Shown here: in pieces, positions 1 through 64,000 of the stretch | Layout of the letters: every line of letters starts with the position of its first letter | How positions within the stretch are numbered: position 1 is the stretch's first letter | NCBI GenBank assembly: GCA_002840095.1 | Contig: PGZL01000002.1 | Span: 217,872 to 281,871, forward strand | DNA: 64,000 nucleotides | Direction: 5' to 3' | Source of the DNA: Gammaproteobacteria bacterium HGW-Gammaproteobacteria-1 | GTDB taxonomy: Bacteria > Pseudomonadota > Gammaproteobacteria > Thiohalomonadales > Thiohalomonadaceae | Notes under the pieces: model-generated | Told to the model about the DNA's origin: nothing | Seen by the model: the letters and a program-made list of their open reading frames with translations, nothing else | The model's database searches: none | Made by a program: the position numbers and the translations under genes

Positions 1-387
1 GCGGCCCAGGGGTTCGGGAATGCGGAAGCGGTTCGGGGCCAGTGCGGTATCAGGCAGGAAGCGGGCAAACCAGAGACGGTTGTGAAACGTGGGGCTGAGT
101 ACCGGCAGGTAGCAGTGCTTGCCCATGGCCCAGGCGCGCTCGATGAGCGGCATCAGGTCCATCTCGCCGTCGTTGGCGAGGTAAAAGGCGATGTGCCGGC
201 TGCGCAGGAACAGCGTGGAGTTGCCCAGTTGCCGCGCCAGGGCGCGGGCGGCCTGGCGGGCCTCTGCGCGCGACAGTGCCCGGCGCCGGCGGCGCATCTG
301 GCGGCGGATGTCGTCGCGGGATGTAGGGGGAACGGACGGGGTGGGGGCAAGGCTGGGAGAGAAGGTATCGGGCGTTGTTGTGACCAT
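1..387 (-). CDS. fthC: 5-formyltetrahydrofolate cyclo-ligase, 3' end outside the window
   Basis: Enzyme of one-carbon metabolism that converts 5-formyl-THF to 5,10-methenyl-THF using ATP. The 129 visible codons start at the ATG at 387. An Arg-rich N-terminal helix (DDIRRQMRRRRRALS) is followed by RQLGNSTLFLRSRHIAFYLA and NDGEMDLMPLIERAW, which are typical of the family; the C-terminal third lies beyond position 1. It is directly downstream of the 6S RNA gene, the arrangement found in many gammaproteobacteria (ssrS-ygfA in E. coli), so it is probably cotranscribed with 6S RNA. The visible part is intact. Confidence 0.88.
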   Translation of the reverse strand, partial: MVTTTPDTFSPSLAPTPSVPPTSRDDIRRQMRRRRRALSRAEARQAARALARQLGNSTLFLRSRHIAFYLANDGEMDLMPLIERAWAMGKHCYLPVLSPTFHNRLWFARFLPDTALAPNRFRIPEPLGR

Positions 388-417
388 CTCACGCGCTCAT
401 GTCTTGCGGCGGACAAT

Positions 418-613
418 AAAGAGGGTGCCCTCCGCCTGGGCCGTCGTCGCTGTTGCTCCTTGAACCCATTGGCTCAAGTGGGGAGGCCGGTCGATGCATC
501 AGGCTTTCCGCAGCACGGACATGCACACAACACCGTCGCAGCAACCCCGGGGGTGTGATTATCGGCTCAAGAAATCCCCAGCGACTAACGAACCCTGCAG
601 GGGGCACCCATAT
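418..613 (-). ncRNA. ssrS: 6S RNA (RNA polymerase-binding regulatory RNA)
   Basis: 6S RNA binds the sigma-70 RNA polymerase holoenzyme and lowers transcription in stationary phase. Seen on the minus strand: the ends pair (GGGTGCCC near 609-602 with GGGCACCC near 428-421), CTTGAGCCGATAATCACACC resembles the CTGAGCCGATATTTCATACC segment of E. coli 6S, and CTTGAGCCAATGGGTTCAAGGA matches the 3' stem. The position between zapA and fthC is the conserved gammaproteobacterial locus. Ends are estimated from the pairing and may be off by several bases. The predicted length of about 195 nt is near the 184 nt of E. coli. Confidence 0.87.
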
Positions 614-648
614 CTGACTCGTGGATGCTGCAGGAAAATTTTTCGGGA

Positions 649-969
649 CTACAGCTTGAGCTGGCGGTCTTCGCTCTCCAGGGCGCTTTCGATGCGCTCC
701 TGCAGGCGGCGCAGACGCCGTCCCGTGTCACCAGTATAGCCGCTTCCCTGTTGCCTTTGCTGCAGCAGCTCGTGAGTAATATTCAGCGCTGCGAGCACGG
801 CGATGCGCTCGCTGCCGATGACCTTGCCGCTGCTGCGGATATCGCGCATCTTGTCGTTGAGGACGCGTGCCGATTCGATCAGCCCGTCGCGTTCCTCCGC
901 CGGACAGGCGATGGTGTATTCCTTGTCCAGGATACGCACCGGTACCTGGAGTATGTCCTTGGTGGCCAT
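649..969 (-). CDS. zapA: Cell division protein ZapA
   Basis: ZapA binds FtsZ and cross-links protofilaments at the Z-ring. The 106-residue protein has the compact N-terminal domain (VPVRILDKEYTIACPAEER) and a C-terminal coiled coil from about residue 70 (ITHELLQQRQQG onward), as in the family. Its start lies one base downstream of the stop of the 69-residue coiled-coil gene, so the two are translationally coupled. The 6S RNA gene follows about 36 bp downstream. Confidence 0.92.
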   Translation of the reverse strand: MATKDILQVPVRILDKEYTIACPAEERDGLIESARVLNDKMRDIRSSGKVIGSERIAVLAALNITHELLQQRQQGSGYTGDTGRRLRRLQERIESALESEDRQLKL

Positions 970-970
970 C

Positions 971-1180
971 TCAGCCCTGCTCCATCGCCTTGATGCGGTG
1001 AATCATCGCCTCTACCCGCGTGCGCGCCAACTCGGTTTTTTCCAGCAGCCTGGCGCGCTCGCTCAGCAGCGACGATTGCTGCTCCCGCAGGGACAGGTTT
1101 TCGTCGCGCAGCCGGTCCACGGCACGGATGAGTTCATCCACGCGGCGTTCCAGCAGGCTGATGTCCAGTTCGTCCTTCAT
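971..1180 (-). CDS. ZapB-like coiled-coil protein (TIGR02449-type)
   Basis: The 69-residue protein is almost wholly coiled coil: LLERRVDELIRAVDRLRDEN followed by further heptads and a basic C-terminus. Such proteins sit immediately upstream of zapA in many gammaproteobacteria and are described as ZapB-like cell-division proteins. A role in the Z-ring is inferred from position and coiled-coil nature, not from a diagnostic motif. It is the first gene of the unit read from the promoter at 1243-1271. Confidence 0.8.
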   Translation of the reverse strand: MKDELDISLLERRVDELIRAVDRLRDENLSLREQQSSLLSERARLLEKTELARTRVEAMIHRIKAMEQG

Positions 1181-1242
1181 GGTCGACAGGCGGTGTTGGG
1201 TCCGTGAGTTTGGGCGCGGCCGGCGGCCGCAAAAGCGAATCC

Positions 1243-1271
1243 ACTATAGAGCGGCGACCCTGAGCGGTCAA
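1243..1271 (-). promoter_or_regulatory. Sigma-70 promoter for the zapB-like/zapA/ssrS unit
   Basis: On the minus strand TTGACC (1271-1266) and TATAGT (1248-1243) are separated by exactly 17 bp, a near-consensus sigma-70 promoter. Transcription would begin near 1236, about 55 bp before the start codon at 1180. Confidence 0.7.
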
Positions 1272-1292
1272 TCTTGCACAGTATGCGGGGTG

Positions 1293-1319
1293 TTGCCGCT
1301 ACGGTGTCGGTGCTACGAT
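1293..1319 (+). promoter_or_regulatory. Possible promoter for ygfB-pepP
   Basis: TTGCCG (1293-1298) and TACGAT (1314-1319) lie upstream of ygfB, but the 15-bp spacer is short. This is a weak prediction from motif and position only. Confidence 0.3.
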
Positions 1320-1353
1320 CTTCGGCACTGCCCGTACTTCCCCCGGAGAGATC

Positions 1354-1929
1354 ATGAGTGAAAACCCCAATGACGCCATCGCCCTCGTGGACGCTGCCCT
1401 GCGCCGCCTCGGGGTCGAGATGGGCGTCACCGAATGTCACGGCATGCTCGCCGGCCTGCTGGTTGCCGGCAAGAGCCTGACGCGCGAGCAGTGGCTGGGC
1501 CATGTGGCGCCCGATCTGGCGGCAGGCGATGTCCTGGCCCAGGAGGCGGGCGACACGCTGGAAGGCCTGCGTCAGGCCGTGGTGGCCCAGCTCAATGATC
1601 CGATGCTGGACTTCCAGCCCCTGCTGCCTGCGGACGACGAGCCGCTGGCGCAGCGGGTGGAGGCGCTGGGGGAATGGTGCCAGGGCTTTCTGCTCGGCAT
1701 GAGTCTCGGCGGCCTGAAGGATGTGGCCAAGTTGCCCGGTGACAGCGGTGAAGCCTTGCGCGATCTGGTGCAGCTGTCCCGTGCCGGAAGTTACGACGTG
1801 GGGGACGATGAGGAGGACGAAACCGCCTACTCGGAGTTGCTGGAATATGTGCGCACGGCGGTGTTGCTGGTGAATGAGGAGCTGAATCCCACCCGCGCCG
1901 CACCCCAGATGGAACCGACCCTGCACTGA
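1354..1929 (+). CDS. ygfB: UPF0149 family protein YgfB
   Basis: All-helical protein of 191 residues. The N-terminal TECHGMLAGLLVAGK and the middle GFLLGMSLGG segment match the UPF0149/YgfB family, whose E. coli and Pseudomonas members sit upstream of pepP-ubiH. In Pseudomonas aeruginosa YgfB has been linked to control of ampDh3 and beta-lactam resistance; here only family membership is supported. A GGAGAG ribosome-binding site lies just before the ATG. It is separated from pepP by 1 bp, so the two are coupled. Confidence 0.88.
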   Translation: MSENPNDAIALVDAALRRLGVEMGVTECHGMLAGLLVAGKSLTREQWLGHVAPDLAAGDVLAQEAGDTLEGLRQAVVAQLNDPMLDFQPLLPADDEPLAQRVEALGEWCQGFLLGMSLGGLKDVAKLPGDSGEALRDLVQLSRAGSYDVGDDEEDETAYSELLEYVRTAVLLVNEELNPTRAAPQMEPTLH

Positions 1930-1930
1930 C

Positions 1931-3241
1931 ATGAACCGGACCGAATTTGCCAAACGACGCAAACGCCTGATGCAGGCCATGGGCACGGACGCCATCGCCA
2001 TCCTGCCTACGGCGCAGGAGCGTATCCGCAGCCGCGACACCGAATACCACTTTCGCGCCGACAGCGACTTTTACTACCTGACCGGCTTTCCCGAACCCGA
2101 AGCGGTGGCGGTGCTGATCCCCGGCCGCGCCCATGGCGAGTTCCTGCTGTTCTGCCGCGAGAAGGATCCGGAGATGGAAACCTGGCACGGCCGCCGCGCC
2201 GGGCTGGAGGGCGCGCAGGAACTGTACGGCGCCGACGACGCCTTTCCCATGGCGGATATTGATGAAATCCTGCCGGGCCTGCTGGAGAACAAGGATCGGG
2301 TCTACTACACCATGGGCGCGCACCGCGATTTCGATCGCCAGGTGATGGACTGGATCAACGCCTTGCGCAAGAAGTCGCGCGCCGGCGTGCACACGCCGGG
2401 CGAGTTCGTGGCCCTGGATCACCTGCTGCACGACATGCGCCTGTACAAGAGCGCCGCCGAGGCCGCGGCGATGCGCAAGGCGGCGAAAATATCCAGCCAG
2501 GCCCATCTGCGGGCCATGCGCGCCTGCCGCCCCGGCGTGCAGGAATACCAGCTGGAGGCGGATATCCTGCACGAGTTCATGATGCACGGCGCGCGCTTCC
2601 CCTCCTACAACTCCATCGTCGGCGGCGGCGCCAACGGCTGCATCCTGCACTACACCGAAAACAGCGATGAACTGCGCGACGGTGATCTGGTGCTCATCGA
2701 CGCCGGCTGCGAATACGACTATTACGCCGCCGACATCACCCGTACCTTCCCGGTCAACGGCAAGTTCTCGCCCGAACAGCGTGCGCTGTACGACCTCGTG
2801 CTGGAGGCCAATCATGCCGCCATCGAACAGGTCCGGCCGGGCAATCACTGGAACCAGCCCCATGAGGCGGCGGTGAAGGTGCTGACCCAGGGACTGGTGA
2901 AGCTGGGCCTGCTCAAGGGACGGGTGAGCCAGTTGATCAAGGATCAGGCCTACCGCAGGTTCTATATGCACCGCACCGGCCACTGGCTGGGCATGGATGT
3001 GCATGACGTGGGCGAATACAAGGTGGGCGAGGAGTGGCGCGTGCTGGAGCCGGGCATGGTGCTCACCATCGAGCCGGGCCTGTACATCAGCCCGGGCAAG
3101 GGTGTGGCCAAGAAATGGCACAACATCGGCATCCGCATCGAGGACGACGTGCTGGTCACGAAATCGGGCCATGAGGTGCTGACCCGGGATGCGATCAAGG
3201 ATGCCGATGAGATTGAGGCGTGGATGGGGGGAGGAAAGTGA
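1931..3241 (+). CDS. pepP: Xaa-Pro aminopeptidase PepP (aminopeptidase P)
   Basis: Dimanganese pita-bread peptidase that removes N-terminal residues preceding proline. The 436-residue length equals the family norm. The N-terminal domain begins [13 protein letters not shown]. The metal ligands are visible: D257 ([10 protein letters not shown]), D268 (DITRTF), H351 ([10 protein letters not shown]), E381 (EPGLYIS) and E404 (RIEDDV). It is in an operon with ygfB and ubiH. The stop codon TGA (3239-3241) is also the first three bases of the first heptamer of the hairpin repeat that follows. Confidence 0.96.
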
Positions 3242-3311
3242 CAAGTTACAAGTGGCAAGTTGCAAGAAAACCCTCTTGTCACTTGCGACTTGTCACTTGT
3301 AACTTGCAACT
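3238..3311. repeat. Heptamer hairpin element, CAAG family
   Basis: The left arm has four 7-bp units of form NNRCAAG (TGACAAG, TTACAAG, TGGCAAG, TTGCAAG). The right arm has five units of form CTTGYNA (CTTGTCA, CTTGCGA, CTTGTCA, CTTGTAA, CTTGCAA). A 6-9 bp centre separates the arms, which are reverse complements. It fills the pepP-ubiH gap, contains the pepP stop codon, and ends at the ubiH start codon. No ORF is encoded. Confidence 0.85.
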
Positions 3312-4625
3312 ATGACTTACGACATTGCCATCATCGGCGGCGGCATGGCCGGCGCCAGCCTGGCGCTGGCGCTGAAGGAGTTGCCGTTGTCCATCGCCCT
3401 GGTGGAGGCGGTGCCGTTCGAGTCGGCGGCGCAGCCCGCCTTCGATGCCCGCGCCATCGCCCTGGCGGCCGGCTCGCAGCGCATATTGCAGGCCATGGGC
3501 GTATGGCCGGCGCTGGCGGCGCGCGGCGTCACCGCCATCGAGCACATTCACGTGTCCGAGCGCGGCGGTTTCGGCAGCGCGCGGCTGGAGGCGGCAGAAG
3601 AGAATGTGGCCGCCCTCGGTTACGTGGCGGAGGGACGCGTCATCGGCGCGGCGCTCACCGCGGCGCTGGCGCAGTGTCCCAATGTCGAACTGTTGTGCCC
3701 CGCCGAGCTGGCTGCCGTGCAGGTGGCCGGCGACGCGGCCGACATCCAGCTCAGCCATGGCGGCGCAGTGCGTAACCTGCGCGCGCGCCTGTTGGTGGCG
3801 GCCGACGGCGGGCGTTCCACCGTGCGCGAGCAGGTAGGCGCGCCGACCTGGGAACTGGGCTATGGCCAGACCGCGGTGATCGCCACCGTCACCACCGATC
3901 GTCCCCACGGCAACACCGCCTATGAGCGTTTCACCGACACCGGCCCGCTGGCCCTGCTGCCCTGCGATCCGCCGGCCGATGGCGATGCTGCGCTGCATGG
4001 CCGACGCTGGTCGCTGGTGTGGACGGTGCGCGACGGTCAGGTGGATGAGATGCTGGCGCTGGACGATGCGGAGTTCCTGCGGCGGCTGCAACAACGTTTC
4101 GGTTACCGGGCCGGGCGTTTCGTGCGCGCCTCGGAGCGGCATGCCTATCCGCTGGCCCTGCGCTTCGTGCGCGAGGCGGCGGGCGAGCGCATCGCCTACA
4201 TCGGCAACGCCGCCCACGCCATCCACCCGGTGGCCGGCCAGGGCTTCAATCTCGGCCTGCGCGACGTGGCGGCACTGGCCCAGGTGATCGCCGGCGCCGT
4301 GGGGCGCGGCGCCGACATCGGCCGCCTGGCGGTGCTCAAGGACTATGCCGCCTGGCGCCGTCCCGATTATCTGCGCACCGCCGCTTTTACCGACGGCCTG
4401 GTGCGCACCTACTCCAACAACCTGCCGCCGCTGAAACTGGCGCGCAACCTCGGCCTGCTGGCCCTGGACGCCCTGCCGCCGCTCAAGCATCTGCTGGCGC
4501 GGCAGTCCATGGGGCTGGTCGGCCATCTGCCGCGCTTGGCCTGCGGGCTGGCGGTGACGCCGCCGCCCGCAGTTACGAGTTTCGAGTTTCGAGTTTCGAA
4601 AACCACAGGCAGCGGGGAGTCGTAA
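3312..4625 (+). CDS. ubiH: 2-octaprenyl-6-methoxyphenol hydroxylase UbiH (ubiquinone biosynthesis)
   Basis: FAD-dependent monooxygenase of the UbiH/UbiI/UbiF family that hydroxylates the ubiquinone ring. Seen: N-terminal Rossmann motif DIAIIGGGMAGASLALAL, the ADGGRSTVREQ segment, and the C-terminal FAD motif GNAAHAIHPVAGQGFNLGLRD. At 437 residues it is longer than E. coli UbiH (392). The last ~15 residues (SFEFRVSK onward) are encoded by the repeat element between ubiH and ubiI, so they are probably not functional. UbiH rather than UbiI is assigned from order after pepP, as in E. coli. Confidence 0.9.
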   Translation: MTYDIAIIGGGMAGASLALALKELPLSIALVEAVPFESAAQPAFDARAIALAAGSQRILQAMGVWPALAARGVTAIEHIHVSERGGFGSARLEAAEENVAALGYVAEGRVIGAALTAALAQCPNVELLCPAELAAVQVAGDAADIQLSHGGAVRNLRARLLVAADGGRSTVREQVGAPTWELGYGQTAVIATVTTDRPHGNTAYERFTDTGPLALLPCDPPADGDAALHGRRWSLVWTVRDGQVDEMLALDDAEFLRRLQQRFGYRAGRFVRASERHAYPLALRFVREAAGERIAYIGNAAHAIHPVAGQGFNLGLRDVAALAQVIAGAVGRGADIGRLAVLKDYAAWRRPDYLRTAAFTDGLVRTYSNNLPPLKLARNLGLLALDALPPLKHLLARQSMGLVGHLPRLACGLAVTPPPAVTSFEFRVSKTTGSGES

Positions 4626-4675
4626 CGCATGGACCATCAGACCGAAACCCGAAACCCGAAACTCGAAACTGCAAC
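4571..4675. repeat. Heptamer hairpin element spanning the ubiH-ubiI junction
   Basis: First arm, 4571-4599: units of CGAGTTT. Second arm, 4640-4675: units YCGAAAC (CCGAAAC three times, then TCGAAAC). The second arm is the reverse complement of the first over about 30 bp with few mismatches. Between the arms lie the ubiH stop (4623-4625) and the ubiI start (4629). The first arm is translated as the UbiH C-terminus and the second as the UbiI N-terminus. Confidence 0.85.
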
Positions 4676-5876
4676 GTATGACGTTGCGATCATCGGCGGC
4701 GGCATGGTCGGTGCCACGCTGGCCTGTGCCCTGGGTGGTTCGAAACTGCGTGTGGCGGTGGTGGAACCGGTGGCCGCGCCGCGCCACTTTCCGGCCGGCG
4801 ATTTCGACATCCGCGTCAGCGCCATCACCCGTGCCACGCAGAATGTCTTTGCCGCCGTCGGTGCCTGGGACGGCATGCTGGAGCGGCGGGTGCAGCCCTA
4901 CCAGGCCATGCACGTGTGGGATGCGCTGGGCAGCGGTTCCATTCATTTCGACTGCACCGAACTGGGCGAGCCGGATCTGGGCCACATCGTCGAGAACCGC
5001 GTGATCCTGGCGGCACTGCTGGATCGCATGGGCAGTTTCGGCAACATCGATTTTCTCTGCCCCGCCGGCGCCACCGGCATGCAGCTGGGAGAGGATGCGG
5101 CGCAGCTGTTCCTGGCCGATGGCCGCACCGTCGAGGCGAAGTTGCTGGTCGGTACCGACGGCACCACCTCCTGGGTGCGCGAGCAGGCAGGCATCGACAC
5201 CACCGGCTGGGCCTATGATCAGAGTGCGGTGGTGGCCACGATGAAAACCTCGCAACATCACCAGGATGCCGCCTGGCAGCGCTTCCTGCCCAGCGGCCCG
5301 CTGGCCTTTCTGCCGCTGCCCGGCGGTTACAGTTCCATCGTCTGGTCCACCGGCCATGAGCGGGCCGAGGCCCTGTGTCACATGCCGGCGTCGCAATTCC
5401 TCGACGAGTTGCAGCTCGCCTTTGGCGATGCCCTGGGACGGATGGAGTCGGTCGGTCCGCGCGGTGCCTATCCGCTGCGCCTGCAGCATGCCGACGCCTA
5501 TGTGCGGCCGCGCCTGGCCCTCGCCGGCAATGCCGCCCACACCCTGCACCCGCTGGCCGGGCAGGGACTGAACATCGGCGTGCTGGACGCGGCGGCGCTG
5601 GCCGAGGTGCTGCTGGGCGCGGGGCGCCGGGACGTGGGCAGCCTGCCGCTGCTGCGCCGCTACGAACGCTGGCGCAAGGGCGACAACATCGCCATGCTGG
5701 CGGCGATGGACGGCTTCAAGCGTGTGTTCAGCAACGATGCGGCGCCGCTGGCCCGGTTGCGCAGCGCCGGGCTGGCGCTGGCCGATCGGCTCGGCCCGGT
5801 GAAGAATTTCTTCGTGCGCCGCGGCATGGGGCTGGCCGGCGATCTGCCCGGGTTGGCGCGCACGCCACCCCCTTGA
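4629..5876 (+). CDS. ubiI: UbiI/VisC-family ubiquinone hydroxylase
   Basis: Second flavin hydroxylase of ubiquinone synthesis, paralogous to the upstream gene. Seen: VAIIGGGMVGATLACAL, GTDGTTSWVREQAG and GNAAHTLHPLAGQGLNIGVLD. The 415 residues fit the family. The only in-frame ATG is at 4629, so the first ~16 residues (DHQTETRNPKLET) come from the repeat arm and the conserved fold begins at TYDVAIIGGG. It might instead be UbiF or UbiM; family membership is secure but the hydroxylation position is not. Confidence 0.87.
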   Translation: MDHQTETRNPKLETATYDVAIIGGGMVGATLACALGGSKLRVAVVEPVAAPRHFPAGDFDIRVSAITRATQNVFAAVGAWDGMLERRVQPYQAMHVWDALGSGSIHFDCTELGEPDLGHIVENRVILAALLDRMGSFGNIDFLCPAGATGMQLGEDAAQLFLADGRTVEAKLLVGTDGTTSWVREQAGIDTTGWAYDQSAVVATMKTSQHHQDAAWQRFLPSGPLAFLPLPGGYSSIVWSTGHERAEALCHMPASQFLDELQLAFGDALGRMESVGPRGAYPLRLQHADAYVRPRLALAGNAAHTLHPLAGQGLNIGVLDAAALAEVLLGAGRRDVGSLPLLRRYERWRKGDNIAMLAAMDGFKRVFSNDAAPLARLRSAGLALADRLGPVKNFFVRRGMGLAGDLPGLARTPPP

Positions 5877-5894
5877 ACCGGAAGAGGACGGGAC

Positions 5895-7229
5895 ATGCCC
5901 AGACACGCGTCGTTCAAGCTGTTGCCGTTCTTCTCCATCACCAGCCTGCTGGGCATTGTCGCCGCGGCGGTGCTGGTGACCCTGCTGCATCGCCAGACCG
6001 CCATTGCGGCCCTGGTGGATTTGGGCGAGCGGCAGAACATCGCCCTGGCGCAGACGGCGCTGAATTCGGTGCACGACCGGCTGAGTGACTATCTGCGCCG
6101 CGCCAACGACGGCGCGCGCGCCGCCACCCCCGAAGTGGATGCGCTGGAGGCGGCGCTCAATATCGTGCTGCGCGCCACCGGCGTGGTGCGCATCAAGGTT
6201 TACTGCCGCGACGGTACCGTGGCGTTCTCCACCAAGCGCAGCCAGATCGGCCGCGATCAGAGTGACAACCCGGCTTTCATCCAGGCGCTGCGCGGGGAGA
6301 TCGCCAGCAAGCTGATCTACCGCGACACCTTCAACTATTTCGATCAGGACACCGAAGAGGACAACCTGATCCAGACCTACGTGCCGGTGGACGAGGGGAC
6401 TGCCGGTACGCCGCTGGGCGTGTTCGAGATCTATACCGACGTCAATCCGCTGGTGCATGACATTTCCCGCATGGAGCTGCTCATCGTCGCCGGCACCGGC
6501 ATCATTTTTCTCCTGTTGTACGCCCTGCTGCTCACCGTGGTGCATCGTGCCGGCAACATCATTGCCCGCCAGCAGCTCACCATCGCCGATCGCAACAAGA
6601 CCCTGGAGTTGCTCTCGGCCCAGCTGCTCGACGCACAGGAGACGGAACGCAAGCGGGTGGCCTTCGAACTGCACGAGGGCATCGCCCAGACCCTGGCCGC
6701 CATCAAGTTCCAGCTGGAGATCGCCGTGCAGACGGCGGTCATCGACGGCGAGCCGCGCAACACTGGACTGGGGCCGTTGGTAAAAACGGTGCAGGGCGCC
6801 ATCCAGGAGGTGCGTACCATGGCGACGCAGTTGCGCCCGCCCAGTCTCGACGACCTCGGCATCGGCGCCACCCTCGGCTGGCTGTCGCGCCAGCTGTCGG
6901 AGATCTATCCGGACCTTGCCGTCGAGGCGCAGGTCAGCGTCGGCGAGGAACGGATTCCAAAACCATTGCGGGTAATCGTGTACCGCGTGGTGCAGGAGGC
7001 GCTGGCGGCCATGACCCGGCACAACGTCGCGCGGACGATACAGGTGACGCTGAAGGAGTCCGACGGAATGTTGCGGCTGGAAATCACCGATCCCACCATG
7101 TCCCTGGCGGTGCCCCTGGAGCCGGACCTGTCCATCGCCCGCGAACGCATCCTGATGTCCGGCGGCACTTTTGCCACGCAGGCGTCCCCCGCCGGCGGCG
7201 CCGTCCTCTGCGCCGAGTGGGATCTCTGA
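5895..7229 (+). CDS. NarX-type sensor protein with degenerate ATP-binding domain
   Basis: Membrane sensor of 444 residues. It has a TM helix near 11-30, a periplasmic region of about 160 residues resembling a Cache-type sensor (VDALEAALNIVLRATGVVRI), a second TM near 195-217, then a HisKA_3 dimerisation domain with H260 (ERKRVAFELHEGIAQ). The HATPase region begins normally (VVQEAL) but lacks the catalytic Asn: EALAAMTRH stands where kinases have EALxNxxKHA. There is no DxGxGF or GLGL box (ITDPTMSL and LSIARERI instead). It may be a pseudokinase that works with the next gene. The preceding ubi gene ends 18 bp upstream. Confidence 0.85.
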   Translation: MPRHASFKLLPFFSITSLLGIVAAAVLVTLLHRQTAIAALVDLGERQNIALAQTALNSVHDRLSDYLRRANDGARAATPEVDALEAALNIVLRATGVVRIKVYCRDGTVAFSTKRSQIGRDQSDNPAFIQALRGEIASKLIYRDTFNYFDQDTEEDNLIQTYVPVDEGTAGTPLGVFEIYTDVNPLVHDISRMELLIVAGTGIIFLLLYALLLTVVHRAGNIIARQQLTIADRNKTLELLSAQLLDAQETERKRVAFELHEGIAQTLAAIKFQLEIAVQTAVIDGEPRNTGLGPLVKTVQGAIQEVRTMATQLRPPSLDDLGIGATLGWLSRQLSEIYPDLAVEAQVSVGEERIPKPLRVIVYRVVQEALAAMTRHNVARTIQVTLKESDGMLRLEITDPTMSLAVPLEPDLSIARERILMSGGTFATQASPAGGAVLCAEWDL

Positions 7230-7388
7230 CGGCGGATCCTGCGCTCGAATCTACGTTCCCGCCAATGCCATGCCGCCATCGCCTTCGATGAGCATCCTTG
7301 GGTTCAGGGTAAACATTTCACCCGTCACTGGAGTATGGGAAACGACGGCGGGCAGTACGTGCATCTCCGTTGATGCAGGCTGCGGCAT

Positions 7389-7402
7389 GGGGTAAATACC
7401 CC
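7389..7402. promoter_or_regulatory. GGGGTA-AA-TACCCC palindrome upstream of the second kinase
   Basis: A perfect 6+2+6 inverted repeat lies 73 bp before the kinase start codon, in the 245-bp gap between the two sensor genes. It could be an operator for the NarL-type regulator encoded downstream, whose family reads TAC-containing heptamers, but the heptamer orientation differs from the classical 7-2-7 site. I see no ORF in this gap. Confidence 0.3.
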
Positions 7403-7474
7403 CCGGCAGCGGATTGATCGTGGTGGGGGCGGGGGCTTTACTTGCACTGGGCCATCGCGAATGAAGGTATTGTC

Positions 7475-8512
7475 ATGAACAACAGCGTCCAGCAAGGCAT
7501 GGCACGCAAAATTGCCCTGATTGCGGTGCTGTCGGTTGGCTGTGCCGCGTTCCTGGTGTTCGAGGACCTGGCGGAGATCATTTACACCGATGTAGGGGTG
7601 TTTGAACACGCCTCCTTCCGTCATGCCGCGGCGGCGGCCGCGCTGACGCTGCTGGTGTCGATGATGTGGGTGTTCTGGCGCCTCTACACGGACGCCTCCA
7701 ACGAGTTGAACCGGAGGCGGCAGGCCGAAGGCGCGCTGCAAAGGCTGAATCTGGAGCTGGAACAACGCATCACGCAGCGCACGAACCAGCTGCAAAACGA
7801 GTTGGCCGCACGCAATCTGGTCGAACAGCAGTTTCTCGAAAATCAAAGGCAGCTGCGGGCCATGTCCGCCGAAATGTCGATCGTGACCGAGCGGGAGCGG
7901 CACCGCGTTGCCGCCGAGTTGCACGACAATCTCGGTCACACGCTGGCCGTGGTGAGCAATCAGCTCGGCATGCTGCGCACGTCGTGCCCCGGTGAGGCGG
8001 ACAAGGCACGCATGGACAACATCCGGATGCTGGTAAAGGAATCGATCAATTATTCGCGCAATCTCATCGGGCGGTTGAACTCGCCGTTTTTCAGCGGCGT
8101 CTCTTTTCCGTCAGCCGTGGAGTGGATGGCCAACGATATTCTGGAAACCGTCAACATCGAGGTCAGCATGAGTCTGGCGGATCCGCCGGCTCAGATGGGG
8201 GAGGACGTGCGCCTGATTCTCTACAAGGCGCTGGAGGAAACCCTGGTCAACGTGGTGAAGCATGCGGCCGCGCATCATGTGGAGATCAATTTGCGCACGG
8301 CGCCCGGCGACGTGGTGATCGAGGTCAGGGACGACGGCATCGGATTCGATACCGCGACGGTGTCGCGGCATACGGCTGCGGGCCGGTCCGGCCTGGGGCT
8401 GTTCATCCTCAAGGAGCGGCTGGCACTGCTGAGCGGCACCTACGCGATCGCCTCCGCGCCGGGGCGTGGCACCCATGTCACTCTGTCGGTCCCCGTCGCC
8501 GCCCGGGCCTGA
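7475..8512 (+). CDS. NarX/LiaS-type sensor histidine kinase
   Basis: Kinase of 345 residues. TM helices are near 12-30 and 51-69 with only a short extracytoplasmic loop. A coiled coil (about 75-140, NRRRQAEGALQRLNLELEQR) leads to HisKA_3 with H150 (ERHRVAAELHDNLGH). The HATPase domain is intact: N259 in ETLVNVVKHA, DDGIGF at 286-291 and GRSGLGLFILKERL. The ATG at 7475 is chosen because GAAGG precedes it; an upstream TTG at 7442 is in frame. It is followed 17 bp later by the response regulator, its likely partner. Confidence 0.9.
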   Translation: MNNSVQQGMARKIALIAVLSVGCAAFLVFEDLAEIIYTDVGVFEHASFRHAAAAAALTLLVSMMWVFWRLYTDASNELNRRRQAEGALQRLNLELEQRITQRTNQLQNELAARNLVEQQFLENQRQLRAMSAEMSIVTERERHRVAAELHDNLGHTLAVVSNQLGMLRTSCPGEADKARMDNIRMLVKESINYSRNLIGRLNSPFFSGVSFPSAVEWMANDILETVNIEVSMSLADPPAQMGEDVRLILYKALEETLVNVVKHAAAHHVEINLRTAPGDVVIEVRDDGIGFDTATVSRHTAAGRSGLGLFILKERLALLSGTYAIASAPGRGTHVTLSVPVAARA

Positions 8513-8529
8513 GGGGGGAGCGCGTTGCC

Positions 8530-9177
8530 ATGAACATCATCCTGATCGACGACCACCGCATCATACGCGAGGGCATACGCAGCCTGCTGGAGCAGCAGCC
8601 GGATATGTTCGTGATCGGGGAGGCGGACGACGGCCGGGAAGGGATCGCGCTGGTCAGGCAACTGCGACCGGATATCGTGGTGATGGACATCACCATGCCC
8701 AGGCTGAATGGCATTGACGCCACCCGGCACATCCTGGCCGAGAATAGGGCGCCCAAAGTGATCGCCCTGTCGATGCACGCCCACAGGCATCTGGTGCAGG
8801 GCATACTCCGCGAGGGTGCCTCAGGCTATCTGCTGAAGGAGTGTGCCTTTGATGAGCTGGTTCATGCCCTGCGGGTCGTGGTGGAGCGCGGGCAGATCTA
8901 CCTGAGTCCGGGTATAGCGAATGTCGTGGTACACGGCTTTTTGCACAAAGCCGACCGGGAGGACGCGACTGGCGGCGTACCGGCCCTGACGTCCAGGGAA
9001 CGGGAGATACTGCAGTTGGTCGTCGAGGGAAATAGCAACGATCAGGTGGGGCGGCTGCTGAACATGAGTGGGCGGACGGTGGAAAAACACCGGGCCCAGA
9101 TTATGGGCAAGCTGAAGGTCGATGGCCTGGTGGGGCTGGTGCGATACGCCATACGCGAGGGCCTGACGACCCCCTAG
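8530..9177 (+). CDS. NarL/LuxR-family response regulator
   Basis: Transcription factor of 215 residues. The receiver domain has the acidic pair D7/D8 (LIDDHR), phosphoacceptor D53 (VVMDITMPRLNG) and K103 (YLLKECA). The C-terminal LuxR-type helix-turn-helix is LTSREREILQLVVEGNSN, then MSGRTVEKHRAQIMGKL. A GGGGAGCG ribosome-binding site precedes the ATG. It should be phosphorylated by the kinase just upstream. Targets are unknown; autoregulation or control of the glycine operon would be speculative. Confidence 0.92.
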   Translation: MNIILIDDHRIIREGIRSLLEQQPDMFVIGEADDGREGIALVRQLRPDIVVMDITMPRLNGIDATRHILAENRAPKVIALSMHAHRHLVQGILREGASGYLLKECAFDELVHALRVVVERGQIYLSPGIANVVVHGFLHKADREDATGGVPALTSREREILQLVVEGNSNDQVGRLLNMSGRTVEKHRAQIMGKLKVDGLVGLVRYAIREGLTTP

Positions 9178-9332
9178 GGCGGCGGCGGCCGCTTTTTCCT
9201 CCACGACACTCCGGTCTGGTGCCGTTTAAAACCAATGGCTTAGAGTAGTTTTGAGGGCGCGCCCGGCACCGGCAGCGCGCCTCCTCTCGCCTTCAATCCC
9301 GGTTCCGGGTTATAGTTCCGCACCGACCCTGG

Positions 9333-9492
9333 AACCGTGGGAGAGAGCAGGCACCAGGCCTGCCGCCGAAGGCGCAAACCGCCCGGATACTCGCTCAGGC
9401 AAAAGGACCGCGATACTCCGGTCGGCTCTGGAGAGAGACTGCATGACAGTCCACCGAAGGGGTCAAGCTCTCAGGTGCAAAGGACAGAGGGG
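9333..9492 (+). promoter_or_regulatory. Tandem glycine riboswitch
   Basis: Two consecutive aptamers. The first (about 9333-9411) has GGGAGAG, CGCCGAAGGCGCAA and CTCAGGCAAAAGGACCG. The second (about 9412-9492) has GGAGAGAGACTGC, CACCGAAGGGGTCAAGC and CTCTCAGGTGCAAAGGACAG. The CCGAAGG...CTCAGGCAAAAGGAC pattern is diagnostic of glycine riboswitches, which usually raise expression of glycine cleavage genes when glycine binds. Downstream are a terminator hairpin and the lipA-gcvT-gcvH-gcvP genes, exactly the expected regulon. Confidence 0.95.
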
Positions 9493-9528
9493 CGACGCAA
9501 GGCTGGGGCCTTGCGTCGCCCCTTTTTT
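9489..9528 (+). terminator. Rho-independent terminator in the glycine riboswitch expression platform
   Basis: A perfect 14-bp stem (9489-9502 with 9509-9522), 6-nt loop and TTTTTT at 9523-9528. The 5' side of the stem overlaps the last bases of the second aptamer (AGAGGGG), so glycine binding can plausibly compete with terminator formation and allow read-through into lipA-gcv. Confidence 0.9.
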
Positions 9529-9558
9529 CGTTTCCGGGCGGCACGAACGGCAAAGACC

Positions 9559-9627
9559 TGCCGCAGAGGCGCGGAGACGCCGAGGTGATGGAGTGATTGG
9601 TCTCTGTGCCTCCGCGTCTCTGCGACG
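9559..9627. repeat. Octamer hairpin element, CGCAGAGA family, copy 1
   Basis: Left arm 9559-9586 (CGCAGAGG, CGCGGAGA, CGCCGAGG units) and right arm 9600-9627 (CTCTGTGCCTCCGCG onward) are reverse complements with 13 bp between them. It lies between the riboswitch terminator and lipA. The apparent upstream extension of the lipA reading frame is translated repeat. Confidence 0.82.
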
Positions 9628-9659
9628 AGTGTTGGAAGTTACCGGTAACCTGGATATCC

Positions 9660-10550
9660 ATGAATCGCAGCAGCACCGTCATTCCCGTGTTCGACCACTC
9701 GGCGCAGCCCAACGTCGGGCGCATGCCGGCGTGGGTGCGCCAGTCGCTGGCGGAGGGGGATTACGCGGCCACCGCGCAGCGCCTGCACGGCAACGCCCTG
9801 CACACGGTGTGCGAGGAGGCGCGCTGCCCCAACCGCGGCGAGTGCTGGAGCCGCGGCACCGCCAGCATCATGCTGCTGGGCGATACCTGCACCCGGGCCT
9901 GCGGCTTTTGCGCGGTGAAGACCGGCCGCCCCGGCACGGTCGACCTGGAGGAGCCGCGCCGGGTGGCCGAGGCGGTGGCGCAGATGGGGCTGGATTACGT
10001 GGTGCTCACCTCGGTGAACCGCGACGAGCTGCCCGACGGCGGCGCCGGCATCTTCGCCGCCACCCTGCGCGAACTGCGGGCGCGGCGCCCGTCCATGGGC
10101 CTGGAGGTGTTGACGCCGGACTTCCGCGGCTGCCAGGAACAGGCCGTGGAGGCCCTGTGCGCCGCGGCCCCGGCCTTCGTCTGGGGCCACAACGTGGAGA
10201 CGGTGCCGTCGCTCTACCGCAGCGTGCGCAAGGGCGCCAAATACGAACGGACGCTGCGCCTGCTGGAACTGGCGGCGGCGCGTCCCGGCGTCGAGGCCAA
10301 GTCGGCCCTGATGCTGGGGTTGGGCGAGGCCTTCGACGAGGTGGTGGCGGTGATGCGCGACCTGCGCAGCGCCGGCGTGGCGCGGCTGGCCCTGGGCCAA
10401 TACCTGCGCCCCACCCGCCAGCACCTGCCGGTGAAGGAATACGTCCACCCGGACACCTTCGCCGCCTACGCCCGCGAGGCGCAGGCGCTGGGCTTTGCCT
10501 GGGTGAAGTCCGGCCCGCTGGTGCGCAGCTCCTATCACGCGGAAGAGTAG
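9660..10550 (+). CDS. lipA: Lipoyl synthase LipA
   Basis: Radical SAM enzyme that inserts two sulfurs into octanoyl groups bound to lipoyl-domain proteins such as GcvH. The auxiliary [4Fe-4S] cysteines C51, C56 and C62 (CEEARCPNRGEC) and the radical SAM cysteines C77, C81 and C84 (CTRACGFC) are present, as is the C-terminal RSSY motif. It is 296 residues. The ATG at 9660 is preferred because residues encoded further upstream are repeat-derived. As first gene behind the glycine riboswitch it would supply lipoate for GcvH. Confidence 0.94.
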   Translation: MNRSSTVIPVFDHSAQPNVGRMPAWVRQSLAEGDYAATAQRLHGNALHTVCEEARCPNRGECWSRGTASIMLLGDTCTRACGFCAVKTGRPGTVDLEEPRRVAEAVAQMGLDYVVLTSVNRDELPDGGAGIFAATLRELRARRPSMGLEVLTPDFRGCQEQAVEALCAAAPAFVWGHNVETVPSLYRSVRKGAKYERTLRLLELAAARPGVEAKSALMLGLGEAFDEVVAVMRDLRSAGVARLALGQYLRPTRQHLPVKEYVHPDTFAAYAREAQALGFAWVKSGPLVRSSYHAEE

Positions 10551-10560
10551 AAGCCAAGAC

Positions 10561-10636
10561 TCGTCGCAGAGCCGCGGAGACGCAGAGAGTTGGAAATTGA
10601 TCATAAACCTCTGTGTCTCTGCGCCTCTGCGACGGA
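10561..10636. repeat. Octamer hairpin element, CGCAGAGA family, copy 2
   Basis: Left arm 10561-10589 (GTCGCAGAGCCGCGGAGACG) and right arm 10609-10636 (CTCTGTGTCTCTGCGCCTCTG) are near-perfect reverse complements separated by about 19 bp. It occupies almost the whole lipA-gcvT gap and ends just before the gcvT ribosome-binding site. Confidence 0.82.
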
Positions 10637-10660
10637 TGTTTGTTAATCGGGAGAAGACGA

Positions 10661-11743
10661 TTGGGTAACAGAACGCCGTTGTACGAGGCCCATGTGGCAT
10701 TGGGCGCCAAGATTGTGGATTTTGCCGGCTGGGACATGCCGATCCACTACGGTTCGCAGATCGAGGAGCACCATCAGGTGCGGCGCGACGCGGGCATGTT
10801 CGACGTGTCGCATATGTGCGTGGTGGACCTGCGCGGCTCCCGGGCGGTGGATTTCCTGCGTTACCTGCTGGCCAACGACGTGGCGCGGCTGACGGTGCCG
10901 GGCAAGGCCATCTACAGCTGCATGCTGAACGAGCGCGGCGGGGTGATCGACGACCTGATCGTTTACTATATGGACCCGTCCTGGTACCGCATGGTGGTCA
11001 ATGCCGGCACCCGCAACAAGGACATCGCCTGGCTGCGGCGCCATGCGCCGTCCTTCGATGTCGAGGTGGACGTGCAGGAGGAGCTGGCGATGATCGCCGT
11101 GCAGGGCCCCAATGCCCGCGCCAAGGCGCAGGCCGCCCTGGGTGACCGCATCGGCGCCGCGCCGCAGCTGCCGCGTTTTGCCGCGGTGGAGGCGGGGCTG
11201 CTGTTCATTGCCCGCACCGGCTATACCGGCGAGGACGGCTACGAAATCATGGTGCCGGCCGATCAGGCGGAGGAATTGTGGAACGCCCTGTATGCACAGG
11301 ACGTGAAGCCCTGCGGCCTCGGTGCGCGCGACACGCTGCGCCTGGAGGCGGGCATGAATCTGTACGGCCAGGACATGGACGAGGACACCACGCCGCTGGT
11401 TTCCGGCCTGACCTGGACCGTGGCCTGGGAGCCGCTGGATCGCAGTTTCGTCGGCCGGCCGGTGCTGGAGCAGCAGCGCGGCGCCGGTGTGCCGATGCAG
11501 CTGATCGGCCTGGTGCTGGAAGACAAGGGCGTATTGCGCAGCCACCAGAAGGTCTACACCGCGCAGGGCGAGGGCGAAATCACCTCCGGCACCTTCTCGC
11601 CCAGCCTCGGCCGTTCCGTCGCCCTGGCGCGCGTGCCGGCGGGCAGCGTGAGCGAATGCGAGGTGGACATACGCGGCAAGCGGCTCAAGGCGCGGGTGGT
11701 CAAGCCGCCCTTCGTACGCAACGGCCAGTCGTGCATAGATTGA
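10661..11743 (+). CDS. gcvT: Glycine cleavage system T protein (aminomethyltransferase)
   Basis: Transfers the methylene group from aminomethyl-lipoyl GcvH to THF and releases ammonia. Seen: [20 protein letters not shown] at the N-terminus, [11 protein letters not shown], the [10 protein letters not shown] segment and [20 protein letters not shown]. The TTG at 10661 is chosen because GGGAGAAG lies 4-11 bp before it and the resulting 360 residues match the family. A GTG at 10613 is in frame but lies inside the repeat. Confidence 0.94.
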
Positions 11744-11788
11744 TGGAATTCGCCCCTAGGCAAAAAACTTCGTTAAGGAGAAAAAACA

Positions 11789-12184
11789 ATGAGCAACGTA
11801 CCGGCAGAACTGAAATACACCAAGACTCATGAGTGGGTGCGCGCCGAGAGCGACGGCACCGTGACCGTGGGCATCACCGAGCATGCCCAGGAGCTGCTGG
11901 GCGACATGGTCTTCGTGGAGCTGCCCGAAGTGGGCCGCACCCTGAAGAGCGATCAGGATTGCGCCGTGGTCGAGTCGGTGAAGGCCGCCTCCGACGTGTA
12001 CGCGCCCATCGCCGGTGAGGTGATCGGCGGCAACGATGCGCTGGCCGACAGCCCCGAGCTGGTCAACAAGGACTCCTACGGCGACGGCTGGCTGTTCAAG
12101 ATGAAGCCGGCCAATGCCGCCGACCTGAACGGCCTGCTCGATGCCGCCGCCTATGCCGCAGTGGTGGCGGAAGAAAGCCACTAA
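11789..12184 (+). CDS. gcvH: Glycine cleavage system H protein
   Basis: Lipoyl carrier that shuttles the aminomethyl group between GcvP, GcvT and the L protein. The 131-residue protein has the N-terminal YTKTHEWV motif and the lipoylated K65 in [15 protein letters not shown] strong AAGGAG lies before the ATG. It is 45 bp after gcvT. Confidence 0.97.
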
Positions 12185-12192
12185 TCAAAAAC

Positions 12193-12366
12193 CGCCGCAG
12201 AGACGCAGAGACGCAAAGACGCTGAGAAAAGATGGGGTCCGCAAATAAACGCAAATGGACGCGAATAAATGCCATGGTGAGCACGCGCACCTATTTGCGT
12301 TTTTCGCGTTCATTCGCGGATTCCTTTCTGGTTCTTTTCTCCGCGCCTCCGCGTCTCTGCGGCAGA
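12193..12366. repeat. Nested hairpin: CGCAGAGA-family element enclosing a 10-bp-unit element
   Basis: Outer arms 12193-12228 (CGCAGAGA, CGCAGAGA, CGCAAAGA, CGCTGAGA) and 12334-12366 are reverse complements with 8-bp units. Inside them, 12237-12271 (CGCAAATAAA, CGCAAATGGA, CGCGAATAAA) and 12291-12324 form a second pair of complementary arms with a 10-bp period. The whole fills the gcvH-gcvPA gap. One element appears to have arisen or inserted within the other. Confidence 0.82.
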
Positions 12367-12382
12367 TGTTAAGGGTGTGTAT

Positions 12383-13792
12383 ATGCCGTTCATTCCGCAT
12401 ACCGAAGATGATGTGAAGGCCATGCTGGCGGCCGTCGGTGCCGACAGCATCGAGGCGCTGTTCGACGAGATTCCCGCGGCGCTGCGCGCCAGAGGGCTCG
12501 AGGGCGTGCCGCCCGGCATGAACGAAATGGCGGTGACGCGGCTGATGCATCAGCGCGCGGCGCAGGACGGCATGCCGCTGTGCTTCATCGGCGCCGGCGC
12601 CTACGACCATCACATCCCCGCCGCGGTATGGGAGATCGCCGGTCGCGGCGAGTTCTACTCCGCCTATACGCCCTACCAGGCGGAGGCGAGCCAGGGCACG
12701 CTGCAGCTGCTGTACGAATACCAGAGCATGATGTCCAGCCTCACCGGCATGGACGTATCCAATGCCTCGCTCTACGACGGGGCCTCGGCGCTGGCCGAAG
12801 CGGTGCTGATGGCGGTGCGTGCCAACCGCAAGTCCAAGAGCCGCCGCATCCTGATGCCCGCCACCGTGCATCCGCTCTACCGCAAGGTGGTGCAGACCAT
12901 CGTGCGCAACCAGGGCATCGAGCTGGTGGAGCTGGATTACTCGGGCAGCGGCAACATCGAGCCGGAGTATCTCAAGCGCTATGCCGGCGAGGAGTTTGCC
13001 GCGCTGGTGATCCCGCAGCCCAATTTCTTCGGCGTGCTGGAAGAGGTGGATGCGCTGACCGACTGGGCCCACGACAACAACGCCCTGGCCATCGGCCTGG
13101 TGAATCCCACCGTGATGGCGGTATTGACGCCGCCGGGACAGTGGGGCCGCAACGGTGCCGACATCGCCGTGGGCGAAGGCCAGCCGCTGGGCGCGCCGCT
13201 GTCTTCCGGCGGGCCGTATTTCGGCTTCATCACCTGCAAGCAGGAACACGTGCGGCAGATGCCGGGCCGCATCGTCGGCCGCACCGTCGACCTCGACGGC
13301 CGCGAGGGTTTCACCCTGACCCTGCAGGCGCGCGAGCAGCACATCCGCCGCGCCAAGGCCACCTCCAACATCTGTTCCAATCAGGGACTGATGGTCACCG
13401 CCGCCACCATCTACATGGCGCTGGTCGGCGCCGAAGGACTGGCGCGGGTGGCCCATGCCTGCCATGCCAATACCCGCGCCCTGGTGGAGCGGCTGACCCA
13501 CATCGAGTGCGTCGAGCAGGTGTTTTCCTCGCCCTATTTCCACGAGGTGGTGCTGCGCATCAACCAGCCCGCCGGCGAAGTGCTGCGCGCACTGGCGGTG
13601 CAGGACATCCTCGGCGGCTACGATCTTTCCGCCGATTATCCCGAGCTGGGCAACGCGATCCTGGTGTGCGCCACCGAGACCCGCAGCGAGGCGGACATCG
13701 AACGCTACGCCCAGCATCTGGAGCGCATCCTGTCGCGGCGCAAGGACGGCCCGATATGCAGCCGCCTGGTGCCCAAGGAAGGCACCATCTGA
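12383..13792 (+). CDS. gcvPA: Glycine dehydrogenase (decarboxylating) subunit 1
   Basis: N-terminal half of the two-subunit P protein, which decarboxylates glycine with PLP bound in subunit 2. The 469-residue protein begins [18 protein letters not shown] and contains [20 protein letters not shown] and [19 protein letters not shown], characteristic of GcvPA. The ATG at 12383 has AAGGG upstream; an in-frame GTG at 12377 is possible. Partner gcvPB lies after tpx. Confidence 0.94.
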
Positions 13793-13844
13793 TTCCAGGG
13801 CTACACTTCAAGGCTCCACACGACACGGATACGAGGTGAAAAAA

Positions 13845-14348
13845 ATGGCGACCATCACCCTGCATGGCAACACCATCCACACCAGCGGCGAGCTGCCCGC
13901 GGTTGGTGCCCAGGCGCCGGCCTTCAAACTCACCGGCGGCGATTTGGCCGACGTCTCCCTGGCCGATTTCAAGGGCAGGAAGAAGCTGCTCAACATCGTG
14001 CCCAGCCTGGATACCGGCGTCTGCGCCACCTCCACCCGCAAGTTCAACGATGCGGCGAAGAAGCTGGGTGACAAGGTGGTGGTGCTGATCGTGTCCGCCG
14101 ATCTGCCCTTCGCCCAGTCGCGCTTCTGCACCGGCGAACATCTGGACAACGTCATCAGCCTGTCGATGATGCGCGACAAGAATTTCGCCAAGGATTACGG
14201 CGTGCTGATCCAGGACGGCCCGCTGGCCGGCATCTGTGCCCGTGCCGTGGTAGTGCTGGATGAAAACGACAAGGTGCTGTACACGCAGCAGGTGCCCGAA
14301 ATCGGCGAAGAACCCGATTACGATAAGGCCCTCGCGGCCCTCCGCTAA
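13845..14348 (+). CDS. tpx: Thiol peroxidase Tpx (atypical 2-Cys peroxiredoxin)
   Basis: Reduces peroxides with electrons from thioredoxin. Peroxidatic C60 is in [14 protein letters not shown] and resolving C95 in QSRFCTGEH; the 167-residue length is normal. The ATG at 13845 with GAGGTG upstream is preferred to an in-frame GTG at 13836. It lies between gcvPA and gcvPB in the same orientation with gaps of 52 and 26 bp, so it should be cotranscribed with the glycine cleavage genes. Confidence 0.93.
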
Positions 14349-14374
14349 CCGAAACCTACTGAAGCGACTAGCGT

Positions 14375-15826
14375 ATGCTGATCTTCGAACACTCCCGCAG
14401 CGGCCGCGTCAACGCGGCGCAGAATCCCGGTGCGCAGCCGGCCTATGACGGCATTCCCGACCGTTTCCGCCGCAAGGACCGGCCGCAACTGCCGGAGGTG
14501 TCCGAACTGGAGGCGGTGCGCCATTACACCCGCCTGTCGCAGAAGAACTTTTCCATCGACACCCAGTTCTATCCGCTCGGCTCCTGCACCATGAAGTACA
14601 ACCCGCGCGGCTGCAACACGCTGGCGATGCTGCCCGGCCTGGTGGGACGGCATCCGCAGGCGCCCACCGCCACCCACGGCCAGGGCGTGCTGGCCTGCCT
14701 GTACGACCTGCAGGAGATCCTCAAGGACGTCACCGGCATGAAGGGCTGTTCGCTGACGCCGGCGGCCGGCGCCCAGGGCGAGTTCGCCGGCGTGGCGATG
14801 ATCCGCGCCTATCACGATGCGCGCGGCGACAGCGCCCGCACCGAGATCCTGGTGCCGGACGCGGCCCACGGCACCAATCCGGCGACGGCGGTGATGTGCG
14901 GCTACGAGGCGCGCGAGATCCCCACCGACGACAACGGCGACGTGGACATGGATGCGCTGAAGGCCGCGGTCGGGCCGCACACCGCCGGCATCATGCTCAC
15001 CAATCCCTCCACCCTCGGCGTGTTCGAGCGGCGCATCAAGGAGATCGCCCAGATCGTCCACGACGCCGGCGGCCTGCTGTATTACGACGGCGCCAACCTC
15101 AATGCCATCCTGGGCAAGGTGAAGCCGGGCGACATGGGTTTCGACGTGGTGCACCTCAACCTGCACAAGACCTTCTCCACGCCCCACGGCGGCGGCGGTC
15201 CCGGCGCCGGCCCGGTGGTGGTGGGCCAGCGCCTGCTGCCCTTCCTGCCCATCCCCATGGTGGGTTACGACGGCCACAGCTACCGCTGGCTGGAGGAAAA
15301 GGACTGCCCGCAATCCATCGGCCGCCTGTCGGCCCATTCCGGCAACACCGGCATCTTGCTGCGCGCCTACATCTATGCCCGCATGATCGGCCGCGAGGGC
15401 ATGGAGCGCGTGGCCGACTACGCCACCCTCAACGCCAATTACCTCATGGCCCGCCTCAAGGCCGTCGGCTTCGAGCCGGCCTTCCCCGAGCGCCGCGCCA
15501 CCCATGAGTTCATCATCACCCTGAAGAAGGAAGCCAAGGAGTGGGGCACCACCGCACGCGATTTCGCCAAGCGCCTGCTCGACTACGGTTTCCACGCGCC
15601 CACCACCTACTTCCCGCTGCTGGTGCCCGAGTGCCTGCTCATCGAGCCCACCGAGACCGAGAGCAAGGAGACGCTGGATGCCTTCGTGGACGTGCTGGCG
15701 AAGATCCGCGAGGAGGCGCAGCAGACGCCGGACGTGGTCACCGGCGCACCGCACACCCTGCCGGTGAAGCGCCTCGACGACGTCAAGGCGGCACGCGAGC
15801 TGGATTTGGCCTGGAAAAAGGGATAA
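14375..15826 (+). CDS. gcvPB: Glycine dehydrogenase (decarboxylating) subunit 2
   Basis: PLP-binding half of the split P protein. Of its 483 residues, K265 in [18 protein letters not shown] is the expected Schiff-base lysine. [24 protein letters not shown] and the AGAQGEFAG segment are family signatures. It ends 15 bp before dgkA. Confidence 0.95.
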
Positions 15827-15841
15827 GGCAGAGCGCACGCG

Positions 15842-16219
15842 ATGGCACAGATCAACAAGCCCGATCACAAGGGTCTGAATCACGTCTTCAAGGCCTTCGG
15901 GTACTCGATGCAGGGACTGAAGGCCGCCTGGCAGTTCGAGGAGGCCTTCCGCCTGGAGCTGTTCGCCATGGTGGTGATGCTGCCCGCCGCGCTGTGGCTG
16001 GGCGGCAACGGCATCGAACGCGCCCTGCTGGTGGGCAGCCTGCTGCTGGTGCTGATCATCGAGCTGATCAACTCGGCGGTGGAGGCCGTGGTCGATCGCG
16101 TCGGCGTCGAGCACCACACCCTGGCCGGCCGCGCCAAGGACATCGGCTCCGCCGCGGTGTTCATGGCCCTGCTGAACGTGGCCGTGGTATGGGCCTGCGT
16201 ACTGTGGGAACGTCTCTGA
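15842..16219 (+). CDS. dgkA: Diacylglycerol kinase DgkA
   Basis: Small integral membrane enzyme that phosphorylates diacylglycerol to phosphatidate. The 125 residues contain the signature LIIELINSAVEAVVDR, the FRLELFAM motif and three predicted TM helices (about 38-55, 62-80, 103-122). It is the last gene of the glycine cleavage unit, followed by a strong terminator; no functional link to glycine is obvious. Confidence 0.94.
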   Translation: MAQINKPDHKGLNHVFKAFGYSMQGLKAAWQFEEAFRLELFAMVVMLPAALWLGGNGIERALLVGSLLLVLIIELINSAVEAVVDRVGVEHHTLAGRAKDIGSAAVFMALLNVAVVWACVLWERL

Positions 16220-16242
16220 ATTCAATCCAACACAATGTTTTT

Positions 16243-16276
16243 CAACAAAAAAGGGCCGCGAGGCCCTTTTTTGTTG
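16243..16276. terminator. Rho-independent terminator after dgkA
   Basis: A 15-bp perfect stem CAACAAAAAAGGGCC / GGCCCTTTTTTGTTG with GCGA loop and T-run within the 3' arm. It ends the riboswitch-gcv-dgkA transcript. Confidence 0.9.
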
Positions 16277-16343
16277 CCTACGTCCTACTGGGGTGAAGAA
16301 CCTCCTTGCCCCCGCGCAGGTCTGGCCTAGGCTTACGCACATG

Positions 16344-16361
16344 TTGGGAAAATATTCCCAA
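16344..16361. promoter_or_regulatory. Inverted repeat upstream of the DUF5666-like lipoprotein gene
   Basis: TTGGGAA-AATA-TTCCCAA, 7-bp perfect arms with a 4-bp centre, 67 bp before the ATG. It is a good operator candidate. A second imperfect dyad (CCGACGTGACACC / GGTGTCCGTCGG) follows at about 16371-16400. The binding protein is unknown; the HTH-like protein two genes on is one candidate. Confidence 0.4.
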
Positions 16362-16427
16362 TTACAGCGACCCGACGTGACACCTGGTGTCCGTCGGGGC
16401 AGGGGCACATGAAGGGAGGACGGGACC

Positions 16428-17822
16428 ATGAAGCGGACACATGTGGCGATGGCGGTGTTGGCCGCCTGCAGCGTTTGGGGCCTGCTGGCCTGCTCCGGCG
16501 GCGGCAGCAGCGCCACCCCGGCGGGTATGACGATCAGCGGGGTAATCACCGGTTTCGGCAGCGTTTACGTGAACGGCATCGAGTACGACACCGCAGGCGC
16601 CAGTGTGTATATGGATGACGTGCCGGGCGATGAGCTGCAGTTGCAGCCCGGGATGCTGGTCACCCTGCACGGCAGCAATAGCGCCGACGGTGTGACGGGA
16701 ACGGCCGACAGCATCACCTATGCCGACGTGGTGGAAGGCGTGGTGCTGGCCGTCAGTCTGAGCAACGGGAGCGGTACGCTCAACGTGATGGGGCAGGCCG
16801 TGCAGGTAAATGAGCTGACCCTGTTCGAGAGCGATGTTCCGGGGATCACGCTGGATACGATACCGCTGAACTGCATTGCCGAGATCAGCGGCTATACCGA
16901 CGGCGGCGGCACGATTTACGCGTCGCGCATCGAAATCAAGCAGGCCGGCCTGCTGCCCGGCGACGTCCTGGAGGTCAAGGGGACGGTGGCCGGCCTGAAT
17001 GCCGTCACCTTCCGCATCGGCAATCTGATCGTGGACTACAGCGGCGCCGCACGGGTGCCGGGCAACCTGGCCGATGGCCTGTACGTCGAAGTCAAAGGCG
17101 ATGCAGCGCCCACCGACAACGGCGACGGCACCCATACCTTTGCCGCCACCGACGTGGAGATGGAGGACGACGGCGATATCGGAATCGGCGGCTCCGAGGG
17201 CGATGACCTGCAGATGCAGGGCGTGGTGATGGCCATAGACGTTCCAGCCGGCACCATCGGGGTGAACGGCCAGTTGATGGACGTGCGCGCCGATGCCATG
17301 CGCGACGGTCTGACGCTGGCCGACCTCACGGTCGGAACTTTCATCCGCCTGGAGGCGGAGTTCACCGGCGCCCAGTGGCTGGTGAAGGAGATCGAGGTGG
17401 GGCGCAGCAGCGACGTGGAGATCAAATCCATCATCGAGGCGGTGGACCTGACCGCAGGCACCATCACCGTCATGGGCCGGGATATCGTCATCGGCGCCGG
17501 CACCCTGTTAAACGACAACGTCAGCGTCGCGCCGGAGCATTATTTCGATATCACGGATCTGCAGATCGGCGATCGGGTGGAAGCGGAGGTGGCCATCGGC
17601 GGCGCCGGCCAGTGGGAGGCCATCAAGCTGACCCGGGAGGATCCGGGCGCCGGTGTGGTGCTGGAGGCCAAGGTCACGTCGGAGATGCCGGTGCAGGTGG
17701 CGGGCATCGACGTCGCCGGGCTCGCCGGTCTGGGCATAACGCCCGCCCTGGACATGACGCTGGAAATCAGCGGCACCTGGGACGGCAGCACGTTCACGGC
17801 GAGCGCCGCGACCGTGTACTGA
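16428..17822 (+). CDS. DUF5666-like lipoprotein
   Basis: Secreted lipoprotein of 464 residues with signal peptide and lipobox GLLAC (C22). The mature part is a chain of ~70-residue beta-rich repeats of the type ISGVITGFGSVYVNGIEYDT, repeating phrases such as GTITVMGRDIV and TIGVNGQLMDV, as in DUF5666 proteins. No catalytic motif is visible. It has the same VNGxEYDT opening as the lipoprotein at 18701, so the two are paralogues. Function unknown; assignment to DUF5666 is from recall of the repeat phrases. Confidence 0.75.
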   Translation: MKRTHVAMAVLAACSVWGLLACSGGGSSATPAGMTISGVITGFGSVYVNGIEYDTAGASVYMDDVPGDELQLQPGMLVTLHGSNSADGVTGTADSITYADVVEGVVLAVSLSNGSGTLNVMGQAVQVNELTLFESDVPGITLDTIPLNCIAEISGYTDGGGTIYASRIEIKQAGLLPGDVLEVKGTVAGLNAVTFRIGNLIVDYSGAARVPGNLADGLYVEVKGDAAPTDNGDGTHTFAATDVEMEDDGDIGIGGSEGDDLQMQGVVMAIDVPAGTIGVNGQLMDVRADAMRDGLTLADLTVGTFIRLEAEFTGAQWLVKEIEVGRSSDVEIKSIIEAVDLTAGTITVMGRDIVIGAGTLLNDNVSVAPEHYFDITDLQIGDRVEAEVAIGGAGQWEAIKLTREDPGAGVVLEAKVTSEMPVQVAGIDVAGLAGLGITPALDMTLEISGTWDGSTFTASAATVY

Positions 17823-17883
17823 GTGCGGGGGGGCGGCTCGACGGCGAGCCGCCCGTTTCCCTGACGTGATGTAACATGACGCG

Positions 17884-18696
17884 ATGGACACCCATCCCAA
17901 CAAGGCATTGAGTTCCGCCGTGCTGCGCATCCTGCGCCCGCTGGTGCGGGTGTTGCTGCGCAATGGTTTTTCCTACGGCACCTTTGCCGACCTGGCCAAA
18001 GGCGTGTTCGTCGAGGTGGCGGAAAAGGACTTCGCCATTCCTGCGCGCAAACAGACCATTTCCCGCGTCGCCGTCCTGACCGGCCTGACCCGCAAGGAAG
18101 TCGTCCGCCAGCAGGCCCTGGAGGCACCCGGTGATGCCGTGGTCGAACGGCGTTACAACCGGGCCGCGCGCGTGGTCGCGGGCTGGGTGCGCGATCACGC
18201 TGCAGCGGGAGGTGTACCTGCCGTGTTGCCCATGGAGGGCACGGGAGGCTTTCTCGAACTGGTGCGGCGCTACAGCGGCGACATGCCGGCCCGCGCCGTG
18301 CTGGATGAACTGGTGCGGGTGGGGGCGGTGACGGTAGGTGAAGACCTCCAGGTTCGTCTACTGGAACGGGCCTATGTACCCCAGGACGGCGCCGAGGACA
18401 AACTGCACATTCTCGGTTCCGATGTCGCGCTGCTGATCGCGACCATCGACCACAACCTGCACCACGGCAATGACGATCCCCGCTTCCAGCGCAAGGTGGC
18501 ATACGACAACCTGCCGCAGGAGGCGTTGACGGAGTTCCGCGCGCTGTCGCGGCGGAAATCGCAGGAATTAATTGAAGAGATGGATCTCTGGCTCGCGCAG
18601 CACGATCGGGATATCAACCCCGACGCAGGCGGCAGCGGCCGTAAACAGGCGGGCATAGGCATCTATTACTTCGAGGATGACGTGCCCAAGGAGTAG
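17884..18696 (+). CDS. DUF6502-like protein, possible DNA-binding protein
   Basis: Cytoplasmic protein of 270 residues with no signal peptide or TM segment. The N-terminal half (AVLRILRPLVRVLLRNGFSY, GTFADLAKGVFVEVA, TISRVAVLTGLTRKEV) looks like winged-helix or helix-turn-helix DNA binding. The C-terminus (FRALSRRKSQELIEEMDLWL) is helical. It resembles proteins I know as DUF6502, commonly placed next to DUF5666 lipoproteins. It ends 4 bp before the second lipoprotein, so the pair is cotranslated. A regulatory role is inferred. Confidence 0.7.
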   Translation: MDTHPNKALSSAVLRILRPLVRVLLRNGFSYGTFADLAKGVFVEVAEKDFAIPARKQTISRVAVLTGLTRKEVVRQQALEAPGDAVVERRYNRAARVVAGWVRDHAAAGGVPAVLPMEGTGGFLELVRRYSGDMPARAVLDELVRVGAVTVGEDLQVRLLERAYVPQDGAEDKLHILGSDVALLIATIDHNLHHGNDDPRFQRKVAYDNLPQEALTEFRALSRRKSQELIEEMDLWLAQHDRDINPDAGGSGRKQAGIGIYYFEDDVPKE

Positions 18697-18700
18697 CGAC

Positions 18701-20137
18701 ATGAATACGCGGCGTCTCATCGCATTTGCATTGGGTCTACTGCTGCTGGCGGTCATGGACGGCTGCAACACCACCACGGCCGGTGGCGGAACCGGCGGCA
18801 CCGGCATGGTGGCGGTGGTGAGCCGCGGCACGGTCAGCAGCATCGGCAGCATCTGGGTCAACGGCGTCGAGTACGACACCACCGGCGCCCTGCTCACTCT
18901 TGCCGACGGCAGCACGCAAATCGACACGACGGGGACCGCGGGCGGCACTGTGCTCAGGGAAGGCATGGTGGTAACCGTGAGCGGCACACACAACGGCGCG
19001 ACGGGCCAGGCGGACAGCGTGTCCTACAGCCGCACTCTGGTGGGGCCGATCACGGCGCTGACCACGCAGACCGGCGCACCTGCCGTCGTCACCAGCATGA
19101 CGGTATTGGGGCAAACGGTGGTGATCGATGCCATCAGCGGTTTCACGCGCCTGGACCCAGTGAGCTGGACGCCGGCGCCCGGCGACTGGGTGGAGGTGAG
19201 CGGTTTCGGCTTGGTCAGCGGCCAGCTGCATGCGAGCTACGCCAGGCAGCTGCTGTCCCATGGCGAGCTGGAAATGGACGGTGTGGTGACCGCGGTGGAC
19301 ACCGGCAGCTTCAACTTCACCATCAACGGCGCCACCATCGTGCAGCCGCCGGTCGGCTACGGCCTGTCGCCGGCGCTGGAGGGCAGCTATGTGGCAGTGG
19401 CGGGCGTTGCCGGCACCACTGTCCACATCGTAATGTCCGCAGCTCCGGAAATCAAAAATCCGGAACTGGGCGGCGATACCGACGAAGAGGCCGAAGTGGA
19501 GGGCGTGGTGAGCGCAGCCCCGGTGGCCGGTGAATTCGTGCTGGCGGGACAGCGGGTGGTGGTGGACGCCAACACGCAATACAGCGGCGGCCTGGCTGCC
19601 GACGTGGTGGGCGGGGTGACGGTGGAGGCCGAGGGTACCCTGGGTATGGATGGCCGCCTCTACGCCGGTGAAATCACCTTCAAGGATGCGGTGGAGATCG
19701 AGGCGGTAATCGGTACCTACGACGGCGTCGCGCAGACCTTCACCCTGCTCGGACTCGGTGGACTGGTGGTGAGCGTGGACGATGCACTGACCACCATCGC
19801 CGCCCCGCTGGTATTGGCCGACGGTGTGCCGGTCAAGGTGCGCGGTCGCATGATCACCGGCGGCGCGGCCGATGTGCTGGCCACCAAGATAGAGACGGGC
19901 GACGCGGCGGCGGTACAGCTGCAGGGTAAGCTGGACAGTGTCACAGCCGATCGCAGCTCCTTCACCGTACTGGGCGTACCGGTCGCAGTGACCGGCAGCC
20001 TGGTGTTCGAACTGGACGGCAGCGCGGTCGATGCCGTGACGTTTTTTGATCGGGTCTTGCCCGGCCAGCTGATCGAGGTTGACGGGATTTACAGTGGCGC
20101 GGTGGTGGACTGGTCAAACGTAGTGCTGGAGCAATGA
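18701..20137 (+). CDS. Second DUF5666-like lipoprotein
   Basis: Protein of 478 residues with signal peptide and a weak lipobox (VMDGC, C24 region). The Gly/Thr-rich linker leads into the beta repeat GTVSSIGSIWVNGVEYDT, nearly the same as in the lipoprotein at 16428. Later repeats include GVVTAVDTGSFNFTINGATI and KLDSVTADRSSFTVLGVPV, suggesting five to six OB-like modules. The ATG at 18701 follows AAGGAG at the end of the preceding gene. Function unknown. Confidence 0.72.
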   Translation: MNTRRLIAFALGLLLLAVMDGCNTTTAGGGTGGTGMVAVVSRGTVSSIGSIWVNGVEYDTTGALLTLADGSTQIDTTGTAGGTVLREGMVVTVSGTHNGATGQADSVSYSRTLVGPITALTTQTGAPAVVTSMTVLGQTVVIDAISGFTRLDPVSWTPAPGDWVEVSGFGLVSGQLHASYARQLLSHGELEMDGVVTAVDTGSFNFTINGATIVQPPVGYGLSPALEGSYVAVAGVAGTTVHIVMSAAPEIKNPELGGDTDEEAEVEGVVSAAPVAGEFVLAGQRVVVDANTQYSGGLAADVVGGVTVEAEGTLGMDGRLYAGEITFKDAVEIEAVIGTYDGVAQTFTLLGLGGLVVSVDDALTTIAAPLVLADGVPVKVRGRMITGGAADVLATKIETGDAAAVQLQGKLDSVTADRSSFTVLGVPVAVTGSLVFELDGSAVDAVTFFDRVLPGQLIEVDGIYSGAVVDWSNVVLEQ

Positions 20138-20209
20138 ATTGCGGCTTGCGTTCCGGGCGGCTAATTGGTTAAGTAGGCGCTGTCCTGTCAATAACCCGGA
20201 ACACGAACC

Positions 20210-21142
20210 ATGTCAGCACTCATTTGCGGCTCCATCGCCTACGACACCATCATGGTGTTTCACGATCGCTTCAAGAACCACATCCTGCCCGATCAGGTGC
20301 ACATCCTGAATGTGTCGTTCCTGGTGCCGGACCTGCGGCGCGAGTTCGGCGGCTGTGCCGGCAACATCGCCTACAACCTGAAGCTGCTCGGCGGCAAGCC
20401 GCTGCCCATGGCCACCGTGGGCCGTGATTTCGAACCCTATGCCGCCTGGCTGGAGCAGTGCCGCATCGATACGCGCCACATCAAGGTGGTGGACAATACC
20501 TATACCGCGCAGGCCTTCATTACCACCGATCAGGACGCCAACCAGATCACCGCCTTCCACCCCGGCGCCATGAGTTTCGCCCATGAGAACAGCGTGGAGC
20601 ATGCCAAGGACGTCACTCTCGGCATCGTTGCACCCGACGGCCGCGACGGCATGATCGAGCACGCCACCCAGTTCGCCGAGGGCGGCATCCCCTTCATTTT
20701 CGATCCGGGCCAGGGTCTGCCCATGTTCGACGGCGAGGACCTCAAGCGCTTCATCGATCAGGCCACCTGGGTGGCGGTGAACGACTACGAAGCGCAGTTG
20801 CTGGAGGATCGCACCGGCCTGACCCCGCACGAAATCGCCGAGCGCGTCGAGGCGCTGATCGTCACCAAGGGCGCCGAGGGTTCGCACATCTACACCAAAC
20901 AGCACCGCATCGAAGTGCCCGCCGCCCCGGTGCGCGAACTGCACGACCCCACCGGCTGCGGCGATGCCTACCGCGCCGGCCTGATCTACGGCCTGATGAA
21001 CGACATGGACTGGGAAACCACCGGCCGCGTCGCCTCGCTCATGGGCGCCATCAAGATCGAGCACCACGGCACGCAGAACCACCACTTCACCTTCGACCAG
21101 TTCAAGGCGCGCTTCCACGAGGCGTTCGGGTATCATCTGTAG
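20210..21142 (+). CDS. PfkB-family carbohydrate kinase (possible adenosine kinase)
   Basis: Ribokinase-fold kinase of 310 residues. Seen: FGGCAGNIAYNLKLLGG near the N-terminus, the GRDFEPYAAWLEQ lid segment, and the C-terminal anion-hole motif DPTGCGDAYRAGLIYG containing the catalytic Asp. The substrate is not determined by the sequence; adenosine or a sugar is plausible. It converges with phosphoribulokinase on the other side of a bidirectional terminator. Confidence 0.82.
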   Translation: MSALICGSIAYDTIMVFHDRFKNHILPDQVHILNVSFLVPDLRREFGGCAGNIAYNLKLLGGKPLPMATVGRDFEPYAAWLEQCRIDTRHIKVVDNTYTAQAFITTDQDANQITAFHPGAMSFAHENSVEHAKDVTLGIVAPDGRDGMIEHATQFAEGGIPFIFDPGQGLPMFDGEDLKRFIDQATWVAVNDYEAQLLEDRTGLTPHEIAERVEALIVTKGAEGSHIYTKQHRIEVPAAPVRELHDPTGCGDAYRAGLIYGLMNDMDWETTGRVASLMGAIKIEHHGTQNHHFTFDQFKARFHEAFGYHL

Positions 21143-21146
21143 CGGG

Positions 21147-21362
21147 ACAGAGATACAAGATACAAGTGGATGAGCTCGCTACGCTCGTGTTGTTTTTGAA
21201 TGCCGTTGTGGGAGCCCGATTTATCGGGCGATAGCGGTGCGCGGGCAGTCTCCGCCGCATAGCCGGGCTTCCCACGAAGGCTGGCAAGGCGGGTTGAGTT
21301 AAAACAATCATGCGCGCAGCGCACACTTTCACTGTATCTGGTTTGGTGTTGCAAGTATCGTA
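21147..21362. repeat. CAAG-family heptamer element interrupted by a REP-like hairpin
   Basis: 21147-21205 (GAGATACAAGATACAAG, then TGAGCTCGCTACGCTCG) and 21308-21362 (GCGCGCAGCGCAC, ACTGTATCTG) correspond to the two parts of the element at 23812-23940 read on the other strand. Between them, 21207-21280 is a hairpin with GTGGGAGCCCG...CGGGCTTCCCAC ends, resembling REP sequences of other gammaproteobacteria. It lies in the 220-bp gap after the PfkB gene. Nested insertion is an inference from this alignment. Confidence 0.65.
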
Positions 21363-21363
21363 G

Positions 21364-21399
21364 AATGCAAAAGGCCCGCTTGCGCGGGCCTTTTGCATT
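21364..21399. terminator. Bidirectional terminator between the PfkB gene and prk
   Basis: Perfect 16-bp arms AATGCAAAAGGCCCGC / GCGGGCCTTTTGCATT with a TTGC loop. A- and T-rich flanks let it act on both strands, ending the convergent PfkB and prk transcripts. Confidence 0.88.
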
Positions 21400-21416
21400 A
21401 CAGCGGTTGCTGCCGA

Positions 21417-22337
21417 TTACTTTGCGGCCTTGGTCTTGCTGTTCTTGGCCTTGCGGCTGCGTTCGATCATGCCGTGGATGATCGGGGCGAGGATCAGTTC
21501 CATGGCGAAACCCATCTTGCCGCCGGGCACCACGATGGAATTGCGGCGCGACATGAACGAGTTGGGGATCATGTTCAGCAGGTAGGGGAAGTCGACGTTG
21601 AACTTGGCCGGGTCGCGGAAGCGGATCACCACGAAGCTCTCGTCCGGCGTCGGGATGTCGCGGGCGATGAACGGGTTGGAGGTGTCGACCGTCGGCACGC
21701 GCTGGAAGTTGATGTCGGTGCGGGAGAACTGCGGCGTGATGTAGTGCACGTAGTCCGGCATGCGGCGTAGGATGGTGTCGACGATGGCCTCGGCGGAGTA
21801 GCCGCGCTGGGCGTTGTCGCGGAAGATCTTCTGGATCCACTCCAGGTTGACGATGGGCACCACGCCGATCAGCAGGTCGGTGTTGGCGGCCACGTCCACC
21901 TTGCCGTCCACCACGCCGCCGTGCAGCCCTTCATAGAACAGCAGGTCGGTCTTGTCGCTGATGGTTTCCCAGGGGGTGAACTCGCCGGCCTTGTAGCTGG
22001 AGTTGAGGCGGGCGTTGTGCTCGACCGCTTCGGCGTCGCTGTGGATGTAGTAGCGGCGCTTGCACTTGCCGGTGCGGCCGTAGGTGGCGAAGGTCTCGGC
22101 CAGCAGGTCGAAATGGTTGGCGTCGGGACCGAAGTGGGACAGGTTCTTGCCCTTCTTGGCGAACTCTTCCAGTGCCTTTTTCATGGCGGCGCGGTCGTAG
22201 CGGTGGAAGGAATCGCCTTCAACCACCAGCGGCTTGATGCTCTCGCGGATGAAGATGTGTTCGAAGGCGTTCTTGACCGTGGTCGTGCCGGCACCGGATG
22301 AACCGGTGACCGCGATCACTGGATGCTTCTCGGACAT
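21417..22337 (-). CDS. prk: Phosphoribulokinase
   Basis: Calvin-cycle enzyme that phosphorylates ribulose 5-phosphate to ribulose 1,5-bisphosphate. The 306-residue class I protein has a P-loop GSSGAGTTTVK, the EGDSFHRYDR segment, LLFYEGLHGG with a catalytic Asp region, and a Lys-rich C-terminus. AAGGAG precedes the start. It implies autotrophic CO2 fixation, although RuBisCO is not in this window. Confidence 0.96.
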   Translation of the reverse strand: MSEKHPVIAVTGSSGAGTTTVKNAFEHIFIRESIKPLVVEGDSFHRYDRAAMKKALEEFAKKGKNLSHFGPDANHFDLLAETFATYGRTGKCKRRYYIHSDAEAVEHNARLNSSYKAGEFTPWETISDKTDLLFYEGLHGGVVDGKVDVAANTDLLIGVVPIVNLEWIQKIFRDNAQRGYSAEAIVDTILRRMPDYVHYITPQFSRTDINFQRVPTVDTSNPFIARDIPTPDESFVVIRFRDPAKFNVDFPYLLNMIPNSFMSRRNSIVVPGGKMGFAMELILAPIIHGMIERSRKAKNSKTKAAK

Positions 22338-22483
22338 TTCGTGTGCTCCTTAAAAGATAAAAAATGATTCTTTGGTTTTGTGTTGATTGAATTCTTATGC
22401 CGCTGTTTCTGCGATTGCGCGCACACAGGTTTTCGCATGATACGCAAATCAGGGGGGGGAAGGCCAGTTGTGCCGCCCCGGGG

Positions 22484-23776
22484 TCAGATTTCCCCCTGTT
22501 CGCGGCGGATGGCGCGCCAGGCGATATCCCGGCGATAGAACAGGCCGTCCCAGCGGATTTTGCCGGCCAGCTCGTAGGCGCGGGCCTGGGCCTCGCCGAC
22601 GCTTGCGCCCAGGGCGGTGGCGCACAGCACGCGGCCGCCGGCGGTGACGACCTGGCCGTCCCGGCCGGCGGTGCCGGCATGGAACACCTTGGCATCGTGG
22701 GCCACGGCCTCGTCCAGGCCGCTGATCACGTCGCCCTTGCGGTAGTCGCCGGGATAGCCGCCGGCGGCCAGGACCACGCCCACCGCGGCGCGGCTGTCCC
22801 ATTGGGCGTCGACCTGGTGCAGGCGGCGATCCAGGGCCGCCTCGCACAGGGACACCAGGTCGGACTGGAGGCGCAGCATGATGGGCTGGGTCTCCGGGTC
22901 GCCGAAGCGGCAGTTGTATTCGATGACCTTGGGCGCGCCGTCGGGGTCGATCATCAGGCCGGCGTAGAGGAAGCCGGTGTAGGGATGGCCTTCCGCCGCC
23001 ATGCCGCGCACCGTGGGCTCGATGACCTCGCGCATGACGCGCGCATGGACCTCGGCGGTGACCACCGGGGCGGGCGAATAGGCGCCCATGCCGCCGGTGT
23101 TGGGGCCGCTGTCGCCGTCGCCGACCCGTTTGTGGTCCTGGCTGGTGGCCATGGGCAGGATGTGCTCACCGTCCACCATGACGATGAAGCTGGCCTCCTC
23201 GCCCTCAAGGAATTCCTCGATTACCACGCGGTGGCCGGCCTCGCCGAAGGTGTTGCCCGACAGCATGTCGCGCACCGCCGCCTCCGCCTCGTCCAGGGTC
23301 ATGGCGACGATGACGCCCTTGCCGGCGGCGAGGCCGTCGGCCTTGATCACGATGGGCGCGCCCTGTTGCCGCACGTAGGCCAGCGCCGCGTCCATGTCGG
23401 TGAAGTTGCCGTAGGCGGCGGTGGGAATGCGGTGGCGGGCGAGGAAATCCTTGGTGAAGGCCTTGGAGCCTTCCAACTGGGCGGCCGCTTTACTGGGGCC
23501 GAAGCAGCGCAGGCCGGCCGCTTCGAAGGCGTCGACCACGCCCAGCACCAGCGGGACCTCGGGACCGACGATGGTCAGCGCCACGTCGTTGTCGCGGGCG
23601 AAGGCCACCAGGGCGGGAATGTCCTCCACCTTGAGGGCGACGTTCTCCAGCTTGGCCTCGCGCGCCGTGCCGGCGTTGCCGGGGGCGACGAATACCTTGC
23701 TCACGCGCGGCGACTGCGCCGCCTTCCAGGCCAGGGCGTGTTCGCGCCCGCCGCTGCCGATTACCAATACGTTCAT
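22484..23776 (-). CDS. purD: Phosphoribosylamine-glycine ligase PurD
   Basis: ATP-grasp enzyme of purine synthesis joining glycine to phosphoribosylamine. The 430-residue protein starts [18 protein letters not shown], with [20 protein letters not shown] and [11 protein letters not shown]-like [18 protein letters not shown] signatures. The ATG at 23776 is preferred over an in-frame upstream ATG that lies in the repeat. purH is about 4.5 kb away on the same strand. A 146-bp gap separates it from prk. Confidence 0.96.
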
Positions 23777-23811
23777 CTGCGTGCCTTTGTTGTTCTGCCG
23801 CTGTTCAAAAG

Positions 23812-23998
23812 TCAGATACAAGAGCGAAGATACAAGATGCAAGGGGAGGAGTGCGCTGCGCGCACGGTTGTTTGTATTGCAAACATTACGAGCGCAGCGA
23901 GTTCATCCACTTGCATCTTGAAACTTGTATCTCTGTTCCCGGTGGATGCGCTGCGCTTATCCACCCTACGTTCTTCCCTAGTCCCTAGTCCCTAGCCA
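23812..23998. repeat. Composite repeat: CAAG-family element, GGTGGAT hairpin and CCCTAGT heptamers
   Basis: 23812-23845 (GATACAAGA-type units) and 23907-23940 (CTTGCAT, CTTGAAA, CTTGTAT) are complementary heptamer arms around a GCGCTGCGCGCAC core. Next, 23941-23965 is a GGTGGAT...ATCCACC hairpin. Finally 23974-23998 has CCCTAGT, CCCTAGT, CCCTAGC units, the second of which supplies the stop codon of the downstream minus-strand gene. This 208-bp gap holds no gene. Confidence 0.8.
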
Positions 23999-25991
23999 CT
24001 GGCTTGTTGTGATACAGCATGTACTTGGCGGTTTCGTGGTAGCCGCGGGTCATGCGTTCCAGCTGCGCGGCGAGGTCGGGCAGCTGCTCGACGAGGTTGT
24101 CGCGCGGGTTGTCGCCGTGGATGCGGTGCAGCTGTTTGTTGCTGCCGTCGGCGGCCATCTGGAAATAGTATTCCGCGCCGATGAGGCCGATGCGCGGCGG
24201 CGAGACCTGCATGATCTTGAAGGCGTAGTGTTCGCCGGGCAGGGCGTCGTCCAGCAGGTTGCGTCCCAGGGTGGTGTTGACGTAGGGCCGGCCGGCGAGG
24301 GCGGCCAGGGTCGCCATCACGTCCGCTTCGCCCGCCGTGCGGCTGAAGCGGCGCGGCTCGGGCAGCAGGCCGGGGCCGTAGATGATGAAGGGCACGCGGT
24401 TGCTGCCCAGGTCGAGCTGGGTTTCGGCCTTGCCGGCGTGATCGCCGGCGAAACCGGTGATGCCGTGGTCGCCGAAGAAGGCGAACAGGGTGTTGTCGCC
24501 ATAGCCAGCCTCCTGCGCCAGGGCCATGAACCGGCCGACGCTGTGATCCATGAAGCGGTAGGAGTTGTATTCCTCTTCCGACTGGAAGCCGGAGCGGTGC
24601 AGTTCGTCGTGACCGGGATGCTGCAACTCGAAACCGGCATTGTCGTCCGGGATGGTGTAGGGGCGGTGGTTGCCCGAGGTCTGGATCACCGCGACGAAGG
24701 GCTGTTGCTGCGTGCGCAGCACCTGGTCCGCCTCGCGGAACAGGTCCAGATCGGAGACGCCCCAGACGTCCACGTTGGGCGCGCTGTAGCTGCCTTCCTC
24801 ATAGAGGTTCAGCCCGGCGATGTTGTTGGTGAGCAGGCCGCGGATATTGCCCCAGCTGGCGCTGCCGCCGAGGAAGTAGAACTTCCCGTAGCCGTCGAAG
24901 CTGTTGAACAGGGTGTGCTGGTCGACGATGCGCGGATTGCGCGTCGAGGTGCCGTGGGTTTCCACGTCGGGGATGCCGGTGATGGCGCAGAACACCGAAC
25001 GGGCGGTGCCGGTCTGCGGGGTGTAGAAGTTCTCGAAGTAGTAGCCGTTGCGCGCCAGGGCGTCGATGTGCGGCGTCGGGTCGAGGGGATTGCCCGACAG
25101 GCCCGATTTGTAGCTGGCAAAGGACTCCAGGATCACGATGACCACGTTGGGCGGCCGGGCCGGTGCGGCGGCGGGAACGTGGCGGCGGCGGAAGTCCAGC
25201 GTGTCCGGGTTCGGCGCGTCGACACCGAGCCAGGCGGCCATTTCGGCGTAGTGCGCGCGCACTTTTTCCGCGTCGTACACCACGCCGCCGCCGTTGCGCA
25301 CGGAGTCGGTGAAATACAGGATCGGATTGAAGGTGACCTGGGCGGCGAAGGCATGGCTGCCGAAGAAGGCGTCGCTCCAGCGCAGCGGATAGGAAGCCAA
25401 CCTGCCGAACAGGCCGCCCAGCAGCAGGGTGGCCGTGACCAGCACGGTGACGGTGCGGCCTTTCCATCCCAGCTGCGGCGCCGGTACGGCGGCGCAGTGT
25501 CCGGTCAGGCGTGCCACCACCCAGGCGAGCAGGGCGGTACCGGCGGTCAGGGCCAGGGCCAGGGGCACCACCGGGTAGCTTTCCCAGACCATCTGCAGAG
25601 AGATGTCCAGGTTCTTCAGGAAGCGCAGGGCGCCGACGTCGAGGCGGGTCTGCAGATAGGCGTAGTGGCCGAAGTCGATCATGTAGACCAGCAGCGCCGC
25701 CATGCCGCCCAGCGCCAGGTAGCCCGTCCAGAGGCGGCGGGCCAGGGTACCGCGCAGCGGATTGAGCCAGGGCAGCCAGGCGAGCAGGAACAGCGGCAGC
25801 AGCAGCAACAGGGCGAGGCGCAGGTCGAACTTGAGGCCGAGGTAGAGTGCCGTCAGCAGCTCACCGCCCGGCAGCGGATCGGCGGGGTTGTCGAAATACA
25901 GCCAGAAGCCCAGCCGCAAAAGAGTGAACGCGCCGGTGAACAGCAGCGTGGCGAGGGCGAGAAAGCGCGGCAGGCGGGGCAGTTTGTGCAT
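23985..25991 (-). CDS. LtaS-type sulfatase-fold membrane phosphotransferase
   Basis: Inner-membrane enzyme of 668 residues with about five N-terminal TM helices (roughly 10-190) and a periplasmic alkaline-phosphatase-superfamily domain. Active-site features: VIVILESFASY (metal ligand Glu), TPQTGTARSVFC (candidate nucleophile Thr), and FFGDHGIT near the C-terminus. Related enzymes transfer phosphoglycerol or phosphoethanolamine to glycans or lipid A; the substrate here is unknown. The ATG at 25991 (HKLPRLPRFLAL) is chosen over an upstream in-frame start. The stop codon lies in a CCCTAGT repeat. Confidence 0.85.
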   Translation of the reverse strand: MHKLPRLPRFLALATLLFTGAFTLLRLGFWLYFDNPADPLPGGELLTALYLGLKFDLRLALLLLLPLFLLAWLPWLNPLRGTLARRLWTGYLALGGMAALLVYMIDFGHYAYLQTRLDVGALRFLKNLDISLQMVWESYPVVPLALALTAGTALLAWVVARLTGHCAAVPAPQLGWKGRTVTVLVTATLLLGGLFGRLASYPLRWSDAFFGSHAFAAQVTFNPILYFTDSVRNGGGVVYDAEKVRAHYAEMAAWLGVDAPNPDTLDFRRRHVPAAAPARPPNVVIVILESFASYKSGLSGNPLDPTPHIDALARNGYYFENFYTPQTGTARSVFCAITGIPDVETHGTSTRNPRIVDQHTLFNSFDGYGKFYFLGGSASWGNIRGLLTNNIAGLNLYEEGSYSAPNVDVWGVSDLDLFREADQVLRTQQQPFVAVIQTSGNHRPYTIPDDNAGFELQHPGHDELHRSGFQSEEEYNSYRFMDHSVGRFMALAQEAGYGDNTLFAFFGDHGITGFAGDHAGKAETQLDLGSNRVPFIIYGPGLLPEPRRFSRTAGEADVMATLAALAGRPYVNTTLGRNLLDDALPGEHYAFKIMQVSPPRIGLIGAEYYFQMAADGSNKQLHRIHGDNPRDNLVEQLPDLAAQLERMTRGYHETAKYMLYHNKPVARD

Positions 25992-26093
25992 GGGTCTGTG
26001 TGCGGGGCGACGCGGGTCAAACAGGGCGCGGCATTGTACCATAGGGCGGCCGCAGTCCCGGTTAATGACCCGTTACCGTCCCCAGGAGTTCCC

Positions 26094-27467
26094 ATGCCCA
26101 TTTTGTCCGTCCCCCTGTTGCTGCGCTGGAGCAGGCGTCTGCTGCTCGGTCTGCTGGTGCTGCTGGCCGTGGTGGGCAGCGGGCGGCTGGTCCAGGTGGC
26201 CTGGCAGAGCGGGTACGACGGGGCGCGCGAACCCTATCTGCAGGTGGTCAGCAGCGAGGGGATCACCCTGCGCTGGCAGAGCGGCGGGAACGAGGTCGGG
26301 GTGGTGCGTTACGGCAGCGACCCGGCGCGGCTGGAGCGGGAGGCGCGGGAGGAGACCGCGCGGGTATCGCACGAGATCCGCCTGACGGGCCTGACGCCGG
26401 CCACGCGCTACTACTATACCGTCGGCAGCGGGAGTGGCGTGTATCGCGGCGGACCGGACTACTGGTTCGTCACCGCGCCGCCCGCCGGCAGCGCCGCGCC
26501 GGTGCGCTTCTGGGTGCAGGGCGATCCGGGCTGGTGGCACGAGGGTTCGCGCTCGGTGCGCGATGCCATGCTGCAATGGACCGCCGCCCACCCGCGCCCG
26601 CAGCGGCCGCCCCTCGATCTGTGGCTGACCACCGGCGACAATGCCTACACCTCGGGCAAGGCGCGCGAATTCCAGGCGGCGCTGTTCGAGCCCTACGCCG
26701 ACCTGCTGCGCAACATTCCCTACCTGCCGGTCTACGGCAACCACGACGCCCGGCGCTGGACCTTCTTCAAGGTGTTTTCCTTTCCCGCAGCCGGCGAGGC
26801 GGGCGGCGTGGCCTCGGACAGCCGACGCTACTTTTCCTTCGACTACGGCAGCGTCCACGTGGTGGTGCTGGATTCGGAGTCCAGCAACCTGGGCGGCTAC
26901 GGCCCGATGCTGCGCTGGTTGCAGCACGACCTGGCGGCCAACCGCCAGCCCTGGACCATCGCCCTGTTCCACCATCCTCCCTACACCCGCGGTTCCCATG
27001 ACTCCGACCGCTGGCGCGACAGCTGGGGACGCATGGTGGACATGCGCGAGCAGTTCCTGCCGGTGCTGGAGGCGGGAGGCGTCGATCTGGTGCTGAGCGG
27101 GCACAGTCACGTCTACGAGCGCAGCCATCTGCTGGCCTGCCATTACGGCAGTGCGGCGACCCTACGGCCGGAGATGATCGTGGACGGCGGCGGCGGCAAC
27201 GCCGCCCCCTACATCAAGCCGGCGGGGCGCGTGCCCCATGCCGGTACGGTCTACGCGGTGGTCGGCTCCACCGCCAACCTGGACCACGGCCCCCTCGATC
27301 ACCCGGCCCATGCGGTGGTCCGGCGCGAGCTGGGCTCGATGGTGATCGATGTCGCCGGGGAAGGACTCGATGCCTATTTCATCAACGCCTACGGTGAGGT
27401 GAGCGATCACTTCCGTATCGAGAAGTCGGCGGGCATGCCGGCGGCGGAGCGGCGCTGCGGGGAGTAG
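26094..27467 (+). CDS. Metallophosphoesterase, purple acid phosphatase-like
   Basis: Exported protein of 457 residues. A TM or signal segment (about 11-31) precedes a fibronectin-like domain (PYLQVVSSEGITLRWQSGG), then the calcineurin-type domain: GDPGWWHE, TTGDNAYTS, YGNHDAR, FHHPPYTRG and SGHSHVYERS provide the five metal-ligand blocks. AGGAG precedes the ATG. It is divergent from the LtaS-like gene with 102 bp between starts, so both may act on envelope phosphates. Confidence 0.87.
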   Translation: MPILSVPLLLRWSRRLLLGLLVLLAVVGSGRLVQVAWQSGYDGAREPYLQVVSSEGITLRWQSGGNEVGVVRYGSDPARLEREAREETARVSHEIRLTGLTPATRYYYTVGSGSGVYRGGPDYWFVTAPPAGSAAPVRFWVQGDPGWWHEGSRSVRDAMLQWTAAHPRPQRPPLDLWLTTGDNAYTSGKAREFQAALFEPYADLLRNIPYLPVYGNHDARRWTFFKVFSFPAAGEAGGVASDSRRYFSFDYGSVHVVVLDSESSNLGGYGPMLRWLQHDLAANRQPWTIALFHHPPYTRGSHDSDRWRDSWGRMVDMREQFLPVLEAGGVDLVLSGHSHVYERSHLLACHYGSAATLRPEMIVDGGGGNAAPYIKPAGRVPHAGTVYAVVGSTANLDHGPLDHPAHAVVRRELGSMVIDVAGEGLDAYFINAYGEVSDHFRIEKSAGMPAAERRCGE

Positions 27468-27480
27468 GCCGGACCTTGTT

Positions 27481-27546
27481 GTAGGAGCGGATCGTATCCG
27501 CGACATAGCGCGGGGCATGCCCCCGCGCGAATACGATTCGCTCCTA
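27481..27546. repeat. REP-like palindrome
   Basis: GTAGGAGCGGATCGTATCCG...CGAATACGATTCGCTCCTAT with an inner GCGCGGGG...CCCCGCGC stem. This matches the GTAGGAGC / GTGGGAGC class of REP elements found in many gammaproteobacteria. It lies directly after the metallophosphoesterase gene. Confidence 0.75.
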
Positions 27547-27548
27547 TT

Positions 27549-27584
27549 CCCCCTTGTATCTTTTATCTTTGCTCTTGTATCTGC
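27549..27584. repeat. Single arm of the CAAG heptamer family
   Basis: CTTGTATCTTTTATCTTTG followed by CTCTTGTATCTG, the arm seen at 23813-23845 on the opposite strand. No complementary arm is present nearby; the REP element takes its place. It abuts the stop codon of the bacteriohemerythrin gene. Confidence 0.65.
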
Positions 27585-27585
27585 C

Positions 27586-28038
27586 TCAACCGCCGAACAT
27601 GCGGCTCAGGGTCTTGGACAACCAGCCCTTGTCGTGGTCACCGCTGAGGTGGGCCTTGACGGTGGCGGTGTAGTCGCGGTCTTCCTGCTTGATGTGGTTG
27701 GTCAGCCAGATGCGCAGATCGGACAGCAGCTTCTTGGAAATGTCCTCGCCGCGCTCGAAGCGGACCTTGTAGTCGGTGATACGGGCGGTGAAGGCCTCGT
27801 GCACCTTGCGGTGCGCATCCACATGCTTGTAACCGGCTTTTTCCTGCAGGCTTTCCTCGAAAGTGAAATGAGTGACGGTATAGTCGATCAGCTGGTTGAG
27901 GACCTGCTCGGTTTTCGCCGTGCTCCTGTCGGTGATGGCGTCGTGCAGCTGGTTGATGTAGTCGACGATGCGCTTGTGCTGTGAGTCGATGATGTCGATG
28001 CCCGTTTCCAGGCTCGAATCCCAGACAAAGTAAAACAT
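27586..28038 (-). CDS. Bacteriohemerythrin
   Basis: Single-domain O2-binding di-iron protein of 150 residues. All ligands are visible: H21, H57 and E61 (HFTFEE), H76, H80, H115 and D120 (NHIKQED). The start at 28038 (MFYFVWDSSLETGID) matches the domain boundary and follows GGAGGAG; an ORF extension upstream has no similarity. A palindromic Crp-like site lies about 120 bp upstream. A second hemerythrin is encoded at 33578-34078. Confidence 0.92.
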   Translation of the reverse strand: MFYFVWDSSLETGIDIIDSQHKRIVDYINQLHDAITDRSTAKTEQVLNQLIDYTVTHFTFEESLQEKAGYKHVDAHRKVHEAFTARITDYKVRFERGEDISKKLLSDLRIWLTNHIKQEDRDYTATVKAHLSGDHDKGWLSKTLSRMFGG

Positions 28039-28154
28039 GGGGCTGCTCCTCCGGTGGTGCTTATTGTTATGGGCCCGGGTGGGCGGGCTGGAAGGCGTGA
28101 ACGCGTACGGCGTAACGCCCTGATGGCTTGAATAACAAAAACCCTTACGTGAAA

Positions 28155-28172
28155 GTGTGAGCTGGATCACGT
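28155..28172 (-). promoter_or_regulatory. Crp/Fnr-family-like operator upstream of bacteriohemerythrin
   Basis: On the minus strand ACGTGATCCAGCTCACAC contains GTGA-N6-TCAC, the core of the Crp consensus TGTGA-N6-TCACA. Distance to the start codon is about 120 bp. The motif could also be read by another Crp/Fnr-type regulator. Confidence 0.5.
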
Positions 28173-28203
28173 ATTCCAGGCCCCTGGCGGGGATTAGCGC
28201 ATA

Positions 28204-28231
28204 AAAAAAGGCCGGCAATGCCGGCCTTTTC
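28204..28231. terminator. Terminator after purH
   Basis: A-rich flank, GGCCGGC / GCCGGCC stem with AAT loop, extended by AAAA/TTTT pairs. On the minus strand it is followed by T residues, so it ends the purH transcript. Confidence 0.85.
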
Positions 28232-28257
28232 TATAGGCGGGGAGGGGCGCGCCGGCG

Positions 28258-29817
28258 TCAGTGGCGGAAGTGGCGCATGCCGGTGAACACCATGGCCATG
28301 CCGTGCTCGTCGGCGGCGGCGATGACTTCCTCGTCGCGCATGGAACCGCCCGGCTGGATTACCGCGGCGATGCCCGCCTTGGCGGCGGAGTCGATGCCGT
28401 CACGGAAGGGGAAGAAGGCGTCCGAGGCCATCACCGAGCCCTGGACCTCCAGCCCGGCGTGCTCGGCCTTGATGCCGGCGATGCGGGCGGAATTGACGCG
28501 GCTCATCTGGCCGGCGCCGACACCGATGGTCATTTGCCCCTTGCCGTAGACGATGGCGTTGGACTTGACGTACTTGGCCACGCGCCAGGCGAACAGCAGG
28601 TCTTCCATCTCCTGGGCGGTGGGTTGGCGCTTGCTCACCACCTTGATCTCGCCGGACAGCAGCAGGTCGGCGTCCTGCAGCAGCAGGCCGCCGGTGACGC
28701 GCTTGAAGTCCAGGCGCTGGGCGGCGGTCGCCGGCCACTGGCCGCACTCCAGCAGGCGCACGTTCTTCTTGGCGGCGACGGCCTCGACGGCGGCGGCGGA
28801 AACCCTGGGCGCGATGATTACTTCCACGAACTGGCGCTCGACGATCACCTTGGCGGTGTCGCCGTCCAGCTCGCCGTTGAAGGCGATGATGCCGCCGAAG
28901 GCCGATTCCGGGTCGGTCTGGTAGGCGCGTTCGTAGGCTTCCAGCAGGTTGCCGCCGATGGCCACGCCGCAGGGGTTGGCGTGCTTGACGATGACGCAGG
29001 CGGGGCCTTCCGGGAACTGCTTGACGCATTCCAGCGCGGCGTCGGTGTCGGCGATGTTGTTGTAGGACAGTTCCTTGCCCTGCAACTGGCGCGCACTGGC
29101 GACGTTGCCGGCCTCTGGGGTGTGTTCGGTGTAGAAGGCCGCCTTCTGGTGCGGGTTCTCGCCGTAGCGCATCTCCTGCACCTTGCGGTATTGCAGGTTG
29201 ATGGTGCGCGGGAACTCGGTCTTTTCGGCACCGGTGATGCGGCCGAAATAGTTGGCGATGGCGCCGTCGTAGCGCGCGGTGTGCTCGTACACCTTGATGG
29301 CCAGGGAGAAGCGGGTGGCATGGGTGGTGGCGCCGCCGGTCTGCTGCATTTCGTCCAGCACGGTGGCGTAGTCGGCGGCATCGACGACCACGGTGACGTC
29401 CTTATGGTTCTTGGCGGCGGCGCGCAGCATGGTGGGGCCGCCGATGTCGATGTTCTCGACGGCGTCCTCCAGCGTGCAGTCGGGCTTGGCCACAGTCTGC
29501 TCGAAGGGGTACAGGTTCACCACGATGAGGTCGATGGGCGTGATGCCGTGCTGCGCCATCACCGCGTCGTCGGTGCCGCGGCGGCCAAGGATGCCGCCAT
29601 GGATCTTCGGGTGCAGGGTCTTGACGCGGCCGTCCATCATCTCGGGAAAACCGGTGTGATCGGACACCTCGATGACCGGCACGCCGTTCTGCGCCAGCAG
29701 TTTGCAGGTGCCGCCGGTGGACAGCAGTTCCACGCCCTGCGCCACCAGGGCCTGGGCGAACTCCACGATGCCGGTCTTGTCGGAGACGCTGAGCAGCGCC
29801 CGCTGAATCTTGTTCAT
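28258..29817 (-). CDS. purH: Bifunctional AICAR transformylase/IMP cyclohydrolase PurH
   Basis: Last two steps of IMP synthesis. The 519-residue protein has the N-terminal cyclohydrolase domain ([28 protein letters not shown]) and the C-terminal transformylase domain ([10 protein letters not shown] and the [15 protein letters not shown] motif). The length is close to that of E. coli PurH (529). It is followed downstream by the terminator at 28204-28231. Confidence 0.97.
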
Positions 29818-29837
29818 GTTTTATTCCTCAAAAGATC

Positions 29838-29915
29838 TGTCGCAGAGACGCGGAGGCGCAGAGACAACATTGAAGAGGTTTTTCTCTGCGCCTCCGCGTC
29901 TCCGCGGCAGGTGTT
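29838..29915. repeat. Octamer hairpin element, CGCAGAGA family, purH-fis gap
   Basis: Left arm 29838-29866 (CGCAGAGACGCGGAGGCGCA) and right arm 29882-29912 are reverse complements over 24 bp with one mismatch, with about 15 bp between. Units are 8 bp. Confidence 0.83.
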
Positions 29916-29921
29916 GTTTTC

Positions 29922-30179
29922 TCAGTTATCCAAACCGTACTGCTTGAGTTTCTTGCGCAGGGTGCCGCGGTTGATGCCGAGGGCCTGGGCGGCGCGGGTC
30001 TGGTTGCCCTGGGCGTAGTGCATCACCGCTTCCAGCAGCGGGCGTTCCACTTCGGCCAGCAGCAGCTGGTAGAGGTCGTTGGGTTCGTGGCCGTTCAGAT
30101 CCTGGAAATATTGCTGCAGGGCGTTGCGTACCATGCCGTTGAGCGGTATGGCGCGGGCCGTGGCGCTGACGCTGTTCAT
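29922..30179 (-). CDS. fis: DNA-binding protein Fis
   Basis: Nucleoid protein and transcription factor of 85 residues. The C-terminal helix-turn-helix [25 protein letters not shown] is the Fis signature, preceded by the dimerisation helices ([15 protein letters not shown]). The ATGA overlap with the dusB stop (30176-30179) makes the classical dusB-fis operon. Confidence 0.96.
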
Positions 30180-31165
30180 GCCGCCAAATCCTCCCCGTTG
30201 ATTATGCGGTCGAAGAAATCCCTGACCATTTGTAGTTGCCGGTCCGCGCCTTCGACGCGGTTGACCTCCTGGCGGAAGGCGGCGCCGTGGCGCTGGCCCT
30301 TGCTGTACCAGGAGATGTGTTTGCGTGCCATGCGCACGCCGGTGTATTCGCCGTAGAAGGCGTAGAGGTTGTTCAGGTGGCCGAGCAGGATGTCGCGCAC
30401 GTCCTGCGCCGAAGGCTCCGGCAGCAGCTCGCCGGTGGCGAGGTAGTGGTTGATGTCGCGGAAGATCCAGGGACGGCCCTGGGCGGCGCGGCCGATCATC
30501 AGGCCGTCGGCGCCGGTGTGCTCCAGTACCTGCCGGGCCTTTTGCGGCGTGGTGATGTCGCCGTTGGCGATGACCGGGATGGCGACGCTGGCCTTGATGG
30601 CGGCAATGGTGTCGTATTCGGCCTCGCCGGAGTAGCCGTCGGCGCGGGTGCGGCCGTGAATGGCCAGGGACTGGATGCCGGTTGCTTCGGCGATACGGGC
30701 GATGGTGACGCCGTTTTTGTGCTCGCGGTCCCAGCCGGTGCGGAACTTGAGGGTCACCGGCACCTCGGGCACGGCGCCGACCACCGCTTCCAGGATGCGG
30801 GTAACCAGCTCTTCGTCGCGCAGCAGGGCCGAACCGGCGGAGACGTTGCACACCTTCTTGGCCGGGCAGCCCATGTTGATGTCGATGATCTGGGCGCCGT
30901 TGTCCACGTTGTAGCGGGCGGCGTCGGCCATCAGCTGCGGATCGGCCCCCATGATCTGCACGTTGCGCGGTTCCACCTCGCCGTCGTGGTCGGCGCGGCG
31001 CCTGGTTTTTTCGCTGCCCCACAGCAGGGAATTGGACGACACCATCTCGGATACGGCCATGCCGGCGCCCAGCTGCTTGCACAGCTGGCGGAACGGCCTG
31101 TCGGTGACTCCCGCCATGGGGGCGAGCACCAGGTTGTTGGCCAGTTTGTAGGGTCCGATCTGCAT
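30176..31165 (-). CDS. dusB: tRNA-dihydrouridine synthase DusB
   Basis: Flavoenzyme that reduces uridine in tRNA. The 329-residue protein has [20 protein letters not shown] at the N-terminus, the catalytic Cys in [10 protein letters not shown] and [27 protein letters not shown]. The start at 31165 ([11 protein letters not shown]) matches the family; an upstream extension is not conserved. It forms an operon with fis. Confidence 0.96.
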
Positions 31166-31282
31166 GGGCGGCGCGGGGCTGGAAATGCGGGAACCGCGAA
31201 TCATACCCCAGGAAAGGCCAAGAAGGTACGAGGAGCGGGGCAAAAGACACGACGAATATGTCACCGGGCGCCAGATCAATTA

Positions 31283-31320
31283 CTTGCGCGCGCAGCGCGC
31301 ACACCTTGCGTCTTGGATCC
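31283..31320. repeat. Possible remnant of the CAAG-family element upstream of dusB
   Basis: TTGCGCGCGCAGCGCGCACAC, then CTTGCGTCTTGGATCC, resembles the core and one arm of the element at 23812-23940. It is degraded, and it lies in the region before dusB that should contain its promoter. Confidence 0.4.
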
Positions 31321-31337
31321 GGCGCGCGTGAGCGCGC

Positions 31338-32543
31338 CTAGTGGAAGGTGAATTCGAAACCCACGGCGTCGGCGCCGGGATCGACCACGTCCAGCACCAG
31401 TTGTGCGGTGGCCTGGGAGGCCAGCGGCGCGGCGGGGGTGCCGTCCGGCAGGTATTCCTGCGGCAGGAAGCGGCGGGCGGCCACCGCCTTGCCGCCGAGA
31501 TCGCGCATCACCACCTCCACCACCGGATAGGGTTGGGCGTAGGGGGCGCGGTTTTGCAGCGTGGCGCTGATGGTCAGCGCCCCTTGTACCCGGTCGTGCG
31601 AGCGGATGTCGCGCTCGATGAGGGTGAGCGCCGCCAGGTCGCGCCGCGGCGGCAGGGTGCAGGCGGTGTAGCCGCACATGAGTTCCAGCAAGGGGCGCAG
31701 TTCGGCCTTGTACACCAGGACCGCGCGGTTGAGATAGACGTATTGCAGCGCCAGGGCGGAGAGCAGGAGCAGGCTGCCGAGGGTCCACAGCAGGCCGGCC
31801 AGCACACCGCGGCGGGGAGGCGCCTCCGTCTCCTCCAGCAGCATGGCCGGCAGGGGCGGCAGCGGCGCGGCAGGCGTGGGAGCGACACTGTGGGCGGTGG
31901 TCAGTTGCGGGTCCGGCAGGTCGAAGTCGTTCAGGGCGTCAGGCGCCGCGTCGATGTCCAGGGAGGCCAGATCGACGTCCGCGGGCAGCGGCGTGTCCGG
32001 CACCGCCTCGCCCGGCGCGTTGTCCCAGGGCAGCTCGAATTCCCCCTGGTCTGCGGTCGCGGCGGGCGTGTGCTTGAGCAGGGCCTCGATGTCCTCCTCG
32101 CCGTAGGTGTCTGCGGCGGGCAGCGGCGCGGCGGGGATTTCCGACACGGCGGCGGAGTCCATGGCGGGCGGCGCGGTGTCCTCCTCGTTACCGAACAGTT
32201 CGTCCAGATCGATGGCCAGGTCGTCGCCGTCGTCGTCCGCTGCCGGCTCGGGTGCGGACGGGGGCAGGGCCTCGCGGGGCGGCGGCTCGACCGCGGCCGC
32301 TTCCCCGGGGGAAGGCTCCTCCACGGCGGGCTCCCGCAACAGCTCCTCGTAATCGGGCTCGTCCGCGTGCGGCTCGTCATGGACGGCGTCCTGCGGCGGA
32401 GCGGCGGGGAGGGTTTCGGTCAGCCGGTCGGGTGCGTAAAAAACGCTGTGACATTCACCGCAGCGCACCTTGCCCCCGGCGGCGTCCAGCTGCGCCGGGG
32501 TGATGCGGAAGTAGGTGCTGCATGCGGGGCACTGGGTATACAT
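31338..32543 (-). CDS. DUF3426 zinc-ribbon membrane protein
   Basis: Protein of 401 residues. The N-terminal MJ0042-type zinc ribbon has C5, C8, C28 and C31 (CPACSTYF, VRCGECHSVFYAPD). Residues about 45-240 are an acidic Pro/Ala/Asp-rich linker, then one TM helix (VLAGLLWTLGSLLLLSALAL) and a C-terminal beta domain typical of DUF3426. It lies directly downstream of prmA. The function is not known. Confidence 0.85.
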   Translation of the reverse strand: MYTQCPACSTYFRITPAQLDAAGGKVRCGECHSVFYAPDRLTETLPAAPPQDAVHDEPHADEPDYEELLREPAVEEPSPGEAAAVEPPPREALPPSAPEPAADDDGDDLAIDLDELFGNEEDTAPPAMDSAAVSEIPAAPLPAADTYGEEDIEALLKHTPAATADQGEFELPWDNAPGEAVPDTPLPADVDLASLDIDAAPDALNDFDLPDPQLTTAHSVAPTPAAPLPPLPAMLLEETEAPPRRGVLAGLLWTLGSLLLLSALALQYVYLNRAVLVYKAELRPLLELMCGYTACTLPPRRDLAALTLIERDIRSHDRVQGALTISATLQNRAPYAQPYPVVEVVMRDLGGKAVAARRFLPQEYLPDGTPAAPLASQATAQLVLDVVDPGADAVGFEFTFH

Positions 32544-32594
32544 GAATGGCAGGTGGCCGTAGGTTGCGATGATCGAATGCTAGGCGAAGTTAAT

Positions 32595-33473
32595 CTATTT
32601 CCTGCGCCCTTCCAAGCGCACCCAGCCGTCGTGCTCCACCGCCGGGTCCATGTCGAACCAGGGCAGGTAGGCGTCCCGCACCTGCTGCGCCTGATCGGGC
32701 AGGATGCCGGACAGCACGATATCCCCCCCGGGGCGGACCAGATCGGCGAAGCGCGGCGCCAGGGAGACGAGCGGGCCGGCGAGGATGTTGGCGATCAGCA
32801 CGTCGCTGCGGCACGGCGGCAGCGCCTCGGGCAGGGCGGTGGCGATGAGCGGTGTGACCGCGTTGCGCCCGGCGTTGTCGCGGGTGGCGGTGAGGGCCTG
32901 GGGATCGTTGTCCACCGCCCAGACGTGCTGCGCCCCCAGCAGGGCGGCGGCGATGGCGAGGATGCCGGAACCGCAGCCGTAGTCGATCACCTGCTGCTGC
33001 GCGGTGGAATGACTGTCCAGCCACTCCAGGCACAGGCGCGTGGTGGGATGGGTGCCGGTGCCGAAGGCCAGGCCGGGATCGAGCAGGATGTTGACCGCAG
33101 TGGGTTCCGGCGCCTCGGTCCAGCTGGGTACGATCCACAGCCGTTCGCCGAAACGCATGGGCTTGTAGGTGTCCATCCATTCCCGGCTCCAGTCGCGATC
33201 CTCCAGCTGTTCCAGGCGCCAGGCCGGCAACTCGCGCGGCGCCCAGCCCGCGGTGACGGCGGCGACGGCGGCGGGGATGTCGTGATCGGCCTCGAACAGG
33301 GCGACGACCCGGGTGGCCTGCCACAGCGGCGTGGCGCCCGGCGGCGGCTCGTACAGCGGCTGGTCGGCGTCGTCCTCCAGGGTGACGGCGACGGCCCCTT
33401 GCTCGCTCAGCAGCTCGGCGAGGGCGGGGGCATTTGCTTCATCGGTTTCGAATATGAGTTGAAGCCAGGGCAT
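32595..33473 (-). CDS. prmA: Ribosomal protein L11 methyltransferase
   Basis: SAM-dependent methyltransferase that trimethylates L11. The 292-residue protein starts MPWLQLIFETDEANAPALAE, the usual N-terminus, and has FGTGTHPTTRLCLEWLD, DYGCGSGILAIAAALLGA and DVLIANILAGPL (substrate-binding NIL-type motif). A longer upstream frame is not conserved. It is followed 51 bp later by the DUF3426 gene. Confidence 0.95.
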   Translation of the reverse strand: MPWLQLIFETDEANAPALAELLSEQGAVAVTLEDDADQPLYEPPPGATPLWQATRVVALFEADHDIPAAVAAVTAGWAPRELPAWRLEQLEDRDWSREWMDTYKPMRFGERLWIVPSWTEAPEPTAVNILLDPGLAFGTGTHPTTRLCLEWLDSHSTAQQQVIDYGCGSGILAIAAALLGAQHVWAVDNDPQALTATRDNAGRNAVTPLIATALPEALPPCRSDVLIANILAGPLVSLAPRFADLVRPGGDIVLSGILPDQAQQVRDAYLPWFDMDPAVEHDGWVRLEGRRK

Positions 33474-33577
33474 GGTTCGGGAGGCGGCAATGGGCAAGGC
33501 CGCATGATACCGCATCCGCGCCCGCCTGCCTCCAGTGGCCGCGCAGCGAGCAATTCACTGCGGCGGGAGAACGGGGA

Positions 33578-34078
33578 TCAGCCGAACAGCGAACTCCACA
33601 GGCGCCCGGCGATGGATTTCTTTTCGCTGGTGGCGACGGCGCCGCGGGAGAGGAAGAAGGGGCCGTACTGCTGATCCTCTTCCATGATGTGCTTGGTGAG
33701 CCAGATGCGCAGAAAATGCAGCAGTTCGAAGGTGATCGACTTTTTGCCGCTCTCCAGCTTTTCCTGCAGGTCGTGGATTTCGGCGATGAGGTGGTCGTGC
33801 TGTTCCTTGTGATCGTCGTAGGAGGGGTAGCCGAGGATGCGCATCAGGCTCTCTTCCACCGCGAAGTGAATCTTGGTGTAGTCCACCAGCTCCACCAGGA
33901 TGGCCTGGGCGGCGGCCTTGCCCTGGCGCTGGTGGATGGCGCGGTGCAGCTTGTTGAGCAGATCCACCAGGAACTGGTGCTGATCATCGATCTCCTGGAT
34001 GCCGACGCTGAGGTCGTCGCTCCAGTCGATGAGGCTGGAACTCGAGGCCGGCCGCGGGCTTGCTGCGGTGTCGTTCAT
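33578..34078 (-). CDS. Bacteriohemerythrin, second copy
   Basis: Hemerythrin-domain protein of 166 residues with a ~16-residue Ser/Pro-rich N-terminal extension. Ligands: H34, H71 and E75 (HFAVEE), H90, H94, H130 and D135 (KHIMEED). Start codons at 34078 and 34135 are both possible; 34078 has GGAG upstream. It has diverged from the copy at 27586-28038. A terminator lies on its upstream side, separating it from accC. Confidence 0.88.
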   Translation of the reverse strand: MNDTAASPRPASSSSLIDWSDDLSVGIQEIDDQHQFLVDLLNKLHRAIHQRQGKAAAQAILVELVDYTKIHFAVEESLMRILGYPSYDDHKEQHDHLIAEIHDLQEKLESGKKSITFELLHFLRIWLTKHIMEEDQQYGPFFLSRGAVATSEKKSIAGRLWSSLFG

Positions 34079-34185
34079 GGGCGTGGTCTCCGCGGTTTCG
34101 GTAGGGAGGGGAGGCATTGTTGCAAATTCACGCAATTGTAATATTGATTTTGGTCAAAATCTGTACGATTTCTCCTCAGCAAAGA

Positions 34186-34217
34186 AAAAGGCCGCTACCT
34201 CACGGTAGCGGCCTTTT
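34186..34217. terminator. Terminator after accC
   Basis: AAAAGGCCGCTACC / GGTAGCGGCCTTTT, 14-bp perfect stem with TCAC loop. It serves the minus-strand accC transcript; the T-run lies on the minus strand side (TTTTTCTTT). Confidence 0.88.
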
Positions 34218-34247
34218 GTCCACAGATGACGGCGCGTTCGTGCCGGT

Positions 34248-35588
34248 TTAAAGCTTAAGCTTCTTTTCCAGGTAATGGATGTTGGTGCCGCCGGCCTGGA
34301 AGGCGGTGTCACGCAACAGATCCTGGTGCAGCGGGATGTTGGTCTTGATGCCGTCGATGAACATCTCGCCCAATGCCGTGCGCATGCGCGCCAGGGCCGA
34401 GTCGCGATCCTCGCCCCAGGCGATGAGCTTGCCGATCATCGAGTCGTAATAGGGCGGCACCTTGTAGCCGTTGTAGATGTGGCTGTCGATGCGGATGCCG
34501 GGGCCGCCGGCAAAATGCACCTGGTTGATGGTGCCGGGACAGGGCATGAAGGTGGCCGGGTCCTCGGCATTGATGCGGCATTCGATGGCGTGGCCGCGCA
34601 GGGTGATGTCGCTCTGCTTGTAGGAGAGCGGCAGGCCGGCGGCGATGCGGATCTGCTCCTTGACGATGTCCACGCCGGTGATCAGCTCGGTCACCGGGTG
34701 CTCCACCTGCACGCGGGTGTTCATTTCGATGAAATAGAACTCGCCGTTTTCGTACAGGAACTCGAAGGTGCCGGCGCCGCGGTAGCTGATCTCCTGGCAG
34801 GCACGGGCGCAACGTTCGCCGATGCGCTTGCGCTGCTCTTCGGTGATGCCGGGGGCCGGGGCCTCTTCGATCACCTTCTGGTGGCGGCGCTGCATGGAGC
34901 AGTCGCGCTCACCCAGGTAGATGGCGTTGCCGTGGGTGTCGGCCAGCACCTGGATCTCCACGTGGCGCGGATTCTCCAGGTACTTCTCCATGTACACCAT
35001 GTCGTTGTTGAAGGCGGAGCCGGCTTCGGCGCGGGTCAGCGAAATGGAGTTGAGCAGGGAGGCCTCGGAGTGCACCACGCGCATACCGCGGCCGCCGCCG
35101 CCGCCGGCGGCCTTGATGATGACGGGATAACCCACCTCGCGGCCGATGCGGATGCATTCGTCCGGATCGTCAGGCAGGGCGCCGCCGGAGCCGGGCACCG
35201 TGGGCACGCCGGATTTGATCATTGCATCCTTGGCAGACACCTTGTCGCCCATCAGGCGGATGGTTTCGGCGCGCGGCCCGATGAAGGCGAAGCCGCTCTG
35301 CTCCACGCGCTCGGCGAAGTCGGCATTCTCGGACAGGAAACCGTAGCCGGGGTGGATGGCCTGGGCATCGGTGACCTCGGCCGCGCTGATCAGCGCCGGG
35401 ACGTTGAGATAGCTCTGGTTGGAGGGCGGCGGGCCGATGCATACCGATTCGTCGGCCAGGCGCACATGCTTGAGATCACGATCGGCGGTGGAGTGCACCG
35501 CCACGGTCTTGATGCCCATTTCACGGCAGGCGCGCAGGATGCGCAGCGCAATTTCGCCGCGATTGGCAATGACTATTTTGTCGAACAT
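34248..35588 (-). CDS. accC: Acetyl-CoA carboxylase biotin carboxylase subunit
   Basis: ATP-grasp subunit that carboxylates biotin on AccB in fatty-acid synthesis. The 446 residues include [34 protein letters not shown] (glycine-rich ATP loop), and [13 protein letters not shown] (catalytic region). It is 36 bp after accB in the conserved aroQ-accB-accC order. Confidence 0.97.
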
Positions 35589-35624
35589 AGGAGGTGGGTT
35601 GCTCGCGTTCGGCTACAGGGAGTT

Positions 35625-36065
35625 TTATTCAATGATGAACAGCGGCTGGCCGAATTCCACCGGCTGGCCGTTCTCGACCAGGATGGCCTTGACCACGCCG
35701 GCCTTGTCCGCCTCGATCTGGTTCATGATCTTCATTGCTTCGATGATGCACAGGGTGTCGCCGACGTTGACGCGGGAGCCCACCTCGACGAAGGACTTGG
35801 CCTGGGGCGAGGGCGAACGGTAGAAGGCGCCGACGATGGGGGAGGTCACGGCATGGCCGCTGATCTCTTCCTTCTTCTCGGCCACCGGTGCGGCGGCGGG
35901 GGCTGCGACCGGGGCAGGGGCGGGGGCGGCGATGGCCACGGCCGGTGCGGCGTTCTGGCTGTAGCGGCTGATGCGTACCGACTCCTCGCCTTCGTGGATC
36001 TCGATCTCGGCGACGCCGGATTCTTCCAGCAGCTCGATGAGTTTCTTGACCTTGCGAATATCCAT
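35625..36065 (-). CDS. accB: Biotin carboxyl carrier protein
   Basis: Biotin-carrying subunit of 146 residues. Helical N-terminus ([18 protein letters not shown]), Ala/Pro linker at 40-62, and a biotinyl domain with K112 in [13 protein letters not shown]. The ATG at 36065 is chosen because the frame upstream has no similarity. Confidence 0.97.
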
Positions 36066-36081
36066 TGTGTTTTGGTCCTGT

Positions 36082-36531
36082 TCAGTTATTGTTCGCAGAA
36101 ATCTGTTGCAGCGCGGCAGTGAGCGCCAGTTCATAAACCATCGGTCCCAGACCGCTGATGACGCCGCGGGCCAGGTCGGAGAAATAGGAGTGCTTGCGGA
36201 ACGGCTCGCGCGCATGCACGTTGGACAGATGCACCTCGATGAACGGGATGGCAACTCCCGCCAGGGCATCGCGCAGCGCCACGCTGGTGTGGGTGTAGGC
36301 GGCCGGGTTGATGATGATGAAGGCGATGCCCTCGTCCCGCGCCCGGTGCACCCGCTGCACCAGTTCGTGTTCGGCGTTGCTCTGGAAACATTCAAGGGTG
36401 TGGCCCGCCGTCGTCGCCTGTTGCTGCAGACGGCTGTCGATCTCCGCCAGGGTGGCATGGCCGTAGTGCCCGGGTTCGCGCGTACCCAGCAGGTTCAGGT
36501 TGGGACCGTTCAATACCAGCAGCTTAGCCAT
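36082..36531 (-). CDS. aroQ: Type II 3-dehydroquinate dehydratase
   Basis: Shikimate-pathway enzyme of 149 residues. Active-site features: [19 protein letters not shown] (Tyr and Arg of the lid), [13 protein letters not shown], and [16 protein letters not shown]. It heads the aroQ-accB-accC operon, as in E. coli relatives. The 257-bp gap on its upstream side to the TlpA gene holds only a weak 63-residue frame that I do not call. Confidence 0.96.
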
Positions 36532-36788
36532 GGCGCTTCCTTGGGGGCGGTGGCGGGGTGCTTATTATGATTTTCCCGCCTGTTCACCGTCGTTTGTCCG
36601 CAGATTCCACAGGATACAGCAAGGTGGCGCGTAGTTCGGACGGGATACGGCGTGAGATTGTGCACGAGCCGGAGGGGTTTGTCTACGAAACGGGAGTTAA
36701 CGCAAGTTCACCGCAGTTCCGGGCAAGATTCGCCTATATGAAGCTGTGACGCGGTGCACAAGAAACATCATCCGGCCCCCCGCGGCGC

Positions 36789-37304
36789 CTACAGCAGGGG
36801 CAATACCGCCTGCTCGGCCTGGTCCAGGGTGATCTCGCTGCGGTGGGTATAGGCGACGCGCCCCTGGCGGTCGAGGATTACGGTGTAGGGCAGGGCTCCC
36901 ACCTTGTTGCCCAGGGTCTGCGCCAGTTCCAGGCCGCCTTCCTCGCCGATGAGGATGGGGAAGTTGATGCCCAGGCTGTCGGCGAAGACCTGGGCGTTGT
37001 CGCGGGTGTCGATGGTGATGCCGACCACGGTGAAGCCGCGGGCGGCATGCTTTTCCTGCAACTCCATCAGCGCCGGCATCTCCTTGCGGCAGGGCGGGCA
37101 CCAGGGGGCCCAGAAGTTGAGCAGCACCACCTGTCCCTGCCACTCGGTCAGTTGCCGCGGCTTGCCGTCCAGATCGGGGAAGTTGAACGCAATGGCTGCC
37201 GTGGCCTGGGGCGCGGGCGCGGCCGGCACGGCATTGGTTTCCGGGCCGCAACCGGCGACGAGCAGGGCGGCCCCCAGGGCCAGGATGGGCAACAGACGGT
37301 GCAT
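36789..37304 (-). CDS. TlpA/ResA-type thioredoxin lipoprotein
   Basis: Periplasmic thiol-disulfide protein of 171 residues with lipobox LVAGC (C19). The thioredoxin fold has C69-PP-C72 in NFWAPWCPPCRKEM and a cis-Pro in VGALPYTVILD. It probably reduces a periplasmic substrate with electrons from DsbD, encoded just upstream (124 bp) on the same strand. It could act in cytochrome c maturation; this is inferred. Confidence 0.88.
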   Translation of the reverse strand: MHRLLPILALGAALLVAGCGPETNAVPAAPAPQATAAIAFNFPDLDGKPRQLTEWQGQVVLLNFWAPWCPPCRKEMPALMELQEKHAARGFTVVGITIDTRDNAQVFADSLGINFPILIGEEGGLELAQTLGNKVGALPYTVILDRQGRVAYTHRSEITLDQAEQAVLPLL

Positions 37305-37330
37305 GAGTGGTTGTCTCTTGAAGAATAAAG

Positions 37331-37414
37331 TCGGACAAGATGAACAAGATGTTTACAGGATGAACAAGATGTTTTTGTCGTGTGAATCTTGCGTCATCTT
37401 GTTCATCCTGTCGC
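37331..37414. repeat. Nonamer hairpin element, GAACAAGAT family
   Basis: The left arm has GGACAAGAT, GAACAAGAT, GTTTACAGGAT, GAACAAGAT; the right arm (37385-37413) has ATCTTGCGT, CATCTTGTT, CATCCTGTC. The arms are reverse complements with a 9-bp period. It fills the gap between dsbD and the TlpA gene. Confidence 0.82.
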
Positions 37415-37428
37415 AATCCGCCATTGGG

Positions 37429-39675
37429 CTAACGCAGCGCCCGCTCGACGTGGGCGCGGAACTCTTCCGGCCCGGTGAAGCCGACGATGCGGAAGGACGG
37501 GCGTTCCTTGCCGTCGGCGCCGAAGAACAGCAGGCTGGGCGGGCCGATGAGCTTGAAGTGGCGCAGCATGGCCTGGTCGGCGTCGTCGTTGGCGGTGACG
37601 TCGGCCTTGAGCAGGATCGCGCCCGATAGCGCCTGGATCACGCCCGGATCGGAAAAGGTGTACTTGTCGAATTCCTTGCAGGAGACGCACCAGTCGGCAT
37701 AGAAGTCCAGCATCACCGGCTTGCCCTGAGCGGCGGCCGCCGCCACCTCCCGCTCCATGTCGGCCACCGTCTTGATCTTGCGGAACTCCAGCCTAGCCGC
37801 CTGCGCCGCACCGATGCCGCCGCCGAAGCCGACGCCGCGCAGCGGTTGCAGCGGGTCGTTGCCGCCGGCGCCGGCGCCGATGAGCAGCAGCGCGCCGTGG
37901 ATCAGCAGGGCCAGTCCCAGCCCCTTCCACAGCTTGCGCCAGCCCGAACTGCCTTCCTTCAGCGGCTCCAGGGCGCCCATGTAGATGGCGGAGATGATGA
38001 CGAGCAGGGCCCAGGCCAGCATGGTGACGAAGGCGGGCAGGATGCGTTCCAGCATCCACAGCGCCACCGCCAGCAGCATCACGCCGAATACCGCCTTGAT
38101 GGCATTCATCCAGCCGCCGGCGCGCGGCAGCAGCTTGCCCGCCGAGGTGCCGATGAGCAGCAGCGGCGCGCCCATGCCCAGAGACAGGGCAAACAGGGCG
38201 ACGAAGCCCAACACCGCGTCGCCGGTCTGGCCGATATATATGATCGCGCCCATCAGCGGCGGCGCCACACAGGGGCCGACGATGAGGGCCGACAGCAGGC
38301 CCATGATGGCCACGCCGATGAGGCTGCCGCCCTGCTGCTTGTTGGAGATTTCGCTCAGCTTGGTCTGCAGGGCCGAGGGCAGCTGCAATTCATAGAAGCC
38401 GAACATGGACAGGGCCAGCAGCACGAACACCACGCTGAAGCTGCCGAGCACCCATACGTTCTGGAACGCCGCCTGCAGGTTGGCACCGAACAGCCCCGCC
38501 AGCATGCCTGCGATCGCGTAGGTCAGCGCCATGGCCAGCACGTAGACCAGGGACATGACGAAGGCCTTGCGGGTGGTGAGGCCCGCGCCCTGGCCGACGA
38601 TGATGCTGGACAGGATGGGGATCATCGGGAACACGCAGGGGGTGAAGGCCAGCAGCAGGCCGAGGCCGAAGAAGGTGAGCACGGTGACCAGGCGGTTGTC
38701 GCCGGCCAGGGCGGCGGCCAGGGAATCCTGCTCCGATTGCGGCGCGGGCGTGGAGGTTGCCGCTGCCGCCGGGGCGGTGGCCGCGCTCACAGCGGCGGCG
38801 CCCGGAACCAGACTGATTTCCTTGCGGATGGGCGGATAGCAGATACCGGTCAGCTCGGCGCAGCCCTGATAGCTCACCAGCAGGGTGGCCGGGCCGCTGC
38901 CGGAGCGCTGCAAGGGGATGCGCACTTCCATGCCGTCGTGGAAGACGAAGATGCGGCCGAAGAATTCGTCGTTCTTCTCCTCGCCGGCCGGCACGGTATA
39001 GGCGCCGAGAGTGACGGCGCTGCCGTCCTTGAGCTGGAAGGAGAACTTGTCCCGATAGAGGTAATGGTGGGGGGCGATCTGCCAGCGCAGGGTGACCGCA
39101 TCCTGTGCGACGTCGGCATCGAAGCGGAAGGCCACATCCGGGTCCAGCACCTCGTCATCCTGGAAGGCGCCGCCCTGGGGCTGCTGCAACTGGGCCAGGG
39201 ATTTGGCGGGGGCCGCGGCGGGAACGGCGGCGGCGCGCGTCGGCAGGCTGATTTGTATCGTGGTGCGCTGCGGCGGGTAGCACACGCCGATCTCGGCGCA
39301 GCCCTGGGAACCGACGGTCAGATCGAAGCTGGCGGGTGCGGCGGCGCCGCGGATAACCGGGATGTCGACCGTGATACGGCCGTGGAAGATTTCCACCTGG
39401 CCGAAGAACTCGTCCTGCTTGACCTTGCCGGCGGGGAAAACCGGCGCGCCGAGGTTGATGCCGTCGGTCTTGGTGCTGAAGCTGAAGCGCTCCTTATATA
39501 AATAGTAGCCCGGCGCGATGTTCCACTCGGCGCGCACGGTGGCGGCGTCGAGGGCGGTGACCTTGAGCTGGAAGGCCTGCTCCGGCGGCAGCAGGTCGTC
39601 GTCTTCCGCCGCCACCGTCACGGCGGACAGGGTCAGGACCAGCAGGGCAAACCATAGCTTCAGCGCAGTTCTCAT
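37429..39675 (-). CDS. dsbD: Thiol:disulfide interchange protein DsbD with duplicated N-terminal domain
   Basis: Transfers electrons from cytoplasmic thioredoxin to periplasmic proteins. At 748 residues it is about 150-180 longer than typical DsbD. Reason: two N-terminal nDsbD immunoglobulin-like domains, each with a Cys pair (C126/C132 in QGCAEIGVCYPP and C272/C279 in QGCAELTGICYPP). The central TM domain has FTPCVFPMIP and VGPCVAPP, and the C-terminal thioredoxin domain has YADWCVSCKEF. The ATGA overlap with cutA shows translational coupling. Confidence 0.94.
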   Translation of the reverse strand: MRTALKLWFALLVLTLSAVTVAAEDDDLLPPEQAFQLKVTALDAATVRAEWNIAPGYYLYKERFSFSTKTDGINLGAPVFPAGKVKQDEFFGQVEIFHGRITVDIPVIRGAAAPASFDLTVGSQGCAEIGVCYPPQRTTIQISLPTRAAAVPAAAPAKSLAQLQQPQGGAFQDDEVLDPDVAFRFDADVAQDAVTLRWQIAPHHYLYRDKFSFQLKDGSAVTLGAYTVPAGEEKNDEFFGRIFVFHDGMEVRIPLQRSGSGPATLLVSYQGCAELTGICYPPIRKEISLVPGAAAVSAATAPAAAATSTPAPQSEQDSLAAALAGDNRLVTVLTFFGLGLLLAFTPCVFPMIPILSSIIVGQGAGLTTRKAFVMSLVYVLAMALTYAIAGMLAGLFGANLQAAFQNVWVLGSFSVVFVLLALSMFGFYELQLPSALQTKLSEISNKQQGGSLIGVAIMGLLSALIVGPCVAPPLMGAIIYIGQTGDAVLGFVALFALSLGMGAPLLLIGTSAGKLLPRAGGWMNAIKAVFGVMLLAVALWMLERILPAFVTMLAWALLVIISAIYMGALEPLKEGSSGWRKLWKGLGLALLIHGALLLIGAGAGGNDPLQPLRGVGFGGGIGAAQAARLEFRKIKTVADMEREVAAAAAQGKPVMLDFYADWCVSCKEFDKYTFSDPGVIQALSGAILLKADVTANDDADQAMLRHFKLIGPPSLLFFGADGKERPSFRIVGFTGPEEFRAHVERALR

Positions 39676-39995
39676 TCGTTGTTTTCCGTTTGGTGGTTTA
39701 TCCAGTCGAGATAGGCAGGCAGACCCGCGCTCAGTGGGACAGCGATGATCTCCGGCAGTTCATACGGGTGGTGGCGGCGCAGGGTCTGTTCCAGCGCGGC
39801 GTAGCGTTCGGCGCGGGTCTTGATCTGGAGCAGGCACTCCGTGTCCTGCTGCAACTCGCCCTGCCACTCATAGACCGAGTGGACCGTGGGCACGATGTTG
39901 ACGCAGGCCGCGAGCCGGTCACGCACCAGGCGCTGCGCCAGATCGCGGGCGCAGTCGAGGTCGGGACAGGTGCAGAAAACGAGGTAGTGCTGCAT
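39672..39995 (-). CDS. cutA: Divalent-cation tolerance protein CutA
   Basis: Trimeric PII-like protein of 107 residues. ACVNIVPTVHSVYEWQGELQ and HHPYELPEIIAVPL are the family signatures. The start at 39995 (MQHYLVFCTCPDLD) fits; an upstream extension is not conserved. It is coupled to dsbD as in E. coli (cutA-dsbD). Confidence 0.94.
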   Translation of the reverse strand: MQHYLVFCTCPDLDCARDLAQRLVRDRLAACVNIVPTVHSVYEWQGELQQDTECLLQIKTRAERYAALEQTLRRHHPYELPEIIAVPLSAGLPAYLDWINHQTENNE

Positions 39996-40157
39996 CGGTG
40001 CAAGATATCGGATTCGCCGCCGCGGCGCATCATCAGGCATAATCGGAACGGTGTTAAGCCGTTGTGGTCCTAAGGAAACGCAGTATTTTCCCCGTGCTGA
40101 CAAACCGGAGCCATCCCGGTCACCTTTCAGGTCCAACATCCCCGTCGAGATATAAAG

Positions 40158-40610
40158 ATGCCCCTGCTCCGCTTTTTATTCCTGTTGCTGCTGTTGCTGC
40201 CCGTCGCCGAGATCTATCTGTTGATCCAGGTGGGCGGCGTGATCGGCGCGATCCCGACCATCGCCCTGGTGGTCTTCACCGCCGTACTGGGCACCCTGCT
40301 GCTGCGGCATCAGGGCCTCGCCGTGCTGAACCGGGTACAGGCCATGGTGCAGCGGGGCGAGACGCCCACGGTGGCCATGCTGGAGGGGCTGGTGATCCTG
40401 GTTTCGGGGCTGATGCTGCTGCTGCCGGGTTTTGTTACCGACGTCCTGGGACTGCTCGGGCTGGTCCCGCCGCTGCGCCAGGCCCTGATCGTCGCGGTGC
40501 TGCGCCGCGGCTTTCCCCGGCCCCCGTCCGGTCCGGCTTCCGGCCCCACCCCCGGGCGCCGCTCCGGCCCGGCCACCCTGGAAGGGCAGTACACCCGGGA
40601 AGACGACTGA
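40158..40610 (+). CDS. fxsA: FxsA family membrane protein
   Basis: Membrane protein of 150 residues with hydrophobic helices near 3-22, 30-48 and 70-100, followed by a Pro/Gly/Arg-rich tail. LPVAEIYLLIQVGGVIGAIPT matches FxsA, which in E. coli counteracts F-plasmid exclusion of phage T7; the cellular role is unknown. It is divergent from cutA-dsbD. Confidence 0.9.
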   Translation: MPLLRFLFLLLLLLPVAEIYLLIQVGGVIGAIPTIALVVFTAVLGTLLLRHQGLAVLNRVQAMVQRGETPTVAMLEGLVILVSGLMLLLPGFVTDVLGLLGLVPPLRQALIVAVLRRGFPRPPSGPASGPTPGRRSGPATLEGQYTREDD

Positions 40611-40736
40611 TATCGGCCCTGTTGATGGTAAGGGTATTTGTTGTTAATAATATCCTTATATTGTTGCCTTTCCCGTCAACCCCGCATTTTCCAAGACCAG
40701 GCCGTCTCGAAAATCGGACTTCCAGGATCTCCGTCT

Positions 40737-43112
40737 ATGAGACTTTCGGGTCGCATTGGTTTGTTCTTTGCGTGCGTGTTGTCTGCTGCGGTGCTGTTGA
40801 GTGCCTGTGGTGGCGGTGGAGCGGGCGGCAGTTCTCCCGCTCCCAGCCCCCAGGCATCTGTGGCTCCCGCCACCGGTTGGGCCAACGTCAAGATGGGCGG
40901 CGGCGGTTACGTCCCCGGCGTCATTTACCACCCGACCGTGGCCAACCTGCGCTATGCCCGGACGGATATGGCCGGTGTGTACCGCTGGGACGGCGGCGCA
41001 TCCAAATGGACGGCGCTCACCGATGGCTTTTCCCGTCCGGAAGGCCGCCACCAGGGCGCCGAGAGCATGGCCGTCGATCCGACCGATGCCGACAAGGTCT
41101 ACATGACGACGAGCCAGTACGTGACTAGCGGCAACGGCCGCTTCTCTTACTCGTCGGACCGGGGCAACACCTGGACCCACGTCGATCTACCCTTTCCGGT
41201 CGGCTCGAACAACCAGGGCCGGGGGATCGGCGAACGGCTGATGGTTGACCCCAATCTCCCCTCGACGCTGTTCTATGCCTCACGCACGGCGGGGCTGTGG
41301 AAGAGCGCGGATTACGGCTTGAACTGGAATCAGGTCACCTCGTTCTCTCCCTATGTAATGAACGCCACCGACATCACCGACTCCAACGGGGGCAGTCCCG
41401 TCGGCGTGGAATTCGTGGTGTTCGACGTCACGGTGCCGACGACGGGCTTCACGCCCTCGGGTAGCGCCACCCAGACCATTTACGTCGGCGTCGCCCCCGA
41501 CTACAAGGGCCTCGCGGGCCTCGGGTTCTACCTCTACAAGTCGACCGACGGCGGCGCCAGCTGGACCGGGATCGCGATTCCCGCCGCCGTGACGACGGCC
41601 ATCACAGGCAATCTTCATATTCCGCACCTGGCCCGGGCCGACGACGGCATGCTCTATGTGCCTTTCAGCTCCAGCTCGGGGCCGGGTAGTTCTGCACCGT
41701 CGATGCTTTACAAGTTCGACGGTGGCACGACTTGGACCAAACTGATCGCGTCCGGTGAAGGCGGCTACTACGGCGGCATCGGCGGCCTGTCGGTTCATGG
41801 CAGCGGCGCGACGACTAAAATCGTCTTTGGCGTCCCCGGCACCTGGGGGAGTGCCGGCTATGTTCAGATCGCCATGCGCTCCGCCGACGGCGGGCAGACC
41901 TGGAGCGAGATCGGCCGCTCGGGCGACCTTGACGGAACCACGAACTATCACGACGCAAGCGGAACCACTGGTGAGTTCCACCCGAGTTACTGGGGCTGGA
42001 TCGACGACCTGGATATCGATCCCTTCAATCCGGATCATGTCTCCTATGTGTTCGGCGGCGGCGTCTGGTCGACCAGCGAGGCCTTCTCGACGGATACGCC
42101 ACACTGGACCTTCGACGTCACCGGCATCGAGGAGATGGTGAATCTCGACATGGCGGTGCCGCCCCCGGGTGCTTCCTACCTGCTGGCCAGTGCGCACGGC
42201 GACACCGGTCTCTATGTCCATACCTCCCTGACGACCGGGGCGACCCGGTCGCCACCCTTGGGGGACGGCAATGGCACCGGCATCGACATGGCCTGGAACA
42301 ACCCGGCCTTCATCGCCGCCGTAGGAACCTTTGGCAGCACCTCCGATGGTGCCTGGTCCTCCGACTCCGGCGTCACCTGGACGATATTCCCGACCCTGCC
42401 GCCGACCGCATCGGCTTCCGGTGACGGCTCCGGCGTGGCGGTGACCGCCGACGGTGCCAACGTGATCTGGGCGATCGCCGGTCAGGTTCCGTATTACACC
42501 ACCGACAACGGAACCACCTGGAATGCCACCGATCTCCCGGCCCCGAATGGGTCCTATCACATCGCCGCCGACCGCAAGAACCCGCTCAAGGTCTATGCCT
42601 ACGACAATGGGGGTAACTGGTGGGATCGCTGGGCTTTCCCCACGAATGGAAGAATCTACTATTCGACCGATGGCGGGCACACCTACACCGCCAGTGCGCA
42701 GACCTGGCTTCCCAACGGCTTCAGCGTCACTGATCTGGCGGTCAACCCCTACACCGAGGGCGATATCTGGCTGGCCGATGCGGACAACCTGTGGCATTCC
42801 GTCGACTCCGGACTCACCTGGACCAGGCTGGATGCCATGGCAACGGTAGGGGCGGAATACACGAGTTTCCATGGCGCCATCAAGGTGGCATTGGGTAAGC
42901 CTGCCAATGGCTCCAGCTACTCGGCGGCCGTCTACCTGATCGGCACCATCAACGGCACAGACGGGGTTTATCGATCCGACGACGAGGGCATCACCTGGAC
43001 CCGCATCGACGACGACGACCATCGCTACGGCGGCGTGTCAGGGATCGTCGCCGACACCAGCGTCTACGGCCGGGTGTTCCTGGCGGGGCGGGGGATGGAC
43101 TACAACTACTGA
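40737..43112 (+). CDS. GH74-like xyloglucanase-type lipoprotein with Asp-box repeats
   Basis: Surface-bound beta-propeller protein of 791 residues with lipobox LLSAC (C24). The sequence after the linker (WANVKMGGGGYVPGVIYHP, LRYARTDMAGVYRWDGG) closely resembles GH74 endo-xyloglucanases, with D77 at the usual catalytic base position and D423/D424 (WGWIDDLDIDPFNPDHV) as candidate acid. At least eight Asp-boxes follow (SSDRGNTW, STDGGASW, SADGGQTW, SSDSGVTW, TTDNGTTW, STDGGHTY, SVDSGLTW, SDDEGITW). The activity is predicted, not shown. Confidence 0.82.
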   Translation: MRLSGRIGLFFACVLSAAVLLSACGGGGAGGSSPAPSPQASVAPATGWANVKMGGGGYVPGVIYHPTVANLRYARTDMAGVYRWDGGASKWTALTDGFSRPEGRHQGAESMAVDPTDADKVYMTTSQYVTSGNGRFSYSSDRGNTWTHVDLPFPVGSNNQGRGIGERLMVDPNLPSTLFYASRTAGLWKSADYGLNWNQVTSFSPYVMNATDITDSNGGSPVGVEFVVFDVTVPTTGFTPSGSATQTIYVGVAPDYKGLAGLGFYLYKSTDGGASWTGIAIPAAVTTAITGNLHIPHLARADDGMLYVPFSSSSGPGSSAPSMLYKFDGGTTWTKLIASGEGGYYGGIGGLSVHGSGATTKIVFGVPGTWGSAGYVQIAMRSADGGQTWSEIGRSGDLDGTTNYHDASGTTGEFHPSYWGWIDDLDIDPFNPDHVSYVFGGGVWSTSEAFSTDTPHWTFDVTGIEEMVNLDMAVPPPGASYLLASAHGDTGLYVHTSLTTGATRSPPLGDGNGTGIDMAWNNPAFIAAVGTFGSTSDGAWSSDSGVTWTIFPTLPPTASASGDGSGVAVTADGANVIWAIAGQVPYYTTDNGTTWNATDLPAPNGSYHIAADRKNPLKVYAYDNGGNWWDRWAFPTNGRIYYSTDGGHTYTASAQTWLPNGFSVTDLAVNPYTEGDIWLADADNLWHSVDSGLTWTRLDAMATVGAEYTSFHGAIKVALGKPANGSSYSAAVYLIGTINGTDGVYRSDDEGITWTRIDDDDHRYGGVSGIVADTSVYGRVFLAGRGMDYNY

Positions 43113-43181
43113 GTCGGCTTTGCCGTTAACCGGCCATCAAATCGACAGGGGCTGCCACCAGCTTTAATGGCGGCCCGCCCC

Positions 43182-43209
43182 TTGACTCTCCCCAACTCGC
43201 CATTATTAT
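43182..43209 (+). promoter_or_regulatory. Sigma-70 promoter of groES-groEL
   Basis: TTGACT (43182-43187), 16-bp spacer, TATTAT (43204-43209). The CIRCE operator begins at the last base of the -10 box and would cover the transcription start. Confidence 0.65.
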
Positions 43210-43235
43210 TAGCACTCACCTGCGGTGAGTGCTAA
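43209..43235. promoter_or_regulatory. CIRCE operator (HrcA binding site)
   Basis: TTAGCACTC-N9-GAGTGCTAA, a perfect match to the CIRCE consensus, 86 bp before groES. Implies HrcA repression of groESL at normal temperature; hrcA itself is not in the window. Confidence 0.96.
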
Positions 43236-43320
43236 CGGCACTCGCCGCGCGTTTCCGCACCGAGCGCCCCCGGCGCCGGTGTTTTAAATAAAAATCATCA
43301 GCTTAAGAGGGTAATTGAGA

Positions 43321-43611
43321 ATGAAGATTCGTCCCCTGCATGATCGCGTGATCGTTCGTCGCAAGGAAGAGGAACGCACCACCGCCGGTGGCATCGTCAT
43401 CCCCGATTCCGCCACCGAGAAGCCCGTCCAGGGTGAAGTGCTGGCCGTAGGCAAGGGCAAGATCCTGGATAACGGCGAAGTCCGTGCCCTGGACGTGAAG
43501 GTGGGTGACCGCGTGCTGTTCGGCAAATACGCCGGTACCGAGGTCAAGGTCGACAGCGAGACCCTGCTGGTCATGCGCGAAGAAGACCTGATGGGCGTGA
43601 TCGAAGGCTAA
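43321..43611 (+). CDS. groES: Co-chaperonin GroES
   Basis: Heptameric lid of the GroEL chaperonin. The 96-residue protein starts [18 protein letters not shown]; the mobile loop is [15 protein letters not shown]. The ATG at 43321 is preferred to an in-frame TTG 6 bp upstream. Groups with groEL under the CIRCE promoter. Confidence 0.97.
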
Positions 43612-45312
<1,701 letters not shown>

Positions 45313-45333
45313 GCCCACCGCGCTCCGCGCCTG

Positions 45334-45367
45334 AAAAAGCCCCGCCGGGAAACCGGTGGGGCTTTTT
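45334..45367 (+). terminator. Rho-independent terminator after groEL
   Basis: AAAAAGCCCCGCCGG / CCGGTGGGGCTTTTTT stem with GAAA loop and T-run. Confidence 0.92.
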
Positions 45368-45404
45368 TATTGGGGAACTTTGCGAGCGGAGTGGGTCATC
45401 GATT

Positions 45405-45530
45405 CAAGGTTCAAGGCTCAAGGTTCAAGGCTCAAGGTTCAAGGTTCAAGGTTCAAGGTTCAAGGCTCAAGGCTCAAGGCTCAAGGCTCAAGGCTCAAGG
45501 CTCAAGGCTCAAGGCTCAAGGCTCAAGGTT
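45405..45530. repeat. Tandem array of 18 CAAGGYT heptamers
   Basis: Exactly 18 head-to-tail copies of a 7-bp unit, each CAAGGTT or CAAGGCT. The T/C position reads T C T C T T T T C C C C C C C C C T in order. There are no other substitutions and no spacers. It lies between the groEL terminator and the convergent anti-sigma gene. An ORF through it is repeat translation. Confidence 0.95.
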
Positions 45531-45589
45531 GACAACCGAAATAGCGGGACAAATTCATTTTTGAATTTTGAAAGTACTTTCCTAGAAAC

Positions 45590-45625
45590 AAAAAGCCCCG
45601 CTCGGCACACACCGGCGGGGCTTTC
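45590..45625 (-). terminator. Terminator after the anti-sigma gene
   Basis: AAAAGCCCCGC...GCGGGGCTTT stem; on the minus strand it ends in a T-run. It serves the sigma/anti-sigma transcript. Confidence 0.8.
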
Positions 45626-45632
45626 TGTTTTT

Positions 45633-45668
45633 TAACTTGCGACTTGTATCTTGAAACTTGTATCTGCC
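45633..45668. repeat. Single arm of the CAAG heptamer family
   Basis: ACTTGCG, ACTTGTATCTTGAAACTTGT heptamer arm between the terminator and the anti-sigma stop codon, without a visible partner arm. The sequence is nearly identical to the right arm at 23907-23935. Confidence 0.6.
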
Positions 45669-45670
45669 TT

Positions 45671-46417
45671 TCAGACTTTTACGTACAGCCAGCCTTCCTG
45701 CAGCCGATCCACCACCCGCTCCAGGGCGGACTTGGTGGTGCTCACATTGGGCAGCAGGCGGGTGTCGATGCCCTGTTCCTCCAGCCAGCGCATGGTGTTG
45801 GCGCAGGCCATTATGGTCAGGTTGTCGTAATTGCTGATCAGCTCCTGGGTGCGCTGCGGATAGGGCGATACCCCGGAACGCAGCAGGGCCAGGCCCTCGC
45901 CGTTGGCCACCACTTCCAGCTTGATGGGCAGGCCGCGCTCGCGGTAGCTGCTGAGCAGGGTCTCCACTTCGTCCAGGGCGTAACGCAGCTTGCCGGCATC
46001 GTTGGTGGTGACGTGCAGGATCACGTTCTGCTGCATGCCCTGGGCGGAGAGCAGCTGCACCGTCTGGAAGGCATCCAGGTCCTGGCGCTGGTAGGCGGCC
46101 TGCTCCGGCAGCGCCGTTTTCTCGGCCTGCGGTCCGTTGGCGAACCAGCCGGCCAGGGCACCCACCGCCAATAGCACGGAGGCGGCGGCGGCATCGGTGA
46201 TGCGCCAGCGGCGGCGCGGTGCCGGGCGCGCGGGCGCGGCCGGCGGCTCGGCATAGGCGTAACGCACCATGTCGCGCATGCGGCGGATTTCGCACACCTT
46301 GCGGCTCATGTTCTCGTCGTGCTTGAGCTCCGCGAAGATCTGCTCCTGCTCCTCGGGGCCGAGCTGGCCGTCGACGAAGGCATGCAACTGTTCATCGGAG
46401 ATGTGTTGACTAGTCAT
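45671..46417 (-). CDS. Predicted transmembrane anti-sigma factor fused to a DsrE-like domain
   Basis: Protein of 248 residues. The cytoplasmic N-terminus (HISDEQLHAFVDGQLGPEEQ) resembles anti-sigma factors, but the zinc-type HxxxCxxC motif is not present. One TM helix lies at about 75-93. The periplasmic C-terminus (about 115-248) resembles DsrE/DsrF-like proteins: ANGEGLALL, then C205 in IMACANTMRWLEEQGID, the position of the conserved DsrE cysteine. The ATGA overlap with the sigma gene supports a regulatory pair. Sulfur sensing is a guess. Confidence 0.75.
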   Translation of the reverse strand: MTSQHISDEQLHAFVDGQLGPEEQEQIFAELKHDENMSRKVCEIRRMRDMVRYAYAEPPAAPARPAPRRRWRITDAAAASVLLAVGALAGWFANGPQAEKTALPEQAAYQRQDLDAFQTVQLLSAQGMQQNVILHVTTNDAGKLRYALDEVETLLSSYRERGLPIKLEVVANGEGLALLRSGVSPYPQRTQELISNYDNLTIMACANTMRWLEEQGIDTRLLPNVSTTKSALERVVDRLQEGWLYVKV

Positions 46418-46965
46418 TTGACCCTCACCAGCATCGCTTCTTTGTGTGGGGCGGCCGGGGCCGCGTCGATGAGTTTTTCCTTCAGCGCCTGACGGGCCCG
46501 GCACAGGCGGCTCATCACCGTGCCGATGGGGATGGTCAGGATTTCCGCCACCTCGGCATAGCTGAATCCCTCCAGGTCGACCAGGGTGAGCACCTCGCGC
46601 TGGCCCTGCGGCAACCGCGCCACCGCATCGCGTACCCGGTGCACCGTCTGCATCTGCTGGTTTTCTCGCTCCGGGCTGGAATCGCTCTGGAACTCGTTTT
46701 CGTCGAACTCCTGCAGGTCGCGGCGGCTGCGCAGATGGCCGCGCCAGCAGTTGGTGAGAATGCTGAACAGCCAGCTGTCCATGGCCTCGAAGGAGCGCAG
46801 GCTGGCGGCGCTCTTCATCGCCTGCAGCATGGTTTCCTGCACCAGGTCGTCGGCCAGGTGGGTGTTGTGACACCAGGAATAGGCCACCCGGTACAGCCGC
46901 TTGCGGTTCTGCTCGAGACGATTGTTGAAATCGTGCGAGCGGCAAAACATCCCCAGTATTCCCAT
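46414..46965 (-). CDS. ECF-type RNA polymerase sigma factor
   Basis: Sigma factor of 183 residues. Region 2: RLYRVAYSWCHNTHLADDLVQ. Region 4: REVLTLVDLEGFSYAEVAEI, then IPIGTVMSRLCRARQALKEKL. The ATG at 46965 follows GGAGGAGAAC; an upstream frame is not conserved. It is cotranslated with the anti-sigma gene. Its regulon is unknown. Confidence 0.9.
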   Translation of the reverse strand: MGILGMFCRSHDFNNRLEQNRKRLYRVAYSWCHNTHLADDLVQETMLQAMKSAASLRSFEAMDSWLFSILTNCWRGHLRSRRDLQEFDENEFQSDSSPERENQQMQTVHRVRDAVARLPQGQREVLTLVDLEGFSYAEVAEILTIPIGTVMSRLCRARQALKEKLIDAAPAAPHKEAMLVRVK

Positions 46966-47359
46966 GTTCTCCTCCACGTACGCTCGGGTATTGTTGTTTT
47001 TGTTGTGCGGCGTCTGTCGCGCCCTACTGATTAAGATGATTCCGCGGGCAAAATATTCCATCGCCGGCGGCCGGAATAAAAATGGACCGGCACCCATCTT
47101 AACCCTCCGGACAACCTAGGCAAAGCGTCTGGCTCTTAACACCTCGCCTTGTGTGGTCTTTGTCTTGTTCCTGACTTGGGCGTGCGGCCCGTGCCCCAGT
47201 TCGCGGGCCGCGCGATGTTGTGGGGATCCTCCTTTCCCCCACCTTGGGCTGGGATTCGGCCGACCTGATTACCGGTTGAATCCCGGTTTTTTTTCGCCCG
47301 TGCCGCGCGGAGCGGAGGGACTGATACAATCCCGTTTCGTCCCCCAGGCCGGACCCATC
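46966..47359. other. 394-bp divergent intergenic region between the sigma factor gene and glnE
   Basis: No gene seen. On the minus strand GGAATATTTTGCCC and GGAATAAAAATGG-like motifs (47055-47085) could be ECF promoter parts for autoregulation. A weak hairpin ACCGG/CCGGT followed by T8 is near 47270-47295 on the plus strand. TACAAT at 47325-47330 could be the -10 box for glnE; no clear -35 was found. Confidence 0.4.
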
Positions 47360-50242
47360 GTGACTTCCGAACCCCTCTTTGCCGCCGCCCTGAGCGCCCT
47401 TCCCCTGCCCTTGCAGGAGCGAGTCGCGCGACAGTGGCACAGCCTGTTCGAAGCCGCCCCCGCCACGGCCCTGCCGCCGGCATTTCTCACCGAACTGGCG
47501 CGGGTGTGGGCCTGCAGCGAATTCATCACCGATGCCTGCGTGCGCCATCCCGAGATGTTGCAGGAGCTGCACGACAGCGGCGACCTGCGCCAAAGCTATG
47601 CCGCGGACCGTTACCGGCAGCATCTAGCCGCCCTGCTCGACGGCGTCACCGGCGAGGCCCAGCTGGGTGAGCGGCTGCGCCGCTACCGTCGCCGTGAAAT
47701 GGTGCGCATCGCCTGGCGCGACCTGGCCGGGCACTGCGAACTGAACGAGGTGGTGACCGACCTCTCGGCCCTGGCCGACGCCTGCATCGACCTGTCCCTG
47801 GAACGCCTGTATGCCTGGCAGTGCGCGCAATGGGGTACGCCCAGCAACCCTGATGGTGTGGCACAGCGCCTGGTGGTCCTGGGCATGGGCAAGCTGGGCG
47901 CCCACGAACTCAATTTCTCCTCCGACGTGGACCTGATCTTCGCCTACCCCGAGGACGGCGAGACCCGCGACGGGCCACGCAGCATCACCAACCAGGAGTT
48001 CTTCATCCGCCTCGGCCAGCGTCTCGGTAATGTGCTCAGCAACACCACCGCCGAGGGCTATGTATTCCGGGTCGACACCCGCCTGCGTCCCTTCGGCGAG
48101 TCCTCCGCCCTGGCCCTGTCCTTCGATGCCATGGAGGACTACTACCAGGTGCACGGCCGCGAGTGGGAGCGCTACGCCATGATCAAGGCGCGGGTGGTGG
48201 CGGGCGACCGGGCGGCCGGCAATGAACTGATGGCCATGCTCAAGCCCTTCGTCTACCGCCGCTACGTGGACTACGGCGCCTTCCAGTCGCTGCGCGAGAT
48301 GAAGGCGATGATCGGCCGCGAGGTGCAGCGCAAGGGCATGGACGACAACGTCAAGCTGGGCGCCGGCGGCATCCGCGAGGTGGAGTTCATCGGCCAGGCC
48401 TTTCAGCTGATCCGCGGCGGCCGCGAGCCGACCCTGCAGGTGCGGCGCATCCTCACCGTGCTGGAGGCCCTGCGCGGCTTCGGCTGGCTGCCCGACTTCG
48501 TGGTGGACGAGCTGACCGGGTCCTATACCTTTCTGCGCAACACCGAACACCGCATCCAGGAATACCAGGATCGCCAGACCCACGACCTGCCCGAGGACGA
48601 AACCGGCCGCCTGCGTCTGGCCTGGAGCATGGGCTATGAAGACTGGGCGTCCTTCGAGACGGTGCTGCGCGATCACATGCGCCGGGTGCATGAGCATTTC
48701 GAGCAGGTGTTCGCCGCGCCGCAGACCGAGCACGCCGCGTCCGACAGCCTCGACCTCACCGGCGTGTGGCAGGGCAACCTGGATCAGGAACAGGCCTGCC
48801 ACTCCCTGGCCCAGGCCGGTTACGGCGACACCGCCGAGGTCTATCGCCTGGTGCAACAGGTGCGCCAGGGCCGCGCCTTCCTCAGCCTGAGCAATCAGGG
48901 GCGCACGCGCATGAACCAGCTGATCCCCCTGTTGCTGGGCGCGGTGGGGCAGGGTGGGCAGCCCGATCTCACCCTGACGCGCCTTTTGCATCTGGTGGAG
49001 ACCATCGCCCGGCGCAGTTCCTACCTGGCCCTGCTGGTGGAAAATCCCATGGCCCTGTCGCAGCTGGTGCGGCTGTGCGCCGCCTCGCCCTGGATTGCCT
49101 CGCAGCTGGCGCTGTATCCGCTGCTGCTGGACGAACTGCTCGACCCGCGTTCGCTGTACGCGCCGCCGCGGCGCAAGCAGCTGTCCAACGAACTGCGCCA
49201 ACGCATGATGTACGTGACGGCCGAAGACCAGGAGGCGCAGATGGATGCGCTGCGCCAGTTCAAGCAGGCCAACACCCTGCGCGTGGCCGCCGCCGACGTG
49301 ATGGAGGCGGTGCCGCTGATGGTGGTGAGCGATCACCTCACCGAGCTGGCCGAGGTGCTGCTGGACGAGTCCCTGACCCTGGCCTGGCGCCACATGATAG
49401 GCCGCCACGGCCGCCCCGCCTGCGGCGAAGGTCGCGCCTGCGATACCGGTTTCGCCATCATCGCCTACGGCAAGCTGGGCGGCATCGAACTGGGCTACGG
49501 CTCCGATCTCGACATCGTGTTCCTGCACAGCAACGAAAGCGAAGGCCGCATGACCGACGGCGACAAGCCGGTGGACAACGCGGTGTTCTACGCCCGCATG
49601 GCCCAGCGCATCATCCACATCCTCGGCACCCGCACCCCGGCCGGCGTGCTGTACGAAGTGGATACCCGGCTGCGTCCCAGCGGCGCCTCCGGCCTGCTGG
49701 TGTCCGGCCTGGACGCCTTCGCCACCTATCAGGGCAACGAGGCCTGGACCTGGGAGCACCAGGCCCTGGTGCGCGCCCGCGGCGTGGCCGGCGACCCGGC
49801 GGTGATCGAGACCTTCGAGCAGATCCGCCGCGCCATCCTCAGCCGGCCGCGCGAGCACGACAAGCTGCGCCAGGAAGTACGCGAAATGCGCGAGCGCATG
49901 CGCGGCCAGCTGGCGAAGGGCGGGGCGGAAAAGTTCGATTTGAAACAGGACCCCGGTGGTATCGCGGACATAGAATTTATGGTGCAATATGGCGTCTTGG
50001 CGTGGGCGCACGAACACCCCGCGCTGCTTGATTTCACCGACAATATCCGCCTGCTCGAACGCCTGGCCCAGGCCGGCCGGCTGCCGCCGGCCGACGCCGA
50101 GCTGCTTGCCGATGCCTACCGCGCCTACCGTGCCCAGGTGCACCGGCTGACCCTGCAGGAGCAGCCGGCGCTGGTGGAGGGCGCCGAGTTCGACGCCTTG
50201 CGTGCGCAGGTATTGCGCATCTGGCGCGAGTTGATGGAATGA
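47360..50242 (+). CDS. glnE: Glutamine synthetase adenylyltransferase/adenylyl-removing enzyme
   Basis: Bifunctional regulator of glutamine synthetase, 960 residues (E. coli 946). The N-terminal deadenylylase domain contains GMGKLGAHELNFSSDVDLIF and the C-terminal adenylylase domain YGKLGGIELGYGSDLDIVFL, each with the nucleotidyltransferase GSDxD-type metal site. The start is taken as the GTG at 47360 (MTSEPLFAAAL); frames further upstream are not conserved. ilvE follows after a 63-bp gap. Confidence 0.93.
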   Translation: MTSEPLFAAALSALPLPLQERVARQWHSLFEAAPATALPPAFLTELARVWACSEFITDACVRHPEMLQELHDSGDLRQSYAADRYRQHLAALLDGVTGEAQLGERLRRYRRREMVRIAWRDLAGHCELNEVVTDLSALADACIDLSLERLYAWQCAQWGTPSNPDGVAQRLVVLGMGKLGAHELNFSSDVDLIFAYPEDGETRDGPRSITNQEFFIRLGQRLGNVLSNTTAEGYVFRVDTRLRPFGESSALALSFDAMEDYYQVHGREWERYAMIKARVVAGDRAAGNELMAMLKPFVYRRYVDYGAFQSLREMKAMIGREVQRKGMDDNVKLGAGGIREVEFIGQAFQLIRGGREPTLQVRRILTVLEALRGFGWLPDFVVDELTGSYTFLRNTEHRIQEYQDRQTHDLPEDETGRLRLAWSMGYEDWASFETVLRDHMRRVHEHFEQVFAAPQTEHAASDSLDLTGVWQGNLDQEQACHSLAQAGYGDTAEVYRLVQQVRQGRAFLSLSNQGRTRMNQLIPLLLGAVGQGGQPDLTLTRLLHLVETIARRSSYLALLVENPMALSQLVRLCAASPWIASQLALYPLLLDELLDPRSLYAPPRRKQLSNELRQRMMYVTAEDQEAQMDALRQFKQANTLRVAAADVMEAVPLMVVSDHLTELAEVLLDESLTLAWRHMIGRHGRPACGEGRACDTGFAIIAYGKLGGIELGYGSDLDIVFLHSNESEGRMTDGDKPVDNAVFYARMAQRIIHILGTRTPAGVLYEVDTRLRPSGASGLLVSGLDAFATYQGNEAWTWEHQALVRARGVAGDPAVIETFEQIRRAILSRPREHDKLRQEVREMRERMRGQLAKGGAEKFDLKQDPGGIADIEFMVQYGVLAWAHEHPALLDFTDNIRLLERLAQAGRLPPADAELLADAYRAYRAQVHRLTLQEQPALVEGAEFDALRAQVLRIWRELME

Positions 50243-50305
50243 ATTTTTGCACCGCCGCCGCCGGCGGCGCACGGTTAACGAATTTCGTATTGAGGAGAAT
50301 GTTTG

Positions 50306-51229
50306 ATGTCGATGTCTGACCGCGACGGCGTGATCTGGCTGGATGGTGAAATGGTGCCCTGGCGCGAGGCCAAGACCCACGTGCTGACCCATACCCTGCA
50401 CTATGGCATGGGCGTGTTCGAGGGCGTGCGCGCCTACAAGACCGAAAAGGGTACCGCCATCTTCCGCCTCAAGGAACATACCGATCGCCTGTTCCGCTCG
50501 GCGCACATCCTGATGATGCCGATGCCCTACGACAAGGACACCCTCAATGAGGCGCAGCGCGCCGTGGTGCGCGAGAACAACCTGGAATCGGCCTACATCC
50601 GCCCGATGTGCTTCTACGGTTCCGAAGGCATGGGCCTGCGTGCCGACAACCTCAAGGTGCACGTGATGGTCGCCGCCTGGACCTGGGGCGCCTACCTCGG
50701 CGCCGAGGGTATGGAGAAGGGCATCCGCGTGCGCACCTCGTCGTTCACCCGCCACCACGTCAACATCACCATGTGCAAGGCCAAGGCCAACGGCAACTAC
50801 ATGAACTCCATGCTGGCCCTGCGTGAGGCGCTGTCCTGCGGCGTGGACGAGGCGATGCTGCTGGACAACGAAGGCTACGTGGCGGAAGGTTCCGGCGAGA
50901 ACATCTTCATCGTGCGCAACGGCGTGATCTACACCCCGGACCTGACCTCGGCCCTGGACGGCATCACCCGCGACACCATCTTCCGTCTCGCCGCCGAAAT
51001 CGGCCTGACCATCAAGGAAAAGCGCATCACCCGCGACGAGGTGTATATCGCCGACGAGGCCTTCTTCACCGGCACCGCCGCCGAAGTGACCCCGATCCGC
51101 GAAGTGGACGGCCGCGCCATCGGCAGCGGCTCGCGCGGCCCGATCACCGAGCGCCTGCAGACCATGTATTTCGATCAGGTGCATGGCCGCCGGGCGGAGA
51201 ACGAGGACTGGCTCGCCTACGTGAAGTAA
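50306..51229 (+). CDS. ilvE: Branched-chain amino acid aminotransferase
   Basis: PLP-dependent transaminase of 307 residues for valine, leucine and isoleucine. THTLHYGMGVFEGVRAY, CKAKANGNYMNSMLA (the Schiff-base Lys region), and AEGSGENIFIVRNG are fold type IV signatures. GAGGAG precedes the ATG at 50306; the ATG at 50312 is an alternative. Confidence 0.95.
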   Translation: MSMSDRDGVIWLDGEMVPWREAKTHVLTHTLHYGMGVFEGVRAYKTEKGTAIFRLKEHTDRLFRSAHILMMPMPYDKDTLNEAQRAVVRENNLESAYIRPMCFYGSEGMGLRADNLKVHVMVAAWTWGAYLGAEGMEKGIRVRTSSFTRHHVNITMCKAKANGNYMNSMLALREALSCGVDEAMLLDNEGYVAEGSGENIFIVRNGVIYTPDLTSALDGITRDTIFRLAAEIGLTIKEKRITRDEVYIADEAFFTGTAAEVTPIREVDGRAIGSGSRGPITERLQTMYFDQVHGRRAENEDWLAYVK

Positions 51230-51241
51230 AAAGCGATAGGC

Positions 51242-51300
51242 GGTGCGCAGCGCGCACCCTACGCGCTGGCGAATGCATGGTAGGGTGCGCATTGCGCACC
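51242..51300. repeat. GGTGCGCA hairpin element
   Basis: GGTGCGCAGCGCGCACC, then CTACG (51242-51263) and GTAGGGTGCGCATTGCGCACC (51280-51300) are complementary arms. Each arm is itself a short hairpin. It lies in the ilvE-zinc protein gap. The GGTGCGCR...GCGCACC motif is common in environmental proteobacterial genomes. Confidence 0.7.
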
Positions 51301-51326
51301 GATGAACCAAAGAACGGAGGCAACCC

Positions 51327-51539
51327 ATGAGCAATGCAGCGGCAACCGGCAAGAACGGCGGCACCCAGCGCTACTACGAAGTGACGGCGGCGGATCTGCC
51401 CGTGCATTGCCCCATGGACAGCTCCAGCCTGTGGAACCTGCATCCCCGCGTCTATCTGCCCATCGAGGAGAGTGGCGAGGCGCGCTGTCCGTACTGTGGC
51501 GCACGCTACGTACTCAAGGGCGGCAAGGCCGGCCATTGA
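51327..51539 (+). CDS. zf-CHCC zinc-finger protein
   Basis: Protein of 70 residues with LPVHCPMDSSSLWNLHPRVY and ARCPYCGARYVLK; Cys, His and two further Cys form the CHCC zinc site known from NDUFS6-like domains. Such small proteins are frequent next to ilvE and LPS genes in betaproteobacteria and gammaproteobacteria. Function unknown. Confidence 0.88.
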   Translation: MSNAAATGKNGGTQRYYEVTAADLPVHCPMDSSSLWNLHPRVYLPIEESGEARCPYCGARYVLKGGKAGH

Positions 51540-51548
51540 GCATTTCTT

Positions 51549-51580
51549 GTCCCTAGCCCCCCTAGCCCCTAGCCCCTGGT
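51549..51580. repeat. CCCCTAG heptamer run before hldE
   Basis: Four units of CCCCTAG-type (CCCTAGCC, CCCCTAGC, CCCTAGC, CCCTGG) with one slipped spacing. The same family is at 23974-23998. The hldE start codon lies 6 bp downstream and no clear ribosome-binding site remains. Confidence 0.7.
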
Positions 51581-51585
51581 CTTAA

Positions 51586-53022
51586 ATGAAACTGCACATT
51601 CCCGATTTTTCCTCCAGCCGCGTCCTCGTCGTCGGCGATCTGATGCTGGACCGCTACTGGCATGGCGACACCTCGCGCATCTCCCCCGAGGCGCCGGTGC
51701 CGGTGGTGCACGTGGGCGAGGCGGAAGAGCGGCCGGGCGGCGCGGGCAACGTCGCGCTCAACATCGCCGCCCTGGGCGGCCGCGCAGCCGTCGTCGGCCT
51801 CACCGGCCAGGACGAGGCGGCGGACGTGTTGCGCCACCGGCTGGAAAGCGAAGGCGTCGAGTGCCATTTCGAGCGGCTGGAAAAATACTCCACCATCACC
51901 AAGCTGCGCGTGATCAGCCGCCATCAGCAGCTGATCCGCTGCGATTTCGAGGACGGTTTTCAGGGACACGATCCGCAGGGCCTGATTGCGCTGTTCCAGG
52001 CAGAGCTGGGCGCCGCCGGTGCGGTGGTGCTGTCCGATTACGGCAAGGGCACCCTGCGTGCCGTGCGCGAATTGATCAGCGCGGCCCGCGCCGCCGGCAA
52101 GCCGGTGCTGATCGATCCCAAGGGTACCGACTTCGAGAAGTATCGCGGCGCCACGCTGATCACTCCCAACCTGACTGAATTCGAGGCGGTGGTGGGCCGT
52201 TGCCACGGCGAGGACGACCTGGTGGCCAGGGGCGAGCAACTGCGCCGTGACCTGGACCTTGAGGCGCTGCTCATCACCCGCAGCGAGCGCGGCATGACCC
52301 TGCTGCGCAACGGCCACGAACCGCTGCATCTGCCGACCCGTGCGCGCGAGGTGTTCGACGTCACCGGCGCCGGCGACACCGTGCTCTCCACCCTCGCCGC
52401 CGCCCTGGCCGCCGGGCAGGACCTGGCCGACGCCACCGCCTTGTCCAATGTCGCCGCCGGCGTGGTGGTGGGCAAGCTGGGCACCGCCACCGTCACGGTG
52501 CAGGAATTGGGCAAGGCGCTGCGCGACCAGAACGAAATGGAGTTGGGCATGGTCGACGAGGATCACCTGGCGGCGCTGGTGCGCGAGGCCAAGGCCCACG
52601 GCGAAACGGTGGTGATGACCAACGGCTGCTTCGACATTCTGCACGCCGGTCACGTCACCTATCTGCAGCAGGCGCGCCGCCTCGGCGACCGCCTCATCGT
52701 GGCGGTGAACGACGACGCCTCGGTGAAGCGCCTCAAGGGCGAGGAACGTCCGGTCAACACCATGGAGCGGCGCATGTTCGTGCTGGCGGCGCTGGGCTGC
52801 GTCGACTGGGTGGTGCCCTTCTACGAGGACACGCCGACGCGCCTGATCTGCAAGGTGCTGCCCGACATCCTGGTCAAGGGCGGCGACAACAACCCGGCCA
52901 ACATCCCCGGCGGCGACTGCGTGCGCGAGGCCGGCGGCCAGGTGCTGGTGATGGACTACGTGGACAACTGTTCCACCACCGGCCTGATCAAGGCGATCCG
53001 CGCCACGGCGAAAAGCGAGTGA
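51586..53022 (+). CDS. hldE: Bifunctional heptose-7-phosphate kinase/heptose-1-phosphate adenylyltransferase HldE
   Basis: Makes ADP-heptose for LPS inner core. 478 residues. The N-terminal kinase domain ([46 protein letters not shown]) and the C-terminal cytidylyltransferase-like domain ([20 protein letters not shown]) are both intact. waaF lies 2.3 kb downstream. Confidence 0.96.
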
Positions 53023-53045
53023 ACCCCATAACTGCTTTGATTGAC

Positions 53046-53121
53046 TCTCGCCAAGACGCGAAGCACGCAAAGAAGTCAGATTCTCTTTGCCTGCTTGGCG
53101 CCCTTGGCGTCTTGGCGAGAG
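53046..53121. repeat. Octamer hairpin element, CCAAGACG family
   Basis: Outer arms TCTCGCCAAGACGC (53046-53059) and GCGTCTTGGCGAGA (53107-53120) are a perfect 14-bp match. Inner units CGAAGCAC, GCAAAGAA and CTTTGCCT, GCTTGGCG extend both arms with a period of about 8. It lies between hldE and the FAD gene. Confidence 0.82.
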
Positions 53122-53149
53122 ATATCTGTTTGTGTTGTGGGTTGCACGG

Positions 53150-54346
53150 ATGAGCGAACGAACCGAGTTCCACGCCGATGTGGTGATCTGCGGCGGTGGC
53201 GTCGCCGGCCTGTGGCTGCTGGCACGGCTGCGCCGGCAGGGCTATCGCGCCCTGCTCATCGAATCCTCCGCCCTCGGCGCCGGCCAGACGCGCTATGCCC
53301 AGGGCATCATCCACGGCGGCACCAAATACGCCCTCACCGGCGCGGTGAGCGGCTCCAGCGAGGCCATCGCCGCCATGCCGCCGCTATGGCGTGCCTGCCT
53401 CGAAGGGCACGGCGAAATCGATCTGCATGCCGTGCGCCTGATGTCCGATCACCAGTACCTGTGGTCCACCGCCGGCATCACCTCGCGCATGGCGGGCTTC
53501 TTCGCCAGCCGGATGATGCGTAGCCGTGTCGCGCCGCTCGATGCCAAGGATTATCCCGCCGTGTTTCATCACCCCGATTTCCGCGGCCAGGTGTACCGGC
53601 TGGAAGAGCCGGTGCTGGATACGGCGTCCCTGGTGCAGGCCTTGGCCGAACCGTATCGCGATGCCATCTGGCGTGGAACGGTGGTGAGTCCGGTGACGGC
53701 AGGCGACGGCGTGGCATTGACGCTGGAAGACGGTGGGCAACAGATCCGCATTGCGACGCGTCGTCTGGTGCTTGCGGCGGGCAAGGGCAATGCCGCGCTG
53801 CTGCAACTGTTGGGACGCGATGCGCCGCAGATGCAGACCCGGCCGTTGAAAATGGTCATGGTGCGCGGTGAGCTGCCGCAGGGCGTGTACGCCCACTGCC
53901 TCGGCGCCAGCACCAATCCGCGCATCACCATCAGCACCCACTTCGATTTGCAGGGCCGCACGGTGTGGTATCTGGGCGGCGATCTGGCGGAGGAAGGCGT
54001 GCGCCGCAGCGACGAGGAACAGCTGGCTGCGGCACGCCGGGAACTGAACGCCCTGCTGCCCTGGTTCGATTTCTCGCAGTGCGAGTTCGCCACCCTGGAC
54101 ATCGATCGCGCCGAGCCGCGCATGGGCGACGGCCGTCGCCCGGACGATGTCTATGCCGACGAGCGCGGTTGCGTAATCACCGCCTGGCCCACCAAGCTGG
54201 CCTTTGCGCCGCGTCTGGCGACGCGGATTACCGAAATGCTGCGCGCGTCGGGCCTGGCGCCCGGCGCGTCGTCCGCCGATGTGCCGGCGTGGCCGTTCCC
54301 GGGCTATGCGCTGCTGCCTTGGCAGGAGGAGGCACGATGGAATTGA
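53150..54346 (+). CDS. FAD-dependent oxidoreductase (DAO family), uncharacterised
   Basis: Flavoprotein of 398 residues. N-terminal FAD motif DVVICGGGVAGLWLLARL and the ALGAGQTRYAQGIIHGGTKY segment typical of glycine oxidase/DAO-like enzymes. C-terminal GRRPDDVYADERG matches the family fold. The substrate is unknown. It overlaps the aldo/keto reductase gene by 10 bp, and both sit between hldE and waaF, so a role in envelope sugar or nucleotide-sugar chemistry is possible. Confidence 0.83.
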   Translation: MSERTEFHADVVICGGGVAGLWLLARLRRQGYRALLIESSALGAGQTRYAQGIIHGGTKYALTGAVSGSSEAIAAMPPLWRACLEGHGEIDLHAVRLMSDHQYLWSTAGITSRMAGFFASRMMRSRVAPLDAKDYPAVFHHPDFRGQVYRLEEPVLDTASLVQALAEPYRDAIWRGTVVSPVTAGDGVALTLEDGGQQIRIATRRLVLAAGKGNAALLQLLGRDAPQMQTRPLKMVMVRGELPQGVYAHCLGASTNPRITISTHFDLQGRTVWYLGGDLAEEGVRRSDEEQLAAARRELNALLPWFDFSQCEFATLDIDRAEPRMGDGRRPDDVYADERGCVITAWPTKLAFAPRLATRITEMLRASGLAPGASSADVPAWPFPGYALLPWQEEARWN

Positions 54347-55122
54347 GGGCGCTGGGATCAACCGGCCTGCGGGTCAGTCCGCTGGGACTCGGCACGGTGA
54401 AGTTCGGCCGCGATCAGCAGGTGAAGTATCCGCGCGGCTTTGTGATTCCCGACGATGATGCGGTGCGCAAGCTGCTGGACTTGGCCTGGGACCTCGGCAT
54501 CAACCTCATCGATACCGCACCGGCCTACGGCAACAGCGAGGAACGCCTCGGCCAGTTGCTGCGCCGTGATCAGGATTGGAAGATCGTCACCAAGGTGGGC
54601 GAGATCTTCGAAAACTGTGCGTCGTGCTTCGACTTCTCCGCGGCCCATACCCGCATGAGCGTGGAACGCTCGCTGCAGCGGCTGGGCCGCGACTGCGTGG
54701 ATATCGTGCTGATCCATTCCGACGGCGACGACATGCGCATCATCCATAACGAAGGCGCACTGGGCGAACTGGAGCGCATGAAGCAGGAAGGCAAGCTGCG
54801 TGCCTACGGCATGTCCACCAAGACTGCCGAGGGCGGGCTGTGGGTGGTGGAGCACTGCGACGTGGTGATGGCCACCTGCAATCCGCGCGACACCCATGAC
54901 CTGCCGGTCATCGCCCGGGCCCACGAATTGAACAAGGGAGTACTGGTGAAGAAGGGCCTGCTCTCCGGTCATGCCGATGCCGCCGCCGGCGGCGGCGGCG
55001 TGGAGGATGCCATGCGCTTCGTCTTCGACCACCCCGGCGTCAGCAGCATGATCGTCGGTACCATCAATCCGGAACACCTGCGCGACAATGTCGATATTGT
55101 GCGTCGCATCGGCGCGGGGTAA
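54337..55122 (+). CDS. Aldo/keto reductase
   Basis: Reductase of 261 residues with the catalytic tetrad: Asp and Tyr in [18 protein letters not shown], Lys in VTKVGEIF, His in [13 protein letters not shown]...[16 protein letters not shown] binds the cofactor near the C-terminus. GGAGGAGGC precedes the ATG, inside the end of the FAD gene, so the two are coupled. Substrate unknown. Confidence 0.88.
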
Positions 55123-55131
55123 CACCAAATT

Positions 55132-55266
55132 CAACGCGGGGGCGCAGAGACGCAGAGGGCGCAGAGCTTTCAAGTGTGGACTATCGGTGCCGGAACGATA
55201 ACTATGATAGCCAATAGATTTTTTGCCTGTAATATCTCTGCGCCTCCGCGCCTCTGCGTTGGGCTG
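55132..55266. repeat. Octamer hairpin element, CGCAGAGA family, copy before waaF
   Basis: Left arm 55132-55167 (GGCGCAGAGACGCAGAGGGC) and right arm 55234-55265 (TCTCTGCGCCTCCGCGCCTC) are complementary with a ~66-bp centre, longer than in other copies. It fills most of the gap between the aldo/keto reductase and waaF. Confidence 0.75.
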
Positions 55267-55295
55267 TTTTCATTTTCTTTGTCAGGCGGACACTA

Positions 55296-56309
55296 GTGCG
55301 CGTACTGGTCATCGGCCCGGCCTGGGTAGGCGACATGGTGATGGCGCAGGCCCTGTTCATGACGCTGACCGCACGCGGCGCCGAGGTGGACGTGGTTGCG
55401 CCGCAGTGGTCCCTGCCGCTGCTCTCGCGCATGCGCGAGGTGCGCCGCGCCATCGGGCTGCCGGTGGGGCACGGCCGCTTCGGCCTGTTGCAGCGCTGGC
55501 GCATCGGCCGCGGCCTGCGCAGCGAGGGATACGATCAGGCCATCGTCCTGCCGCGCTCGTTCAAGGCCGCCCTGATCCCGTTCTTTGCCGGCATTCCGCG
55601 CCGCACCGGTTACCGCGGCGAAATGCGCTACGGCCTGATCAACGACATGCGCATGCTGGACAAGCAGCGGTTGCCGCGCGTGGTCGACCGTTATGTCTCT
55701 CTCGGCCTGGCCGGCGACGTTCCGCCGCCCTATGACATTCCGCTGCCCCACCTCGCGGTCGATGCCGCAAACCGCGAGCGTCTGCTGGTGCAGCTGGGGC
55801 TCGATATGCAGCGCCCGGTGGTGGCCTTCATGCCCGGCGCCGAATACGGCCCGGCCAAGCGCTGGCCGCTGGAGCATTACGCGGCGCTGGCGCGGGAACT
55901 GATCGCGGCGGGGCGCCAAGTGTGGGTGCTGGGATCGGCCAGGGAGCAGGGGGACGGCGCGGCCATCGCCGCCGCCGCGCCGGGTGTGATCAATCTGTGC
56001 GGCCGGACGCAGCTGGAAGATGTGGTGGACCTGCTGTCGCTGGCCGGCGCGGCGGTTAGCAACGATTCGGGACTGATGCACGTGGCGGCCGCCTGCGGGA
56101 TCCCGCTGGTGGCACTGTACGGTTCGTCGACGCCGGCCTACACCCCGCCGTTGTCGGCACAGGCACAGGTGCTTTATCTTGCCCTGGAGTGCAGCCCCTG
56201 CTTCAAACGGGACTGTCCGCTGGGCCACATGCGTTGCCTGACCGGCATCGAACCGCCGCAGGTGCTGGCCGCGCTGAACCACCTGTGGGAGCAGGGACGT
56301 CATGGCTAA
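55296..56309 (+). CDS. waaF: ADP-heptose:LPS heptosyltransferase II
   Basis: GT9 enzyme of 337 residues adding the second heptose to LPS inner core. VLVIGPAWVGDMVMAQALFM at the start, FMPGAEYGPAKRWPLEHYA and SNDSGLMHVAAACGIPLVALYGS are the family blocks. The start is GTG at 55296. The last 8 bp overlap the following glycosyltransferase. Confidence 0.93.
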   Translation: MRVLVIGPAWVGDMVMAQALFMTLTARGAEVDVVAPQWSLPLLSRMREVRRAIGLPVGHGRFGLLQRWRIGRGLRSEGYDQAIVLPRSFKAALIPFFAGIPRRTGYRGEMRYGLINDMRMLDKQRLPRVVDRYVSLGLAGDVPPPYDIPLPHLAVDAANRERLLVQLGLDMQRPVVAFMPGAEYGPAKRWPLEHYAALARELIAAGRQVWVLGSAREQGDGAAIAAAAPGVINLCGRTQLEDVVDLLSLAGAAVSNDSGLMHVAAACGIPLVALYGSSTPAYTPPLSAQAQVLYLALECSPCFKRDCPLGHMRCLTGIEPPQVLAALNHLWEQGRHG

Positions 56310-57072
56310 AATCTCCGCCTGCATCATCTCCTTCAACGAAGAGTTGAAGATCGAGGACTGCCTGCGCAGCCTGGAGGGCATCGCGGACGAGATCATAGTG
56401 GTCGATTCGCTGAGCACCGACCGCACCCTGGAGATCGCCGCCCGCTACACCGACAGGATCTACCACCAGAAATTCCTCGGCCACGTGGAGCAGAAGAACC
56501 TGGCGGTGAGCCACGCGGCCCACGACTGGATCCTGAGCCTGGACTGCGACGAGCGCCTGTCGCCGGAGTTGCGCGCGGCGATACTGGCGGCGAAGGACGG
56601 CCTGGACGGGGCGCGTGCCTACCGTATGGCGCGCAAGACCTTTTATGTCTATCGCTGGCTCAACCACTGCTGGTATCCCGACCGCAAGGTGCGCCTGTTC
56701 AACAAACATCATGCCCGCTGGGGTGGCACCAATCCCCATGACCGCATAGTGCTGGATGAGGGCATTCAGGTGAGCGATCTCGCCGGTGACATCCAGCACT
56801 ACTCGTTCAGCAGCATTTCTGAACACCTGCGCACCATCGACAACTTCACCGAGATCGGCGCGCGCGAGATCATCGCCAAGGGCAAAAAGGTGTCGCTGCT
56901 GTCGCCGCTGAGCCACGGCCTATGGACCTTCATCCGCCTGTACTTCATCAAGCGCGGTTTTCTCGACGGCCTGGCCGGCTTCATCGTCGCCACGCTTTCC
57001 TTCATGCACGCCTTCGTCAAGTACGCCAAGGTGCTGCTGCATCAGCGCAAACCAGGACGGGCCCGGCTGTGA
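56302..57072 (+). CDS. GT2 glycosyltransferase (WaaE/KdtX-like)
   Basis: Protein of 256 residues. ISACIISFNEELKIEDCLRSL, DEIIVVDSLSTDRTLEIA, LSLDCDERLSPEL and RLFNKHHARWGG match the LPS-core beta-1,4-glucosyltransferase family. A C-terminal hydrophobic stretch (YFIKRGFLDGLAGFIVATLSF) is a likely membrane anchor. Overlaps both neighbours. Confidence 0.87.
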   Translation: MAKISACIISFNEELKIEDCLRSLEGIADEIIVVDSLSTDRTLEIAARYTDRIYHQKFLGHVEQKNLAVSHAAHDWILSLDCDERLSPELRAAILAAKDGLDGARAYRMARKTFYVYRWLNHCWYPDRKVRLFNKHHARWGGTNPHDRIVLDEGIQVSDLAGDIQHYSFSSISEHLRTIDNFTEIGAREIIAKGKKVSLLSPLSHGLWTFIRLYFIKRGFLDGLAGFIVATLSFMHAFVKYAKVLLHQRKPGRARL

Positions 57073-58172
57073 AAATACTGGAACTGTGCACGTCTGACGG
57101 CGTTGGCGGTCTGGAATTGTATGCCCTGCGCAGCACTGCCGCGTTGCAGCGGCAGGGCCACGACGTCATGGCCGTGGTGCGCCCCGGCACCATGCTGCAG
57201 CAGCGCCTGGGCGAGCAGGGCCTGGCCCATGTCGCGCTGCCGCGCCGCAGCCGTGCGCTGCCGCTGCTGGCCGCCTGGCGCCTGGCGCGGCTGATCGATC
57301 GTGCCGGGGTGGACGTGGTGCACATGCATTGGGGCCACGACCTGCTGCTGGCGGTGCTGGCCAAGCGCTGGGCGCGGCGCCCGGTGCGTCTGGTGTACAC
57401 GCGGCAGATGGCGCTGACCCGCCGCAAGAGCGATGCCTATCACCGTTTTCTCTACCGCCAGATCGATCTCTATCTCACCATCACCGACAAGCTGCTGCAG
57501 CAGGCGCGGCAGCTGTTGCCGCTGCCGCCGGCGCGGGTACAGCGCCTGTATTACGGCGTCCCGGCGCCGACCGCCATGAGCGCGGCGGAACGCCGCGTCC
57601 TGCGTCACTCGCTGAACATCCCCGAGCGGGTGTTTGCCGTCGGCCTGGTCGGCCGCATGGAAGAGCAGAAGGGGCAGCACCTGCTCATCGAGGCGGTGCA
57701 GCATCTGCGCGCCGCCGGCATCCCGGCCCACGCCACGCTCATCGGCCCGGCCATGGACGAACCCTATCAGCAGCGGCTGCGGCGCGAAGTGGAAGAGCGC
57801 GGGTTGGGCGAGGCGGTGGTGCTGTATGGTCCGCACCGCTCACCGATGGATATCATGCCGGCCTTCGATGCCATCGTCCTGGCGACGCGCATGGAGACCT
57901 TCGGCCTGGTCCTGGCCGAGGCCATGCGCTGCGGCGTGGCCGTTATCGGTACCCATGCCGGCGGTGTGCCGGAGATCATCGAGGACGGCGTCAGCGGCCT
58001 GTTGTTCACACCGGAAGATGCGGTGCACCTGGCGCGCCAGCTGGAGCATCTGGCGCGCAACGATGCCTTGCGCCAGCAGCTGGCCGCCGCCGGCAAGGCG
58101 CGGGCCGACGATTTGTTTGCCGAGGAGCAGCACTACCGGCGGCTGGCCGATATCCTGCTGGATGGGGTATAG
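57069..58172 (+). CDS. GT4 glycosyltransferase
   Basis: Protein of 367 residues. GVGGLELYALRSTAALQ (donor site) at the N-terminus and the C-terminal ETFGLVLAEAMRCGVAVIGT with the Glu-x7-Glu motif, followed by GGVPEIIEDGVSGLL. The start is GTG at 57069, forming a GTGA overlap with the previous stop. Probably LPS core or glycan assembly. Confidence 0.88.
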   Translation: MKILELCTSDGVGGLELYALRSTAALQRQGHDVMAVVRPGTMLQQRLGEQGLAHVALPRRSRALPLLAAWRLARLIDRAGVDVVHMHWGHDLLLAVLAKRWARRPVRLVYTRQMALTRRKSDAYHRFLYRQIDLYLTITDKLLQQARQLLPLPPARVQRLYYGVPAPTAMSAAERRVLRHSLNIPERVFAVGLVGRMEEQKGQHLLIEAVQHLRAAGIPAHATLIGPAMDEPYQQRLRREVEERGLGEAVVLYGPHRSPMDIMPAFDAIVLATRMETFGLVLAEAMRCGVAVIGTHAGGVPEIIEDGVSGLLFTPEDAVHLARQLEHLARNDALRQQLAAAGKARADDLFAEEQHYRRLADILLDGV

Positions 58173-58173
58173 C

Positions 58174-59199
58174 TCAGGCGGACAGAAATTGCCGGCCGAT
58201 GACGGCCGCGGCGTTTTCCACGTTGATGGCGTCCATGGCGGACTCCGCGGCCGTGTCCGGCGGCGTGAAGGCGAGACGGCGTTGCGGCGAGTTGAGCGTC
58301 TGCCAGCGCAGCGGGGTGGCGGAACGGCGGCGCGGATAGAACGCCGCCGTCGGCACATCCAGCGCGCCGGCCACATGCAGCGGACCGGTGGAGCCGCTGA
58401 TGAACAGATCCATGCAGGCGATGTGGCGGGCATAGTCGGCCATGCCGCCGGCACGCAGGATGGTGTGCGGCAGCGGGCCGAGCAGCGCCGCCAGCGTCTC
58501 CGCCTTGAAGTCCTCGCCCGGCCCGCAGCCGATGACGAAATGCAGCGGTTGCGGCGAGCGTAAGGCTGCAGCCAGGGCCGCAAACTGTTCCAGCGACAGG
58601 TTGCTGGCCGAGCCGCCGCTGCCGGGATGGATCAACACCAGTCGCGCGCGGGGATCGATGCCGTTGTCATGACAGAACGTCTGTTTCAGGGCGACAGTTT
58701 CCCCGGTTGGAAAGCGCAGGTAGGGTGGTTGCGGCAGCGGTGCCTCGGCGATGCCGTGATCGGCGAGAAAGCGCCGTACCAGATCGACGTTGTATTCCCA
58801 CTCGGGTTTTTCCGAGCGCGAGCGGCGCTGTCTAAGTCTGTGGTTGTAGAAAAGTTGTATAAACTTCGTGGCGGGGGCGAGTCGGTATGATATGCCGATA
58901 GCCCAGCCAGCGAAGCCGACCCGAGTGGTCGAGAACAAGGTCAGCAGGACATCGGCGTCGAAAGTTTCCAGTGCACGGTGCAGCGCACTACGGCCTGCCC
59001 CTGGACCCGGATCGATAACAATGTCATCGATCCACGGACATAACCGGGCCATAGCTTCGGTGTATGCCGGCACCAGGGCCGCGATGCGTGTGTCGGGAAG
59101 ACTGAGCTTGACCACGGCAAAGGCCGGCCAAGCGAGCATAAAGTCGCCCAGCTTGTCGTTCCTGACTAACAGTATCCGGTGCGGTCGTAGTCGTGCCAT
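58174..59199 (-). CDS. GT9 heptosyltransferase-like glycosyltransferase
   Basis: Protein of 341 residues. ILLVRNDKLGDFMLAWPAFA, LIHPGSGGSASNLSLEQFA and SGSTGPLHVAGALDVPTAAFY are the GT9 blocks. Start at 59199; an earlier in-frame start at 59223 would overlap the divergent gene. It converges with the GT4 gene with 1 bp between stops. Confidence 0.85.
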   Translation of the reverse strand: MARLRPHRILLVRNDKLGDFMLAWPAFAVVKLSLPDTRIAALVPAYTEAMARLCPWIDDIVIDPGPGAGRSALHRALETFDADVLLTLFSTTRVGFAGWAIGISYRLAPATKFIQLFYNHRLRQRRSRSEKPEWEYNVDLVRRFLADHGIAEAPLPQPPYLRFPTGETVALKQTFCHDNGIDPRARLVLIHPGSGGSASNLSLEQFAALAAALRSPQPLHFVIGCGPGEDFKAETLAALLGPLPHTILRAGGMADYARHIACMDLFISGSTGPLHVAGALDVPTAAFYPRRRSATPLRWQTLNSPQRRLAFTPPDTAAESAMDAINVENAAAVIGRQFLSA

Positions 59200-59237
59200 T
59201 GTTCTATAGACAGATGAGTCCAATCAATTACGTGATT

Positions 59238-60059
59238 ATGAATATCGAAGTTATTATCGCAAATTACAACAAGCCAGAGTTTCTCGCGCTGGCGCTGGAG
59301 GGCTTTTTGTTGCAAAACGACAAAGGGTTCACCATTACCATCGCCGATGACGGCTCCGGGCCGGAGATCGCACAAGTCATCCAACACTATGTCAACCGTG
59401 GACTGGCAATCAGCCATCTGTGGCATGAAGACAATGGGTTTCGCAAGAATCTTATCCTGAACAAGGCACTGCGTGCATCTTCTGCGGACTACATTATTTT
59501 TATCGATAACGATTGCATACCCGAGCCGAACTTTGTCGCCGATCACCGGGCGGTCGCGCGACGAGGTTGTTTTGTCGCGGGGCGGCGGGTCAATCTCGGC
59601 GGCGAGGTGACGACCCAACTCATCGCCGGAACCCGCCGTATCGAGACGCTGTTTCAGCGCGCCAGTCTGCTGTGGTTGGGATTGCGCGGACAGGTGCGTT
59701 ATGCCGAACTTGGGCTGCATCTGCCGTGGCCGCTGGCCCACCTGTGGAGTCGCAAGAGCCGCGCGTTGCTGGGGGCCAATATGGCGATGTGGCGTGAGGA
59801 CCTGCTCAAGATAAATGGTTTCGATGCTGCCGCGACCACGTATGGGCTGATCGAGGACACTGATATCGATTGGCGCCTGCGTGCCGTGGGTGTCGTGGGA
59901 CGCAGTCTGTTGGGGCGCGGTTGCGTATTCCACCTGGACCACCCGACCCGCAAGCACAATGACCCGACCAATCAGGAGTACATCCGTCGCAAGCAGGAGG
60001 CCGGACAGGTATGGGCCGAGGATGGTATTTACCGGCCCGGTGAGGGGGCCGGTAAGTAG
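59238..60059 (+). CDS. GT2-type glycosyltransferase with galactosyltransferase-like C-terminus
   Basis: Protein of about 273 residues. NIEVIIANYNKPEFLALALE, ITIADDGSGPEIAQVI, IIFIDNDCIPEPNFV (DxD-type site) and GANMAMWREDLLKINGFDA followed by DTDIDWRLRAVGV, the Glyco_transf_7C pattern. Start uncertain: 59238, 59214 or GTG 59193. Its start is only 38 bp from the divergent GT9 gene. Confidence 0.83.
   Translation: MNIEVIIANYNKPEFLALALEGFLLQNDKGFTITIADDGSGPEIAQVIQHYVNRGLAISHLWHEDNGFRKNLILNKALRASSADYIIFIDNDCIPEPNFVADHRAVARRGCFVAGRRVNLGGEVTTQLIAGTRRIETLFQRASLLWLGLRGQVRYAELGLHLPWPLAHLWSRKSRALLGANMAMWREDLLKINGFDAAATTYGLIEDTDIDWRLRAVGVVGRSLLGRGCVFHLDHPTRKHNDPTNQEYIRRKQEAGQVWAEDGIYRPGEGAGK
60029..60055. 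terminator. Hairpin at the 3' end of the GT2 gene
   Basis: TTACCGGCCC / GGGCCGGTAA, perfect 10-bp arms with a 7-nt loop, overlapping the last codons of the gene and lying before the convergent UXS stop. It lacks a T-run, so a terminator role is uncertain. Confidence 0.45.
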
Positions 60060-60074
60060 GGCGGGCGTAAATGC

Positions 60075-61031
60075 CTAGGAATGTGTCTTAAGAAAGTTGT
60101 CGAAATACGCGATAGTCGGTTTCAAGCCCTCTTCCAGACGGATCTTCGGCTCCCAGCCGAGAGCTTGACGCGCCAGGGTGATGTCCGGCTGGCGCTGCTT
60201 CGGGTCGTCGTGCGGCAGCGGCTTGTGCACCAGCTTGGACTTTGAACCCGTCAATCCGATTATCCTTTCGGCCAGCTCCAGCATGGTGAATTCGCCCGGA
60301 TTGCCGGTGTTGACCGGGCCGGTAAAGTCGTCGGGCGAGTCCATCAGCCGCACGAAGGCCTCGATCAGGTCGTCGACGTAGCAGAAAGAACGGGTCTGCA
60401 GGCCGTCGCCATAGACGGTAATATCCTCGCCGCGCAGGGCCTGGACGATAAAGTTGGAGACTACCCGTCCGTCATTGGGATGCATGCGCGGGCCGTAGGT
60501 ATTGAAGATGCGGGCCACCTTGATGCGCAGCTTGTGCTGGCGGTGATAGTCGAAGAACAGCGTCTCCGCGCAGCGCTTGCCCTCGTCGTAACAGGAGCGG
60601 AAGCCGATGGGATTCACGTTGCCCCAATAGCTCTCCGGTTGCGGGTGAATTTCCGGATCGCCGTATACCTCGCTGGTCGACGCCTGCATGATTTTGGCCT
60701 TGCAGCGCCGGGCGAGGCCGAGCATGTTCAGGGCGCCCATGACGCTGGTCTTGGTCGTCTGCACCGGGTCGGCCTGATAGTGCGGCGGCGATGCGGGGCA
60801 GGCGAGGTTGTAGATTTCGTCCACTTCGGTATGCAGTGGCTGCGTGACGTCGTGGCGCAGTATCTCGAAATGGGGGTTATCGAGAAGATGCAGCACGTTG
60901 TCGCGGGTACCGGTGAAGAAATTATCGAGGCAGATGACGTCGTGGCCCTCGTTCAGCAAACGCTCGCACAGGTGTGAACCGAGAAAGCCGGCGCCGCCGG
61001 TGACGAGAACGCGTTTACGCAGTGAGTACAT
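60075..61031 (-). CDS. UDP-glucuronate decarboxylase (UDP-xylose synthase)
   Basis: Extended SDR enzyme of 318 residues converting UDP-glucuronate to UDP-xylose. [20 protein letters not shown] binds [23 protein letters not shown], then [14 protein letters not shown] carries the catalytic Tyr and Lys. It is 4 bp downstream of the UDP-glucose dehydrogenase, which makes its substrate. Confidence 0.93.
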
Positions 61032-61035
61032 ATTT

Positions 61036-62385
61036 TCAGCCTCCTACCAGGCCACGACCAATGCCGAAGTAATCAAATCCGAGTTCCTGCATCTGGGCAG
61101 GATCATACTGGTTGCGACCATCGATGATCACCTGTTGCTTGAGTGCCTGCTTGATGCGCGGGAAATCCGGATTACGGAACGGTTTCCACTCGGTCACCAG
61201 CACCATGGCGTCGGCGCCGTGCAGCGCGTCGTACTGGTGCTCGAAGAAGCGGACACGGCCGTCGTCGATCCAGCCCTGCTTCATCTCGCGGGTTGCGGTT
61301 TCGATGGCAACCGGGTCGTGGGCATGAATGGTGGCGCCGGCGGCGATGAGCTGCTCGATGAGCACCAGCGAAGGCGCCTCGCGCATGTCATCGGTACCGG
61401 GCTTGAAGGCCAGGCCCCACAGAGCGAAGGTCTTGCCGCTGAGGTCGCTGCCGAAATGGGCGAAGATCTTTTCCGCCAGGCGCAACTTCTGGTTGTCGTT
61501 GCGCCGTTCCACGGCGTCCAGCACCCAGGCGTCGAGGCCGCTTTCCTGCGCCATCCGCAGAAGCGCCTTGACGTCCTTGGGGAAGCAGGAGCCGCCGTAG
61601 CCGCAGCCCGGATAGATGAAGTGATAGCCGATGCGCTGATCTGAACCGATGCCGAGGCGCACCTGCTCCACGTCCACGTCGAGCCGTTCGCACAGGGCGG
61701 CGATCTCGTTCATGAAGGAAATCTTGGTGGCCAGCATGGCGTTGGCGGTGTACTTGGTCATCTCCGCCTCGCGCACGCCCATGGTGATAATCACCTCGTG
61801 GTTGCGCATGAAGGGGGCATAGAGGTCATGCATCACCTTGGTGGCGCGCTCGGTGTCGGTGCCGATGACAACGCGGTCGGGACGCATGAAGTCGTCGATG
61901 GCGGCGCCTTCCTTGAGGAATTCGGGGTTGCTGACCACGTCGAAGGACAGCTTCGCCCCGCGCTGCTCCAGGGCCTGCTGTACCGTGGCGCGCACCTTGT
62001 CGGCGGTACCGACCGGGACGGTGGATTTGTCCACTACCACGTTGTAGTCAGCGGTCATGTATTGGCCCAACTCGCGGGCTACGGCCAGCACATACTGCAG
62101 ATCGGCCGAACCGTCTTCGCCCGGCGGCGTGCCGACGGCAATGAAGAATACATTGGCGCTCCGGGCGGCCTCTTGCAGCGAAGTGGTGAAATGGAGGCGT
62201 CCTTCGCGCACATTCTCGGCGACCATCTCGTCGAGGCCCGGCTCATAGATCGGCAGGACTCCCTGTTTGAGGTTTTCGATCTTCCGCTGGTCGATGTCGA
62301 CACAGGTGACCTCATGCCCCATTTCTGCGAAGCAGGTTCCGGTGACCAAACCGACGTATCCGGTTCCGATGACGGCAATCTTCAT
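61036..62385 (-). CDS. ugd: UDP-glucose 6-dehydrogenase
   Basis: Oxidises UDP-glucose to UDP-glucuronate. 449 residues. [20 protein letters not shown] binds NAD, and the catalytic Cys is in [17 protein letters not shown]. It pairs with the adjacent decarboxylase to supply UDP-xylose for envelope glycans. Confidence 0.95.
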
Positions 62386-62409
62386 GGTGTCTGTTCCTTG
62401 GCTGAAAAC

Positions 62410-63477
62410 TTAAGTCGGGTGGTGCGGCGCCGACAATGGGCGCTGTTGCAGGTAGTTGAGTATCCGCTCGGCATAGCTTTCCACCTCGGCAACCTCAGGA
62501 ACTCCGCCGTCGGGCCGGAAGGCGATGGCGTGTTCCTGGTTGCGGGGAAAATAGCCGAAGGGTTGTGCGCCGCAATTGGGCAGGCCGCGGTACTGCGCGT
62601 AAAAGAACACGCCGACCGTGGGGCGCTCCAGGGCAATGGAGAGATTGCGGATGCCGGTGTCGTTGGCAATCACCAGTGAAGCGCCTGCGAGCAGGCGTGG
62701 TGTGTCGTTATCACCCTGCTGGTGGATGACGTTGTCACGTGGCGACAATTGCGCGGCAATGGTGCGGCAGCGTTCCTGTTCCCACGGGGCCAGTCCGGCC
62801 AGCAGGATGTGCTCGTAGGCGGGCCAACGCCGGCTCATCGAGTCGATCAACTGCGCATAGCGCTCACCCGGCCAGCACTTGTAGTCGGCCGATGCCGTGG
62901 GAAAATAGACGATGTAGGGTTTTTGCCGCGACAGCGGTGCAACGGTCTGGCCGTAGCGCAATGGCCAGTCGTAATTAAAGCCGAGGATGTGGGCCTGCTC
63001 CAGAAAGGTCTCGGCCTCGAAACGGTACTCTGCGCGCGGGATGGCAACGTCGTACAGCAGGCGTTCCAATCCGCGATGCCGATAGCCTATCTTCATGCGC
63101 GCCCGGTTAAGGCGGGTAATCCAGAACGAACGGCTGGAGGCCGTGATATCGAAAAGGATGTCGTGTGTTCCCAGGGAGCGAAAGCTGCGGAAGATTTCCC
63201 CTGGGCTTGCCTTGCGGTCATTGCCCTGGGCCACATGCACATGGTCGACCAGTTCCTCGGGGATTCCGGCCTGGTAGTGGCTGACCACGCTCAATGTCAG
63301 CCTGGCCTGCGGCAGTGCGTCGCGCAGCGTGCGCAACATGGGGCGGGTGAGCACCATGTCGCCCAGAGCGCCGTGTTTGATTACCGCAACGCTGCGGATC
63401 TGATCGAGCTCCAGGCTGGCTGCCTGCCGCAAAGCCCGGCGCGACACCCAGGTGTTCTTGCCTATCCAGAGTCTCAT
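62410..63477 (-). CDS. GT9 heptosyltransferase-like glycosyltransferase, second
   Basis: Protein of 355 residues starting MRLWIGKNTWVSRRALRQA. VAVIKHGALGDMVLTRPMLR, LAGLAPWEQERC and LVIANDTGIRNLSIALERPTV are GT9 signatures. Start at 63477 overlaps the stop of the upstream gene (ATGA). Confidence 0.85.
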   Translation of the reverse strand: MRLWIGKNTWVSRRALRQAASLELDQIRSVAVIKHGALGDMVLTRPMLRTLRDALPQARLTLSVVSHYQAGIPEELVDHVHVAQGNDRKASPGEIFRSFRSLGTHDILFDITASSRSFWITRLNRARMKIGYRHRGLERLLYDVAIPRAEYRFEAETFLEQAHILGFNYDWPLRYGQTVAPLSRQKPYIVYFPTASADYKCWPGERYAQLIDSMSRRWPAYEHILLAGLAPWEQERCRTIAAQLSPRDNVIHQQGDNDTPRLLAGASLVIANDTGIRNLSIALERPTVGVFFYAQYRGLPNCGAQPFGYFPRNQEHAIAFRPDGGVPEVAEVESYAERILNYLQQRPLSAPHHPT

Positions 63478-64000
63478 CTCGGGTCGTTTGCCAACAATCG
63501 ATCCAGTATTGCGGTTACGTCGGTAACGGCTATCAGGGACATCGCACCACGGTCGCGTACCCGCGTACCCCATGGTAATTGGCCCGGCAGTTTACCATAG
63601 TGGACCTGCACCGATTCCGGATATTTGTTCACCACCAGACCTTCACTCAGGTAGGGGCGGGCCCGGTCCGGATTGGTACAGGCATACAGCCCGATGACCG
63701 GTGTACCGACGGCAGTGGCCAGGTGGGCGGGCCCGGCGTCGGGTGCGAGCAGTGCCGCGGCGCGGGACAGCAGCGCCAGCAATTGTTTCAGATTGGTTGC
63801 ACCGATGACGTTGAGCGGGTGGTGGCGCATGAGTTGTTCGATGGCATTGCCCATCTCGCGCTCCAGGGCACTCCCGCCGCCGGTCAGCAGTACGCGCATG
63901 CCGTGCCGTTCGACGGCGTAGTCGGCGACGGCCGCATACCCTTCCGCCGTCCAGTTGCGGTGGGCCTGGCTGGAGCAGGGGCTGATGATCAGGGTGGGCT
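63474..64000 (-). CDS. GT9 heptosyltransferase, 5' end outside the window
   Basis: C-terminal part, about 175 residues, of an ADP-heptose-type glycosyltransferase: ISPCSSQAHRNWTAEGYAAV, LTGGGSALEREMGNAIEQL and LAPDAGPAHLATAVGTPVIGLYA. The reading frame is open to position 64000. The DAGPAHLA motif closely resembles the heptosyltransferase donor site. Coupled to the next gene by ATGA. Confidence 0.86.
   Translation of the reverse strand, partial: PTLIISPCSSQAHRNWTAEGYAAVADYAVERHGMRVLLTGGGSALEREMGNAIEQLMRHHPLNVIGATNLKQLLALLSRAAALLAPDAGPAHLATAVGTPVIGLYACTNPDRARPYLSEGLVVNKYPESVQVHYGKLPGQLPWGTRVRDRGAMSLIAVTDVTAILDRLLANDPR

What the first reader, a model, noticed from the sequence alone, without database searches (positions are those of the whole stretch)
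4571..4675. A repeat element provides the C-terminus of UbiH and the N-terminus of UbiI
One arm (4571-4599) is read in frame as the last UbiH residues (SFEFRVSK), and the complementary arm (4640-4675) as UbiI residues 5-16 (TETRNPKLET). Stop and start codons lie in the loop, three bases apart. Insertion or expansion of the element at a gene junction seems to have rewritten both protein ends without killing either.
Basis: seen in the sequence. Interest (0 to 1): 0.7.

Follow-up and report, generated by a model that had tools for sequence, protein, structure and literature searches.

The report
Repeat hairpin rewrites two protein ends
A dispersed DNA hairpin made of repeated 7-letter units sits between two ubiquinone-synthesis genes and codes for the tail of one enzyme and the head of the next, having replaced an older hairpin of different sequence that sister species still carry at the same spot.

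Summary
Two arms of tandem TTTCGAG heptamers (4569-4598 and 4643-4672, 90% complementary) enclose a 44-nt loop with the ubiH stop (TAA, 4623-4625), a Shine-Dalgarno-like GGGGAG and the ubiI start (ATG, 4629). The last 18 UbiH residues and first 15 UbiI residues come from the element. No relative examined shares them, and relatives without a hairpin have short ends. Both genes evolve under purifying selection (dN/dS 0.14-0.21).

The "insertion at a clean junction" reading needs amending. Three sister species already carry a hairpin here, built from another heptamer (NNRCAAG), which encodes the UbiH tail there too. In this genome arms and loop both differ. The ancestral ubiI ATG, just beyond the right arm, became GCA, and initiation moved into the loop.

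The element belongs to a large unnamed family. In 1.13 Mb of this genome, 84 non-coding inverted repeats have periodic arms, hug stop codons and are nearly absent between divergent genes. Junctions occupied in two species coincide beyond chance, although the repeat unit usually differs. Closest precedents are heptameric inverted repeats in Xanthomonas and MITE-type ORF fusions. How elements are replaced is unknown.

The parts
4569..4598 (+). Left arm: tandem heptamers (TTACGAG)(TTTCGAG)n, read in frame as UbiH AVTSFEFRVS
4643..4672 (+). Right arm: CGAAACC/CGAAACT heptamers, reverse complement of the left arm, read in frame within UbiI residues 5-14; its last two bases overlap the codon (GCA, 4671-4673) that stands where sister species have the ubiI ATG. 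Up to 29 nt of it are identical to other dispersed copies in the genome
4599..4642 (+). 44-nt loop holding the ubiH stop, a Shine-Dalgarno-like GGGGAG and the ubiI start; no detectable homology to the loops of the sister species' elements (p 0.36-0.72 against shuffles)
4569..4622 (+). Element-encoded UbiH C-terminus, residues 420-437 (AVTSFEFRVSKTTGSGES); the UbiH-specific profiles end at residues 401-404
4623..4625 (+). ubiH stop codon TAA in the loop
4614..4619 (+). Shine-Dalgarno-like GGGGAG, 9 nt before the ubiI ATG, unpaired in the predicted fold
4629..4673 (+). Element-encoded UbiI N-terminus, residues 1-15 (MDHQTETRNPKLETA); nearly all profile matches start at residues 13-18 (one at 5)
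4671..4673 (+). Position of the ancestral ubiI start codon (ATG in G001, G002 and G003), here GCA (Ala15)
3312..4625 (+). ubiH, 2-octaprenyl-6-methoxyphenyl hydroxylase
   Evidence: NCBIfam TIGR01984 and NF004356 above cut-off; dN/dS 0.14-0.18
4629..5876 (+). ubiI-like, UbiH/UbiF/VisC/COQ6-family hydroxylase
   Evidence: TIGR01988 above cut-off; dN/dS 0.16-0.21
3236..3311 (+). Sister element of the NNRCAAG class filling the pepP-ubiH junction; its first TGA is the pepP stop; same class in G001 at the orthologous junction

Best explanation
The feature is one copy of a dispersed, REP/MITE-like family of hairpins whose arms are tandem arrays of a 7-bp unit (TTTCGAG). Such hairpins settle just downstream of stop codons and often fill whole gene junctions. 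An older hairpin of the NNRCAAG heptamer class already stood between ubiH and ubiI in the ancestor of this genus and already encoded the UbiH tail. In the lineage of this genome it was replaced as a unit, arms and loop, by a TTTCGAG hairpin. The right boundary of the change removed the old ubiI ATG (now GCA). An in-frame ATG with a Shine-Dalgarno-like GGGGAG in the loop became the start, three bases after the new ubiH stop. Both enzymes kept their catalytic cores, and stop and start sit together in the loop, which should preserve translational coupling. Shown: anatomy, sister-species states, loss of the ATG, absence of the tails elsewhere, purifying selection, dispersal of the family. Inferred: replacement by a copied element, use of the loop ATG, coupling, near-neutrality. 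Unknown: the enzyme or process that copies and replaces elements.
For: Arms, stop, SD and start in place. Sister species G001, G002 and G003 have ATG-[T/N]-YDVAI/YDIAI directly after the right arm of an NNRCAAG hairpin; G000 has GCA there and no other in-frame ATG/GTG/TTG before the ATG at 4704, inside the FAD-binding motif. UbiH tails: VTSDK* in G003 and G002, VTSDKEEVRV...KLAT* in G001, short in element-free G005, G013 and G017. Sister loops are homologous to each other (p <= 0.013) but not to the G000 loop (p 0.36-0.72). Right arm matches other dispersed copies with up to 29/29 identity. TTTCGAG arrays are abundant only in G000, G003 and G002 (440, 94, 78 hits; 7 or fewer in every other genome of the family). 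At least 7 copies share one loop, GGCAAGAGTGTGTCGTGGCC, so elements do disperse. dN/dS 0.14-0.21.
Against: No donor copy carrying the ubiHI loop was found elsewhere in the genome, so copy-in of an intact element is not directly seen. No target-site duplication or mobilising enzyme was identified; Y1_Tnp (RAYT) copy number does not follow heptamer abundance and the two RAYT genes checked have no heptamer nearby. Use of the loop ATG is inferred from sequence only. The genome is a 70-contig assembly with 3.3% estimated contamination.
Confidence: 0.65

Rival explanations
1. Gradual in-place turnover: the NNRCAAG hairpin (units such as TTTCAAG) mutated to TTTCGAG and spread through both arms by slippage and hairpin-templated repair, while the loop drifted beyond recognition. 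No element was copied in.
For: The units differ by as little as one base (TTTCAAG/TTTCGAG). Other junctions show CAAG/CGAG or CGCAAAG/CGCAGAG differences at the same place, one with a similar loop (211763). Arm-length change at a fixed site with an alignable loop is visible at C44:53964.
Against: At ubiH-ubiI the loop has no detectable homology to sister loops that are still recognisably related to one another. Up to 29 nt of the right arm are identical to dispersed TTTCGAG copies.
Confidence: 0.22
2. The hairpins are selected regulatory structures (3'-end stabilisers, terminators or translational couplers), and class changes keep the structure while the sequence varies; the protein tails are a by-product. 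(Not exclusive of the best explanation: it concerns function, not origin.)
For: Location bias: 2 of 84 non-coding elements lie between divergent genes, and 85 of 103 flanking stops are within 20 nt. The same polarity recurs in both species; the opposite form is not above the shuffle noise. Sites are retained between species despite class change (OR 21.6, p 3e-11; OR 8.8 in length-matched junctions).
Against: No terminator-like stem with a T run at this locus. Several relatives have ubiH-ubiI with no hairpin at this junction. Avoidance of promoters alone can produce the location bias, as for REPs.
Confidence: 0.2
3. Annotation artefact: UbiI really starts downstream or at a non-standard codon, so only UbiH was extended.
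For: Sister species start at the residue aligned with Ala15.
Against: No ATG, GTG or TTG lies in frame between 4629 and the ATG at 4704, which would remove the GxGxxG FAD-binding motif; the ATG at 4629 has a Shine-Dalgarno-like sequence at suitable spacing.
Confidence: 0.06
4. Assembly or binning artefact at a repeat, or chance.
For: Draft assembly; another repeat array in it contains an N run.
Against: Both reading frames stay open, flanking genes are syntenic with a complete relative (182 conserved junctions), and a shuffle of the contig gives no such inverted repeats.
Confidence: 0.03

Closest known systems
GGGAATC heptameric repeats of Xanthomonas (Rehm et al. 2015, PMC4692102)
   Same: 7-bp tandem units, often paired as inverted repeats (70-75 cases per genome), mostly intergenic, mostly between the same genes in two relatives with extensive length and sequence variation
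   Different: G-rich and quadruplex-forming there; here several non-G-rich unit classes (TTTCGAG, NNRCAAG, CGCRGAG, CGCAAAG, CGCGAAT) coexist, differ at one site between species, and one copy supplies a stop and a start codon
MITE-type small mobile repeats with ORF fusions: RPE, RU-1/ERIC, RU-2/YPAL, RU-3 (reviewed by Delihas 2007, PMC2229807)
   Same: Small hairpin-forming dispersed elements read in frame as parts of host proteins, some shown to stay active
   Different: Those are families with their own fixed sequences and terminal inverted repeats, several with target-site duplications; here the arms are tandem heptamers and one element feeds two adjacent proteins
REP/BIME elements and RAYT (TnpA-REP)
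   Same: High copy number, palindromic, extragenic; downstream of genes and rare between divergent genes (the last from general knowledge)
   Different: No tandem units in REP arms; no RAYT association found here
TAACTGA heptamer repeats of Beggiatoaceae (MacGregor 2015, PMC4679880)
   Same: Abundant intergenic heptamers found across distant phyla
   Different: Direct repeats mostly just upstream of start codons, with a single inverted case

Membership tests
Heptameric tandem inverted repeats (Xanthomonas GGGAATC kind) | Tandem 7-bp units in both arms of an inverted repeat | tested here: met
Heptameric tandem inverted repeats (Xanthomonas GGGAATC kind) | Multicopy, mostly intergenic, retained between the same genes in relatives | tested here: met
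Heptameric tandem inverted repeats (Xanthomonas GGGAATC kind) | GGGAATC-type, quadruplex-forming G-rich unit | tested here: not met
   Unit is TTTCGAG
MITE | Dispersed copies sharing a defined sequence beyond the repeat units | tested here: inconclusive
   A sub-family of at least 7 copies shares a loop; the ubiHI copy shares only its right arm with others
MITE | Target-site duplication and termini of a known transposon | tested here: inconclusive
   No clear duplication seen by eye at filled and empty sites such as C44:228421; no systematic search made
MITE ORF fusion | Element read in frame as part of a conserved host protein | tested here: met
REP/BIME with RAYT | Associated Y1_Tnp gene flanked by the element | tested here: not met
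   Copy number does not track abundance across 20 genomes; two Y1_Tnp genes (one own, one in G001) have no heptamers within 1.5 kb; the other two own copies were not inspected
REP/BIME with RAYT | GTAG- or CGTC-tagged short palindrome | tested here: not met
   Sequence of 4569-4672; tags taken from the title and abstract of PMC3733652
Known structured RNA (Rfam) | Match to an Rfam family | tested here: not met
   No match at the locus

The most novel reading that the evidence does not exclude
Heptamer- to decamer-armed hairpins form a widespread, unnamed system in which the site is inherited but the sequence is periodically replaced by the currently active unit class of the species, through an undescribed element-for-element replacement mechanism. 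Replacement at an operon junction can therefore repeatedly re-encode the end of one protein and the start of the next.
Probability: 0.25. Interest if true: 0.75.

Novelty: new variant of a known kind. Interest (0 to 1): 0.5.

Why it matters
It is a compact natural case in which one repeat copy supplies both the end of one ubiquinone-pathway enzyme and the start codon of the next, with sister species showing the earlier state. The wider pattern, conserved sites with changing unit sequence, makes the question of how small hairpin repeats spread and homogenise directly testable with a five-species genus, and warns that terminal residues of annotated proteins in such genomes may be repeat DNA.

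Tried and rejected
Chance: rejected. Rfam RNA: none at the locus. RAYT mobilisation: copy number does not follow heptamer abundance and there are no heptamers near two RAYT genes. Donor copy with the same loop: not found. Intrinsic terminator: none found at the locus. Gapped-hairpin z-score as occupancy measure: a length-matched test was not significant (p = 0.2), so a motif-polarity score was used as well; its false-positive rate on shuffled junctions is 7%, and both results are reported. Literal heptamer strings in papers: none. Cross-phylum scan: the GAGTTTC array occurs in many phyla, but a strict test found a GAAAC-type inverted partner in only 7 of 114 stretches, although several Alcanivorax copies have a partner arm of related ACTCGNN units; a shared cross-phylum origin is not claimed. 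The first gene caller favoured an antisense shadow ORF over ubiH/ubiI and was retrained on codon-position GC.

Full report
What is there. The window carries pepP (1931-3241), ubiH (3312-4625) and a ubiI-like gene (4629-5876) in one direction. Between ubiH and ubiI lies an inverted repeat, arms 4569-4598 and 4643-4672, 30 nt, 90% complementary, loop 44 nt. Both arms are tandem heptamers. The loop holds GGGGAG (4614-4619), the ubiH TAA (4623-4625) and the ubiI ATG (4629). The left arm is read in frame as UbiH residues 420-429 and the bases after it add eight more; the right arm falls in UbiI residues 5-14. The predicted RNA hairpin has -47 kcal/mol (z -4.2), with the GGGGAG in the apical loop.

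More than chance. A search for arms of 18 nt or more found 47 inverted repeats in this 356-kb contig and none in a dinucleotide shuffle of it. The heptamer string has 440 hits genome-wide against 7 for the reversed control.

Orthologues. In relatives with no hairpin at this junction (for example G005, G013, G017, G053), UbiH ends within a few residues of the LARG/LACG core motif and UbiI begins a few residues before the YDV/FDL motif. In G001, G002 and G003, of the same genus, the junction holds a hairpin made of another heptamer (NNRCAAG), the UbiH tail is already element-encoded (VTSDK* in G002 and G003; a tail of about 30 residues running through the whole hairpin in G001), and ubiI starts with the ATG just after the right arm. 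In G000 the codon at that place is GCA and no ATG, GTG or TTG lies between 4629 and the ATG inside the FAD-binding motif, so the start has most likely moved into the loop. G004 has an ACCACGGAG-type pair, G011 and G018 have CGC-type units and G014 and G019 have GAGATAC-type units at the same junction. Both cores are under purifying selection (dN/dS 0.14-0.21).

Replacement rather than first insertion. NNRCAAG in three sister species and TTTCGAG only in G000 makes NNRCAAG the simpler ancestral state; the UbiH tree places G000 next to G003, with weak support. The loops of G001, G002 and G003 are alignable with each other, while the G000 loop is not alignable with any. Up to 29 nt of the G000 right arm match other dispersed TTTCGAG copies exactly. 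So arms and loop seem to have been exchanged together. A copy with the same loop was not found, so the donor is not identified.

The family. In 1.13 Mb of this genome (C44, C1, C3) the scan kept 90 inverted repeats with arms of period 6-11; five lie inside genes (GC-rich, probably unrelated), one lies at a contig end without two flanking genes, and 84 are non-coding. Classes include NNNCAAG and TTTCGAG heptamers, CGCRGAG octamers, CGCNAAG octamers/nonamers and CGCGAAT decamers. They lie between tandem or convergent genes (82) and rarely between divergent genes (2 elements for 123 such junctions; Fisher p 6e-4). The median distance to a flanking stop is 9 nt, 19 of 103 flanking stops are overlapped, and of 65 flanking starts only that of ubiI is overlapped. 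The ubiH-ubiI copy is thus the only one in the sample that feeds two proteins. The genes in this survey were called by a simple script, so individual starts are approximate. The 5' arm carries the CAAG, CGAG, CGCAGAG or CGCAAAG form; the opposite polarity stays at or below the shuffle noise level. Genome-wide counts differ by species: TTTCGAG 440, 94, 78, 4, 2 in G000, G003, G002, G001, G004; CGCAGAG 195, 268, 55, 1, 0 (its reversed control is itself partly matched, so these counts are less clean); CGCAAAG 30, 10, 14, 42, 0; NNRCAAG 226, 168, 162, 232, 8. At least seven TTTCGAG copies share one loop, which shows dispersal.

Sites persist, units change. Contig C44 is syntenic with G001:C1:270-670 kb, with 182 conserved junctions. 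By a motif-polarity score (7% positives on shuffled junctions) 27 non-divergent junctions are occupied in both species, 23 only here, 5 only in G001, 92 in neither (odds ratio 21.6, p 3e-11); with gaps of at least 50 nt in both, 27/16/5/26 (odds ratio 8.8, p 1e-4). A stricter hairpin score gave the same direction (tandem junctions p 9e-4) but was not significant in the length-matched subset (p 0.2). Among pairs occupied in both (29, two of them divergent), 9 have the same dominant unit class and 20 differ, most often CGCRGAG against CGCAAAG or CAAG against CGAG. Junction length is itself set by the elements, so the length-matched test is conservative.

Mechanism and limits. The best-supported account is replacement of a resident hairpin by one of another unit class, with the right boundary removing the start codon and an ATG in the loop taking over. 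Coupling of termination and re-initiation three bases apart is inferred. The agent is unknown: RAYT copy number does not follow heptamer abundance and two RAYT genes have no heptamers near them. Gradual turnover in place is the main rival, and is suggested at other junctions.

Comparison. Rehm et al. 2015 (PMC4692102, read) describe GGGAATC heptamers in Xanthomonas, often as inverted repeats, mostly kept between the same genes with variable length and sequence; this is the nearest precedent. Delihas 2007 (PMC2229807) reviews small mobile repeats read in frame in host proteins. MacGregor 2015 (PMC4679880) describes TAACTGA direct repeats. No paper held contains the literal unit strings tried, which is weak evidence of novelty. 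I file it as a new variant of a known kind.

Noticed in passing
window 3236-3311: NNRCAAG hairpin fills the pepP-ubiH junction; the pepP stop is the TGA of its first TGACAAG unit, and G001 has the same arrangement.
   Followed up: yes
window 12204-12361: Nested elements: a CGCAAAT/CGCGAAT decamer hairpin lies in the loop of a CGCAGAG octamer hairpin, which suggests insertion of one class into another; the G001 junction has no such element.
   Followed up: partly
window 45404-45528: About 18 head-to-tail copies of TCAAGGC (95% match), not examined further.
   Followed up: no
G000 C44:18414-18598 (outside the window): TTTCGAG arms enclose an intrinsic-terminator-like stem-loop with A and T runs on both sides; the TAG stops of both convergent genes overlap the arm ends.
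   Followed up: partly
G000 C46:1675-4079: A second UbiH/UbiI-like pair (37-41% identity to the ubiI of the window); may be a paralogous pair or contamination in this 4.2-Mb assembly.
   Followed up: no
L122, L174, L208 and other loci: GAGTTTC arrays of up to 43 units in distant taxa; in several Alcanivorax copies they pair with a downstream arm of ACTCGNN units, so the hairpin kind may be widespread.
   Followed up: partly
window 9328-9497 and 425-606: Tandem glycine riboswitch and 6S RNA (Rfam); ordinary.
   Followed up: no

What the first reader, a model, noticed from the sequence alone, without database searches (positions are those of the whole stretch)
45671..46965. Anti-sigma factor with a DsrE-like periplasmic domain
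The C-terminal region with a single Cys at the DsrE-family position (IMACANTMRW) suggests a sulfur- or thiol-responsive switch controlling an ECF sigma factor. DsrE-like domains are usually cytoplasmic sulfur carriers, so a membrane-anchored version on the far side of the membrane would be new.
Basis: partly seen in the sequence, partly recalled or inferred. Interest (0 to 1): 0.65.

Follow-up and report, generated by a model that had tools for sequence, protein, structure and literature searches.

The report
Anti-sigma factor with DsrE-like sensor
Many sulfur-oxidizing bacteria carry a membrane switch whose outer half is a copied sulfur-carrier domain with one conserved cysteine, and its gene regulator appears to turn on sulfur-oxidation genes, which would explain how these cells notice their sulfur food.

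Summary
Window 45671-46417(-) encodes a 248-aa anti-sigma factor: cytoplasmic sigma-binding domain, one membrane helix, periplasmic DsrE/MTH1491-like domain. It overlaps an ECF sigma gene, 46414-46965(-). The domain is DsrE-like by profile (MTH1491 E=1e-20) and by fold (Z 9.1). C205 is present in 84/84 fusion ORFs and is the only periplasmic Cys in 83/84. The fusion was seen in 66 of 369 class genomes; 65 of these have soxB, against 85 of 303 others.

A promoter found de novo upstream of the sigma gene (GGAATA-N15/16-CGTCTW) equals the published ECF26 consensus (GGAAT/CGTC), a sigma group already tied to sulfite and thiosulfate. The same motif lies before exported DsrE proteins, porins, sox genes, YeeE/TsuA-like sulfur transporters and cutA-dsbD. 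47/84 fusion ORFs have a standalone DsrE ORF within 2.5 kb.

So this is a new variant of a known kind: an ECF26-like system whose anti-sigma factor carries a sulfur-carrier domain as its periplasmic part, probably a sensor of reduced sulfur. Exported DsrE-like proteins themselves are not new; the window's genome has four. Chemical sensing by C205 is inferred, not shown.

The parts
46414..46965 (-). ECF sigma factor gene, 183 aa (P0002)
   Evidence: Sigma70_r2 and r4_2 Pfam hits; nearest to ECF26-like sigmas in the tree
45671..46417 (-). Anti-sigma factor gene, 248 aa (P0001), 4-bp overlap with the sigma gene
   Evidence: 84 homologous fusion ORFs in 81 loci
46247..46405 (-). Cytoplasmic anti-sigma domain, about residues 5-57, without a Cys-Cys zinc motif
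   Evidence: Sub-threshold zf-HC2 and RseA_N hits; D16 and L19 invariant in A1
46133..46192 (-). Membrane helix, about residues 76-95, preceded by RRRWR
   Evidence: Sequence; hydropathy and positive-inside tally over 84 fusion ORFs
45677..46027 (-). Periplasmic DsrE/MTH1491-like domain, residues 131-247
45803..45805 (-). Codon of C205, the only Cys of the periplasmic part
   Evidence: C in 84/84 fusion ORFs; single periplasmic Cys in 83/84
47033..47059 (-). Predicted autoregulatory promoter GGAATA-N15-CATCTT
   Evidence: PWM 21.9 bits
47073..47100 (+). Divergent promoter-like site pointing to glnE, present in G000-G004
   Evidence: PWM 20.1 bits
40155..40182 (-). Promoter-like site before cutA-dsbD
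   Evidence: PWM 21.1 bits; also before cutA in G002, G003, G150 and G233
39672..40139 (-). cutA, predicted regulon member
   Evidence: PF03091 4e-38
37429..39675 (-). dsbD, thiol:disulfide interchange protein, predicted regulon member
   Evidence: DsbD_TM 5e-102
36789..37304 (-). TlpA-like thioredoxin lipoprotein downstream of dsbD, possible regulon member
   Evidence: Redoxin and AhpC-TSA hits

Best explanation
This is an ECF26-like sigma/anti-sigma pair of sulfur-oxidizing Gammaproteobacteria. The anti-sigma factor holds the sigma factor at the inner membrane. Its periplasmic half is a DsrE/MTH1491-type domain with one conserved cysteine. When reduced or partly oxidized sulfur compounds reach the periplasm, C205 (or its pocket) takes up a sulfur group directly, or from the exported DsrE-like protein that is usually co-regulated with it, and the anti-sigma factor lets go of the sigma factor. 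The sigma factor then reads GGAATA-N15/16-CGTCTW promoters: its own operon, the exported DsrE-like protein and an OprO/P-type porin, sox genes, a YeeE/TsuA-like sulfur transporter, a SoxH-like hydrolase, and cutA-dsbD, which would supply reducing power to the periplasm. Shown by sequence: domains, topology signal, Cys conservation, promoter motif, target genes, soxB co-occurrence. Inferred: that the sigma factor reads these sites, that the domain senses sulfur, that C205 is the acceptor, and how the sigma factor is released.
For: DsrE fold and family. C205 in 84/84 fusion ORFs; the same Cys in 47 of 48 neighbouring standalone DsrE ORFs. Positive-inside topology in 82/84. Sigma gene directly upstream found in 80/84. 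Motif GGAAT-17-CGTC upstream of sigma in 35 genomes against 0.42 expected; strict form in 55/80 upstream regions. It equals the published ECF26 consensus -35 GGAAT, -10 CGTC (PMC6527743). Where the standalone DsrE gene is divergent it has the motif in 30/33 cases; where it sits downstream in the operon, 0/13; reversed sequence, 0/48. Own genome: 6 sites, reversed-pattern control 0, including a YeeE/TsuA-like transporter, a SoxH-like hydrolase and cutA-dsbD. Sites before soxB or soxX in other genomes, named by TIGR04486/TIGR04485. Around soxB, sites of at least 17 bits in 11/40 fusion genomes against 2/40 soxB+ genomes without the fusion (p=0.013); the 12 fusion sites of at least 14 bits are all co-oriented, either 57-246 bp or 2488-2673 bp before soxB. 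soxB in 65/66 fusion genomes against 85/303 others, p=5e-29, relatedness not corrected. Three loci hold the pair beside sox genes (L141, L152, L163).
Against: No expression or biochemical data. In 29 of 40 fusion genomes no site of at least 17 bits lies near soxB, the window's own genome included (best 10.8 bits). The window lacks the adjacent exported DsrE and porin seen elsewhere; only one of its four unlinked exported DsrE genes has a fair site (15.3 bits). The Cys is a hallmark of the whole MTH1491-like family, so its conservation does not by itself prove sensing. Published DsrE3A reacted with tetrathionate but not with thiosulfate, sulfite or polysulfide (PMC4175335). ECF26 anti-sigma factors without a DsrE domain already respond to sulfite-generating compounds, so the domain is not needed for a sulfur response. 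Two of 40 control genomes also had strong sites near soxB.
Confidence: 0.6

Rival explanations
1. The DsrE domain is a docking platform, not a chemical sensor: it pairs with the exported DsrE-like protein, as DsrE, DsrF and DsrH pair with each other, and the free protein's amount or its own modification reports the sulfur state.
For: 47/84 fusion ORFs have a standalone DsrE ORF within 2.5 kb; the divergent ones carry the same promoter motif in 30/33; the two profiles align at 99.85% probability.
Against: 37 of 84 fusion ORFs, the window's included, have no such neighbour within 2.5 kb; the Cys is kept in all of them.
Confidence: 0.22
2. The signal is sulfite, as for ECF26 sigma factors RpoE1 and RpoE4 of Sinorhizobium meliloti; the DsrE domain merely replaces the usual periplasmic domain.
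For: Same promoter consensus; S. meliloti RpoE4 answers to thiosulfate and taurine, both sulfite sources (PMC3511301); a SoxX-like neighbour also scores weakly as SorU.
Against: Predicted targets here are sox, a sulfur transporter, dsbD and DsrE-like proteins; no sorT or sorA gene was recognised among the downstream genes read.
Confidence: 0.15
3. It is a general envelope thiol or redox stress sensor: C205 is oxidized or glutathionylated and the key target is dsbD.
For: cutA-dsbD site in G000, and a site before cutA in G002, G003, G150 and G233; a DsbD-like gene in G225.
Against: A single Cys cannot form an intramolecular disulfide; near-complete restriction of the fusion to soxB genomes (65/66).
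Confidence: 0.1
4. The domain is a passive leftover and release is governed only by proteolysis or other partners.
For: No direct proof of function.
Against: Cys 84/84, Trp 84/84, and Gly and His in over 90% kept across 84 fusion ORFs.
Confidence: 0.05

Closest known systems
ECF26 sigma/anti-sigma pairs (RpoE1, RpoE4, RpoE6 of Sinorhizobium meliloti; SigE of Starkeya novella)
   Same: Promoter consensus GGAAT / CGTC, autoregulation of the sigma operon in several, co-transcribed single-pass anti-sigma factor, sulfur-related targets (PMC3511301, PMC6527743, PMC6180224, passages read). The rpoE6 locus (L362, identified by two published promoters found exactly) encodes a sigma 41% identical to P0002.
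   Different: Their anti-sigma C-terminal domain is described as RsiW-like (PMC6180224) and the DsrE profile does not hit it. Known targets are sulfite oxidases, not sox.
MTH1491/ST0148-type DsrE-like proteins (PF02635; called COG1416 from memory)
   Same: Fold, conserved Cys motif and C-terminal GW/GY motif.
   Different: Standalone proteins, soluble or exported; here fused to an anti-sigma domain through a membrane helix.
DsrEFH / TusBCD and DsrE3A sulfur carriers
   Same: Same fold (TusBCD Z 6.4, DsrE of Syntrophomonas Z 6.2). DsrE3A's Cys takes a thiosulfate group from tetrathionate (PMC4175335).
   Different: Sulfur relay proteins of the cytoplasm; not regulators.
Arcobacter butzleri ECF sigma-2
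   Same: An ECF sigma factor that activates sox genes (PMC3445524).
   Different: Other phylum; no DsrE domain is mentioned in that paper; I could not examine its anti-sigma factor.
SoxR/SqrR sulfane-sulfur repressors
   Same: Cys-based control of sulfur oxidation (PMC10451225).
   Different: ArsR-type repressors with two Cys; no membrane part or sigma factor.

Membership tests
ECF26 sigma group | Promoters with -35 GGAAT and -10 CGTC | tested here: met
   De novo motif; published consensus
ECF26 sigma group | Sigma sequence falls inside the group | tested here: inconclusive
   22 fusion sigmas sit next to, not inside, 10 ECF26-like sigmas and far from the 4 other own-genome sigmas aligned; no official group HMM at hand
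ECF26 sigma group | Co-encoded anti-sigma factor: N-terminal anti-sigma domain and one membrane helix | tested here: met
ECF26 sigma group | Usual RsiW-like C-terminal domain of the anti-sigma factor | tested here: not met
   DsrE-like domain instead; DsrE profile does not hit ten other ECF26-like loci
ECF26 sigma group | Response to sulfite or thiosulfate | not testable with these tools
   Needs reporter assays
DsrE/DsrF-like (MTH1491 type) | Sequence profile match | tested here: met
   A3 profile: 1l1s 1e-20, 2pd2 1.4e-12
DsrE/DsrF-like (MTH1491 type) | Pfam PF02635 match of the window protein itself | tested here: inconclusive
   No hit for the window's domain; 22 of 49 homologous domains hit at E<=0.01
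DsrE/DsrF-like (MTH1491 type) | Fold | tested here: met
   Foldseek 1l1s E 1.4e-4; VIA Z 9.1, 90 residues, 2.4 A
DsrE/DsrF-like (MTH1491 type) | Conserved Cys at the strand-helix turn | tested here: met
   84/84 fusion ORFs
DsrE/DsrF-like (MTH1491 type) | Sulfur transfer or binding activity | not testable with these tools
Zinc anti-sigma (ZAS) factors | Hx3Cx2C zinc motif (recalled) | tested here: not met
   Only one Cys (C42) before the membrane helix in P0001

The most novel reading that the evidence does not exclude
A sulfur-relay protein has been turned into a transmembrane receptor: the periplasmic Cys of the anti-sigma factor is loaded with a sulfane or thiosulfonate group, directly or from a co-regulated exported DsrE partner, and this covalent mark releases an ECF sigma factor that switches on thiosulfate oxidation. 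It would be the extracytoplasmic thiosulfate sensor of many gammaproteobacterial sulfur oxidizers.
Probability: 0.33. Interest if true: 0.85.

Novelty: new variant of a known kind. Interest (0 to 1): 0.72.

Why it matters
[quoted passage not shown] Here is a concrete candidate sensor with a defined Cys, a defined promoter and a list of targets, present in 66 of 369 sampled class genomes (about 40 families, hand count). It makes that question testable with one Cys mutant and one reporter. It also suggests what part of the exported DsrE-like proteins may do: serve a periplasmic sulfur-signalling branch.

Tried and rejected
Rejected: that the domain is not DsrE-like; that the Cys is a chance residue; that an exported DsrE-like protein is new; that the neighbouring groESL and glnE explain the function (seen in about ten loci as synteny only).

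Led nowhere: AlphaFold2 of the whole protein with two sequences gave pLDDT 46; the domain alone gave 73. Pfam and NCBIfam on P0001 alone gave weak or misleading hits (DUF6264, NF052375). Rfam found nothing at 44500-48500. One own-genome motif site precedes an SNF2-type helicase by my reading of the sequence (C42:83213) and is probably chance; many sites in other genomes lie inside ORFs. P0001 hits on plasmids were seven Azospirillum records that cover the DsrE part only. The phylum sample (398 genomes) listed no full-length fusion outside the class and two more inside it. The main ECF reclassification paper (10.1093/nar/gkaa1229) is not held, so I cannot say how it treats this group. Ten paper searches (listings seen) gave no description of a DsrE-domain anti-sigma factor; that library holds only openly licensed papers.

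Counts to read with care: the 84 fusion ORFs come from 81 loci of 62 genomes; 10 of the 66 fusion genomes of the class sample were not fetched. Genomes G109 (fusion split over contigs) and G276 (partial) were counted as non-fusion. soxB presence was copied by hand with best E <= 1e-100 (150 genomes; the tool counts 148 over its cut-off). The 40 fusion genomes of the soxB comparison were picked from those listed with coordinates, leaving out G174, G284 and G185 where sox lies beside the sigma gene, and others; the 40 controls were picked likewise. Relatedness was not corrected. One control with a strong site (G382) belongs to a family where others have the fusion.

Full report
What is there. 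Window 46414-46965(-) encodes an ECF sigma factor (183 aa) and 45671-46417(-) a 248-aa anti-sigma factor that overlaps it by 4 bp. [quoted passage not shown] K/R before the helix exceed those after it in 82 of 84 homologous fusion ORFs and equal them in 2, so the C-terminal domain should face the periplasm.

The domain is DsrE-like. phmmer finds MTH1491 at 8e-6. A profile of 49 homologous domains finds MTH1491 at 1e-20 and ST0148 at 1.4e-12. PF02635 is matched by 22 of the 49 on their own, though not by the window's. An AlphaFold2 model of the domain alone (pLDDT 73, two sequences) ranks MTH1491 (Z 9.1), BT1422, ST0148, an engineered DsrE-like chain and YchN first, with SSO1126, TusBCD and a DsrE of Syntrophomonas further down. 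C205 lies at the family's conserved position: C in 84/84 fusion ORFs and in 47/48 neighbouring standalone DsrE ORFs. It is the only periplasmic Cys in 83/84.

Spread. The fusion is not a local oddity. With a 12-row alignment, full-length matches were listed for 66 of 369 genomes of the class (the 66 are listed; about 40 families by my hand count). Of these 66, 65 have soxB, against 85 of the other 303 (p=5e-29, relatedness not corrected). A phylum sample of 398 genomes listed two more within the class and none outside it; the matches outside the class that I read are DsrE-like proteins on their own, most with export-signal-like N-termini, or anti-sigma factors with another C-terminal domain.

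Neighbourhood. I read 80 fetched loci plus the window, 62 genomes in all. A sigma gene was found directly upstream in 80 of 84 fusion ORFs. A standalone DsrE ORF lies within 2.5 kb of 47 of 84, mostly divergent from the sigma gene and often followed by a Porin_O_P gene (30 loci, 25 of them with the DsrE gene), or downstream in the same operon. 46 of 48 of these standalone ORFs have a charged and hydrophobic N-terminus like a signal peptide. In L141 and L152 the operon is followed by soxX, soxY, soxZ, soxA-like and soxB genes in the same direction, and in L163 soxB lies close by. L122 and L145 have a SoxB-like ORF divergent from the sigma gene, by clustering only. The window itself has neither the DsrE neighbour nor the porin; it lies between glnE and groESL, a layout shared by about ten loci.

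Promoter. A word-pair scan of 80 upstream regions gave GGAAT-N17-CGTC in 35 genomes against 0.42 expected; a strict form occurs in 55 of 80. This is the published ECF26 consensus, -35 GGAAT and -10 CGTC (PMC6527743, passages). An internal control is telling: a divergent standalone DsrE gene has the motif in 30 of 33 cases, one downstream in the operon in 0 of 13, reversed sequence 0 of 48. In 30 and 26 fusion genomes the IUPAC pattern occurs 83 and 61 times, against 17 and 18 for the reversed pattern; in 20 genomes without the fusion 31 against 24.

Predicted regulon. In the window's genome there are 6 sites, reversed control 0: the sigma operon (47033-47059), a divergent site toward glnE (47073-47100), cutA-dsbD (40155-40182), a YeeE/TsuA-like sulfur transporter, a SoxH-like hydrolase, and a helicase that is probably chance. 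A site before cutA recurs in G002, G003, G150 and G233; before a DsbD-like gene in G225; before the transporter in G001, G002, G004 and G267; before the hydrolase in G002, G003, G018. Sites precede soxB in G328 and G172 and soxX in G351, G280 and G185. Around soxB, 11 of 40 fusion genomes against 2 of 40 others have a site of at least 17 bits (p=0.013). The 12 fusion sites of at least 14 bits are all co-oriented with soxB, six at 57-246 bp and six at about 2.5-2.7 kb, the latter distance fitting the start of a soxX operon. Against this, 29 of 40 fusion genomes, the window's own included, have no site of at least 17 bits there.

Relation to what is known. The sigma sequence sits beside ECF26-like sigmas and far from the four other sigmas of its own genome that could be aligned; an S. 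meliloti plasmid locus identified as rpoE6 by two exactly matching published promoters encodes a sigma 41% identical. Sinorhizobium ECF26 sigmas respond to thiosulfate and taurine, probably through sulfite, and control a sulfite dehydrogenase; the group had earlier been guessed to regulate thiosulfate oxidation (PMC3511301, passages). Their anti-sigma factors have an RsiW-like C-terminal domain (PMC6180224, passages). An Arcobacter ECF sigma factor activates sox genes (PMC3445524, passages). So the sulfur link of this sigma group is not new; the DsrE-like periplasmic domain, its exported partner and the sox-centred predicted regulon in Gammaproteobacteria are what I could not find described.

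Mechanism. [quoted passage not shown] DsrE3A of Metallosphaera shows that such a Cys can carry a thiosulfate group from tetrathionate (PMC4175335, passages). Steps shown by sequence: domains, topology signal, conservation, promoter, targets, co-occurrence. Steps inferred: promoter use, sensing, the Cys as acceptor, and release. The closest rival is docking of the exported DsrE partner without chemistry on C205.

Noticed in passing
window 45404-45528: A 7-bp tandem repeat (TCAAGGC, 17.9 copies) lies between groEL and the anti-sigma gene.
   Followed up: no
window 40638-43112(+): An 824-aa ORF with a lipoprotein-like stretch near its start sits between the cutA/FxsA-like genes and groES; it formed no cluster with ORFs of the other loci.
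   Followed up: no
L237, L238, L239, L240 (G000 C59, C24, C47, C1): Four unlinked exported DsrE-like proteins in the window's genome; only the C24 one has a fair motif upstream (15.3 bits).
   Followed up: partly
L110, L121 (G245, G129); L088 (G004): Two sigma/anti-sigma(DsrE) pairs in tandem or side by side; in L110 and L121 each pair has its own DsrE neighbour.
   Followed up: no
L115:7851-9119(+); L162:4624-6237(-): Two protein families without any Pfam hit recur next to the fusion (clusters of 5 and 3 genomes).
   Followed up: no
window 47073-47100(+): A sigma-type promoter site pointing toward glnE is present in all five genomes of the genus looked at (G000-G004), though glnE is an unexpected target.
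   Followed up: partly
L224 (G351), L232 (G376): Motif sites before a COX1-family oxidase subunit gene and a cytochrome P460 gene.
   Followed up: no
L223 (G351 C49): A degenerate extra sigma-like gene preceded by the motif, near an anti-sigma fragment.
   Followed up: no
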